Positions 1 to 64,000 of a DNA stretch of 64,000 bases are shown piece by piece. The notes below the pieces were generated by a model. That model made no database searches. It was not told where the DNA came from and saw only the letters and a list, made by a program, of their open reading frames with translations. Within the stretch, counting starts at the first letter, position 1; each line of letters starts with the position of its first letter. The stretch covers positions 25,960,501 through 26,024,500 of the forward strand of contig NC_092580.1 in NCBI RefSeq assembly GCF_037975245.1, read 5' to 3'. The stretch is from Apostichopus japonicus (lineage: Eukaryota; Echinodermata; Holothuroidea; Aspidochirotida; Stichopodidae). The translations under genes and the position numbers were made by a program.

Positions 1-531
1 GGGTCTTTGACCAATGTTTGAAGAGAGAGAGGATTGGGAAATTTTACAACACTCTCTTGTCGCCCTGGGCACTGCTATCAATTTAAAGTAATATTTGGCA
101 CTGTGTCTTGAACGAAGAAAACAAGGAGTTTATGACGTTAATTTCCTTCACTCCTGCCAATAGCCCACTGTCAACCACGTTGGAGGCTACAAAACTTACT
201 GAGCTTTTGAATCTTCCTTCCATACATGTAACCGTAACTCATACCCTAAACAAGTCAGGCCTCCCTACACCTATTATTGTGAATACATAACAGTAAACAT
301 TACTAGTAAAAGCTTGAGAATCACTAAGTCGGAATCCTCCGTTTATTTAAATCTCAACGCTGTTCCACATGTCAGACAGTTGAAGCTAACCAATGATCAA
401 CACCATACGATGCTACTTACTAATCTGACTGCATTAACTTGCAGCACTGGCAACCACAAATATAACAGTTGATATATCTCTGTAAATTAACTTAATTCAA
501 ATAGCTGCAGTCTTTTTAAAGAACTCTCCTT
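1..531. other. 3' flank of SPS paralog A, no SECIS recognised
   Basis: No gene is visible. On the minus strand the only ATGA in this interval is at 239-242, and the sequence after it does not fold into a SECIS-like helix with AA in the apical loop. The downstream part of the 3' UTR may lie beyond the window edge. Confidence 0.5.
342..347 (-). terminator. Candidate poly(A) signal of paralog A
   Basis: AATAAA on the minus strand, 184 nt after the stop codon of paralog A. If used, the 3' UTR would be only about 210 nt, and I see no AUGA-type SECIS core within it. Confidence 0.4.
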
Positions 532-3500
532 TTATGTAATTTTGGTGACCACTTCAATGACCCTTGGCTTTGCATTCATGACAGCTGTTCTTTCTCCATT
601 GTCGACCACGCCAATTATCCACGCCGGGTTTCCGTCGCTGGACTCCAAAGCTCGACAAAATGAAGCTGCTTGTTCTCTTGGGAATGCTATAAGTAGACCT
701 CCTGCAAAATCAAAACAATTTTAATTATTTCATGCAGATCAATGCTAACAAAAAGTTTTCATAGATCCTTCTTCTTAACACCTCCCCCAACCCGATCTGC
801 TACTGAAATGTACAACACAAACTCAAATGCAGAAGTGTGTAAAATGAATGGTAAAATGAACTGTAAGACAGTCTATTTGTACCTTAACCCAAAGGCAGGT
901 ATCAGAATCTCCAATCACCAACATAGACAAATTAAAAAGAGTCTATTTTAGAGCTATCCATATTCCTTCCTTGTCACAGTCTTATATTTCTAGCACCGTA
1001 AGAAATGTTTTCTTCTTTTCGTTTTTTTTTTCTCTTCAAAGACAAAATGTGTTACATGATGCCACAAGTAATGTATAAATTATTGCCGAATTATTGAGCA
1101 TTAAACAGAAAAAACAAAGAAGACGAGACATTATTTTTGAAATTTGCGACCATAAATTGTTTAACATTTCTTTGGAAGAGCAAAAGAATTTTAATGTTTT
1201 GGCTAGAATGAGGCTGAACCAAATAAACTTACTGTTAAAGATTCTTAAAGAACAATTAGGACGCAAATACTATATTCTAAAAACTATTAAAAGCAACTCC
1301 ACTATGCCATGGTAATTCCAATACTTAACCAGAAACCATGTAAATGCTAATTCCAGTTTCTAACAAGATTAACACTGTTTCCACCTTGACTGTAGCTTAG
1401 ACACCTGGTATTCAAACTGGCAATCCCTTGGTAGGGTCAGCAAAAGACATTGTAGGGTCGGCAAGAAATTCCAAAGGAAAAAGACATTTTCATTATTTAC
1501 AGAAAAAAAACCTGGAATATTTCATTCAAAATCACAAAATGCCAATCCATTTAAAACTAAGTCTTAATCACACAAAATTTCTCAAAGAGTAGGGTGATAT
1601 CTCCTCCCCTTGATCCCTCCCCCAGGCCACATCATCTGCCACCACTGGAGGCTCACAAAGCTGACAAATGTGTCATCGAGCAAAAAAGTTTGAATACCAG
1701 GTGCTTAGACCAATGAAACATCTAGTTTAACACAACCCACCATCCCTTTCAGTTCTCAAGCAATTAATACAGAGAAATTTTAAATCACTTTAGAGAACAA
1801 AATAAGTCAACCAGTGTAAAAATAATTCATTTGGTAATTTTCCTTACCTGAGGTTTCAGCTGAGTACCCTTGTAGAAGTTGGAAGAGTTTGTCGGCTGAC
1901 TTTGCAATTGCTGCCATCTTTGCTATTACCGGTAGATTGTGGATGACAAATTTGACATTATTTGGTTGATATTTAGCCAGATTCTTTGCATGTCCCAGGA
2001 TACCAAAACCAGTCACATCTGTGGCGCCTCTTGCGTTGTAATGGCGCATCAGACTTGCAGCTGAAGATATCAAATTGATACTCTCGTTAACTCAATGTGT
2101 GATCACCTTCGTCAGAACTTTGGTAAACAAATACAGTGCTGTACATACAAACTAAATAATACTAAATAATAATATCTGAACATATCAAACATGATTATCG
2201 TCAGCCCCTTTCCAAAGAAACCTGTGTAGATTAATTACATTCATGTTTCTATTTCGTATGCATATATATGACTACTGCTATGAAGAAAGCATTTAGAGAG
2301 CTAAACAATCAAATACTATTACATAGATCATTTCAAAACTGATTACTTCCATTTGGGTGAAGGTCAAGGAACATGTGTTTGTGCTCACTGTAAATTCTGC
2401 AAATAGAACATAGTTACTAACAACTTAAACAATATTTAAATTTACTGCATACTTCATATACAGCCTTGGTATCATAATTCTGTTTTGACTTGTACCAACC
2501 CCACCATTCATTTCACAAGTCCTGAAAAGAACAGTGTACCTTATGATGACTTTGGAAATTAACATCCAAACAGCGATTCTTACTTTATGCCATGTCAACT
2601 TAGGCTTGAGCCGTTAATTACATCTCTGCACAATGTTAATATTCATGACAGTGTTTCGCTTTTCAAAAGATAAGAGTGACTGACAACCAACAGCCAGTTT
2701 TTTCAGCATATCACGCTTTTGATACCTACGATGCACAATTGTAACATACAGTGTACATATAGTTTGTACTGTATTTGGTAAGTAAATAACAGGCCATATA
2801 AGACACATACCTTGCTTATTTAGGTGGGCCATGTTATATGAGGCCTCTTGGTAAGCACGCTCTATGTCTTCTGGGGTGACCAGCTTGCTGTTTATTAGTC
2901 TCTTGTATCGTTCCGTATTTTGATCTTTCCACTGTCTTGCATTGACAGCAACCTGAGTACCGAGAGGTTTAGTCAACACTAGTACATTTCCAGCTTCAGC
3001 ATGGGGTCTGAAATTCAAGAAAAAGTATCAATTATAGAGATATATCAGACATTTACGAAAATTATCTTTAAATTGCTTTCCACATTTATTATTTTTGTGC
3101 CTTGACAAATCTTCACCTTCATTCTAGTTTTGTACATTTCATGCATCCTCCTTTCAACCTTCATGAAGGAATTGCCACAAGGGACAATCACCCTTCAGTT
3201 AACTGTATATGTCTGTTTAATGACATACATACAAGTTATACATTACATATGATGATTTCCCAATTGTTCATTTACAAAAAGGGTTTGTAGTGTCCTCCGC
3301 ATAAGGTTTGTCTACACAGAAAGACACTTCACATGAGACAGTCGCTCTTGCAACTCCTGCAGATAGCCGTTCCATATTCTCCCAAGATAACTCTGTGAAT
3401 TTGTTACCCCTGTCATGTGAGCATGGGTTTCTGCCAAACTTTGTTCTAATATCCAAAGAAGCAGCCATAATAGAAAGAGAAAACAAAGATAACAACTTAA

Positions 3501-6500
3501 CCTGAAGTCCTGTCAAACTAAAGTTGTTATGTATTCACCATTCCTTACATTGTGATCATTGTGGGTTAGCTTAATCATTGTATATCCATTTCACTAGATC
3601 AACATATAACTGGTCAATGTAGGTTTAAATAATTATAATTACTACAGAGTACTATAATTCCTCTCACGAAAAGATTCTACGAAGCCAGATACTTACGGGA
3701 TAATCTCATTGGGAAGGACCGCTGATGTGGCTACTCCACCGATTATGCACCAGGGATTAATGACTGTTTGGCCACCAGTGATACTAGTTCCAGCTTCTCT
3801 TGCAGCATCCTAACAGAGAAAACAAGATGGGTTTCACAAATGAAATAAAATGAGTAACACCAACTTGCATCAACACATATGGATTTGTTCCTTTTTACTA
3901 ATATTGTGTTCTATCTTGCTTGGCAGTTTGTATGTAGTTAAGCAGGGTGATACTTCCTTTTGATCTAACTACCACAACAAATTGTACTTGGTTTGTTTAC
4001 TGTGCTAAATTTGAAGGATTTTTATCATGCCTGCTCTCCTACCACTAGGCCTCATACTTGATAAATTTAGCCCACACAGTACACACCATGACCCCACTTC
4101 ATAAAAGTATAAGAAACCCATTCCTTAAGGTGTATTGAAAGAGAAGTCATATTATCTGCCTTTAGCAGGGTTTTTTCTTTTCGACAATGTCACAATGTAT
4201 GCTTTATGCTTTTGTTGCTTGGTGATGTATGCTTCTTTTTTTTTTTTACCTTGAACCCAGAAATGATGAGAGGCACCACTGTGTCCCTTTCTTCTTCTGT
4301 GAACTTCTGAGGCACACCTAGTAACATCAGCATGTTATCACACTCTGTGACTCCAAGAGCATACATGTCACTCAGGACATTAGCAGCAGCAATCTTTCCC
4401 TAAGAGAAAAGAAAAGAAATTATGCATCATCAATTCACAATCAGATAAAAAACTCCCAGATGTTTGCCAAATTGATCTATCACATGATGGTATACAACTA
4501 TACAATAGTGATGAAACAAATAAGTATACAATTTCATGTACTACTGTATGTTCCTATCATTGAGGTCAATCCTGATCATGACCTTTCAAAGGAAAGTGTC
4601 AAAGAACCTTTTATTTATTGTAGATAGTCCCAAAAAATAAACAACAGTTGACACTACTCCGATGCACATATACTCATCTGAGGCATTGGGAGAAACTTAT
4701 ACTTGAAAATAAAGCCAATACCCATAACATGTAAGTAGTAAGAACACGGTTGTATTGACACAGATTCACTTTGCTTCTTAACTGCAAACCTTGGTCGGAC
4801 CAACTACCCACTATTCCACTAAGATGTCATGAATGCAAATGCCAATGTGCTAAACATGAACATGCAAGTGTTGGTATATCCTTTGTAAGACTGAAAGAGC
4901 TATTTGTCACCTCAACGTTATCAGGATGGATGCAACTTTTAATGCTTTGGTTCACTCTTCATAACAAAAATTGACTTCTCCACAGGTCAAGAATAAACCA
5001 CTTGGAGAAAAGATGAATGGGTCTTTCACTCGCACTGATTATTTACATGCTCATGGCATTGATATTTAAGCTCCTTACACCCCAGCAGACTTCTATAATG
5101 CTCCTTCATTGTTTAGGGTAGTATAAATTGTATAATGGAATAACATAAACCAGATTTGTAATAAGTCCACACTCGCATATTGACCTGTACTCATATTCTA
5201 CCTTATGGATTTGTACTCGTTCTCTGGACACATACACAACAGTAACTGTGTAGGAACTTACGTGCACATACTGTAGTTATGTCCATGAACTCCAACTTTT
5301 ATGTGCCTAGAGAGCCTTGTACTCGTTCCCATACTTAGGGATGCTACTTGTACTTGTACTATTTGTGAAAGTTAATCTCTATTCTGGAAGAAATGTTAAT
5401 CTTTGTGATCACTAATGATGACCCTTGCTCACATCTGTGGTGTCATATGCCAGCCTCCTCATTAACTCAGTCATAGCAGTACTGATCATACAAGTGTAAA
5501 ACACATGAGGATGTGAATGACAGGCTTGAGAGCACACCACATTGGATGGCTGGAGATTTGGCAATGGTCCCTACTGCTGTCAAATTCATACTACTAGTCT
5601 AACATACACGCAGGTGAGTGGGTTGAAATATTATACACAGTAATGGATAGGAAGCCATTACTGACAACATGGCACAGCAAAAGAGTTCTCCACAGCATTT
5701 TGTATGGTCCAGTCAAAAAGTGATTTAAGAAGTGACTTAAAAGTTGAGGGTACAGAGCTATACCTCAACCCTGTAAATCAGATATAAGCAAACACTGCAC
5801 ATGGTGTTGTGTTAATAATGTGCTTATCAGCCCTGGGTTATTACAGAAAATATTGAAGTACTCTGAAAACTATCCTTTCAAGGTCAGGTTGCTTGACAAA
5901 TACTGTACGTTTCTCTAGGTTAACTTTCCTGTGAACACATTGATCAGCTAAAGACAGGAAACATAACAAAAACAAATAAAAACAAATACATACATCTTCA
6001 TTTTGTCTCCATGGATACAAAAGTTGTCAGATCTATATGTAAAATACCAATATGTTGTTTTCCTTACCTGAATGTAAGGATCATCCACCAGAGGATAGAA
6101 AAAATCTGTGGTTTGGACAAGACTCAATCCTCCATGCTTGAGAGGTGTGACACTGCAGTCCATTCCAACCCCTACAAAAATAAAGAGCATTCTGATTGCT
6201 GGGGATTACAACGCTACCAAGGATAGTGATATTTGTTATTATGTGGAGGCCATGTCAAAACATGTTGATAATTGAGGAAATTATATATGTAAAATGGTGG
6301 TGTTTGTAGTACCAGCAACGTTACATTATGATTCCCCAAATCTGTTACCTAAAATAAAATATGAAAAGAGTGAATCTTTGCCCCAAAAAAATGCAATCAT
6401 TTAAATGAGATAACAACAATCTATGTCTATGGTACATGACTGAAAAAATTGGCTACTTTATACTCTGTTTTATGAAAAGTGCCTAACAGTCACACAGAAA

Positions 6501-8402
6501 CATCTTTTCATTATGTACAGTGCAAACATCTATATTAACATTTGAAATGTGTCTCATCAAACATTCAAAGTTCTGTGCTATCATCCAGCATGAATAAAAA
6601 ATAGATGACATTGAAATTCATCTTTTGTGGGTATCCCTGGATTTGTGAGTGTCACTGGATCAGTACTGTGGGTGTCACTTGATTAGTAGACTGACAAGTA
6701 GGAAAGGGTTGTGGAAGTATACAGTTGCAAGTTTTCCTTCTTTCCCACTAGATATAGGCCTATGGTACCTACTCTCATTGTGAAGTCTCAAAAGGGCCAT
6801 CAAAGCCTTAATGATGGAAGCAAGAACAGACTAGATATGAGATCATTATTCTTATATACTAACTAACTTTTCCATAATTATTGTGAAACTTAATTTTCCA
6901 TAAACTGCAGACATCAGCTTGTTCAATAAATAGCAACAATTAACAATTATAATAGAGTAGGCTAGCATAGTACTTAAGAATCAATTCTCATCTTTCCCTG
7001 GTCAGATTCTTCCATTTAATTCAAGATTTGGCTCTGTACCCGATCGTCTCATTGATAATTACTGCGCTATTACTTATTCACCTGATCACTGTCCCTGAGC
7101 AGAGAGACTCACCAAGCTCATCAAGCCATAGGGGAGGAATTTGTATAGATGAATGCAAAAACAGTCAGACAGTGCAAAGTTTTTATTGATCCTATCTCAG
7201 TGTAATGCTTAGTAAACATAACTGATTGTGAAATGATATATGTTCCATAGCTTGACGAACTTGCTCCTACATCAAAAAGTGTCCGGGAAATTTTGTCTAT
7301 TAAAGGCACTGCCGAAGCACTGATAACACTAAGAAGGTACCCTTACTCCTTAGACAAAGACTGTACCCAGAGAAATTTCAGTAATTATTCTTTTGTAAAA
7401 TATCCTGCTAAGTTAAGTGTCAGTGGAGAATATGGGGACATTTGTGCCCCTGCCACTCCACCCTCTTAAACCCACACAAACAATCGATCTCTGGCTATGG
7501 GCCTGCTTACTTGTGGAAGTTTTGTGACATACTGATAATCTATCTTTGTAGCCATAATCACAAATTGTTTCATATGAAGTTCTTATTTTTCTGTATAGGT
7601 CTACATTTAACACAAGCTTCCAAGTTGACTAAATGACTGTTGCACAAGACATATAAATCGACCATATGTTAAGAAGCAACGCTTGTTCAAAGGGCGAACT
7701 GGTAAACTGTACTAAGAGCACCATTTTTATTTCACTGATGATCGGGTAGAGGCACTATTGCTACCCTTATTGAATTAAGGGGAATAAAAAAGAAGCAACA
7801 ACAGCTTCCTTACATTGATCCAATGTCATGATCGAAAAATTTATGATTTAGACAGTGCAATGACAAAAAATAACTAATGAATAAATGGAAGAATCCGACG
7901 GGGATAGATGTGACTTTTGATTGACAGTAGTACTAGACCCTAGCCGAAGTTACGAAGGCCCTCAGGAGGAGGCTTTAGTCTAGCCTAACCATGGTATAGG
8001 CATAGCCAAGGCTAGGCCCAACTTAGGCTAGGCCTAACTGTAGTGTTACTGTTAGTGACTGCTACCACCAGTACCATACTACACTATTGTTAGGTAAGCA
8101 TAACAAACCATCGACCAAGTCTAAAGTTTTGCCTAACGTTGGGGAAAATTACCATATCTTGGAGTTGTTGTTTCAATTTTTATGTTAGGATCGTCTGACT
8201 GTTCCTGATTTGCTATGCTGAATATTTGTTCGTGGGGTTGTCGAGCTGAATTTCCATCATCATCTTCAAGTCCCTTCAGGAGTTTGAGCAGAGACTCCTG
8301 AGGAACTTTACACCCTCATCCTTTCAACTCTGTGCTTTTCGTCAAACGAAATTCCTTCGGTAGACCATGAGATTCAGGATCAAATTCAGGTCGCCCTTCC
8401 AT
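532..8402 (-). CDS. SEPHS: Selenophosphate synthetase paralog A (seven coding exons, UGA at codon 29)
   Basis: Selenide, water dikinase makes monoselenophosphate from selenide and ATP, the selenium donor for Sec-tRNA. Coding exons in transcript order: 8402-8153, 6171-6068, 4399-4250, 3809-3697, 3007-2811, 2060-1848, 701-532 (stop 534-532); all introns are GT-AG and phases agree, giving 398 residues, near the usual size. The start ATG has A at -3 and G at +4. Family signatures visible: TELKG-U-GCKVPQE (U29, C31, K32), GVGMD (D88), [14 protein letters not shown] (D106), [43 protein letters not shown] (D286), [19 protein letters not shown] and the C-terminal PRVIEV. Codon 29 is TGA. The introns hold nothing I recognise. 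SPS family membership is secure; whether the product is selenocysteine-dependent SPS2 or a UGA-readthrough SPS1-type protein is not settled by the sequence. Confidence 0.93.
8277..8317 (-). promoter_or_regulatory. Potential recoding stem-loops downstream of UGA, paralog A
   Basis: Two short hairpins can form in the mRNA. GAGG (8317-8314, using the last two bases of UGA) pairs with CCTC (8303-8300), extendable by a G-U pair. CAGGAG (8300-8295) pairs with CTCCTG (8282-8277) across 12 nt. The second is conserved base for base in paralog B. Stem-loops directly 3' of UGA are known in selenoprotein mRNAs (Sec redefinition elements) and in UGA-containing SPS1 genes (hymenopteran readthrough element). 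The coding sequence here is also conserved for protein reasons, so function is inferred. Confidence 0.4.
8316..8318 (-). other. In-frame UGA at the SPS active-site position, paralog A
   Basis: Codon 29 of paralog A reads TGA, preceded by GAGTTGAAAGGA and followed by GGGTGTAAAGTT (ELKG-UGA-GCKV). The frame stays open on both sides and through all later exons, so UGA must be decoded. This is exactly the selenocysteine position of SPS2 proteins; vertebrate SEPHS1 has Thr here. Confidence 0.9.
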
Positions 8403-8768
8403 TGTAATGATTCTAATGAGCAAAATCACAAGAGTCCTAACAACATTTATGTGAACCGTTTCCAACGGTTATTAATTCGAAAGTGCACTTTATTATTGCT
8501 TTCAATTCACTGCCCGTATTCTGTGTTCAGCCAGCTAGCAACTTTTTTAAACTTCTGCAAAGGCGACGTTGTACAAACCTGCCACAGAAACCCAGAAACG
8601 TGATGCTGCCACAGACTTTTCTGTAGGAGCTGCATGCGTACTACCACGCGGTCTTATAGAACGCGAAAATTGACAAAATTCGCACACTAGTGAATGAACC
8701 AAATTTCGAGGTAGTCCCTGCGTGTAATAACACGGAATCTATAACTCCACCAAACCACCCTAACGCCG
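8403..8768. other. 5' flank of SPS paralog A
   Basis: This interval contains the 5' UTR and presumably the promoter of paralog A. I see no TATA box or other recognised element. It ends at the 3' tail of the CR1-like LINE. Confidence 0.4.
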
Positions 8769-8867
8769 TGTTTAGTTTAGTTTAGTAGAAAAAAGGATCA
8801 GGAGGGACACTTAAGTCCCCATCAAGGACCCTATAAAGAGAGGGAAAAAAACTGAAGACACAAACAC

Positions 8868-10574
8868 TCAGACCCGATTACAATGCTTAAAGTGCTTGTC
8901 CAAAGCATTCTTAAACCCATTGACACTACTTGCAAGTACAACTTTCTCAGGCAAACTATTCCACTCATTCACAACCCTATTAGAAAAAAAGTTATGCCGA
9001 ATATTAATCCTACTATGCGACTTTTGAAGTTTAAGACAATGACCTCTAGTACAACTACTGTTTGCAAACATGAAAAAGTCGGTAAAGGATAAATTGTCGA
9101 AACCATACACAATCTTGAAAACCTGGATCAAGTCCCCACGTAACCTCCTAAGCTCCAGTGTGGTGAGATTCAACAGTTGTAACCGCCTATAATAAGGAAC
9201 CCTCTTTAAGGAACTAATCATCCTAGTAGCCCTCCTCTGGACCTTTTCAAGTACTTCCTTATCCTTAGCAAAATAAGGGTTCCAAGCCTGCACAGCATAC
9301 TCCAGATGAGGCCTAACCAACTGCTTATAAAGCCTAACTACGATGTCCTCTTTCAGAAAACTGAAGTTCCTCTTGATCATACCTAAAACCCTATTACCTC
9401 TTTTAGCAGCTTCAAGACAATGTTTGGAAGGTTGCAGAGACGAGTCAATGTAGATACCTAGGTCTCTTTCAACAGAGACCTCCTGTAACTCCACACCATC
9501 TAGATTGTATGTAAACTTTTGGTTACTACTACCAATGTGCATTACCTTACATTTATCAATATTAAAAAGCATTTGCCACCCCTGAGACCAGGAAAAAATC
9601 TTATCTAAATCCGCTTGAAATTTCTCAGAATCGCTTTTGGAAGAGACCTCAGAATACAATTTGGTGTCATCAGCAAACTTCTTAGCTGTACACAAAATAT
9701 CTCCGTCGATGTCATTTATATAGGCAACAAACAACAGGGGACCTAATACAGACCCTTGTGGAACCCCACTAGTAACGTTCTGCCAAGAAGAAGCACAGCC
9801 ATTAATTACCACCCTCTGTTCCCTATTACCAAGCCAATTCCCGATCCAAGACAGTAAATTCCCTATGACACCCATGCTCTTCAGCCTAAGTAAAAGACGC
9901 TGGTGGGGAACTTTATCAAAGGCCTTCTGGAAATCCAGGAACACAACATCTACAGACATCTGCCTATTTAGTGAGCTTGTTACATCTTCCATAAACTCAA
10001 GGATATTAGTGAGACAAGACCTTTTTTGACAAAAGCCATGCTGAGACTCTCTGATCAAAGACTGACTGCTGAAGTGACAGACCAAAGACTTTTTAACAAT
10101 AGACTCCATGACCTTACAAACTACACTAGTGAGACTAACGGGCCTATAATTACAGGGCTTAGTCTTATCACCCTTCTTGAAAATTGGGGTAATATTAGCA
10201 CATCTCCAGTCCCTAGGAACATAACCTTCATCCATAAATTTACTAAAAATCAACGAGAGTGGAACGCAGAAATAGTGTGCAAAAGTCTTCAACAAATACG
10301 GATGGATTGCATCCGGTCCAGAAGCTTTAGAAACATTTAGACGAAGCAGCTCCTTTAAGACAACGTCATCCGAAAATAAGACCGTATCCAGTTTAGGCCT
10401 ATCACTGCCCCCCTGAAAATCTGGAATACTACTCGTATCTTCCCTTGTGAAAACCGACACAAAATAGTCGTTCAAAAGATCTGCAAGATCCTGACTATCA
10501 GTAACTATCTTATCAGCCTGTGGTGCCCTAAGGGAAACAATTGCCATCTTTAACTTTCTGCTTAGACCTGACAT
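8868..10574 (-). CDS. CR1-like reverse transcriptase, open for 568 codons
   Basis: Reverse transcriptase of a CR1-clade LINE. Visible RT blocks include PDAIHPYLLK, ITPIFKKGDK, YRPVSLTS, FLDFQKAFDKVPH, GVPQGSVLGPLLF and the catalytic FADDTKLY (YADD-type motif). These are followed by the CR1-typical thumb/C-terminal part: ERDLGI, NRVLGMIKRNF, VRPHLEYAVQAWNPY, VQRRATRM, LRRLRGDLI, and an F.NRVVNEWNSLP block near the end. The 3' half is uninterrupted, which suggests a fairly young insertion. The first Met used here is only the first in this frame; the true reading enters from another frame upstream (see 10528-11045). Confidence 0.85.
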   Translation of the reverse strand: MSGLSRKLKMAIVSLRAPQADKIVTDSQDLADLLNDYFVSVFTREDTSSIPDFQGGSDRPKLDTVLFSDDVVLKELLRLNVSKASGPDAIHPYLLKTFAHYFCVPLSLIFSKFMDEGYVPRDWRCANITPIFKKGDKTKPCNYRPVSLTSVVCKVMESIVKKSLVCHFSSQSLIRESQHGFCQKRSCLTNILEFMEDVTSSLNRQMSVDVVFLDFQKAFDKVPHQRLLLRLKSMGVIGNLLSWIGNWLGNREQRVVINGCASSWQNVTSGVPQGSVLGPLLFVAYINDIDGDILCTAKKFADDTKLYSEVSSKSDSEKFQADLDKIFSWSQGWQMLFNIDKCKVMHIGSSNQKFTYNLDGVELQEVSVERDLGIYIDSSLQPSKHCLEAAKRGNRVLGMIKRNFSFLKEDIVVRLYKQLVRPHLEYAVQAWNPYFAKDKEVLEKVQRRATRMISSLKRVPYYRRLQLLNLTTLELRRLRGDLIQVFKIVYGFDNLSFTDFFMFANSSCTRGHCLKLQKSHSRINIRHNFFSNRVVNEWNSLPEKVVLASSVNGFKNALDKHFKHCNRV

Positions 10575-11045
10575 AAGAAAAGAAGGCCTTTGGGTTATCC
10601 TTAATTTTTAGGGCGATGCTTTTTTCGAAATTCAATTTTGCATCAGAGACTAAGCATTCTACTTTCAGCTGATGAATTTTAAACTTGGCCAAAAGAGATT
10701 CAGATTTAGTCCTCCTAAACAACTTCCACATTCTACGTTTTTGCCTAATTGCACATCTAACTTTCTTATTCATCCAGTGAGGCATACTGCTTTTACGACG
10801 ACGATTCTTCCACGGAACATGATTTTCCATAATGACCTTTAATTTATCAGCAAAACAAATCCAAGACTGAGAAGCACTCATATCACTAAACAAATTAATC
10901 CAATCTGTACCCTTTAGTAAAGTTTCAATTGCCTCTGTATCTGATCTCGAAAAATCAGGGACTTTTTCCTTGCTAATAGAACTTACGACCTTACAATGTG
11001 TATTTTTTTCTGAGATGGTGTGTTTCTGAAGCTGTGAATCTGTTT
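10528..11045 (-). pseudogene. CR1-like ORF2 linker upstream of RT, frameshifted
   Basis: Minus-strand frame open from about 11045 through PDFSRSDTEAIETLL, MPHWMNKKVRCAIRQK and LKIKDNPKAFFSYVRSKQKV to a stop at 10528-10530. The NPKAFF.YV.SK motif immediately precedes the RT domain in CR1 elements, where it continues into LLN.YF.SVFT; here that continuation is in the neighbouring frame. A single frameshift between about 10527 and 10565 therefore breaks ORF2. Upstream of 11045 the frame closes. Confidence 0.7.
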
Positions 11046-11058
11046 ATTGTTAAATTAG

Positions 11059-11100
11059 ATGACCTGACGTTTCGATTCTAAAAAGATATTCTTCAAACTT
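11059..11100 (-). repeat. Degenerate relative of the 16.5 kb hammerhead-like motif
   Basis: The plus strand reads CCTGACGTTTCGATTCTA then CTTCTTCAAA-like sequence, matching the motif at 16544-16590. On the minus strand the core begins TTGAAGA rather than CTGAAGA, so it is probably a decayed copy. Confidence 0.35.
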
Positions 11101-11169
11101 AAAATGAAAACAGATCAATGACATGTTAAAGTCTAAATTGTGTATTTTGCTTTGTTGTACTTTGATTAG

Positions 11170-11350
11170 TCTCTTTCTCTTTATTTTAGGGAGCGAAGCA
11201 CCCCGTCAAGCCTGCAAGGGGTTTTTGTTCCGCTTCCTTCACTTCATGTATTATCCACTACTACTTGTTACTTGTTATTTGTGTTACTTGTTATTTGTAA
11301 ACGTTTAAATGCATGTTGTGAAAAACAAATAAATAAAATGAAATGAAACA
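11170..11350 (+). repeat. Probable 3' end of another LINE, with ATGAA-type tail
   Basis: AT-rich sequence with ACTTGTTATTTGTGTTACTTGTTATTTG repetition ends in AAATAAATAAAATGAAATGAAA. Such AATAAA plus ATGAA-repeat tails are typical of non-LTR retrotransposon 3' ends. No coding part is present, so the family cannot be given. Confidence 0.35.
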
Positions 11351-13405
11351 GGTACATGTAGAACTTAGTCTATACAATCGTCCCTCTATGCTGATTTATT
11401 GGCAAGCGATTCAAAATATTGACTGCACTTCATCAAATTATATCACTTCCGTTATCTGCTTGCCCTCGATGTTCTCATGTACATCAGGCCATACAGTACC
11501 ACACAATTGTGGCAGCTCATCATTTCTATTTGGGCAACAAGATGGTATCCAAAACACAAAGTATGTCTTTAATAAAACTAATGATAAAGAAGGAAAGGAA
11601 CACACTATGACAAAACATAACAAAGACAAAACCATTGTTTGTTATTTTTTATTTTATTGATTTGGAATGACAAATATTTATGCAAACCAATATTTTCTAT
11701 AAAATCTGTTTATATGAGAGTATACCTTCCTAATAAGGTTAAACAGTGCATGGTTGACCAGAGTGTGCTCAGAACGTCCACAATATTACACCACCAGAAA
11801 AATCCATCCCCGATGGTTTCTTAATATTGCTTCATATGGAACAGACAATGACCTAGAGAGTACCATACAGAGAACATTACTGCAAACTGTTGTGTTGAAG
11901 CTCACTCAGAGTTTCTTGTGACTGCTCAATTTCACAAGCAATTCTTGAGAAGCCAACACACAGCAGGAACATATACTAACACAACAATGACATTTTATTT
12001 TTTTTTTCCCTTTAACATTTTCTTCTTTTTTTTTATCAGGTTTCTTTACTTTTATTTTCGCTTTTAACTTGTGTCCAAAGTTCTTGTCCATAAACAAGAA
12101 TCATTTTCCTGTATTTCTACACTACTATTTACAAAGACTTCAAACCTAGAGGGAATCAAGCGATACTTTACAACGATGATCAGATTTTGAGGATAAAATT
12201 CAAGTGGATGAATATTAATCGTAATGGATCGTAATATTCAGGTTGGCCGTGGTCAACAATCTCTAACGCTGGTTAGTTTTATTGCTGGTGGAACCCAAAA
12301 CATGAAAACACTGGTATCATAATCAAGTGCTGACATTTCGAGTGTGTGTTAAATTAAACGTAAAACTTCAAAAGGGAATGGCGATGGAAATAAAATGCAG
12401 TTTTAGGATTGGCCTTGAAATAGTACCATAATACTGCTCCTGCAAATAGAATTTGATCATATGACTCATCATCTTAGCAAGCTAACATAGTATATTACCA
12501 ACATTTTAACTTCGTTCTTCCAAAACAAATAAGACAACCATTACAAATCGTTCTTCAATTGTCTGTTTTAAGCGTGAGATGAGTGGGTACTATGGATCAG
12601 GAAACAACACAATATATGCAGTATTTTCCCTTGGCTAGAATTGTGATTTTATGGCAAGATATTTCTTCCAGGCCACTTTACAAAACTTGGGACTTCAAGA
12701 TTATATCAGTCTATAACAAAATAAATGAGAGGGCATTATTCAACCAACAATAATCACTTCAGTGAGAGGGGACAGGAGATGGGGAACTTGTTCGTTTGAC
12801 AAGCCATCTAGACTAGAACAGACGACAATACCAGTCTTCTACAACTTCATAGCATTGGTCACACAATGGTTAATGATCATTTCAGATGTAACATGGTATG
12901 AATAATGAGAGAGTCAAACAGATGCCAAGATATTGACACTAAAAACATACTGTATTGACAAAAGGTACATATCAAGCCAGTAATGCATTTCCTCCCAAAA
13001 ACCTAACTAGAAAGTCAACAAATTGATCCTACAGTTTGCAATTGACCAGTGTTGAAATTAACCAACAAGTCACCTAAAAATTACCTTCAACGTTCATTGA
13101 CCTCCTTTTGACTACCTGTTCACCAGCAGCATGCACCTTACTCCTACAATGGTTTAGATTTATGTACTGCTGGGCTGAATGCCAAATGTGTTTTGACATG
13201 ATGCCAGCAGTTACAGTACTAAATGTCCGCCATGTTGTAGAATTAACCAATTTAATATAATGTCTCATCTCATGACCGGAAGATTCATCACTATTGGAGC
13301 AACCAGTACGCCAGAATAACAAATTCTGTCTTCAGCAATGATATACAGACATCCTGCAATACTTTGACAAATATATTTTTGACATAGTGAATCACATGGA
13401 CAGTC
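11351..13405. other. Spacer and 3' flank of SPS paralog B
   Basis: No gene is recognised. On the minus strand an AATAAA at 12278-12283 is the nearest clear candidate poly(A) signal for paralog B, about 1.1 kb after its stop; another is at 11994-11999. Several ATGA tetranucleotides occur (near 13095, 13266, 13287, 12846, 12882), but none is followed by a convincing SECIS helix. Confidence 0.4.
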
Positions 13406-16400
13406 TTAAACTGCACCGCCTACAGGGGGTTCCATTCTTGTTGTGACCTCAATGACCCTGGGCTTTGGACTCATGGTAGCTGTTCTATCGCCAACATCTA
13501 CTACTCCTATGATCCAGGCAGGGTTACCTTCTTGAGCATCCATAGCACGACAGAATGCAGCTGCTTGCTCTCTAGGAAATGCTATAAGTAGACCTCCTGC
13601 AAAGAAAGAAATGCAATGTACTGTTTACTTGTATAGCAAATACTAGAAAACTTGATTTGCATGACAGTGCTACAAAACATGACTTGTATGACAATGTTAG
13701 AAATATGACTAGTACTAGAAAACATGGCTTGTGTGACAATGCAAGAAAACATGACTTGTATTTTGTTAGAAACAAGACTAATACTAGAAAAAATGGCTTG
13801 TGTGACAATGCAAGAAAACATGACTTGTGTAACAATGTTAGAAACAAGACTAATACTAGAAAACATGACTTGTATGACAATGTTAGAAATATGACTAGTA
13901 CTAGAAAACATGGCTTGTGTGACAATGCTAGAAAACATGACTTGTATGACAATGTTAGAAACATGACTAATACTAGAAGACATGGCTTGTGTGACAATGC
14001 TAGAAAACATGACTTGTGTAACAATGTTAGAAACAAGACTAATACTAGAAAACATGACTTGTATGACAATGTTAGAAATATGACTAGTACTAGAAAACAT
14101 GGCTTGTGTGACAATTCTAGAAAACATGACTTGTATGACAATGTTAGAAACATGACTAATACTAGAAGACATGGCTTGTGTGACAATGCTAGAAAACATG
14201 ACTTGTGTAACAATGTTAGAAACAAGACTAATACTAGAAAACATGGCTTATGTGACAATGCTAGAAAAGATGACTTGTATGACAAACCTACTTTAGTAAA
14301 CATGGCTGGTGAGGCGATGCTCAAAACATGGCTTGTATGACATTGCTAGAAAGGATGGCTATATGACAATACTAAAATACAGTACTTGCAGTGTGACAAT
14401 ACCAGAAAACATGGCTTGTAGGGCAGTGCTCAAAAACATGGCTGATATGACAATGCTTGAAAACATGGTTTGTATGGCAATACTAGTAAAACATGACTTG
14501 TAAGACAATGCTAGAAAACATGGCTTGTATGTCAATCTTGAAAACATGGCTTTTATGGCAATGCTACAAAATATGACTTGTAAGGCAATGCTTGAACAAG
14601 TGGCCTGGATAGCATTGCTACAAAAGCATGGAAAAATTTCAAACCAAGCAGAGTCTTACCTGACGTTTCAGCAGAGTATCCTTGTAGAAGCTGGAAAAGA
14701 TTTCCACTGGATTTGGCAACAGTACTCATCTTAGCAATCACAGGAAGGTTATGAATCACAAACTTGACTTCATTGGGTTGATACTTAGCAAGTGCTTGAG
14801 CATGTCCAAGGATTCCATACCCTGTTACATCAGTAGCACCTCTAGCGTTGAAATGGCGCATCAGAGTTGCAGCTGTCCGGACAAATTATGATAGTTGGAT
14901 GATTAATTTAACAAAATGGAAAGGTGGAGAATTTTCCATGAGTGCTACCGTAGCATTTCTAAACTGTGCATCCTTCAAGCACAAATGATGTAAGAAGGGT
15001 AAGGTACAAATTTTAATTTGTGTACTTCACGTAGTGTGTTTTTTCTTTTTTTCTAGAGCTGTGATCAACTTTCTATCTTTGCCATTCACTCCAAACTCAA
15101 GTCTCTGATCTGCTTCCAAGTTACTTTAGTAAAACATAAATGGCTAGAGACTCCAAGTAAGACAATATGTATGCAACTTTGTGATATTTTCAGTTATAGA
15201 TGCATTATTATCTTCAGAGTATAAACATCAATTTACATTAAAGTTTGGGAGAGAAACATTCACTACACAGCTCACTACTAACGACTTTAGTCAACCAAAC
15301 AGTTTAATAATCAACTTTTCATCTGTCACACACAATTTACAGAACAACAATGGTCAGAACCTCGACAAGACAAAAACAGCAACATTGTCCTTAACAAGCC
15401 CGACAGTAACCTAATTTTGCTCACCAACAACAAAACTTAACTTCTCTCCTATTTCTGATTACCTTTCAGATTTAGCCTTGCCATGTTAAACATGGCCTCC
15501 TTGTAGGCTACATCAATGTCTGTCTCCTTGAGCTGGTTGCCACTCATCAGCCTCCTGTACCTTTCATTGTTGGATTCTTTCCACTGCTTCGCATTAACGG
15601 CAACCTGTGTCCCCAAAGGTTTTGTCAGAACAAGTACATTTCCAGCCTCAGCATGGGGTCTAAATAAGAAGAGAAAATGCCAAAACTCCTGAAACATTTC
15701 CTGCCTTCTTAATTTCATTAGAGTGGAATGAGCAACATGCAAACCTTATTGAGAGTCACTCAGTCTCTCAGGCTATACATCAAAGACATATCAACCCACC
15801 TGTTCTGGGGATCAATGGGTCATTTAAGACACTTAAAATCCTTTAAAAAAGGGCCGTGAACTAACCAAATGCACAAAACGCAACGTTAAAATTTGTCAAA
15901 CATGTTGATGTAAGCTTTCTCTCATGCATACAGTAAGAATGCTAGTTATAATACTGGAATAGCATGCTTCAAGTACAGAACTGCTATTATAAGTTATATA
16001 TCATATGTTTTCTGCTTCACTTTTGGCTTAACAATAACCGACAAAATACCATCCAGCGAAAATTAATGCACTCTAATAGCTGATCCAAATTGACGAATGC
16101 AAAAACTGGTCAAAGCAAAAAGCAATTTGAAGAAGCCAACAGGATTTTCGTATGAAGAGCTGAAACTAGTGTGTTCTGACCTACAAGGGTCCCTTCTACT
16201 AAGAATCCATTTTGGAAGGTAATTTCCAATTCAGCTTACATGATGATATCCCCAGGCAGGACCGCCGAGGTGGCTACACCTCCAATGATGCACCATGGGT
16301 TGAGGACTGTTTGACCACCAGTTATATCTGTACCAGCTTCTCTTGCAGCATCCTGATTGACAAAGATAAATAGCAGTTTTTAAAAATACAGTAACCACAA

Positions 16401-19400
16401 TATTTCAGACAACAATTGCAAAAATTCAGAGTCTTCCAAACTGAATCACAAACTTTAAACTAAATAATAATTAAAATAAAATAAAACTGTTAGCAAACTG
16501 CTTATCCACTAGAGAGCCTGTGTAGGAGAATGTATAAAAGTAAGTTGGCCTGACGTTTCGATCCTAGCAGAATCTTCTTCAGAGGCTAAATGACAAGTTA
16601 CGGTAACAGAAGGGACAAAAACACGCACAGAATACAGACAGGTTAATGAGCACGGTGAACACAATGAGATAGATGAAAGGGGATTTTATACATAAATAAT
16701 ACTTAATCAGAATTGTACAGCAGGGCTATTTATAAAGTAATAATGTCTGTTTCTTCTAGTTTGCTTTTCATTGAGATCTCTCTTCAGATGATACTCACAA
16801 GTGTTAAACATCACCTTACTCAAACCAAATCCATTTACCAATTTTGTCACTGTAAAATAAAGAAGTCCTCTGTTAGTAGCTCACCTTAAACCCAGCAATG
16901 ATCAGGGGTATCACAGTCTCCCTTTCTTTCTCAGAATACTTCTGTGGCACTCCCAACAACATCAGCATGTTATCACATGTCGTGATACCAAGAGCGTAAA
17001 TGTCGCTCAGCACGTTAGCGCATGCTATCTTGCCCTGAAATTTAAACGTTTAAACAAGCATGAATCCCACTCAATGACGATGTCACGGAAAGTTCAAAAT
17101 TACCGATCAAAATGATACGACGTAAAAAAAATATGAATCCATTTGCAGGTACACTAAAGTAACAAAAAGCCCTAGAAAGCTCTTGCATTCAACCATGTTT
17201 TGGTACATTGTAATTTGATCTGAAATCTTAGATTAAAGATTTTTCAACCTATTTTCTGATATAAATGCTCTGCTGTACTTGATAGACATACTGTAAACCA
17301 GCAGCGGATTAATCAAATTATGTCAAATGTGTACTTGACCAGTTCCAATATTAACAATCAAGTGGAAACAGTTCATAGACACATTAAGAGGAAGATATTC
17401 TTTCAACCACCAAAATCATATCAAACATAGGCAAACTTGAGAGTCATTTTCAAAATTTTCAGTTTTCTAATTTACATATATATACAAAAGTTACATATTT
17501 CATGTTTACAATAGAGGAGAGAGCTTCTAAGTCTTTCTTGTGACATTAAAAGGTACTTTCTATTCTATTGTTGGAAATTATTGCTAAACTGTCACAAAAC
17601 CCTGGGCACAGGTTTCAAAGTGATAATGTATTCCTGTTTTAACTCATGTGAGAGACATTCAAGTGATGCATACTGTCAGATATCAAGACTGGTTGCTGGA
17701 AGAAACATATGTTCAGATCATGTAGCCATCTCTATAACATTTACCAACCTGCATATATGGATCATCAACCAAAGGGTAGAAGAAGTCTGTTGTTTGCACC
17801 AAGCTGAGACCTCCATGCCGTAGAGGCGTGACACTGCAGTCCATACCAATGCCTGCGTGGAGATGAGAAAACAAAATGACAAACTGTTTCCATTATAACC
17901 TGTAATAATTAGTGTTATTTATGCAAAACTACTGTACGGCGCTTTTTATTGTTTTTTATGCACAATATTTTGATGCAACCAACAGAGATCTATGTTAAAT
18001 TTGTACCTCAGATAAATGACAAAAATCCCCAATATGCATGCAAGTTAGTTCCCATACAGACCAAGTGCTGCTTATTTTGCTTGTAATTCAGTAGCAAAGA
18101 ATTAAACAAAAATAAAGACATTTCATATTTGTAGGTGGAGAAATATTTGCTTCCTTGATCAAGCAGACAGGTGCTATGTTGAATAAAGGCCTCTACCAAG
18201 CTTTCTGATGAATAAAACAATATTCATAATATTTCATTTACCATATTTCAGTTACAAAAGTCATCAATAAATCACCATAAAAATCTGGCAAATCAGTATA
18301 TGGAAAATTCAAGATTGCACTATAGTCACTGGTCATAGAAACCGGCCTTTCCCCATTGTCATTGTTTGGAACACTTGATTTGCCTAGATGACATAGACCT
18401 CCAACCACTCAAAATATTGGCACCCATTATCACCACCACCAACCCCCCTCCCTCTACCAAACACACACACACACTTCTACATCTACATAACCTAAAATAT
18501 GATTTCAGCTGAATAATTAATCTTGCAGGATGTAACTTGGGATGCCATTCACCTATTAATAGTCCTGACACTATTGTACTGTTTACACCAAAAACATGAT
18601 GGTATCCATTGTTCTTGATCTAAATATGACTTGGAGAATGGCCATATAAAGAGACCATTACAGGGTGAAGCAAACTTTCTGTCTTCACATTCCACAAAAA
18701 TAAGATTGAATTAGCATACTTCAGTTTTTCCTTCCTTATGAACAATGATTGATACTCCATTGGCACTGGCACCACCATCCAAAGTAACAATCGCACAAGA
18801 AACTTATAAACATACCCTCCAGAGCCCAAATTGTGGTTCTGCCTATGCACCAGACATTTAAGAATGTAAATTAGGCAATTATACGTTTCAGTGAGGAAAT
18901 TTTTTTATGGGGAACCACTAAAATGCCTACAAAACTTAAAGCATGAGTGACTATTATTGTCTTTCTTGGGGTCAATAGACTTACTGATGACTTAGCAAAT
19001 AAAAGCTGACTTCGGGCTCAAAATTAAGTTTGGTATGTTACAGACGGTTTAAACCACTGCTAATTGCTATCATCAATCCACATTGTATTTCTATTCCACT
19101 TTTAATTTCTGAGAAATTAACCTTAAACATATTCGGCCTAGGCCTAAGCGCATCAATTGAAGTGACTGCACCACTTTGTCTAACAGTTATAGTAACATTC
19201 TCAGATGCAACACAAGTCAATCATAAATCATCAGTATTTCATGGTCTAAAATAACAACATGTTAACAATGCATTCCAAATCTTGAAAATGCCAAAATGGT
19301 ATTGAATCTTGAGTATCATCCAAGGGTTCCATTAGTCTCATATGAAGCTTTAGTTGAGTTAAATTATAAAACAACATCATCATCATCAATTAAATCTTCA

Positions 19401-20194
19401 ATTAAATCATCAATCTTTAAAGGAGCATTCCAAAGATTGGGCCCCTGGCCCTAACCAGTATATTTTATGGCAGAATTATCTTGGAACAGCTAGGTCCTAA
19501 ACCATCAGAGTCAGACAGTCAGTGAGAAAGCCACATAGAAGCACCACTTTTTCCTAGGTCTGTGACATATCAATGCGAAAATTTAAAATTAAAGCCATCC
19601 TTTAACTTGAATCCTTGTTTTATCACTAACATAATAACTGTTAGAGAAAACAAATGTTGGCTTATGTTGGTGGACTGGAAAAATATGTGTAGTCCAAAAA
19701 CTAAATTAGGGGACTCCTAGGCCTACCAATAGTAGGACTATGTCATTACTTATCAACTATCGTAAACATAGGTAAAGCTGATGACGGCTTTTATCAACCG
19801 TTATCGACCATAGTCTGCCGTAACTAAGACGCTTGCAGACCCTAGTTTAGGTATGTGTTGACCTATGGCCACCTTGGTAGAACATCATTAACTGATCACA
19901 CGAACATCCGAAAATGCGATGATACCTAAGCAATAAAAGCTCACCATATCGGGGAACACTTGACTCTATTTTCAAGTTGGGGTCTTCCGGATGTTGTTGT
20001 TGGTCTTTACTAAATATCTGTTGGTGAGGAGGAAGCTTGCTGATAGCATCGTCATCCTCCAGTCCCTTCAGGAGTTTGAGCAGAACCTCCTGAGGGACTT
20101 TACACCCTCAACCTGTAACCTCACCAGATTTCGTCAAACGAAAATTTGCTGGCAAATCATGGGCTTCTGGGTCGAAGCCTTGGATTGCTGCCAT
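13406..20194 (-). CDS. SEPHS: Selenophosphate synthetase paralog B (seven coding exons, UGA at codon 29)
   Basis: Second selenide, water dikinase gene, same orientation and upstream of paralog A. Coding exons in transcript order: 20194-19945, 17852-17749, 17034-16885, 16352-16240, 15659-15463, 14872-14660, 13596-13406 (stop 13408-13406). The reading is 405 residues; exons 1-6 have the same lengths and phases as paralog A. The start ATG has A at -3 and G at +4. Motifs: [95 protein letters not shown]. The C-terminus is seven residues longer than in paralog A. In exon 3 the paralogs differ at 10 of 50 residues, so the duplication is old, and both frames are fully open. Intron 6 carries a minisatellite; intron 3 carries a hammerhead-like repeat. 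Confidence 0.93.
13655..14620. repeat. Higher-order minisatellite in intron 6 of SPS paralog B
   Basis: About 1 kb of tandem repeats built from a 27-bp unit (AACATGGCTTGTGTGACAATGCTAGAAA type) and an 18-bp insert (GTTAGAAACATGACTAATACT type). These combine into 45- and 72-bp blocks and a higher-order period of 189 bp, seen from 13795, 13984 and 14173. The right third (from about 14290) is more degenerate. Because 27, 18 and 189 are multiples of three and few units contain stops, long open frames appear on both strands; these are repeat artefacts, not genes. The array lies between exons 6 and 7 of paralog B. Confidence 0.85.
16544..16590 (-). ncRNA. Hammerhead-ribozyme-like motif (Penelope/retrozyme type)
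   Basis: On the minus strand: stem I GCCT, then CTGAAGA, a potential stem II GATTC-TGCTA-GGATC, then GAAACGTC and AGGC closing stem I. CTGANGA...GAAA...GTC with an ACGT palindrome at helix III is the pattern described for hammerhead motifs of Penelope-like elements and retrozymes. There is one extra A between CTGAAGA and stem II, so activity is doubtful. It lies in intron 3 of SPS paralog B; no Penelope reverse transcriptase is nearby. Confidence 0.35.
20069..20109 (-). promoter_or_regulatory. Potential recoding stem-loops downstream of UGA, paralog B
   Basis: GAGGG (20109-20105, overlapping the UGA) pairs perfectly with CCCTC (20096-20092) around an 8-nt loop. CAGGAG (20092-20087) can instead pair with CTCCTG (20074-20069). 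The two hairpins share one base. Both have counterparts in paralog A. A role in UGA decoding is inferred by analogy with known recoding stem-loops. Confidence 0.42.
20108..20110 (-). other. In-frame UGA at the SPS active-site position, paralog B
   Basis: Codon 29 of paralog B is TGA, between GAGGTTACAGGT and GGGTGTAAAGTC (EVTG-UGA-GCKV), the same position as in paralog A. Both duplicates have kept UGA rather than one converting to a sense codon. Confidence 0.9.
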
Positions 20195-20906
20195 GCTGGA
20201 TCACAAACTTCTAAAAGGGCCGGTTGGATTTGTGTAAAAGGCTGACGACTTCCCGTGACTTCCTATGATCTGACCAAACCCAAAGCGGATATGTCAGCCA
20301 CGTGTTTTTGACCACGCTAGTGTAAAACATACGACTACATCTTTTGTAATCACATCGCGGGTATATCAGAGAAATCTCCCAGCATGCCTCAAAATCTCTG
20401 CCTCGTTCGGTAACTGGAAATTGAGTGTAACTTATATTTAATTTAATTAGCTAATTTAATAGCTTTTTCCATCTTTTATTAAGATATAAGCATAATAACA
20501 ATTATTTTAAAGTTATTCAATACAGAAATTTGTTCTTAATGAAGTCAGATCTTCCAAAGATAAATCCTAAGCTTACATATGTTGCAAATCTTTACCTATC
20601 TAGAAGTTGTCCTATTGATATTTTCATTGCTGGGTGGACAGATCATAGGTCAGGGATTGATATATCCCACAATGCATTTTCTCTTTGAAATTGTACAGAA
20701 GCCAATAGCAAACATCGATGATGGAAATACAATCAACCTACTCGAGAATTCGGTAGCCATCATCGGCGCACATGAGATGAGATGGAAGTTTGTTATTTGT
20801 AAATTGTATAATGCAGTAACTAAAAGTTCTGTAACTGAGACACGATTTGAGCAGTGATGATTCTTTCTGTTATCATACATGACATACGTTTGGGTGTTGC
20901 CCTATG
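20195..20906. other. 5' flank of SPS paralog B
   Basis: Presumed 5' UTR and promoter of paralog B, followed by AT-rich sequence. I recognise no gene or promoter motif. Confidence 0.35.
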
Positions 20907-21333
20907 CAGGGCCGTCTTAAGAGATCACCGGGCCCTGGGCCCGGAAATGGAGCGGGGCCCCTCAATCAAGTGAGTTCGAAAAAAAGTTGCGTGAAAAATT
21001 GACATCCTTGACAATCGCTTAAGCATAGACATGCCTGCATTTACCACCCCTCCCTATGTCGCGCATAAAGCATAAAACTTTAGCTGAATAACATACGTGA
21101 TATATCTAAAAGCTGAAATACATTATAGAAGAGTAATCTTCCATTTGCCCTCCATCCCTTCCCTAACAATACTGGACTCACCATTTGTAACACCCTTTGC
21201 AAATATATATATATATTTTTGTGGGAGTTAGATTTTTTTGGACCTGGGGTCAAAATCAGGGTCAAATGAGGTCAGATTAAGACATGGGGTTACTAAGATT
21301 GCGGGGCCCCTGACATCACATAAGACGGCCCTG
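20907..21333. mobile_element. Non-autonomous hAT-type transposon (MITE), complete
   Basis: 427-bp element with perfect 13-bp terminal inverted repeats CAGGGCCGTCTTA / TAAGACGGCCCTG, flanked by a perfect 8-bp target duplication GCCCTATG (20899-20906 and 21334-21341). The subterminal parts are GGGCCC-rich and also roughly inverted. An 8-bp duplication and CAGGG-type ends are hallmarks of the hAT superfamily. There is no coding capacity, so it needed a transposase in trans. Confidence 0.9.
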
Positions 21334-21341
21334 GCCCTATG

Positions 21342-22453
21342 CAAACTATGGGTGTCAATGCGTCAGCTATATTATTATTTTTTACAATCGTACATGACCC
21401 CAGCCCCCCCCCCCCACTTCTTGGACAATTTAACCTCCCCAACCCCCACTTTTAGTTGTTATGCCTTGCACGGCTCGAACAGGAATTTTCATTTTGACCA
21501 TGACCATGACTTCTTTTAGTTGTTTAATGCGCCCAATCCGCTGACGTCCCATCACAGTGAACTAGTTTTCGATAGTCCCGTAGCCTTGATTGAACCCGTA
21601 GACAGATCGACCGCGTTGAACGCCAAAAAACTTTCTATTTGAACGAGCGATGCTCGTAAATGTAGGTGACATGCAAAATTATAGTAACTTTTGTTAAAAC
21701 TCTGAGCAATTTTAGTCGTGAACTACCGCACACTGCCGACCGGCCGGGCCGGTGAGATTGGGAGGGGGGTCCAAGGGAACTAAAGCAACGCGGCCGGTGG
21801 GTCCAATTAGGGGGATCGAGGACATGTAAACTCATTTTCATATGGAAAGTGAAGAAAAATGGGGGTCGGTCACGTAATTGTGAACGATGAACCCGACAAG
21901 GCTCGTCTTCGGCCGACGGCGGGGACAGCAGCAAACCGTTTCATTTGGAGTTACAGCTGACTTTGTTCGACGCCGCTCTAAATGAAACTGGAAACATCCT
22001 GATCTTTGATTCAACTTCTGAAGCGTTCGGACAATATCCCAGTGTTCCACGTTACGACGATGGAGGTGAATCAACCGCTGGCTGTAACGTGAATGTGTTT
22101 TAATCATGGAAGACATATTTCTACTCACAGTGTTATGAGTAAAGGTTGTAAAAAGTTGTAAAAAACAAATTCCATGATAATTGCATATGATCTGAAGCCT
22201 ACATTTCACAATAACTGAAAACTTAACAGAAGGCCCTCACATCACGACAAAAATATTTTCCTGATTGAACTTTGATTCACCACCTTCAAGCGTTATATCC
22301 ACAACATTTCAGCAAATTTGGACAAATGCTCTACGAGGAGGAGCATTTTTTAACGTTTCAGAAAATGACGTCAAATGACCCTCACATTTATAAAATATTA
22401 TCTCATGAATGTACCACCATGGAGCTATCACCAGTGGTACCACGCACGAAATT
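21342..22453. other. CpG-rich unexplained segment
   Basis: From about 21480 to 22120 this stretch has many CpGs (for example ACCGGCCGGGCCGG near 21740), unlike its surroundings. Both strands have moderately long open frames (minus 21838-22209; plus open to a TAA near 22103), but neither resembles a protein I know and no clear splice sites frame them. It may be a CpG-rich promoter, a decayed exon or part of a repeat. Confidence 0.3.
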
Positions 22454-22733
22454 CAGGCGTGTAGCGAGGAATTTGACACGGGAGGGGCGAAGCCTGTAGG
22501 CAAACTATGTAAGCGTACCGCCACCATATTTGGCGCGAAGCTCTCAAGAAAATTTTGGCCGAAAATGCCTCCCAGATCGCTGGAAATGGCACTTCCCAGG
22601 CATTGTAAGTTGCATCTAAGTATTTTCTATTTTAGAATTACTAGCGTTACCATAACAAAATACAAAAATATGCTCAACGACGGAGGGGGCGGTCTACCCT
22701 TTCGCCCCCCTCCCCCCCTTGGCTACGCGCCTG
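22454..22733. mobile_element. Short hAT-like MITE, CAGGCGTGTAGC ends
   Basis: 280-bp element beginning CAGGCGTGTAGCGAGG and ending CCTTGGCTACGCGCCTG, imperfect inverted repeats. The flanks ACGAAATT and GCGAAATT form an 8-bp target duplication with one mismatch. The interior contains the GGCGCGAAGC...AAGAAAATTTTGGCCGAAAATG module, also found at 47295-47461 and, more diverged, at 23310-23440 and 46103-46262. Confidence 0.75.
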
Positions 22734-22929
22734 GCGAAATTTCAGCCAAATCGAATGAAAAATGACGACATGGCAGTCAATCAAACACGGTGGCAAAATG
22801 TGATATAATTTCGGCAGAATCGCACGATCGCTATAGCTTAAATAAAACAAAAGCTCTCAGCAAAGCTAAACAAAAATTGTAGACTTCGATGGGTCTGTGT
22901 ATAACTCTGCAATGATCTAAAGATGTGCC

Positions 22930-23573
22930 CAAGGGCGGCGGAAGCACTTTAAATCTGGGGGGGGGGGCACCGACATCAAAGGGCACTTTGCAGAAATTCG
23001 ATTGGACTGATGCAGCCTTATATTTAGTACCCTTTTTAACTCTTATTGTATGATCTTATTTGCGTATACACATCACTCCACCAACGCCCCCCCCCCCCCC
23101 GTCAAGGTAATTATGCATACTAGCACTGCAATATCCAATGTGCAAATTGGGAAACAAGGAACAAGTTTTCCTTTGAGGCAAAATGAGGTGAAAACATGCT
23201 AGTTGCTAATGTAGGAATCTTCCGAATTAGAGTATATTTCTTGTTAATATCTTAACAATTTTTTTCCATTCGAAATAGCTTTGAGTTTGACCCACAGAAA
23301 TTCATTAAAAGTCAGGGCGCAGCCAGGATTGGCAAAGTTGTATGCACGACTATCTGAGCGGAGCGCCACCATAAGTTGGCGCGGAGCGTACAAGAAAATT
23401 TTTGGTTTTACAAACCCCTAAGATGGCCGGAAACGGCCCTTCCCGAGTGACGGCCTCTTGACAACTTGAGACACCTCAGTTTTTATGTAGAAAAAGGGCA
23501 CATTTTTAACCTGAGGAAAAGTGGGGGGCACGTGCCCCCTGTGCCCCCCCCCCCCCCGGTTCCGCCGCCCTTG
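22930..23573. mobile_element. hAT-type non-autonomous transposon, composite interior
   Basis: 644-bp element with perfect 14-bp inverted ends CAAGGGCGGCGGAA / TTCCGCCGCCCTTG, flanked by a perfect 8-bp duplication GATGTGCC (22922-22929 and 23574-23581). G- and C-runs lie just inside each end. From about 23310 it includes a stretch related to the CAGGCG...GTAGC repeat family (AGCGGAGCGCCACCATAAG module), so it appears chimeric. Confidence 0.88.
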
Positions 23574-23581
23574 GATGTGCC

Positions 23582-25608
23582 GTGGTATAAAAACATAACA
23601 AACGGACAATAATCGCAAGTAGAACTTTTAATCGTTCATTTTCCGCACTATGTAACTTTTCCGATCTCTCAAAAGGGTATAGGTAGGCCCTATTTATTAG
23701 TATTGCGGACGGCGGATTTGGTATCATTTCACAGTTGTACGCAAGATCAATTTCGTGCGATGTTCCTCCAAAATAGCTAACTAGCCCTAGATTATTACTT
23801 GCATTGAGTTATGGACAATTGATAGTTACTTGGCAGCTCTGTCTGCTCATGTGATAATGACATCGATGTATATGGATACTGATTGATCGCATGAAAGATC
23901 TTGACAAGGGAAGAAAAGATCTTCTGCAGAACAAATGAAAAATTACGTCACTGTTCGGTCTTTGAGGAAGTGAGCCCTCACCCCGTGCGTAGGAAAATAA
24001 TAGATCAATGTATATTTTGCCTTAGAAAAAAAAGAAATAATACGGATAAAAAGACGAAAAGAGTATCGAAAAAAGACAAAGAATGAAATAAATGTTTCAA
24101 TTTGGCAAAACTTGTTTCCAATTTTATTTATACAATTCCCATGAAACCATGCAGGGGTGTATCACTCGTTAGACTAACTGTTCGAGGAAGATCTGAGATT
24201 TCTGCGGTTTACACGAAGTTTGCATTGCAACCACGTTGAAACTGTGTATTGGAGTTAGGGCATGTAAAATGTTTACCCCAATCAGTGTTCCCCGTAGATA
24301 AACTAGCAGCCACTAGTTTGAACACCGCCATATGATTCTGATCTTCTGGGCGTCCTCCCCATCCACCCAGTCATCGTTAGGGCCCGGTCAATTTTATGAA
24401 ATTAAGAAAACATCGGCCGAAAAATGATATATTTTATTTTTCCATAGTACCGTCCTACTGGAAGGTTACCACTGCCATAAAGAGATAATATGAAATGAAT
24501 ACTTGTGACAAGTGGGACATTCTCCATAGTCATTACTGTAGGTTTTTGTCCAGTCTTAAGCCTATAGTCACAACACTATATGGTACAACTTTTGCATATT
24601 GAAAAAAGGGTCATTGTTGTATATACAGGCAAGTACAGTTTATTCCAATACTTCCGAGTGCCAATAACCAAAGCCCAATTACCGTGCAGATTTACGTTAT
24701 TCGAGACCAGTGCATTTAGGAATCCGAGTACCGAATAGGAGTAATATTTCACTCCCAGAGAACTTTTCGAGTACCAGTTTGATTTACTGACTATAAAAAA
24801 AAAACTATTCTCATTTCTGCTCTCTTATGATCATTGTTAGCAAATTATATGTGCAGTCGAAATCACCGATCTTGTATGATTGTTTGCCAATTAAATTCAG
24901 AATGTCAGAAATTATCTGATCATTGGAATCGAGTTCTTGATATACAACAAACACACTTTGTTTATGTTCGGCTCCAAGAGACAAGTTTTCTTATGTGGAA
25001 ACTGTATTTAAAATCCATCGGAAACCGTTATAAGAGTTATGCTGTGTTTTGGTTAGATTGTTTTTCCAAATTATGTTGAATAACCTCGATCTTCGATATT
25101 TTCTACATCGTAAAATGTAAAACTGTCGAAAGCCACTGTCTTACGGTTTTCACACAGTGATTCTCTCCCACCCTATTGATCTCTGATGGCAATCAGCGAG
25201 AGGCGTACCTGACCCGTAGAGAACTTGTCTGTACCGTACCACGGTCAAGTATGATACACAGAAGGGATAGGCTAGTACAGATACTATGATAAGTATACTA
25301 CAGTGACTGAGCCTAACCTGACTTGTAATTTCCAGTGCAGAATTAAGAATTTATGACTGTTTTATTCTAGGCCAACGTCATCAAATTAACTCACACCTAC
25401 ACCGAAGGCATATCATTTTAATTAAAATATGTGTGTGTGAGCTGTTATTTTCATAGCCACTAATTCCACTGCGGCTGTGAGTTGCACATTCTTTCTCCTA
25501 GACCACCTATTCGCAGCCTAGCCTAACGTTACTTTACTGTTCATTTTGCCTTTAGTGTGAGTTTAGCTTTGGTAAAGTCAGACAAGACGCGAACATTGAC
25601 AGTTCAAA
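23582..25608. other. Intergenic region upstream of the synaptophysin-family gene
   Basis: AT-rich sequence without recognisable genes; contains the presumed promoter and 5' UTR of the gene starting at 25609. I see no strong TATA box near the start. Confidence 0.35.
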
Positions 25609-28600
25609 ATGAGTTCCGAACCACAGCAAACAAGCCCAGGTCAAACAAGTCAGCAACGAGGATTTCTGGTAAGAACAATAAATAATTATGTGTTGCCAAA
25701 GTTAGTCCAAGCCTAGTCGTAAATGTAGGGTGGCCTACTCCATATAAAGGCCCCATTGACCTACACACTAGTTGTCAAAGTAAGGTGGCTCTTACTCATT
25801 GTTGAATTTCTCAGTAGCTAAACTCAACCCCTCACAGGATAGCTGACACTTAGGTCATTCAATTTGCAGTATAATGCCCACATAGAGTTTTAGCTATGAG
25901 TCGACTGACTCACTGAGACTGAGCCAATTGTTTTCAACACTTCTAAACAATCCAGTTACTCACCAGAAAACAAGTTTTGTGTGCTGCTCATGGGTTAAAG
26001 GCATTGAAGACTCGCCCCAAACAGCTTGAGGCCATCTGAAAATGTTAACTTTCTGTTGCTTGCAAGTTACGTTTTTTTCTTGTCGCTACAAAATGCAGAC
26101 ATTAATGAAATGTGATACCTAGTTATCTTTTATCTAGACCTGAGATGTCCATCGCTGCTATGTTCACTGTGTTGTGGGTATTGATAGTAGCTGCATGTAT
26201 TGACTGCACACTAGTGTCTAATTACCGATGGTAGCAAGCTTTTTGTGTATTTTCTGGGATGGATGGTTGAAGCTAACACCTCATTTGAAACTAGGTCAGA
26301 TTACTGGCATGAGAAGTTTCTTTTGCGCGCGAGTCTTCAATGCCTTTAAGGCCTTATGTGGTCAAAAATTGCTTCAATTTCACCAAGTTTTGCACCACAT
26401 GTACTTAAAAAACCAGATTCTGTATGCTAACATACCATTTGTTGGCTCATTAAGTATTGCACTGAGGCTTATTTACCCGATCGTCAGTGCAATAGGCAAT
26501 ATATACTGGTGCTTATTTACTGGACTGTTGGTTAATTAAATAAGGGTTGCTTATTTACCTAGTGGTAGGTTAAATATTTACATGAGATCTAACAAAAATG
26601 GCACACCCTTCCTGCTTTTCACCCCTCAAAACCTCAAAAAAAGTAATTTGTCAAACCTTGTATACATGTAAACTCTATGAAAATTCTACAAGTGTAAAGC
26701 TAATTATATATAGACTAAACATGCATCAGACTGCACCATTTCACATCTAAGTTTGTTTTCCGTTTGGGAGTACCCCATGACCCCTACACCAGTGTTTGCT
26801 TAATGAACTCAGGGTCATATCCCCACCTAAGCGGAGCAGATTGTTTCCAGAAAATCTGGGAGGTATAGTAATATTGATGTTTATCGCCTTATATTGAGAT
26901 TCGCCCTGTACGTTTAGAAACAAGTGTGCAATTTTGAGGTTCTCTCAGTCTTTAGGTGGTTTTATTTGTTTCAAGAATAATAATGGTCAACTGCCAAACT
27001 TTATTCAGCAAGTATTTTGTACAATAATATTATTTCTATAAGAAACTTGCTCAAATCTGGTCTCAGTGAAATTTCTTGTAACTGTGTCCAAACTGTATTT
27101 TTTTGCCAACAAAGTCTGTAATCCATGGCATGACTGACTCCTTATAAAAAAACATTGATTTAATTTATAAAACGTTGTGTGTTTCAGCATTTTAAATATC
27201 GCTATATTTTGTGGTTGAGTATATTATCAATGATATCACAATGTGGTATTAATAAAGTGACTTTCAATCCAAGATTCTATTTCTTTCAGGGTGACCTACC
27301 ATTTCGAGTTGAAGTCTTGCTAGAACCAAAAGGTTTCATCCGTCTTCTAGCATTTTAAATATCGCTATATTTTGTGGTTGAGTTTATTATCAATGATATC
27401 ACAATGTGGTTTTAATAAAGTGACTTTCAATCCAAGATTCTTTCTTTCAGGGTGACCTACCATTTCGAGTTGAAGTCTTGCTAGAACCAAAAGGTTTCAT
27501 CCGTCTTCTAGCATTTTAAATATCGCTATATTTTGTGGTTGAGTATATTATCAATGATATCACAATGTGGTATTAATAAAGTGACTTTCAATCCAAGATT
27601 CTTTCTTTCAGGGTGACCTACAATTTCGAGTTGAAGTCTTGCTAGAACCAAAAGGTTTCATCCGTCTTCTAGCATTTTAAATATCGCTATATTTTGTGGT
27701 TGAGTTTATTATCAATGATATCACAATGTGGTATTAATAAAGTGACTTTCAATCCAAGATTCTATTTCTTTCAGGGTGACCTACCATTTCGAGTTGAAGT
27801 CTTGCTGGAACCAAAAGGTTTCATCTGTCTTCTAGCATTTTAAATATCGCTATATTTTGTGGTTGAGTATATTATCAATGATATCACAATGTGGTATTAA
27901 TAAAGTGACTTTCAATCCAAGATTCTTTCTTTCAGGGTGACCTACCATTTCAAGTTGAAGTCTTGCTAGAACCAAAAGGTTTCATCTGTCTTCTAGCATT
28001 TTAAATATCGCTATATTTTGTGGTTGAGTATATTATCAATGATATTACAATGTGGTTTTAATAAAGTGACTTTCAATCCAAGATTCTTTCTTTCAGGGTG
28101 ACCTACCATTTCGAGTTGAAGTCTTGCTAGAACCAAAAGGTTTCATCCGTCTTCTAGCATTTTAAATATCGCTATATTTTGTGGTTGAGTATATTATCAA
28201 TGATATCACAATGTGGTATTAATAAAGTGACTTTCAATCCAAGATTCTTTCTTTCAGGGTGACCTACCATTTCAAGTTGAAGTCTTGCTAGAACCAAAAG
28301 GTTTCATCTGTCTTCTAGCATTTTAAATATCGCTATATTTTGTGGTTGAGTTTATTATCAATGATATCACAATGTGGTTTTAATAAAGTGACTTTCAATC
28401 CAAGATTCTATTTCTTTCAGGGTGACCTACCATTTCGAGTTGAAGTCTTGCTAGAACCAAAAGGTTTCATCCGTCTTCTAGCATTTTAAATATCGCTATA
28501 TTTTGTGGTTGAGTATATTATCAATGATATCACAATGTGGTATTAATAAAGTGACTTTCAATCCAAGATTCTTTCTTTCAGGGTGACCTACCATTTCGAG

Positions 28601-31600
28601 TTGAAGTCTTGCTAGAACCAAAAGGTTTCATCCGTCTTCTAGCATTTTAAATATCGCTATATTTTGTGGTTGAGTATATTATCAATGATATCACAATGTG
28701 GTATTAATAAAGTGACTTTCAATCCAAGATTCTTTCTTTCAGGGTGACCTACCATTTCGAGTTGAAGTCTTGCTAGAACCAAAAGGTTTCATCCGTCTTC
28801 TAGCATTTTAAATATCGCTATATTTTGTGGTTGAGTTTATTATCAATGATATCACAATGTGGTATTAATAAAGTGACTTTCAATCCAAGATTCTTTCTTT
28901 CAGGGTGACCTACCATTTCGAGTTGAAGTCTTGCTAGAACCAAAAGGTTTCATCCGTCTTCTAGCATTTTAAATATCGCTATATTTTGTGGTTGAGTATA
29001 TTATCAATGATATCACAATGTGGTATTAATAAAGTGACTTTCAATCCAAGATTCTTTCTTTCAGGGTGACCTACCATTTCGAGTTGAAGTCTTGCTAGAA
29101 CCAAAAGGTTTCATCCGTCTTCTAGCATTTTAAATATCGCTATATTTTGTGGTTGAGTTTATTATCAATGATATCACAATGTGGTATTAATAAAGTGACT
29201 TTCAATCCAAGATTCTTTCTTTCAGGGTGACCTACCATTTCGAGTTGAAGTCTTGCTGGAACCAAAAGGTTTCATCCGTCTTCTAGCATTTTAAATATCG
29301 CTATATTTTGTGGTTGAGTATATTATCAATGATATCACAATGTGGTATTAATAAAGTGACTTTCAATCCAAGATTTTCTTTCTTTCAGGGTGACCTACCA
29401 TTTCGAGTTGAAGTCTTGCTAGAACCAAAAGGTTTCATCCGTCTTCTAGCATTTTAAATATCGCTATATTTTGTGGTTGAGTATATTATCAATGATATCA
29501 CAATGTGGTATTAATAAAGTGACTTTCAATCCAAGATTTTCTTTCTTTCAGGGTGACCTACCATTTCGAGTTGAAGTCTTGCTAGAACCAAAAGGTTTCA
29601 TCCGTCTTCTAGAATTTGTAAGTGGTTTTGTGTTTCCGCTTTATGAATTAGTTTCAATATATTCCACTTACAAATTTTTTTTTTCCAATTTGATGATCAA
29701 TGATGATAGACGAAATTTACCCAGTACAACATATTGTGTTTAGATAGCTATATTTTGCAACAGTTTTCCCAATGTCTCCAGTCTAACATTGTTCAAGATA
29801 TTGATTAGTTCAAATTTTTTATGATAGCCTAGAATTCTGGTGAATGGGATAAATGGGTAGCAATTGTACAAATTGTCAGACCGTAGCAACAATTAGCTTG
29901 ACAATAGAGGTGCAACCACACATTTTGTTATTGAGGGTTGGTGGGGGGGGGGGTGGGGGTGAGTCATGAAGATGTTATGTCATCCTGGGCAAGGTTGTAA
30001 GAACTGGGTAAATGGAGGGTGCGTTGACCCTAAATGGTGCTATACTGTATATTGCAACTGCTATGGATGTTCTTTACATACTTGTTATATGTTTATGTAA
30101 AGTTCAGTATGAAGTTTTTGAAGTACAGTAGTCAGACTCAGTGGGGTAAGGGGACGGGAACGAGTCCCCCGTAGTATTTTTTTGGGGAGGGAGCCAGAAT
30201 TAGACTATGTTGCACGCCTGCTTGAAATTGACTTGGTAAGTTTCATGTCAAGTGACGAAGCAAAGGTGCAAAAAATTGAAAATTTCCAATGTATTGTTGT
30301 TTTCATGTGATTCATTTGAAAAAAAGTGTTGTCATGGTGACAAAGTTTTGAAAAATAAAAACTACTGTACCGAATGGTTGTTTATTCACTGAGTACTGTT
30401 TATTTGATGATAACTCATACTTTTTGTGTAACACAAACTCATAGTTTATTGTGTTGTTAACTGTGTGCCGTTGCTGTATACTAAACATTTTCTGAGTTTC
30501 ATATTTCATATCCTTCAGGTAAACTAATCTTGTGTGTGTCATTTATATGCATAATGGACCAAGATATCTTTCTTACAGTCACATGTTCAGTAATACCTGC
30601 AACTATTTGAAGCACGGGATACTTCAGATATTATTTTACTTGCATACCGATAACATCCAGTTTGGTTTCCATCCAGTATTAACAGTGAAGTTGTATTGCT
30701 GGTATCACTGACAAGATGATCAATATTCAAGCTTAGTTGGGTCATTAATTAGTGCCATCACTGTTACTTCACAACATACATCTTCTTGTCACTTGGCTAT
30801 TCCAATGAACATTTGGTTGCAGAAAAATATAATGGCTAAATTCTGTTGGATGCAAATTGTACTCTGACTTAATTTATTTAACAAATAAAACTACACAAAT
30901 TTCACTATTGCACAAACATGAACCAGCAAACACACATGAAGAAAGCATTTAACTTATAATATATAAACACCAAAATACCTCTTTAGCCCTAAAACATCGA
31001 GAACATCAAGAAACCACTGGTCCCTATTACAACAGCATTATATTACGTGGCATTACTTTCCAACCATTTCGCAAGCAATCTCAGATATATGTGTAAAGTT
31101 ATGTATCCTGGCTAGACGCAACCAACCCCAGTAGTCCTTTTTCGGTGCGCGCCCAATATATGTATATATATCAATGGACATTGAAAAGGACTTATTAAGT
31201 AACACAAATCACGAGGGTTCAACAAGCCAATCATGCAAGGACCTTGTTCAAACTTTCGAATAATTATGCAGCTGAATCTGAACAATTTGAGGTATGGTCA
31301 AACAAAGTTACACCAAATGTTATGTAACAGACAGCAATACGGAAACACGCAAAATACATTTCACTACACTGTTGTCCTCTTGGTAGAAATAAGCACGAAT
31401 GCAGTGAAGAAGAAGTTAGTGCTCAAATTTTGTGCAGCAGTTTTAAAGGCTCAGAATATTGGTCTCCTATCAGAACTATGGTTCCTGCATAAACAACTGC
31501 TATACAGCTTAGACCTTGGATAGCAATTTGCAGTTTGTGATGAGTTACCAGAAAAAATTATTCACTGGAATGTACTGTAGCTGTTGTGTGGAGCTGCTGA

Positions 31601-34600
31601 TAGTTATAGACATGGAATAAACTTTGCTACACAAGTCACAACACAACTTTATTTCCACAATTTATCCAGTATCAAATATAAGAATTCTTTGCAAAAGTAA
31701 CAAATTGCTATACAAGCGCAAGGCATATATCCCAGTTTCTTGTACAAATGAACCATAACATTTGATAAGAGACAAAGTTTCATAGCCTTCAGAACTGCTA
31801 CTCTAAATTATGCCCTCAGAGATTGAAATACTTAAGAAATTTTGTACCTCATGTTCCATGTGAACGTTCAATTCCTCCAAACTTAACAATCATACTTAAA
31901 CCAGACAAAAATGTCTGAAGTTGATCGCAGGAATCAGAAGGTGTCGTAAGCAGACATGAGATCAAAGTTTAAAAGTGTGACTGCTGTTGCTTTCAAGTAT
32001 GACAAGCTCACTTTGACAACCTCAATGAAATACCATACATAATTTATACCATTGATTTCCCTTTTAAATAACTTCACGCAATAATTTATTGAGGGACAGG
32101 AAAGATGTACTATAGTTAAATGGTTCACAAATTCTGAAAGTTTTGGCAAAAGCAGACTGTGGACATGTGAACGCGCGGTTAGCAATATAGTCAAAACTCG
32201 AACAATCTTATCGGTACTCAAGGTTAACTTAATGGAGGAAATCACAACCTTTTTTTTTACAGCTTCTTAATATTGGATGCAACATAATTAAATGAGGACT
32301 TACACAGCTGATGGTTCATTATAAAAGATATAACGTTGAGATGGTACAGCTTGCATCTGAAATGTTTTAATTTTGTTTATTCTCTCCATCATATGTATGT
32401 CAATGCATTGATAGCACTTGTAATGCAACATCATACTTGTCTCAGACCTGTCAACTCTCCCGGTTTTACCGGGAGACTCCCGGTTTTTACCCGAATCTCC
32501 CGGCCTCCCGGTTTCATATTCTATTCTCCCGGTTTTCTAATGTTTCATCACTTGCGAAATTTCTGAAAATAGCCAAGTTTGTCCTATGCCTATCGCGTAA
32601 TAAGTGTAATCTAAAAATAGATTGATTGTTTACAAACACGTTACGACTGACACAGTGCTGTGCTTGACTCTCAACCAATAGCAGGCTGCTTTGTCAGTTC
32701 TCAGACTTCGCCCAATGTCGTTATTGTACGTTGGCCTTGGTCGAGTCCTGAATAAAGTACAGTAGTACGGCGTGCACTGTGCATATGCCATGGTGCACAA
32801 GTTTAATAAACACAAGTTGTCACCTGTTTGTATATGCGGCGTACCTAATGTAATGTGCAGTTCGCATGTAGGCTACTGTACTTATGTACGACAAAAAACA
32901 GTTAAGTTCTATGCCGGCACACACTTTACCTGCCTCCTCTTCGATGCTAGGTGAACATCACGTCTTAATCTACCATTTAAGAAACGGCTGTTTCAAACAT
33001 CTCACTAATTCTTTCGGCGACTTTAATCCCTATTCATTGAGCACAATAGCATAACCTGCGTATAAACTCGTACAGGGATTATACGAGGTGTCTTCGCAGC
33101 AATTTGTTTGTCAACGATTTTATACGCGATTGTACTTGTCTATACGTCTTTATACGATCCTGTGCGCGTACACATGTCCAGTATACATGAGCGGTACTGT
33201 AGACTATTTATTTAGGAGTATTTGTATAATTTCAGTTGAAAATTACCAACCTCCCTATTTTCCCCTTATTCTCCCGGTTTTTTGGCCCTGAAAAATGTTA
33301 TTCTCCCTATTTTGGGGTCAAACAGGTTGACAGGTCTGTCGTTTGTTCGACCTTCTTTCGTGGTTGGAATTTTGCACTGGTTTCAGTTAGTGCACACATG
33401 TTGAGGTGGCAATTTGTTGCTTTACTCAGTTTAAAATGTAGTTTAAAAGTATAGGAAATAAACAATATTTGCATTAATTCTGTTTTGCCTATCCCACAGG
33501 TGCTGGCAATATGCATGTTTGCAACAACAGCTGGGTATAATAGTATGTTTTCCTTTGATATGACCTGCTCATCTGCGGAAGTTGCACCAACCCGAGCTGA
33601 TAGGGTTACATATAACTTTGGTTATCCATTCAGGTATGATTTCTGTGATCTAGGCGCTATGCCCATTGCAACAAATGGCTAATATGACTGTCAGACAATA
33701 GATTTTGCAAGAAAAATTTTGTGTTGCAAATCATCAAATATTTGTCTTGCTTAATATAAATCTTAAACTCATAAATGTCACAGTATAATATTGAGGGCTG
33801 GGTAATATACACATTTAAACAGTGACATTGCATATAACAATATAAAGCAAACTCTATGCTGAATTGAACCTCTTTTATATCCACTAGATGCTGGGCCATT
33901 AGTTTTCAGAGGAGATGTTGTGTTAAGAGTATTTACTATCATGTATGATTTGCTGTAGATCTGCTGTTCAGACAAGTCATACAAGTGAGCCCTTGCTTGA
34001 ATAGTAAACAATCATTAAACCTGTACGTGCTTGCATAACACTCTTCCATTCAACATTGATCCACCACCAGTGCTCAAATGTGGATTGACTGTGAGCAGCT
34101 TTATGACCAACCAGGAGGAAGACATTAACCTGATCCCCCTTCCCCCCTTTTGGGTTCTCAAGTGTGAACATGGCCTTTTTTCAGCCTATTTGGTCAGGCT
34201 AGATGAAATTTATTGAACTAATGGTTTTAATTTGTTATAAACAAAGCCTGTAAACTCATTCGAGCATCTCCAACCTTGTCAGGACAAAGGATACATTTAA
34301 TGTAAAGCCTGGGTGACAAACATCTGTGCTCGTATAAGCCTAGTCGGATTAGATGAGCTTATACACATACTGAACATTTTGTATTAATGTAACATGACAA
34401 ACTCGGTGTTCATCAGTGACTCACTTCCAAGACAAATGGGTTAGTGGTAAATATGTTGTGTAAATTTTAACTGACACACTCTGTTCGTCAGAGCATCTGG
34501 TTTTAGTCAGGAAGCTCGAGTTATTGTGAGTATCCTGCGCAAACCTCAAGGCTGACAAAGCTTTGACTGATGTGAATCCTTATTCGTAAAAGTGGTAAAA

Positions 34601-37600
34601 AGTTGAGCCAGTAGTTTGTGTTGTGCGAAAGTTATGTTTCAACTTCAACTTATGTTTGTGTTGTGTGAAACTTAGGCTTACAAATTCTTATATTTAAACT
34701 GTACCTACTTAGAATAGTCAGAACAAGTGAGTTAGTGCTGAATTTGTTTGTGTAAACCTAGTTGACCAGTTCTTGCTAGTCTCAACTCTTGATTTATCCC
34801 AAATAATCAGAAGAGGTCAGATAGTAGACCGTGACATGACTTGCAAGAGTATGAACTCTTACCCAGAATTGTCGCGAGAGGTGAATTATTAGGTGGACCT
34901 AAAGTTGGCAATCTTCTGCTAGGCTGACCTCTGTACTTTATATCCCAACAATCAGAAGAAGTGAGCTAATAGTTCAAAATTGTATTTTTGCACGTCAAAG
35001 ATGATCTTAAAAATTGTTAATGTAGTAAGTTACGTGTTTACAATTTTCATCTTTCATTCTATGTCTAGTTTCTCCGATAAAATTCTAACCACCTGCTTCG
35101 ATCCTGTGGCCATCGAAGAAAGTCCTTCTGGTGCTGCTAAATTCTTTGTGGTTGTCGGTGTTTTTGCTATGTTGTACACCATTGCAGCGGTTGTATGGTA
35201 TGTTGTCCTGGAGGCCAAATACATACAATTTGAAATTGTGTCTCTAGTGGTGAGTTTTATGTCCCATTAATGGACCATGTTTTGGCAGGTATTTTTGAGT
35301 CGGTGGGGCGCCACCGATGTAAGAAGGTGAAGTTTGAAGGTGTTTTAGGCATGATTGTGGCACAAACGAATGGTGTGTAGCATGCCATGGGTGGAGGGGG
35401 AGGGGGGATATGGCTACTGACCTGACTGTGCTACTTGAAGAAGGGGGGGATAACCGTAATTCATTTTCACTCATGTATGAGATTGTTAGAATTGATAAAC
35501 CCAAACTACGTTGTTCATTATAGCACTCTAAACCTTTACCTGTTCAAATTGCTACGCAATTATCTTACTCATTTATACAGAACTACACTAAAACAGTGAC
35601 ATTCTCTCTAGTTTATTAACATTTTGCAAGCTTCTGTAGGAGAGCTGCAGGTCTGCTTCTTCAGGGCATGTTCCTCCAAAGGATCACTGCAGGGCTCTCC
35701 CCAGTAGTACAGGCTCTCTGGGAATGTTAGACATGCATCAACTATGTAAGAGCATAGAATATTGTAACCTGAAAATAATCTATGTGTTTGTATGCTTTAG
35801 AGAAGTGGGCTGCTTTATATAATAGCAAATCATTCATTCTTTCTCTTGGTCCTTCACACAGATTATTCTTCATTTACATAGTACTGCAACCCCTTAAAGT
35901 CTTACATACACAACAACAATATACAAACAATAAACACACACTAACTGCTCAAGTCCACAGAACTAGCACCATCAAGCATTGGGTTTCCCTCTGGATATTG
36001 GCGCATTATGAATGTGAATTTACTATTATTATTATGATTATTATAAAGTACACAATACTCATGATTAATTAGAAAATTGCATCACTAAATGGCTTCCTTG
36101 AACCACTAATTAAAATGGAACTTTTTTGACTGCAGTATGTATCGGTATATACATACAAACTGTAAAATGTGTTTTAGCTCTGTTAAGGGTCAATGCATGC
36201 CACATTACAGTCAATCAATCTACACGTCAGAGGCCAATAAAACCATATCAGTAACTGTACAAAGCATCCCTCTCTCTTTCTTTCCTACTTACAGTACAAC
36301 AACATTTAATTGTAGAGAAAATGACTGGCTGTTGAATGAGAGAGCTGCTATTGCTAAAGAGACCTAGTGGGTTATACAATCCATTTGCTGCTTTGTGTGT
36401 GCAAGTTATGAATTATTTCAATCCAAGACATAAAATTTGGTGTCCCACAAAATGAAGATCTTGTTCTTTCATCAGTTTCATCTGGTTGTTTGATTGGACT
36501 TTATATCCAACAGGCTAAGGTTCTTCTTCACCTGATCTTCCAGTTGATAAATGTAGAATTTTACCACAAATTCAGTAAGTTGTTAAAATGAAAAGGAATG
36601 CATTAATAGGGACTGTTTCTGATTTTTTTTTTTTTTTAAATCCTGTCTCCTTTCTCCTGTAGGATTTTGGTGCCACTGTGGTTTTCACCCTGCTCTTCTT
36701 CATCGCATCGTGTGCGTGGGCGGCAGGCGTATCCACCGTCAAGTTTTGGACTACATTGGATAACCTGACAACTGAGAACGGCATCCTGTCAGGCTGTACT
36801 GCTGATAATGTAACTTGCAAGTCAGAGGAGACACCTGGATATGGAGGGCTCAACATCTCAATCGTAAGGCTACCTTTAAATACCATACCATTCACAAGAT
36901 TCTCTCACATGTAGAACTGAAAGATTGATTAGTTTTGCTTGTTTTCTTGCCTATCATGTTCAAATCGACTACAAAGAGGATGTTTAGAATCATGCCCATA
37001 GTAGATTAGCCATACTCGTAACCGGAAATCTAGTATGTTTAATCAAACTCTGTTCAAAATTTGATTGCATTGCATCTGGCCCAACCAGCCCACCCATTCC
37101 CCTACAGAGGCTGTCATGAGGAAGATTTAATTTTGCATCATCTATTTAAATTTTTCTACCCCCTACCGAAGGAGCTTCCTTTACTGTGTCAGAAAATTGT
37201 AAGATTTGTTAATTTAGTCTTTCCTACCATCACAACAGAAAGTGTAATGTGTTTTGATTCTGTACAAAGATATCCCTGATATCTTTGTGTGGAGCAGGGC
37301 TGCTTATTTTGCTGATGTCAGGGATGCATTGGAATGGTGAGTGACAGGTTAGGCCCTCCCTTATGTTGGAAGTGGATTGTAGCGTAGGGCTTGTGGTGTC
37401 GTTATGGTAGTAGATGTTCTTCAAAAGGCTTTGCTTTCCTGTTATAATCTTCTTGTTGATTTATTCCTTAAAACGTGATACATTAGGAATATTGACTTAT
37501 CTGCCAATGTTCGTCCACTTTTTAAAACAAACGTTTGGTACAAATATTCCTTTCCTTACTGTGTGACGATTTGAATATTGTGAAGAAGCGCAAAACATTG

Positions 37601-38550
37601 ACAGCTCCATTGCAATGATGACATTGTTCACTCTGCAAAGATGCATTCCAAAAATGCTATCAAAATTTTTGCTGTGCAAAATGGTACCAAGATTTGGTTT
37701 TGAGTTGACTTATGTGCAGAAACTATCCACCAATTAACCTCAGCTGCTATAATATCCCTCTACACCTCGAGAAATATCCATTCAGTTTTACAACTTAAAC
37801 AGTAACGACTAGCCTAGGCAGGCTAGGATTAAACCACTTGTGAAATATAAAACTGAATTGAGGATGAATTCATTAATGGCATCCAGTGAATAAAAGAGTG
37901 AAATTTCTTTGTATTTTTTCTTCTGGTACCAGCGTTTAAAATGATCTGGTAGCCAGTGTGCCAAGGATGTGTAGTTTGTAGCAATATGTATTTTGAGGAC
38001 AAAATGCAAATAGATTCTTTAATGGATGTCTTCATACAGAGTTAAAGTCTTGATACGTTTATTGGAGGTATGGTTGCACATGAGGAGGGGGCTCTGTGGG
38101 GAGAAAGGTGGTATCCTCCTCATTGGAAATGTGCCATTCCTTAGACCTGTTATTGTTATCTAGCCTATTTTCCAGTTCTGTGCCATAATTTCACACACAG
38201 GCGCCCTTTGGTATTGTAAAAAGGACAGGGGCACTTATTGACCCCCTGTCCTGTTCATCTTACATTACCCTTCCCCCACCAATCCTGGGTTAAAATCCTC
38301 GGAAAGGAAATGCTTATATTTGTCACCAATTAGAATCGGCATTTTGAAAACATTTAGCAGTTACTGAATGGGTGGTCAGTTTTTCCACAAGTATCGGTTT
38401 AAACAAAACGTGTTGCTTCTTCTGCAGCTGTTTGGATTTCTCAATGCCGTGGTTTGGGGAGGCAACGTGTGGTTCGTCTGGAAGGAGACACCGTGGTTCC
38501 GTGCCAGAAGTGAAGCTCAGACTGGTGGTGATCTGACGAACAAGGCCTAA
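25609..38550 (+). CDS. Synaptophysin/synaptoporin-family MARVEL protein (six coding exons)
   Basis: Four-TM vesicle membrane protein of the synaptophysin (physin) family. Coding exons: 25609-25668, 29552-29617, 33500-33633, 35069-35249, 36663-36863, 38428-38550 (stop TAA 38548-38550); all GT-AG, phases consistent, 254 residues. The ATG has A at -3. The family N-terminal motif LLEPKGFIRLLEF precedes TM1 (about 38-56). TM2 is about 112-134, TM3 149-170 (FASCAWAAG-like) and TM4 215-232 (FGFLNAVVWGGNVWFVWKETPWF). Each vesicle-lumen loop has a cysteine pair (C65/C96 and C192/C199), as in synaptophysins; loop 2 has N-glycosylation sequons at N181, N196 and N211. The cytoplasmic tail is only about 20 residues and lacks the Tyr/Gly/Pro repeats of neuronal synaptophysin, as in synaptophysin-like proteins. 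The 5' end of exon 2 is amplified in the intron 1 array (27187-29610). Confidence 0.92.
25999..26345. mobile_element. piggyBac-type MITE in intron 1 of the synaptophysin-family gene
   Basis: 347-bp element with inverted ends AGGCATTGAAGACTCG / CGAGTCTTCAATGCCT, flanked on both sides by TTAA (25995-25998 and 26346-26349). The TTAA target is characteristic of piggyBac elements. There is no coding capacity. A related copy sits at 44850-45221. Confidence 0.85.
27187..29610 (+). repeat. Tandem array of intron 1 end plus truncated exon 2 (15 units of 161-163 bp)
   Basis: Fifteen head-to-tail units begin CATTTTAAATATCGC and end CGTCTTCTAG. Each holds the polypyrimidine tract, the CAG acceptor and most of exon 2 (GGTGACCTACCATTTCGAG...). 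In 14 units the exon copy is cut after CTTCTAG and runs into GCATTTTAA, giving RLLAF then a stop; the 15th unit runs into the real exon end GAATTT with donor GTAAGT. The 3' splice sites look intact in every unit. A few copies have substitutions (CGA to CAA, CGT to TGT, CCA to CAA), and units near-alternate GAGTATATT and GAGTTTATT. Each unit has AATAAA after the stop. The unit junction shares AG with both original breakpoints. Confidence 0.95.
32443..33338. mobile_element. Unclassified inverted-repeat element with CCCGG-rich ends
   Basis: Begins CAGACCTGTCAACTCTCCCG and ends GGTTGACAGGTCTG, a perfect 13-bp inverted repeat (CAGACCTGTCAAC). Inside both ends are repeated CTCCCGGTTTT / CTCCCTATTTT motifs. 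I could not find a convincing target duplication (ACTTGTCT versus TCGTTTGT), so the superfamily is not assigned. It lies in intron 2 of the synaptophysin-family gene and codes for nothing recognisable. Confidence 0.6.
34590..34975. repeat. Degenerate tandem repeat in intron 3 of the synaptophysin-family gene
   Basis: Variants of AATCAGAAGAAGTGAGCTAATAG recur at about 34590, 34712, 34800, 34865 and 34947, with a variable 65-120 bp spacing. The copies are diverged, so the repeat structure is tentative. Confidence 0.3.
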
Positions 38551-41500
38551 TCAATCATTAGGTACATGTGTAGGGGAGGCTGATTGTTGACTGGTGAAGG
38601 GAAGCCAATGCCTTTAGATGAGGTGAAAGTTTTCACAGAATGAGCAAAAAATCAAAAAATTGCATTTTCCTGCCTCAAATTTCATGATAATTTTTGCAAG
38701 TAGAGAAGGTGAAGCAAGCAAGGCTACAGGTTGTTGTTCTATATGAAGATGATGGTTTGTTCATTTGTTCGATGATTGCAAGTTATATTTCTTGTTTACA
38801 ACATGAAATAAGTCCTCTCTATGATTTAAATTTGTCTTGACTAATAAGCTGGTCCACAGAGCACCCCCCTCCCATTGAAACCTACACAACCCACAAAGAA
38901 AAACAATAAGCTGTTATTGTTTCTTCCCTTAATATGTAACTCAAATCAAAATTAAAGAGAATATCGGCTCAGTGCATTTGTCAGATTTTAAGTGACAACC
39001 TGTGATTTTGACCTTCCTAATATCAATAACTAACTAGCCCCACCCACCCACCCCCTTCTTTTTTTTCCCCTTCTGCTTGAAATTGAGCAAGATGTATTCT
39101 TCTTTGAGACATTCTCTTACCAAAGAGACTTAGATGACTCATATTCAAAACAGCCGACTCAGCACTACCTTCTAATTTATCTCGCTGTACATGTACATTG
39201 GTAGTAGTGAGTGTACTCAAATTGGTACTCACATTGTGTATTCACATTGGTACTCACACGCTGTACTCACATTGGTAGTAGCGAGTGACATTTTCCAAAG
39301 CAGTTCTGTCTACCTGTTGTCAAACAAGGACAGTAAAGTGGGCGGGGGTCTACTGGAAAGAATCGAATATGCAGGTTTCCTTGGTTGTATGTTCTTCTTA
39401 TAGTGAACCAGATGCATCAGATCTTTCAAGGTGTATGTTGATTTTAACAGTAAACATCATGATTTAGTGTATACCCTTACCACACTTTCATAGTAGCGGT
39501 CTCATTACCTATTGTAGTTTGCATATTACAGGTGGGACTGAAGTTGTTTGTGTTACTAGCACTTACAGGGTAACTAACCTGTTCTGTCTTTTTTGAACAG
39601 AAAAGAACATTGTCCAATTTATTGATTTCCATTTATTTGATGAAAGTGGAATATATGGTTTATGGAGAAAGACAAGTTTACTTAATAAAGGATACCTTTA
39701 GGCACAGAAACAATTTTGATATGTTGTAAACAGTTACAAAAACCACTCCTATGAATCCAGGTTGTATTTCTATGAAACCTGCCAGTTTTGAGAAATCAAC
39801 TTTCAAACATCTGAGGTTCATCAGTTGAAATGACTGGACCCACATTAGCTTAACACAGAGACCATTCGGGCCAGTTCATCAGGTGCAACACAAAACTGAA
39901 TCGCAAAACATGAGATTTTTATAGCCTCAAATAACATGTTTACAATGCATTGCAAATGAATGTCATCAAAGGATATGAATATTAAAAGAACATGTATGGG
40001 TTGAGTTATTAGATTTCATAAAACAATGGATAAACGTGAACAATTAGACCTTCACAATAGGAGCCCAATGTCTGAAAGGAACATTCCTGAGATTTGAAAA
40101 AACAGAATAGCTGTTAGAACATTACTAGCTTCCAAATTTGTTTTACTTTCTACCTAGACTATGACAAATCCAGACTAAAAAGTTCTGGCTAAACTAATCC
40201 TTTGAGGTGGGCTACGAAGCATTGTCGTTTAACGAACAGTGTTGGGTGACTTGAGTCATTATTTAATTGTGTACATAGTCATTAATTAATCACCAAATGG
40301 CTCTGTCCTGTTCTTTTCTATTCAAAAGGCAGGACTGGATTAAACATTTCATGTGAATAAATGTGTTATTGATATTTTGAAAACTTGTTTACAAAGAATA
40401 TTCACCAGATCAAATCAAGAAGTTTGTTTATTTGTGCAGCTGCTTGTAGTTATTACAGTTTCGGACATTGCTTTTATTTTGGAAATGAATGGAATTTTTT
40501 TGCTAATCTGAAATACATATTAATGTGATGAACTTAATACTCAGAAGATATAGAACATCATGTATGATTTGGTTTAGCATTGAATATAATAATAATAACT
40601 TTGTCATTGTTTTATTTTAAATTCTGCTGCCCTTGACAGGGATAAATAATGAAATCTGACCTTAGAAACTAAATTCACATTGCATCTTAAACCTCTCCCC
40701 TCGTCATGTTGCCAGTTCCCTCCCAAATTGTTTCTCCCCTTCTTGGAAAGATTGGGTTTTATTAATAGTTGATTATTTACTCTCCTGTGCACATGATCTT
40801 GTTGCTCTTACTAATGGGTGCTTTCAATGATTCTTTCTCTGTTGGTTTCTTTTTTTTCTCTTCTTTTTGCACATCGACCAATCAGGTGTTGTCGTCAGTT
40901 TTGCTCCTTTGCTTGAGCTAGCCAAAAGCATTTCATATCTTTTTCTGTTTTTGCTCCATTTATTACAAATATCTTGATTTTGCTTTATGATGCTTTATAT
41001 ACTTAAGTAAATATTTTTATGATAGTTTCTGATCACAGAATGAAGATTTTGTCTACCAATCTTAAAGCTCGCCGCCACTTTTATGGATTAATTTTTGATC
41101 CATCCTCGTCAACGATTAAGTCGTGGGTGAGGATATGATGTTATTCGTCCTAATGTTGGTTGTATACATGAAGGAAATTTCAAAGAAAAAATATAATGTT
41201 TCAAAGGTGTGCAGAAACGTACAAAAGTTTCCTTCTTCAAACAAGGAAAACTGATGAAAAAGATATTCCATAAATTTGATACTTATAAGGCAAATTGTAC
41301 AAAATCAGACTGATCCTTTAGCAAAAATTATTTTGTTTCCGTTTTTTCCCCCATCTATTCTTAAAGCGATATATGAATTAGAATTTATATTTAGTTGTGA
41401 TATTATTTTAGTACTGTTATATCTTATGATTCATTTATGTTGAGAACTAGCCATCTTTCTTTCCGTTAAAATCTCTTTTTCTGCTGTATTTGAATGTTAA

Positions 41501-42974
41501 CAATTTTCTTGTTTGCCAATGTTAGCTGAATCCACAAGTTGTTTGTTATCTTTTGCATTGTTTTCGCTTCCGACAGGAGGGACTTTCATTTTTAAATTGG
41601 AAATGAATAATAAGTGAATGTCTAAAACTATGCTTATACGCTGATTTTATATTTCGCCAGAAAAGTATTGAACAGTAGAGCATAGTTTTGAAAGTAGCTA
41701 AGATGTAGGAATAGTACAGTTTAGAATATCTTTATTTCCACAGACTTTGGTTAATATTTCAATTAAACACAGACATTTTTGAAATTACAAAGAGAAATAC
41801 GAAAGAGTTCAGTTTGTAATCAGACATTAAATTGGGAATCAGAAAAATTGAATTGTAAATAATATTCCCTTTGGCGTAGAAGAGTTAAACTGTGTCCTAA
41901 ATGAAAGATGATCACAATCCAATGCCAGCACATATTTTGTTGCATATTTTGTTGCATAGCATTGTAGTGCAGGGTAGGTGTAAGGTCAGTCAGCAATGCC
42001 CAACCAGCCAGACTTGAACCACATCTCTAGGGAAAGTGAAATAATTGTATATTTGGCACTTAACATTGAGTTTGGATACACTTCGGGAGACTGTTTGAGA
42101 TGGGATACTCCTGGATAGAAGAAGAAAATAAGTTACTTGGCTCTGGCAGAGCGTAAAGATGTCATCTCTTAATTAACAAGTTTAATTAGTTGTAGCAAGA
42201 AGCCACTGGTAAACAGGGAATATTTGAGTGTCGGAAGGATTTGTGCGGTAGTATGATTCACGTCCTGGGGAAGGGTTTAAGGGGTGGAGGTGCCCCCCTC
42301 CCCTTTGGAAAATGTTTGCAAATGAAGTTTGCTGAGCAATGGCAAACTGTGCTCTCTTCTTCCTATTCTGGAGCCAACTTCTGTGACAAATCTGCACCCA
42401 TTTGTTGGTTATGGTCGAAATTTAGTCACCAAAATATTGCTGGGCTCGAAAATGATTTAAATACTGTTTGTGCTGTGTGGCTGTCAGAACTTCCGGGCCC
42501 AGCCACCCACCACCGCCTGGCATGGGCACATTTCTGGGTGAGGGGCCAAACTGAGGAATAAACCTTTAAGAGCTCAGTGCTGGTGCCTTGAAACAAGGGG
42601 CACATAGAGTGCCTTGGTCAAAATTAGCACTTTTTCCTGATCAAGAGGAAGTTTGAGCCATTGGCACCTCAATCAGATGGCATTGTTGGCACCTTATATT
42701 CAGCAGTACACCACTTTGATACATAACTTATGTGTTATGCTAAAACAATTGGAGAAAAGAAAATATCACATTTATTCAAACTCATATTTGTGTCTTGTTA
42801 CTTTGTGAAGTATTAAATCTACAGAAATTTCCATCAAACTTAAATTATAACCATTAGATGTATCTTGTAATGGTGTGAATGTTTTCTACTTTTTTTTAAA
42901 GTATCCGATCATTTTAAACCTGTTATTTCAATGATTGTGTGCTTAAAACATGGATTAATAAAGTTTTTGGATAC
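38551..42974 (+). other. Probable long 3' UTR and downstream flank of the synaptophysin-family gene
   Basis: T-rich sequence without coding potential. AATAAA occurs at about 39683 and, in a strong-looking context (GATTAATAAAGTTTTTGG), at 42957-42962. If the latter is used the 3' UTR would be about 4.4 kb, common for neural genes. A small ATTGGTACTCACA repeat lies at 39190-39290. Confidence 0.4.
42957..42962 (+). terminator. Candidate distal poly(A) signal of the synaptophysin-family gene
   Basis: AATAAA followed by a T/G-rich stretch. Assignment to this gene is by position only. Confidence 0.35.
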
Positions 42975-44849
42975 ACTGAAGAATCAACTTTTGCATTGTC
43001 ATCATTTTTTTTTTTGCCCCCGTAAATTGTTCATAGAACCAGACCTGGTTTAATTGGAATAACTCAGATACACCCAAACTTACTACACTCTTGTTGTACA
43101 AATGAAATAATTACTTTGCTTTTCTTTTCAAGGGAAAGCCAAACATTTCCTTTGCTAAAACCCTTCTCTTTTAATATACAAACTGAGTTCCTGCCAGAGC
43201 CATGTCGTTCCCTGATGAAAATGATGTATTACTTTGATACTATGTTTTGACATTACTATATATATTATTTATCCCATATTCCCCCTGGCCACATAATTCA
43301 CCCCAGGACATAGGGTTGCACTGCTTCTTCATCACTCCTACCCCACTCATCTCCCTAAGGCCTGACTGTAAAGTATTGCAAACACGAGACATTTTCCCCT
43401 ACGTTCATTTAGCATTTATAATGACTTATATGAAGCTCTACAGTTTGCAGGCTGTAAGAAGGACTACATTTTTCGTTGCAATGATAATAAGATTGGTTGT
43501 TTGCCTGCAGCTGCCACCCTTTAAGTGATCATTTCAGACAAAAATACTCCACTAAATTTAGCTTTTATATTAATTCTCCTTTTTGAAATTTATGAGGGGA
43601 TATGGTGGATAACTCCTTCACAATCAAGGCCTCTAAGTTGATATATTCCCAATGGAATATATCAACTCATGGTCTGAACACAGGTTTGAGATGTCTGGGG
43701 TGGTGGGAGGGGGGGGGGTGAGGAATCAGACCAATATCCAGTGGTGTTTGGCATTTCTGTCTGGAGCAGCACCAACTCTGTAAATAACTACTCTGTAAAT
43801 GATTGTGGGGTGGGCTCATGACTCAGAAACTTGCTGCTCTTTAGGAAAGAACTTCCCTTTCCTCTTTCCTTTCATTTTGAAGTTACATCCTGCATTTTGA
43901 TATGTTATACAATTACAAACATGTCAAATTACTTACTAGCAGGACTGCAGTTAAGTGTCAAATCCCCTTTTCTTTTGAATCACAGCCATGGAAAAGTCAC
44001 TCAGACATTCAGGTTATCACCTCAGTTCCATAACTTGAAAGCTTCTTCTATAAGGCTGTCACATTAAGTCCTCTTTTGTGTTTCATGCTTTGATCAGATT
44101 GTAAATTCTGACTTGCCTCTCAAAGGTATAAGTTATTGTCTGCACTGTCCAGTATATTGATTGCCACATTTATAAAGAGTACTTAACAGGTCCATATATC
44201 CCACTTCCAAAGGAAACTGCCCACCATTTCTGTCCCCAATGAATCTCACCTTTAATTGTCATCCATTGTATCGTAAATGAGCTCAAAGGTAAAATTTTTA
44301 ATCCAAAATGTCAAAGTTTAACTACTTAATTTTGGTCAGCTGTCAAGTTGTTGGAAAAAGCTGAAAAGTTGTTGGAAGCTTTCAGTGGGACAGTTTCTGA
44401 GAAAAGTAAATTATTGCATAGAATAGGGTGATATTGAAAAAAGGGAAATTAAAAATTTTGGTGTGTGTTTAGTATGTGAAAAGAATTGGGCACTAGCGAG
44501 TACAGAAATTTGGACAGACTCAATTTGGGTTGAAATGGACAAGAAAATGCTGTTAAATATACCTCCATATATAGCAGCTGAGGCTTGCAAATGCATACAA
44601 CTGGATTTTCTGTCTCCTTTCTTTTTGTGAGCACCCAAGTGGATTCACAAAAGTTTAGAAACTGTTCAGACTTTTCGAATTTCTCATAGTTGTAATGAAT
44701 ACCTTAAAAAACCGTCCATGGATAGTGTTCTGGTATTTTATCTAGCTACTCCAATTTGAGCATTAACTGACAAACTGTCAATTCTAATCTCATATTTCTA
44801 TGAGCTAACTACTCTTAAGGTATGTTTTTTCTCACAAAGCAACACTTAA
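42975..44849. other. Intergenic, no gene recognised
   Basis: AT-rich non-coding DNA. Contains a perfect 13-bp palindrome with a 4-nt loop at 43637-43666 and a G-run near 43710. Confidence 0.35.
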
Positions 44850-45221
44850 AGGCATTGAAGACTCGCTCCAAACTGCGTGCCGCCCTCTGCTAAAAGTTAA
44901 CTTTCTGTTGCTTCAAAGTGAAGTTTTTTTTCTTGTCGCTACAAAATGCAGACAGTAATGAAATGTGATACCTTGCTATCTTTAGCTGGACCTGAGATGC
45001 ATCCATCGCTGTATCATTTGTAAACTGTGTTGTGGGTATTGACCGTAGCTGCATGTATTGACTGTACACTAGTGTCGAATTACCGACGGTAGCAAGCTGT
45101 GTGTGTGTATTTTCTGGGATCCGAGTTGGTGGTGGTGTTTAACACTTCTGTTACACCTCATTCGAAACTAGGTCAGATTACCGGCATGAGACGTTTCTTT
45201 GTGCGCAAGTCTTCACACCCT
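44850..45221. mobile_element. piggyBac-type MITE, second copy
   Basis: 372-bp relative of the element at 25999-26345: starts AGGCATTGAAGACTCGC, ends AGTCTTCACACCCT, and is flanked by TTAA at 44846-44849 and 45222-45225. The right inverted repeat carries substitutions. Shared interior blocks include AACTTTCTGTTGCTT, CTTGTCGCTACAAAATGCAG and GTAGCTGCATGTATTGACTG. Confidence 0.82.
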
Positions 45222-46102
45222 TTAATAATTTCAAGAAAAAACAAATTGTGAAAAGGTGGCATGAAATTTGCTGCTGCCTAAAAGATAATTTGTGATAGAT
45301 TTTTGTAAATATTTTTTAAATTTCTTCTTCAATGAATTCATGCACTGTAGGCACTATTTATATATATACCTCAAGACATGTGGGAATAATATTAACTTTA
45401 TATAGTTCAGCCTCTTAGTTGATACAGATCCAGCAGTTGAATCATATACATATTCTTAGGGAGCACATGTAACGATTCGTGGTACTATTTAAATCGGGTG
45501 GTTTTTACCAAACTTTGACCAAATGTGCTTGACTTAGGCCCTATTCCTCATATTAGTCATTTGTCAACACCAGCCATATTACTCAACTCCTCCCATAAAA
45601 TCCACCTTTTGAGGCTACTGACCTCGGCTGCAGCAACAGATTCATTGAACCTACCAGAGATATGTTGAACTACATGGTGGTTGTATTTATGTCAAATGGT
45701 CATTCCAAATTAAGTTGGTTTTAAGTTTTCCAATCATGACACCTTTAAGCTTCATTATTGACCCTAATTTTACATGCTAGTTTTCTTTATACACCACACG
45801 ATTTTACCTTCCAGTGTAAACATATCCCACTGGCACCTGAAGGCAACCAATGGGTTGTAAATCCCACAGAAAAAAAACCTTTCAAAACCAGGAAGTGTGT
45901 GGTGGAAAATATGCCATGAAAATTGAGCCCCTTGCTGGGTTTACACCACCCGACACAGGTCACATCTGTTAGGATTTGAAGGGAAACATCTGAGATAAAT
46001 TCTGTACAGCGTGCGGACTGAATGATAACAGGTGTACGAAAAGCTTAACTTTAAACATCAACAATTTTAAAACGTAGTGTTTCGCAAATCGTACACAAAC
46101 AT

Positions 46103-46262
46103 CAGGCGCGTATCCAGGATTTTCTAACCCGGGGGGCGCGAATTACTATCTAAGCGGAGCGCCACCATCGGTTGGCGCGGAGCGTACAAGAAAATTTCTG
46201 GTTTTGATACCCCCCAGATCACCGGAAATGGCACTTCTCGGGCTTGAAAATGACCAACCAGA
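46103..46262. mobile_element. Fragment of the CAGGCG...GTA repeat family
   Basis: Begins CAGGCGCGTATCCAGG and contains the AGCGGAGCGCCACC...TTGGCGCGGAGCGTACAAGAAAATT module shared with 23310-23440, 22454-22733 and 47295-47461. No matching right end was found nearby, so it is probably truncated. A reversed end CTGGATACGCACCTG at 48504-48518 could be its partner, but flanking target duplications do not match. Confidence 0.55.
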
Positions 46263-46780
46263 TGAACACTTTTGCCTGAGAACCGCAGTATTTCCCAAAA
46301 GTTTTTTTTCCATCCATAACCTTTTTGAAGATTGTCACCAGTCACACATCATGTTCGACCTCATTGCATGTCCTATGGATCGTTGCTTTTGTAGGTGATT
46401 CTACGTCACGGCCCACAATATCCGAAAGCCCCACTTTTCAAGGTTTTAAGCCCATTATTTGTTGAGAATTTGAAAATTCACATTTCTCGTGAATAAAATC
46501 ACTTCAGAACATACCCATAATGTTGCACAAAATTCAATCTATGGACAAGCAATATAGAAAAACCTCCTTGAACCCCTAACAGACAGGTCAAAATTGCACG
46601 AGTAGAGGAAAGTATGATGAAGAATGTTGGTGAGGAAATTTTGGAAAATTCCGACACAGTTAATTTATTGGTGTAGAAATATTGCAACCTCTTATAATGG
46701 CTATTATAAAACTGCGTTGAAGGAAATGAAAAATAGCAGATATTTCCGATATCAGGTATATCGAAACCGAACACTACACA

Positions 46781-47192
46781 CATAGGCGTAGGTCCCGTAG
46801 GAGGCGGGGCTGCAGCCCCCCCCCCCATCCGCAACCAAATTTTCCCCATTTTTTTCTGGTACCTACTGAAAGAAAAATAAATAGCAATGAATAGCTTAAA
46901 AATGATCTCCTTTGTTATTAAAATAAAGTTCTTAGCTTGGCCGATATTACTACTGTAAAAGAGAGTTGTGACATAAATGGATCTGTATGCTTTTTCTCCA
47001 TCTACATAAGACATTTGGTTGTTTACATTAGCATCCGGCGGTAAACTGTGCAACTTTCACGGACCGTACGGTAAACGATGGCATGCGATGTAATGACCGA
47101 TGCTTGCTTATATGGTATTGGCATCGATATGTTGGCTTTTTTTCGGGCAAGTCATTACAGCCCCCAAATCCAATTTGGCTCCTACGCCTTTG
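46781..47192. mobile_element. hAT-type non-autonomous transposon, CATAGGCGTAGG ends
   Basis: 412-bp element from CATAGGCGTAGG to CCTACGCCTTTG, inverted repeats matching at 11 of 12 positions, flanked by a perfect 8-bp duplication ACTACACA (46773-46780 and 47193-47200). A C-run lies inside the left end. No transposase is encoded; open frames across it are incidental. Confidence 0.85.
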
Positions 47193-47294
47193 ACTACACA
47201 CATAGACAGTTTTTTAGGCTGTTCATCGTGGAACATGCATTTCAATGCTCACTGATATGATGTTATATCTGCTCTTTGCTTTATAAATTCGAAA

Positions 47295-47461
47295 AGGCGT
47301 GTAGCGAGTAATTGCCAAGGGAGGGGCGAAGCCTGTAGGCAAACTATCTAAGCGAAGCGCCACCATGAGTTGGCGCGAAGCGTACAAGAAATATTTTGGC
47401 CGAAAATGCCTCCCAGATCGCTGGAAATGACACTTCCCAGGCCTTGTAAGTTGCATCTAAG
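47295..47461. mobile_element. Partial copy of the 22454-22733 MITE
   Basis: Matches the left 165 bp of the element at 22454 (AGGCGTGTAGCGAG..., GGAGGGGCGAAGCCTGTAGG, GCCGAAAATGCCTCCCAG, TTGCATCTAAG) with few differences, then diverges. The right end is missing. Confidence 0.7.
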
Positions 47462-47713
47462 CATTGTGTTACGAGGGCCCATTGTAGCCTAACGCTAGTC
47501 ACTGCTAGTGAGAAACCTAATGTTATAATGTGGAGAGTAATTGAAATTGCCTACGTGATAAATCAGTATTTGAGAAATTAGGTCGGGTTACCGTGTCAGA
47601 ATGTTATAATACACGATTGTTCTGGTATATTCCTTATGATGACACGCTGGTCTCGGGTTAACGTCGCTTTACGTGAAATCGCGTGTATGCTGTGCAATCT
47701 TCGTGGATTCTCT

Positions 47714-47890
47714 GGAACGTTCGCTAGATATGCAAAGGACTTCCAAGAATGGAGAAAATGGGTCAGGTGTATCGAGAAAGATCTGGAGGATTCTTGACAT
47801 GGCGAATCGTATATAAAAGCCCGCCCAGATCGGAGAGTTTCTCAGTTTCTGAACGAATACAAGCGACGACACATATTATACCATTCTACT
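47714..47890 (+). promoter_or_regulatory. Orphan TATA-box promoter-like sequence with a heat-shock-element-like motif
   Basis: TATATAAAAG at 47810-47819 is followed by GC-rich sequence and a 5'-UTR-like stretch (TTTCTGAACGAATACAAGCGACG). About 95 bp upstream, GGAACGTTCG (47714-47723) is an nGAAnnTTCn pair with another TTC nearby. The arrangement resembles an hsp-type promoter or an LTR, but no coding sequence follows, so it may be a relic. Confidence 0.3.
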
Positions 47891-48339
47891 ATATATCGTC
47901 AGTGCTCAACTGCCAGTAATTTCTGAAGGATTGAGATATCGATACCAAGATTGATTCTACACTTCCATTCAGAAGTTTGAAGAGGACTTTACTGTGATAC
48001 TACAGTTTTCAGGGTGGGGTCGCCCCCTTCCCGAAATGCGTCATGTACCCCGACGACTCGGTCGAGTTCAAGACCAGCCACAGTTGGTTCCATATAGCAC
48101 AATTGTACAATTGTTTAAGGCGTCCATACACACACACGCGTTATGATAGACCATATATAGTACTTATATAGATACATTAGTGAGAGAGGAAAAATGGAAA
48201 CGTCAAAAATGGAGTTGTCGGTGTAAGGGGTAGGGTGAGGCGCACACCCCCTCCGTAATCCTTGATCTGTCACTGGCTACACTGTGTATATTGCGCTTTA
48301 ACTATGACTGTTCCTCTTTCTCTTCCCGAGGTCTTGGCT

Positions 48340-48480
48340 ATCTTCTACTCCCTCCTTTTTTCCTTTTTCTCTCTTTTTTCTTTTTCTTTTCCCTTCCTTC
48401 CTCTCCTCCTTTTCTTTTTCCCCCTCCTTTTCCCTTTTTTCTTCTCTTTTTTTTCTCTCCTCTTTTCCTTACCCGGGGGG
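48340..48480. repeat. Polypyrimidine (CT) tract
   Basis: About 140 bp of C and T only or nearly so. Lysine/glutamate-rich or Phe/Leu/Ser-rich open frames across it are compositional artefacts. Confidence 0.85.
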
Positions 48481-48664
48481 CGCGCGCCCCCAACGCCCCC
48501 CCCCTGGATACGCACCTGAACATATATTTTTAGGTTAATTGAAGAAAATGCATCTTTTTTAGATACATACAGCATGTGCATAATAGTGTTGAATTGAGAA
48601 GGCTATGAGAAAGGAACATTAAGAGAACAAATTGATTTGTTGTTTCCTTTTGTTCCCCCACAGC

Positions 48665-49021
48665 CAAGGGCGTAGGAACCGGGGGGCTGGGGGGCACCAG
48701 CCCCCCAGTGAAAAATATGGGGGGGCGGAAGTATCATTCCGCCCCCCCCCCCCCCCGCTCCGCAAGTCAGAAAACCCCTTTTTCATTTCCAAATGAGAAA
48801 AAAAATCTCATTTGGAGCACCAAATTGCATCTAAGTCCAGGTGAAAATGCAAAATTATTTACAAAATGGAGTGGGTGTTTGAAGTGTGCTATATTGCACC
48901 AAATTGCATCTGAGGCCACCTGGAAATGCAAAAAAAATCCAAAGGGGAGGGGACACCCCCTCCCCCAGGCCGGCCATCAGTCTTCAGCACCCCCACTCAA
49001 AAGTACCTTCCTACGCCACTG
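48665..49021. mobile_element. hAT-type non-autonomous transposon, CAAGGGCGTAGGAA ends
   Basis: 357-bp element from CAAGGGCGTAGGAACC to GGTACCTT-like TTCCTACGCCACTG; inverted repeats match at 12 of 14 positions. Flanked by a perfect 8-bp duplication CCCACAGC (48657-48664 and 49022-49029). It has poly-G/poly-C blocks and repeated AAATTGCATCT motifs inside. No transposase. Confidence 0.87.
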
Positions 49022-49108
49022 CCCACAGCCCTTCCCAATTCCCTTTCCCTACTTCCATTTTGCCATATGTGTTAGGAAAAAGGTTTTCTCTACAGGTTTC
49101 AGACCTAA

Positions 49109-49236
49109 GTGAGTTCACACCCAGGTGAGTTCACACCCAGGTGAGTTCACACCCAGGTGAGTTCACACCCAGGAGAGCTCACACCCAGGTGAGTTCACAC
49201 CCAGGTGAATTCACACCCAGGTGAGGTCACACCCAG
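49109..49236. repeat. 16-bp minisatellite, eight units
   Basis: Eight copies of GTGAGTTCACACCCAG in perfect 16-bp register; units 5, 7 and 8 carry one or two changes (GAGAGCTC, GTGAATTC, GTGAGGTC). A partial unit follows. Confidence 0.95.
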
Positions 49237-49246
49237 GTGAGTGAGT

Positions 49247-52200
49247 GACCATGGAACTACATTGGAACGATAACCACTATTTTAAAGTTGAAACTCACTA
49301 TTTGAAGAAAATGATTTTGTTGTACTCAGTACTTTACTTGATGTGATCATATAGCAGGTCTATATTTCAAACTGATGCAACAGCCTTGAAAAAGCTGTAT
49401 CAGAATAAAGAAGATAAACTTGGGAACTTAGAAACTGTAACAGGAGGTGATATTCAGACCTGTAGCACCAGAGTCTGAGGTTGAACATATATAGATCTGA
49501 AAACAATTGAGAAAGAACATGAGGAAAACTTGAAAATAACATTACATTTATGGCAGGACACTACTGATGATCGATTTGTAAAGCATCATTGCAAAGATGT
49601 GTCATGATATCAGTGACCAATGAGTGTGTACTGAGCTGTACAGGTTTCAGAGTTCTGCCTTACTACACAGTCACTAGTTTACCATCCATGCAGATACACA
49701 AATATGCATGCAGGGACAGCAATCCATCATTAAACCTCTAAAAACTATGTACATATCATCTCATATCAAATGAAATTAACAGGAAAAGTGTAAGAATTGA
49801 AGTTTATTATTCTCTGACCAAGAAACAACAAAACAAACAAACAAAGGAAAGCTGGAATTACAATTCAAAAGTTAGGATAGGCATAAAATGATGAATGGAC
49901 TATTTGTGGTTAGACAAGTTTGGCCTTTCGAACTTTAACCTCTGTATTAATGCTTGCCATGAAGGACTTTAATAATAAATTCCTGCTCGACTTTGAGAAT
50001 GAAGGGATATGTTTCTACAGCTGTTTTTACAGCTGAGGAGGAGACAATAGATAGCCAAAAATTATTATCATTTCTCAGTGTCCAGCCTGTGCATGCCCAG
50101 TCAGGTAAGATATGATGACAAATTTAGACGCCAAAAAAAAAAAAGTTATTTTATTTGTTAGATTATGTTGGATTATGCTAGATACTTAAGTCACAATTTA
50201 ATTGTAATTAAGGGGAAAATTCAGTGACAAGCACTTTTTGTACATTTTTACTTAAAAGTTTTGGTTGCTAAAACATATTAACTAGTGATACACATACCAT
50301 GCTTTTAGTAGGCCTATAGTGAAGAGTGAGCCTAGTAAATATACAGTCCACTACAAAATGGTTGCATCTTCAAAATTGTAAAGTAACGGTATGAAACAGG
50401 CACAATTAAAACCAAATTAGTTTAATCACTTCATCAATTCATGCTTGGTGCATTTAATTGCATGAAGATGGTTCAGTGGTAAATTGCACCTATATTAATA
50501 GTCATCAAATTTCTCCAGGGTCAGTGTGATGACTGTGGGTTTCCCTTCCTCCACCACCCCCCTCCCCTATTCCCTGAGGCATGTACCCACACCCCACCAT
50601 TCCATTCTGTCACCCTTCCCAAACCCCCACAATTCAGTTTCCCACCCAAACATTCAAGTTAATTATTCCATGCACGCTTTCTGTATATTGTTAACTGGCT
50701 GCAGCTTGTCTGCATGGTTAATGTCACTCCATGGTTAGACTGGCACATTGAAGAATAGTATATGAGAACAGACTCAAATATAGGCTAACTTAATTGACAC
50801 AAACCTAACCATCATCTTTGGCTTATATGACAGATATCTTTGTGAAGAACAGCTCCCTCAAACAACTGTTAAAGAGAAACTTGCTCCCTTTGGCAGATAT
50901 CTTGCCTTCAAAGTAGTGTCTGATATCTGCCATTAGCTTTTACTTTCTCTTTGTATTTCTGTTCATATTTTCAAGATTTCAAGAATTTAAACAGTGTTGA
51001 CAGTGCATACACATGTTCATATAGCTTGCATGTAAATGTGTCTATATACTGAGTATTATGAACATTCCCCTATTTCACTCTCTAAATAAAAACAATCTCT
51101 GATATTATTGACAATTTCAATCATGGAGTTTCATTGATATATTTATCTCTTAGTTCTTTTGCTTTCTCTCCTTTTAATGCAGGACTATACGTCCTTAGGG
51201 ACATATTATAACTCAAGGGAATCATGCTCCCTTATATCCTAGCTATATATGATATGGTGCAGTTATTGGTACGTGCATGCTGGCCTGTGGGATTATACCC
51301 AACATGTTCAAACCACCATGAGTATCATTATGTTCAAATGAAGTTGATTCTAATTGAATTTCCTGCTCATATCACAGCTTCCTTTGTTCTCATTTGCTGT
51401 CATATAATGCCATATAAGTACATGATATTACTGCACCTGTTTTTATGACCCAGGCTGTATATCACGTGACCAACCAGGCCTTAATCTGTATAGCCAATAA
51501 ACAGGCTATACGTATAGCTGCGCCATATATGCTTCAGGCATACTACAGATAGCCTACAAGCAAATTAACTAGTAGAAATTTGCACTGGGACAACAGAAAG
51601 AAACTCAGCCTTTTCTATACACTAATTTTGTCAGTGTCATCTTCATGCAGGCAGGCCACCATGATACAGACAACAGAATTATTGCTCATTTCAACTTTTC
51701 TTACAATTACTGAATGAGGAGACGGTTCCTTAGCAACTCCCTGGTTACATCAACTTCATTTTAGAAAGTATAGAAATCCTTTCCTAGCCTGAAGCAGTCA
51801 ATGAGCTCATGTTCCCAATCGTTTTCATCTCTATTTGTTTGTTTCATCTTTTGATCCCCTTGCAAGAATGTCTAGCCCACCCTGGCTTTAGCTGCTATAT
51901 GTCACAGACCCAAAATGTGAGTCAAAGGTCGTAGAAACAAAAATGCGGTCAAAGGTCATAGAAATAAACATGCCGAAGATGAATTTTTGTTTTCATTCTG
52001 TGGATGACTGAATGTCTTTGCCTTCCAGAAGTTTATGGATTCATCAGTGTTGCATCCAAATTTGCTAAATATGTCCGATATTATGGTCATTCAGGTACAA
52101 ATATTCTATTGCCATCTGCCCTCGCAAACATTTTACCTCAATAAGATATTGACAGTTACCCCTACTATTTCCAGATTTGGGGAACATGTGTTGGAAAGGC

Positions 52201-54117
52201 TGAAGATCGAGCAAGGGAAGTAAATTTGGGAAACTTTTACCAAGTTTTAGCATATTGAGGCAATGCTGATGATCATTAGGAAGCTCATAAAAAAGGTTAC
52301 GGAGGGGGTGGGAGGGGGCTAGACTGAAAAGTTAGTACGGGGGGCTGGGAGGGGGCTAGACTGAAAAGTTAGTACATGCTACGGTGGCCCAGATGGGACA
52401 TTGGACATTTCAACATTTTGTATTTGTTCCTTGAAATTGTACAAACAGCAAAAACTTTTGAAGAACATGTTGAAATTCAGCCCTTTATACCAAACTTTCC
52501 ACTTTTTCCTTAGATATTGATTTTTTCATCTTATAATTTCATTTAATTTATCTCCAAATATTAAACACTTTTTGTAACTGTGACTATTTTATGTCGACCA
52601 TTTTTCTATTTTCTGGAGATTTTGACATTTTATATCAATATTTAAACTTCTCCATTAAACACTGAATAAATACAGCCTAAACCAAAACTTGAATTGCTTA
52701 TCTTAAAATTTTGACTATTTTATACTTAAAATGTTTGACTTATATTTCAGACTTTCGACCGTTAGCTTCTGAAAATTGTGTCTGTCTTTGCAAAAGTTTT
52801 GAATGTTTGTTTCAATATTCAACTGTTTCATCTTCAAATTTAGAATATACACACTAAAAAATGTGACCCTTTTAAATTCCATGTTCAGTTTCCAATATAA
52901 AAATTTGATGTTAAATTTTAACTTATTCCTGGAAATACTGCCATGAAATAGCAAAAATTTTAATTTTCGAAACTTGATTCTCTAGTGCTTTATTTCAACT
53001 TTTCAACTATTTTCACAGAGCTATTTACCAGCAAAAAGAAGATCAAATATTCATTCAATCATAAATTGCCTAAAATCTCTCTAGAACATGTAAGAAGTTG
53101 GCAAGCAGGTTGTATCCCTAATACTGGAATGAAAATATATATTGCACAGCAGATCTCAAGGAAATCACTATTCAATCCTGTACCCAGCATAGAAAATCCT
53201 TCAAAAGCCGAATTAATGCCCCATTATAGAGTCATTGAAAGCAAAAAATGTTGGCCAGCATAGACATTTACAGTACAGAAATAGTTTTACAATTGTTGTG
53301 ACATTAAAATCAAGTTGTCTCAAAATAAACCTGGCTATTAAAGCAGCATAACATTAATTTAAATACAAAGATTATGCAATAAGTCAAATTTGTCTAAACT
53401 AAATTTATCCAACCACAAAGTCAAGGAGTAAGGAAGTGAACCGGAAGAAACCAGAAGTATACACACACCTGAATCAATCAAGGACAGATATGAATGTGGT
53501 TAGGTCAAAGATTCTGCTGAGACAACCTCTCAGCTGGAGACTGGGCAGGCTACCATCACACAAGCAAGGGACAGTGTACAATAGCTGGTAATTAACTGTG
53601 TCACCTCCCAGCAGTGGTCAGTAACTCCCAATGTATCCATATAAGGCCTATGAGAAAATGTTTGGAAATAATAGTGGAATCAATTAGCATGGTTTATACA
53701 TTTCAAAACTTATCATAGATAGAGACATACACGTATGCCCAAGTCCCTACCCTCCCGCCCCGCCCCCCTCCACAACATGCACACACACATATACAATGTT
53801 GTGGTTCTACCACATTCTATCACACCCGCCTGATCCACCCATGTTCACTATTAAATTGCATCGCATGCGGAGTGATTTGTTTCTATATTGTGTAATCAGG
53901 TAGAACACTATAAATGGGCTAAGTGCAGCCACAACTGAAGACAATGTGTTAACAAGGAACTCTCCCACACGAACAGAAACAACAAAGATTATACTTAATA
54001 AATTAACTTGATAAAGGTTTCAGTTGTTATTGCCTTCTGCAGTACTCTGGGAATTTCCCTCAAACTCAGTGTATAGGGCAAGAAGGACATATGGGAGTAA
54101 AACGATATGAACAGCCT

Positions 54118-54119
<2 letters not shown>
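49247..54119. other. Intergenic, no gene recognised
   Basis: AT-rich non-coding DNA. A 29-bp direct repeat (GGGAGGGGGCTAGACTGAAA...) occurs twice at 52310-52338 and 52347-52375. Short open frames show no family motif or splice-consistent continuation. Confidence 0.4.
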
Positions 54120-54155
<36 letters not shown>

Positions 54156-54216
54156 AGCGGGAGGCCGGGGTTCTAATCCTGGTGGAGGCTGGAAGTTTTT
54201 ATACTGTTCTTGATTT

Positions 54217-54259
<43 letters not shown>

Positions 54260-54374
54260 ATCGTAATGAGTTGGAAAATCAAGAACAGTGAAAAAACTTC
54301 CAGCCTCCACCGGGATTCGAACCTGGGCCTCCCGCTCTGTACGCGGACACCCTAACCAACTAGGCTATGGACGC
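54120..54374. mobile_element. Inverted pair of tRNA-derived SINE copies around TA tracts
   Basis: TA dinucleotide tracts at 54120-54153 and about 54221-54256 flank and separate two copies of one sequence. The left copy (54155-54222, plus) is a truncated 3' part; the right copy (54374 down to about 54257, minus) is fuller. Both carry GCGGGAGGCC...GGTTC.AATCC.GGTGGAGGCTGGAAG and then CTGTTCTTGATTTT. The tail ends in (TA)n. Confidence 0.65.
54303..54374 (-). tRNA. tRNA-like head of the SINE (probably not a functional tRNA gene)
   Basis: 72 nt that fold as a cloverleaf: acceptor GCGTCCA/TGGAGGC with one mismatch, A-box-like TAGCCTAGTTGGTTAGGG, anticodon stem TCCGC/GCGGG with 7-nt loop GTACAGA (anticodon ACA, Cys box), and T arm with GGTTCGAATCC. 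Mismatches in three stems and the attached SINE tail argue for a tRNA-derived retroposon head with internal Pol III promoter boxes rather than a working tRNA. Confidence 0.45.
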
Positions 54375-54805
54375 TGATTGTATGTCCAGAGGTTCAAAAC
54401 CGGTAAGGAAGGTCGTAATTCCACTGTAGGCATTTGTCACCTGTATCGAACAATACTAGTTCTGTTTTTGGTGACATATTTTGCCTTACTCTAGAGATAA
54501 AACATGATGCTAACCAACTCGAAATTATTTGTGATTCCTAAAGCCGGATCTCGAAAGAGATACTTTGAACAGACTTTATGATATATAACTGCACTTTTAA
54601 ATCTTTAGCAATATTGCATGGGACCTATATTTTATAGGTTAAACAAAAGGAGAAACAGAAATGTTTTAATTGTGATACATTGCCAAAGATCCAACTTTCC
54701 ACTTTTTTTTCAGATCCAATACACTCCCTGTAAGCTTACTATAACTCTTACCATCGGTCGAACCCTACTGTGATTATATGTAGACTTTACAAAATTCATA
54801 AACCC

Positions 54806-54868
54806 AACTGAATACAGAAACTAGGCTGAAGGTAAACCTAACTGAATACAGAAACTAGGCTGAAGGTA
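54806..54868. repeat. 29-bp direct repeat, two copies
   Basis: AACTGAATACAGAAACTAGG... occurs at 54806-54834 and 54840-54868, identical, with a 34-bp period. Confidence 0.9.
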
Positions 54869-54874
54869 TACGCA

Positions 54875-55930
54875 TCAAGGCCATACATGTTTCACTTCCT
54901 GGCAACCTTAGCAGCAATGTTGGGAATGCAAGATATTTGGTGATCTCAGTCATTTCTTACTTTGTTTTGTTCCTTTTATTAACATTAAGATAATTTGAGG
55001 TTTAAAGGTCTACTGACACCTATGAACAACATTGTCCTTATCAATATGTTAGGCATTAGAAATCATGACAATAGCTGCAACTCTCATAAGAAATCCATCA
55101 AAGATTGACCATTTTAAGAGTCTTTTTTTAATTCTAGTTTTATTTATGAATAAACATTACCTAATTATGCACCTTGATGATGTACATTAACGAAGAGACT
55201 GCATAATTTTCTATTATGTGATTCCCTTTGTTTGTAAAACCTTCGTTTCACGGACACTGAGAGCAGGTTTGTGGCCTAAGGCGATTTTTTTAAATATTTA
55301 ATATTGAATAATCCCTAGAAATAAACATTTGTAATCATAAACAAAGTCAAGTGGGTTCTCTCATCTCTGTTCTTCAAACTTGAAGAAGCTGGAAGCCCTC
55401 TACCATAATTCAATAAACATTCATGAAATGTGACACGAAACACAGCTGTTCAAGGCATGTTTTTGCAAAAGGAACAGGATATTAGAAGCACATGAAACCT
55501 TTGGCAAGAATTTACGAGGCACGATTGGCATTAGAGGATAAATTAGAACCATATACATGTACATATGTTTATACGTTATGTGACATCAACCAAAGAACCA
55601 ATTCAAGCAAATCTCTATCAAGCAAAGAGGTTAGTATGTGGTACTTGAGGAATCCTAAGATAAATGGAGGTGCATTTATACCAGAGAGGTGTTATCTCCC
55701 TGAATAATACTGGCAAATATAAAGAGAATAGCCTTAATGATGTAAATGAGATAATTAGAATGGAGATGACAGATCTAATGAAGTATACATGCCAGGATAA
55801 TAACTTGTATTCAACCAAACTATGCTACATAAGACGTACATGGGGATAGCTCCATGATAAGACAGACTGAACACTAGTATACCGTGCACAGATGTTGATT
55901 ATAAACAGCTCAGTGTAGCTGAGCCTTCAG
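54875..55930. other. Intergenic, no gene recognised
   Basis: Non-coding DNA without recognisable elements. Confidence 0.35.
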
Positions 55931-56416
55931 GGGCCCTGGGTCAAAAGGGAGAGCTGGGCCTCAGGTCAGGAGTGAGAGTTGGGACCCTGGGCCAAGAGGG
56001 AGAGCTCTGGGGTCAAGAGGGAGGGCTGGGGCCCGGGCTCAAGAGTGAGAGCTTGAGCTCGGGGACAAGAGTGATATCTTGGCCAAGGGTCAAGAGGGAG
56101 AGCTGGGGCCTGGGTTTTAGAGTAAGATCTGGGGCCCAGGGTAAAGAGGGAGAGCTGGGGCCCAGGGTCAAGAGTGAGAGCTTGGGCTAGGGGACAAGAG
56201 TGAGATTTGGGGCCCAGGGTCAATAGTGAGAGCTTGGGATCGGGGACAAGAGTGAGATCTGGGGCCAGGGGTCAAGAGAGCTGGGGCCAAGGGTCATGAG
56301 TGAGAGCTGGGGCCCAGGGTCAAGAGGGAGAGCTGGGGCCCGGGGTCAAGAGTGAGAGCTTGGGCTCTGGGACAAGAGTGAGAGCTGGGGCCCTGGGTCA
56401 CGAGTGAGAGCTGGGG
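55931..56416. repeat. G/A-rich minisatellite
   Basis: Roughly 28-bp units of the type GGGTCAAGAGTGAGAGCTGG and GGACAAGAGTGAGATCTGGGGCC, repeated about 17 times with substitutions and small length changes. Open frames on both strands come from the repeat period. Confidence 0.9.
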
Positions 56417-59400
56417 TATGACACCATTACTTCAAAGCCACAGGTTTTAAAAATGGCAGGTAGTTGTCATGGTGTTCAGTTGCCTCCAAAATTGTCAGGA
56501 AAATCTTTACGACTCAATTAATTCAACCTGTTAATTGGATCATCATAACAGAATCAACTCTAGTAGAGATAAATAAAAAATTAGTGCCTTCTGGTATCTA
56601 TTGAATCATGGTTACACAGGGCATCAATCATACCTTCTTCTAAATGCAAACACATTTATGATGCCATTTCAATATTTACCGGTTGGAAAATTGTTTATAA
56701 TCAAATTTCCCTACCTCTAAATATGATTCTTTGCAAAATATGATTCGATCCATCTAAGAGAAAACTGTAGTATATTTGTTGACAAACCACCTTTGTTTTT
56801 GTCTGGTAATGACAGTGTAAAGGTTTCACATAAATTAGACATTTCTAAAGGGAATTGTTTCCACCATGTGTGATTTTTTTTTAACCCTCATAAACTTGCC
56901 AACAGTTTTCACATGATCAATTTTTCCAGGTTTCTTCTTTGAAACAACCATCAACATATGTTCAATCTGACAAGTGTCAATAAATTATATGTAAGAGGAT
57001 AAGGAACCAGTTTCATTTCATCATGATGCCATATAGGCCTACAAGGTTTTATCAAAAGTATTTCTTTCTTTATGTTTCATATTTTGTAGCTTCTTTTTGT
57101 TTTGCATGGCAATCAGTTCAACCAAGTGTGACCTTTGAACTATTCTTTTACACTCTTGTTTCAAGATATTTTGACAAATTGGCAACTTACAGCTGTCAAA
57201 ATTGATCACTCTGGCAAGTGTCAATAATTATACAGAGAACGGAAACCATTTGATGGAGCTGATACATAAAATATTCTATCAAGCTTGGTTTATAATTACT
57301 TTACTGTATGGGTATGCTTTTTATTATTGTGCCACCCCTCTGCCCACCCCCCCCCCCAAAAAAAAAGGATATATGTATCATATCATTTTATCAGGCAATA
57401 AACTGGTATATAAGTGCAACTGTATCATAGACTAGCTGGTCATAATTTTTATGAGTAAATTGGTTTTATGATTTGTAAAACCACAAAACCAGACAGGGCA
57501 TACTCATTCAGAATTACATTTGCTTTGAATGTATTGCCAGAAGTGCTTGCAAAAGGGACAAATACCAAACTAGCAACATGTCTAAAATATGTACTGCTAT
57601 GAAGGTTTGTGGTGGGTGGGGGGGGGGGGAGGTGGAGAGCAAAGATCAAGAAAAGGCATATTGGCACATAGAACTCGTTGGAGAGGGAAAATATTACAAA
57701 TAATTAAGGAAAGTCTTCACAGTGAGCTAATGATATCTCTTTCTATTTATTTAGTTTTATCACTATTGAGACTACTTACCCAGAAACTAACATTAAATTA
57801 GTATGCAATTATTGTGCAATTATTGTGCAATAGGTTAAAGGTCATATATTGTATGTCAAACTTGGTCTTTCATTGTTATTGTCCTCAATTAGTCATCAGA
57901 GGAAAGGAAAGTGTTGAGTTTAACCTTTTCATCGCTATATGAAATCAAGCTACTGAACTAAAATATTTATGACATTTTAACAGCAGAATTTTATCAGGAT
58001 TTGACTTGACCAAGTCCTCTTTAAAAACTGGACATTGATTTTAATGTAAAAATCTGCCTTTGGCCCACTAAAAATATTTGATTGCCCCTATAGCTAGCTT
58101 CCTTGTATATTAAAGTGAAGGATCATAGGGGCTCACACAATCTGTTCTAATAACAAATGTTGTAAATTACCAGAGTTTGGAAGAGGAGTGGCACCTGTTA
58201 ATTTAAATTCCATTGCAATCCTTGAAAGTATTTCCCCTGAAGCCATGTTTGTCATTTGACATTTTGACTTCTTTTATGAAACAATATAATAAGATAAAAC
58301 CCTCTGGATATAAAGTACAGTTAGTGACATTTTGACTTCTCTGAACAATATCACTGAAGACCACTCTCTGGTGGGATAAACCTTACAAATAATTCATGTC
58401 CTCATAAAGTTTGACTACTTGTATATTTGTAATGTACAAATTTGATTACTTTCATCTCTTACTTCTTTCTTACTTTAGTTCATAACCTTTCACATTAACT
58501 ACAGCAAGCTGTATACCCTTGTGTTATATTTGATATCACCTACAGAGGTCAGTGTACTAAAAGGGAGTTCAGGTAATTTATTGTACTACCAATCTACCCC
58601 ACCCCCCAACCCAATGTCCAGGGCCCCTATGGGTTGATTCCAAAATTTTGGACTACATTTTAACAGAATCATGAAAAATTAGGAATACAGTTCAACAGTT
58701 ATAAAATAAATGGTACATTGAAGTTGTGCAACACAATATTTTCTATTTAGATTAACATAGTAAGTTTAACCCACAGATCAAACTAGGAGCAGCAAATAAT
58801 CTGTAATTAGCTTCCAGATGCTGTTTTCTTTTTTAACATTAATTAATGCCAACATTATGTTTCCTCACAATGGTACGCCAGACCAAAAACATGCAAATCT
58901 TTCACTTACCCCATCCAACCAACCAACCAACCGCACCACTCCCCTTCCCTAGTTACATTCCAATCTTCCCCTCCCCCCCCTTTCCTCTCTCTGGTCACAC
59001 CAATGATATATACATAAATCCAGGCCTGCAAGATATGGGTGTGCTTATAGCTTGCTAAATGCATAAAATGTGGAAATTGCCAATTACAGCCTCAGATTCT
59101 GAGATCTGACCACCTCACAGCTGCATGTCCAGACAGAGAGAGAGAAAGATTATCAAACTTGGCTAATCCCAATTTAAGATCTCTACTGCTTGATTCTTTA
59201 ACTTGTGAAACTGACAGGGGCCAGGATCTTACTGCAATGTGAAAATCCTAATTTTCAGTGTAATTAATTAATGCCAAGTTCAAACTTGAAATTGAATCAA
59301 GCCTGAGGCTAGAATTCCATTACAGGACAAGCCATCGCAGGCATTATTAGGACACTATGGAATGCAAATAAAAAATACACAAGTTGTCGAAGCAGTGGGC

Positions 59401-59440
59401 TCAGGGAGGGGTGAGGAGGTGGGGGGGTTTAGGTAAATAC
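56417..59440. other. Intergenic, no gene recognised
   Basis: AT-rich non-coding DNA with a G-run near 57615 and C-rich patches near 57340, 58600 and 58970. No coding signal. Confidence 0.35.
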
Positions 59441-59658
59441 CAGGCGCATAGCCAAGGGGGGTGTTTTGGGTGTTCAAACACCCCCCATGGCCCAAGTGCC
59501 CCCAAAAAATATATGCAGAAAACACCAGTGACTTGGAGAGATACGCTAGTCTAAATGGGCTAGCGTTGTTGAATATCCACAGAGATGTTCCTGTCAGCGC
59601 AGATGTCATTCTAACTGACTTGGCGAAGAAGCCGAGAAGATTGGACTTTCGTCTGTAA
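59441..59658 (+). pseudogene. hAT transposase C-terminal remnant next to a hAT-like terminal repeat
   Basis: The plus frame ending at the TAA at 59656-59658 reads LNGLALLNIHRDVPVSADV and then AKKPRRLDFRL. This is the end of the hAT dimerisation region as found in TTF-type zinc-finger/ZMYM-like transposase genes (LNGLALLNIHR.I PVS ... RLDF.L). It starts only about 80 bp after CAGGCGCATAGCCAAGG (59441-59457), which resembles the CAGGCG-type ends of the MITEs in this window. The rest of the transposase is absent and no matching right end was found, so this is an internally deleted relic. Confidence 0.65.
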
Positions 59659-61934
59659 CAATTTATCTATCGTCACGACTCACGATACAGTATATGCCCA
59701 ACTTATACAAACTCTAAATTATCGCACTAATGGGATTTTAGCTTTACTTTTAGTGAGACTCTAAGAGAACCGTGATACCAAATATGCCAAAATCAATGAT
59801 GTGAGAGTACCGTTAACTCTTTGCATGGGTTCCCAGTTTGCTTGTCAACAGACTTCTACAGTCCAAACGAAGGGGAACTCTATAGGTCCGCAATTCCCTT
59901 GATCTTTTTATCTCTGATTCCCCAAATTATCCTTCTTACAGTTCAAACTTTTGAGTTGAAGTTGAACCTAGTTGCTTGTAAATTATATATATTGAGAAAG
60001 GTATCTCTTTAGGTTCGCATTTTCCTTGCATCAATAATTGAGTCTATATAGGATTACATTTTTCTGATGTGAATAGAATTATTCCACAAAATAATTATCA
60101 ATATTCTATTGCATGATTTGAGCTCAAACATTGCACCATTTTGCATCTAGAGAGCTTAAAATTCCATTTTTTTGCCAAAGGTAACAGGTCACACTATAAA
60201 AACTTGTCTATCACAATTAAGCGATGGGGGGGGGGGCTTCTTTTTAATAAGGGAACAGAGAGAAAAAAAATTCGTGGGAAAATAATCCACACAAAAGTTA
60301 TGTTTAATTTGATAAAACTGTATATATATTGCTCTTCATACAAGAAAGAAGAAGGGGAGGAAAAGATCTAACCATTCATAGCTGCAATATACACACTGGT
60401 GAATGTATTGACTAGGATATGTAGGCTATTGTAATTGCAGATATATGTATATCTCCATTGATCATTCATTAGAATGGTACCTCAGTACTACTGTATGATA
60501 TTACACCCTTGCTCCATCTGTTGATGCCATCTACTGTAGGCACAGAATATGAACACATTGCTAATTTATGCACACATAATTACTCCATGTATTCAAACCA
60601 CAGTTGATATATTCTTGTGTGCAACACAAGTGAAGCAAAGTTTTTGACGACTATTATAATCCTTAAAAATGCTAGTTCCAATATTCAAATACATAAGTAT
60701 TAAAGGTTCAGTAGATTACAAATGAATTATAAGATTGAGGTAAATATTTATGAATTTAATTCAAAAGGTAGGGAGTATAACATAGGTCTTACATTCCAGA
60801 CAGTATTAATTAACTGCCTGTGTCTATGACACCTATATTTCTTAATGTTAAATGTCCACACATGTAAGCATAGCATGCATGTGTATTCATTTGAAACCAA
60901 GTTGTTTCTTTTCAAAGAGTACATATGCTTTTGTGGTATATGTGTGCATGTATTGCCCGCCTCTATGGTGCACCATTAACTCATAAATTTACTGATACAG
61001 AAGTTATAGCCTAGCAACTACAGGTACATGGGTCATTGCTCATTATGAATTACCCTAGCTGATAGTGTCATAAAAACTGATATCATTGAATTTTTATGGC
61101 TGGTACAAGACCTCTTGCAAGGCTGCAGTACAATTGCCTATGTATGTCTAGATAATAATATTCAGTTGTGCAGTGGATAATTACTTGTCCAAATTAAGTC
61201 CAAAATAATTTAAACCTTGTAAGCTGCATGAACCATAATGCAGAAACAAGAAACTTAATTGCATGGAAGGCCATTTAGCAGTTATAATATGTGGACAAGG
61301 AAAATTCTTGCAGAATGAGAGTGTTTGCAAATTCTACTAGAGAATCCAGCAAAATGAAGGATCACCTTCCATACATTATCTCAAGAAGATGATGTATGTA
61401 AAGACTTATAGTAGGCCTACAATGCTCTAGCTGCCAGGCAACAGATAGTAAATTTGACAACATATAGTCTTCTCAAAGGTGTGTTTAGTACTATTGGCCT
61501 ACAATAAGATATTTCTAAAGCAAAGAAATTCTAAAGCTTCTGGATCCTGTTTTTCCCAGGAGAGGTACCATTACCTAATCTCAGAACAACACAATGCTTT
61601 AATCTAAACCATTCAAGCTATATGCCAATACACTCTCCTCCATGTATTTGTCAGCTTGATGTAATTACCTCTTCAACACAAGTGCAGGTAACAAAATAGC
61701 CCCCCAACAAGGCAACATCTGATCAAATGTGGAACATAATCCTTGAAAGGTCAGAACCAAACTGATTCCAAAGAATATCACAATCCACCATTGAATAACA
61801 CAGTTCAACATATTATTCATCACAAAAACTAAATAATCAGTGAGACAAACAGTCTGATGAACTTCTCTTAAATGTCTCAACTTTCAATAGTAAAATTGCT
61901 AAATTGGTCACATGATGTAACACTTTCTCGTTCT
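59659..61934. other. Intergenic, no gene recognised
   Basis: Non-coding AT-rich DNA. It may begin with the 3' part of the hAT relic; a G-run sits at about 60226-60236. Confidence 0.35.
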
Positions 61935-62258
61935 TCTCTCCCTTAGTTCTCCTCACACACTCCCTCCTCCGCATCCTTCTCCTTCTCCTCACGCACTCCC
62001 TCCTTCTCACCCTTCTCCTCACACTCCCTCCTCCTCATCCTTCTCCTCACACACTCCCTCCTCCTCATCTTTCTCCTCACACACTCCCTCCTCCTCACCC
62101 TCCTCTGCACACACTCCCTTCTCTACACCCTTTCCTCACACACTCCCACCTCCTCTAACACACTCCCCCCTCCTCACCCTTCTCCTCACATTGTCCCTCA
62201 TCACACATTGTCCCTCCTCCACACCCTTCTCCTCTCACACACTGTCTCCTCCTCTCTA
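61935..62258. repeat. CT-rich minisatellite (CTCCTCACACACTCCCTCCTC type)
   Basis: About 320 bp of imperfect tandem units such as CCTTCTCCTCACACACTCCC with variable length. A purine-rich stretch (GGGAGGGAAGG type) follows at 62340-62530 on the same strand. Confidence 0.85.
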
Positions 62259-62530
62259 TCAGACCATAACAACTCCCTGATCAGACATACAAAACTTGAG
62301 ATATGCAGTATTCAATAGGATCTTTATTATATTATGCTCTGAGGGGATATTTTCTGTGGATAATGGAGGGAAGGGAGGGTATGAAAGGGAGTATTAAGGA
62401 TGGGACACGGTAGCGAAGGGATAGCGGATGGGGAGGATTTATACATGGGAAGGAGGGCATATGGAAGGGAATGAAGACAGGGGAATCTGGGGTTGGGATA
62501 GGAGAGGGAAGGAGATGGGAAAGGGTTGAG

Positions 62531-64000
62531 GACAAGAAATTAAATCCTCATTTCTAGTGTTACATAATTTGCCTCTTTTTGGGGAATTTCAATACATTTT
62601 ATGATGGACTGTAGCAGCTGCTGCCTGTGCAAAGAGCCATTGGTAACCCCATCAGTACATTTTAACTCTTTCTCATAATAGTTTCAATGCAGTTGGGCAA
62701 TCCAATCATCATAGTCTGAAAATCTTCAACTTTTGTCATGTGGATCAAATGTCACTTGAGTGCTTGACTGCAGATATCACCAAATATCAGATTTCAAAGA
62801 ATAACAGATTATGGAAAATGCGCCCAGCAGGGATACCTTCCAAAAGTAAACCTTTGAGATATGTAGTTTCTGTCATAGAAAAATAAAATGATCCAGCTAT
62901 TACACCAGCATATTTCACATAGTTTTCTTTCTTTTGCCACTCCTGATGTGAGTTCTAACTTGTATATCCTCTTACCACAAGTGTTTCAGGAATTATGGTG
63001 GTGACTTTTCATTTTGTGTCTATATTTAGAAGTAATATAACATATGAATGTTATCAAATTTCACATGGACAGCTCTTATTTTGGACAGGGTATATGAGAA
63101 GTAGATAAGTATGTTCTGACTATTAAAAACATTGAGTACTATACTCTGGCCAAATACCTCAACGGTATGAATTCCCAGAATGCAATGCAGCCCAACTTTG
63201 TGTAGCAGGAGCTTCAGCATATGACAATCCTTCATTGAATCAAGCTCCAAACATTTCTCCCTTGTGTGTGTTTCTTGTTCCATTTGTCTTGGGTGTGAGG
63301 CATTATGGGTAAGGAAAAGGGAGTCAAGGCAGCTAGGGTTGGAATGATGCGGATCAACAGACTTCAGTTTCCAGATCCGTACAACATGTAGCAATGTTTC
63401 TATAACTTTGAAGCACCAAAAGTTCTCCCATAACAGTATCTTAATTGGCTTCTGAACCAATATTCATATTGGGACCGATGGGTATTGATGCACCTAGCAA
63501 TCATACAGTACGTAACACACTATGTATCATCAACTTTCTAGCCAACATAAATTCTTGCATGGTCTGAAATGTACAAGCAGCTTGCACATACGTATCGAGA
63601 AAGTATGTCATGCCAGTACTGTATGACTTATGGACTATTTTGCCTATTTGGTTCATATTTCGTTCCACACCTACATTACCTTTTGTTTTAATACAGTTCA
63701 ATCAACATCATGCAGTATGAGATCCATATAACATGACTATAAATGAAAAGACACTACCTACAATACCCTTCCAAGCTGCACTTTTATGTCTTATTACAGT
63801 ATTGAGACTTGTCATTAAAGAAATTCTACACCTTCTTTTCCTTCAACAGCTACTTAGTGACAAGGGGGTGACCAAGCTCCCACACATCATGCCAACCATT
63901 ATGACACTTGAGCAACAACAATCAGTTGTTGAAAGCTGCTTTAGAGCCTCTGGGTCTCAACAGATTAATGTTGCTTGACAACCAGTACAAGCAGGATCTA
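62531..64000. other. Right edge, no gene recognised
   Basis: Contains a 144-codon minus-strand open frame (63026-63460) and an 81-codon plus-strand frame (63733-63978). Neither shows a known domain or splice-consistent partner, so neither is called. Confidence 0.3.

What the first reader, a model, noticed from the sequence alone, without database searches (positions are those of the whole stretch)
27187..29617. Fifteen-fold amplified splice acceptor and exon 2 in a synaptophysin-family gene
A 161-163 bp unit holding the end of intron 1, the acceptor and all but the last few bases of exon 2 is repeated in tandem. Fourteen decoy exon copies with intact 3' splice sites precede the one copy with a donor. 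The junctions show a 2-bp AG microhomology between TTCAG|CATTTT and CTAG|AATTTG, suggesting an initial tandem duplication that removed the exon's end and then expanded as a satellite. A gene carrying many identical competing acceptors is unusual.
Basis: seen in the sequence. Interest (0 to 1): 0.75.

Follow-up and report, generated by a model that had tools for sequence, protein, structure and literature searches.

The report
Tandem-repeated splice acceptor in synaptophysin-like gene
In what is probably a sea cucumber genome, the start of one small exon of a synaptophysin-like gene, with its splice signal, has been copied fifteen times in a row; the gene still reads intact through the last copy, and similar arrays ('mirages') were described before in amphioxus.

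Summary
Window 27186-29617 is fifteen head-to-tail units of 161 bp (10) or 163 bp (5), 95.7-100% identical, found at one place in the assembly. Each unit carries about 100 bp of intron 1, the 3' splice site (same 20-mer in 15 of 15) and 61 of the 66 bases of exon 2; only the last reaches the donor at 29618. The gene is intact: six exons give a 254-aa synaptophysin-family protein. Any of the 14 upstream acceptors would bring a stop after 42 codons, so the upstream units most likely behave as intron. They show no sign of coding constraint. The kind is known: amphioxus 'mirages', minisatellite-like duplications of intron-exon boundaries; globin BflGb6 has 150-160 bp units of intron end plus exon-2 start, and RT-PCR suggests regular splicing (PMC3087553). 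New here, as far as I could search: the lineage (assembly statistics fit the sea cucumber Apostichopus japonicus), 15 copies rather than 6 and 3, the homogeneity, and a working copy identical to its neighbour. No RNA or raw reads could be examined, so acceptor use and copy-number variation are untested.

The parts
25609..25668 (+). Exon 1, coding part (20 codons from ATG), donor GTAAGA at 25669
   Evidence: Open frame, phase 0; donor in the top 0.8% of window GTs by a recalled weight matrix; start codon inferred
27186..29447 (+). Units 1-14 of the array: intron end, acceptor and 61 of 66 bases of exon 2, without the exon's own end and donor
   Evidence: acceptor core in all copies
29448..29617 (+). 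Unit 15 with the complete exon 2
   Evidence: its first 163 bp are identical to unit 14
29552..29617 (+). Exon 2 as predicted to be used (66 bp, GDLPFRVEVLLEPKGFIRLLEF), donor GTAAGT at 29618
   Evidence: Frame continues into exon 3; similarity to synaptophysin begins at residue 28, inside this exon
33500..33633 (+). Exon 3
   Evidence: Seen by eye in the frame list
35069..35249 (+). Exon 4
   Evidence: MARVEL match here, E 1e-4, just below the family's cut-off
36663..36863 (+). Exon 5
   Evidence: MARVEL match here, E 0.002, below the cut-off
38428..38550 (+). Exon 6 with stop codon TAA

Best explanation
This is a boundary-spanning minisatellite of the 'mirage' kind inside a gene that reads as intact and belongs to the synaptophysin family. 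Inferred history: one tandem duplication, joined at a 2-bp AG overlap, copied the end of intron 1 with its acceptor and the first 61 bases of exon 2 but not the exon's end or donor; unequal exchange or gene conversion then expanded it to 15 copies and kept them alike. Inferred working: exon 2 is defined across the exon by an acceptor paired with a nearby donor. Only copy 15 has the proper donor, 66 bases away, so the transcript joins exon 1 to copy 15 and removes copies 1-14 as part of intron 1. The array is thereby close to neutral for the protein. Shown by sequence: the array, its edges, the single proper donor, the 254-codon frame through copy 15, and the stop after 42 codons for each other choice. 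Not shown: actual splicing, expression, and copy-number change.
For: Array and unit structure. GT-AG introns and a 254-aa product through copy 15 only; copies 1-14 give 42 aa then a stop, 14 of 14. MARVEL E 2.2e-23 and PDB synaptophysin E 1.2e-36. No GTRAG inside the array; GTAAGT at its edge. Copies vary in exonic columns as freely as in intronic ones (4 of 59 versus 4 of 104, Fisher p 0.46), and 3 of the 4 exonic differences change an amino acid. Precedent with the same anatomy, where RT-PCR suggests regular splicing: amphioxus BflGb6 (PMC3087553, passages); amphioxus Adh and TnC duplicate splice sites without aberrant mRNA (statement in PMC3902484, one passage).
Against: No RNA evidence. 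By a recalled donor matrix, AGG|GTGACC just inside every acceptor (6.3) and AAA|GTGACT (4.6) score above the real donor TTT|GTAAGT (4.1). By U1 pairing energy over all 17 GT contexts of the array, one ties with the real donor (GTG|GTTGAG, -6.5, with a bulge, in 10 units) and AGG|GTGACC is close (-6.0); TGA|GTATAT (-5.1) equals this gene's exon-5 donor. So cassette use of an upstream copy is not excluded. Copies 13 and 14 would give exons of 392 and 229 bases, the latter not too long for exon definition. That copy 15 carries none of the exonic differences says little, since 10 of 15 copies carry none. With 15 related units the Fisher test is weak.
Confidence: 0.8

Rival explanations
1. Poison-acceptor array: a fraction of transcripts uses an upstream acceptor, gains the stop after codon 42 and is destroyed, so the copy number sets the gene's output.
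For: All 15 acceptor cores are intact; each upstream choice gives the same early stop; a 229-base exon from copy 14 is of ordinary length; weak donors exist in the units.
Against: In amphioxus arrays of the same anatomy RT-PCR suggests regular splicing. Intact acceptors are expected anyway at 1.4% mean divergence, so they are no sign of selection (inference).
Confidence: 0.12
2. Assembly artefact: the true number of units is much smaller or larger.
For: The draft-genome version of the BflGb6 mirage appeared aberrantly assembled (supplement legend in PMC3087553). No raw reads could be seen here.
Against: Units form 11 distinct variant combinations and neighbours are no more alike than in shuffled order. 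Contig statistics fit a HiFi assembly with 14.7-kb mean reads, which would span 2.4 kb. No N in the window.
Confidence: 0.06
3. Alternative or mutually exclusive exon array, in which several copies are coding exons.
For: Five of 15 copies differ from copy 15 in exonic bases, with P/Q, R/Q and R/C changes.
Against: No copy but the last has the exon end or a GTRAG donor; reading on from copies 1-14 meets a stop at codon 43.
Confidence: 0.02

Closest known systems
Amphioxus 'mirages', globin gene BflGb6 (PMC3087553; passages read)
   Same: [quoted passage not shown] duplicates beside one authentic section that forms part of the transcript; acceptor signals in copies.
   Different: BflGb6 has 6 and 3 units in two haplotypes at 81-100% identity, not all repeats keep splice signals (said of mirages in general), and boundary units are excluded from homogenisation; here 15 units at 95.7-100%, 15 of 15 acceptors kept, and the working unit is identical to its neighbour. 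Gene and, by inference, phylum differ.
Amphioxus Adh3, TnC and PGBD5 boundary duplications (told in PMC3087553 and PMC3902484, passages; the Adh3 paper itself not held)
   Same: Tandem repeats overlapping splice sites; no aberrant mRNA reported for Adh and TnC, and none supposed for PGBD5.
   Different: Units of 10-72 bp (Adh3) or 60 and 108 bp (PGBD5, imperfect); 5' splice sites also involved.
Human IFI6 (6-16) minisatellite with several splice donors (Turri 1995: title seen in two reference lists and one sentence on it in PMC4526556; the paper not held)
   Same: Minisatellite at an exon edge that multiplies one splice signal.
   Different: Donors, not acceptors; repeat units there are used as splice sites in mRNA; unit is short (recalled).
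Human internal tandem repeats at exon-intron boundaries (PMC2812944; passages, part of the abstract among them)
   Same: Minisatellites at boundaries can change intron edges; 27 intron modifications reported after manual inspection.
   Different: On average 30-bp units repeated 4 times, in segmental duplications, with transcript variants.

Membership tests
Mirage (minisatellite-like duplication of an intron-exon boundary) | Tandem repeat unit spans an intron-exon boundary | tested here: met
   104 alignment columns up to the acceptor and 59 exon columns per unit; frame and splice sites
Mirage (minisatellite-like duplication of an intron-exon boundary) | Authentic boundary kept, gene readable | tested here: met
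   Exon 2 complete at 29552-29617, 254-aa frame
Mirage (minisatellite-like duplication of an intron-exon boundary) | Regular splicing not disturbed (RT-PCR in amphioxus) | not testable with these tools
   No RNA reads available
Mirage (minisatellite-like duplication of an intron-exon boundary) | Length instability between haplotypes or cells | not testable with these tools
   One assembly only, one locus found
Mirage (minisatellite-like duplication of an intron-exon boundary) | Boundary units excluded from homogenisation (reported for BflGb6; not a definition) | tested here: inconclusive
   Units 14 and 15 are identical over 163 bp, but share a pyrimidine-tract form found in none of units 1-13
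Synaptophysin family | MARVEL domain and similarity to synaptophysin over most of the length | tested here: met
   MARVEL 83.2 bits, cut-off 32.8; PDB synaptophysin E 1.2e-36 over residues 28-244 of 254
Synaptophysin family | Orthology to vertebrate SYP rather than SYPL, or a vesicle function | not tested
   No tree or expression data
Mutually exclusive exon array | Each copy has acceptor and donor and keeps an open frame | tested here: not met
   No GTRAG in the array; stop at codon 43 after each of copies 1-14; weak non-GTRAG donors do exist

The most novel reading that the evidence does not exclude
The array is a copy-number rheostat: the 14 upstream acceptors divert a share of transcripts of a synaptophysin-family gene into an early stop, so expansion and contraction of the array, between animals or between cells, tunes the gene's output; at the same time conversion between the free copies and the working exon feeds coding changes into the protein.
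Probability: 0.07. Interest if true: 0.75.

Novelty: new member of a known kind. Interest (0 to 1): 0.42.

Why it matters
Under the name 'mirage', such arrays are described, in the papers I could search, in amphioxus. A large, homogeneous example in what is probably an echinoderm would show that they are not a cephalochordate oddity. It also offers a natural test of how the splicing machinery picks one acceptor among 15 near-identical ones, and of whether concerted evolution can rewrite a working exon from its silent copies.

Tried and rejected
Transposable or dispersed satellite origin: a genome search with the unit finds only this array (the tool skips very common words), and blastn of unit, intron part and exon 2 against the array-masked window and 20 sampled pieces gives only short matches, best E 0.067.

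Recursive splicing at CAGG|GTGACC: considered because a donor-like GT lies one base inside each acceptor. Each step would leave an extra G and shift the frame, so I do not favour it; it was not tested.

Higher-order repeat: TRF also lists a 485-bp period, but similarity at lags 1 to 4 does not clearly exceed shuffled order (19-54% of 5000 shuffles reach it).

Genome base rate: 20 pieces of 10 kb (200 kb, one from each of contigs C1-C20) hold 79 non-overlapping arrays covering 18.9 kb; 0 of 79 have period 100 or more with 5 or more copies. Long arrays of shorter units do occur (2.7 kb of 65-bp and 1.5 kb of 76-bp units), and some arrays are cut by the piece ends. So tandem repeats are common here and this shape is not; the sample is small and was not chosen for genes.

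Survey for other exon arrays: 135 protein-kinase matches (131 of 1182 candidates scored) show, by eye, no run of same-range matches at short spacing. This search could not see 20-codon pieces: the MARVEL search missed exon 2 as well, so it is weak evidence.

Paralogues: the whole protein gives 20 matches, 20 of 20 in this gene. The C-terminal 173 aa give three matches in this gene and one elsewhere at E 9. MARVEL gives three weak matches elsewhere, E 0.03 to 0.3. So there was no clear array-free paralogue to compare.

Literature: ten searches ran; two searches returned nothing. The two listed papers that use the word 'mirage' in this sense (PMC3087553, PMC3902484) both treat amphioxus genes. 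I opened passages of 8 papers in all; (92 papers, 12 listed) none was opened, and (17 papers, 12 listed) five were seen, two of them through earlier calls; the C. elegans minisatellite and splicing paper listed there (PMC4039745) was seen as a listing only. Earthworm metallothionein wMT-2 has two exon-4 duplications, one inverted, absent from the transcript (PMC12783039, passages), a loose parallel. The amphioxus huntingtin passages (PMC2206037) gave nothing on boundary repeats.

U1 energies first failed on a format error, were redone for 11 of the 17 GT contexts, and then for all 17.

Full report
Observation. The window has a tandem array at 27186-29617. Cut at its junctions it consists of 15 units, ten of 161 bp and five of 163 bp, the last one running on into AGAATTT and the donor GTAAGT. 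The 2-bp length difference lies in the pyrimidine tract (alignment columns 93-94). Ten of 163 alignment columns vary; mean pairwise difference is 1.4% without gaps, and pairwise identity with gaps counted is 95.7% or more. Eleven sequences are distinct; units 14 and 15, units 9, 10 and 12, and units 5 and 7 are identical. A search of the whole assembly (671,581,487 bases, 35 contigs) with one unit returns 15 matches, all here.

Gene. Exons at 25609-25668, 29552-29617, 33500-33633, 35069-35249, 36663-36863 and 38428-38550, all five introns GT-AG, give 765 bases without a premature stop, a 254-aa protein. It has a MARVEL domain (E 2.2e-23) and matches PDB synaptophysin over residues 28-244 (E 1.2e-36). 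Exon 3 was recognised by eye in the frame list and checked. The start codon and exon 1 are inferred. My recollection is that exon 2 of vertebrate synaptophysin also has 66 bases; no call tests this.

Anatomy of the unit. A unit opens with AG (the end of the exon stretch before it), then holds 100 or 102 bases of intron end, the acceptor (TTTCTTTCAGGGTGACCTAC in 15 of 15) and 59 further exon bases; with the next AG that makes 61 of the 66 bases of exon 2. Only copy 15 is followed by the exon's end and the donor. The array holds no GTRAG. If any of acceptors 1-14 is used with the real donor, exon 2 becomes 229 to 2328 bases long and the frame stops after 42 codons in 14 of 14 cases.

Constraint. 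4 of 59 exonic and 4 of 104 upstream columns (the opening AG and two gap columns included in the 104) have substitutions, Fisher p 0.46; mean pairwise difference is 1.6% in exonic and 1.2% in upstream columns. Three of the four exonic differences alter a residue. Copy 15 has none of them, but neither have nine other copies. So the copies show no sign of coding constraint; the sample is small.

Splicing, inferred. The simplest reading is exon definition: copy 15 alone has the proper donor at normal distance. Against an easy answer: weak donor-like GTs lie in every unit. AGG|GTGACC beats the real donor in a recalled weight matrix (6.3 against 4.1). In U1 pairing energy over all 17 GT contexts of the array, GTG|GTTGAG ties with the real donor through a bulge (-6.5) and AGG|GTGACC follows (-6.0). 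Use of other copies at some level is not excluded.

Source. Contig lengths C1-C20 with the total give N50 29,643,483 at rank 10 (C21-C23 would have to exceed 29.6 Mb to change this, and all that is left outside C1-C20 is 66.8 Mb). The published HiFi assembly of Apostichopus japonicus has 671,643,915 bases in 34 scaffolds, N50 29,647,521 at rank 10, N90 20,397,903 at rank 20, 23 chromosomes of 18.21 to 46.02 Mb, and mean HiFi reads of 14.7 kb (PMC10344927, passages). Here the longest contig seen is 46,036,110 and one is 20,392,820, 18th of the 20 seen. The figures are close but not equal. I infer that the window is from this species, in a version of this assembly; it is not proven, and no sequence comparison with a named sea cucumber was possible.

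Comparison. [quoted passage not shown] RT-PCR suggests regular splicing, and somatic instability is reported at Adh3 (PMC3087553, passages). PGBD5, Adh and TnC are further amphioxus cases (PMC3902484, one passage). The present array meets the structural definition. It differs in lineage, copy number and homogeneity. In BflGb6 the boundary units are excluded from homogenisation; here the working unit is identical to its neighbour, although these two share a pyrimidine-tract form seen in none of units 1-13, so a recent duplication at the edge explains it as well as conversion does. My searches for 'mirage' found no case outside amphioxus; most subscription papers are not in that library, so this is not proof of absence.

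Verdict.

Noticed in passing
window 49098-49242: A 16-bp minisatellite (TTCACACCCAGGTGAG, 9.1 copies) whose units carry a donor-like CAGGTGA, 7 exact sites; whether it lies at an exon edge is unknown.
   Followed up: partly
window 13627-14592: A roughly 1-kb minisatellite of about 27-bp units with nested longer periods (72, 117, 189 bp among others).
   Followed up: no
window 55930-56416 and 61947-62256: Two further imperfect minisatellites (26-bp and about 30-bp units).
   Followed up: no
window 29552-29553 and the same place in every unit: A donor-like GT starts one base inside each acceptor (CAGG|GTGACC), resembling an off-by-one recursive splice site.
   Followed up: partly
window 27351 and the same place in each unit: The unit junction TTCATCCGTCTTCTAG|CAT is itself acceptor-like (score 6.1, top 6% of window AGs by a recalled matrix), a second possible acceptor per unit.
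   Followed up: no
L024:4664-7379 (G000 C20, about 10.00 Mb): A 41.6-copy array of 65-bp units, 2.7 kb; tandem repeats cover about 9% of the 200 kb sampled.
   Followed up: no
G000:C7:15942140 and G000:C7:16070849: Two pairs of kinase exon matches with equal or nearly equal scores 129 kb apart, perhaps a recent gene duplication.
   Followed up: no
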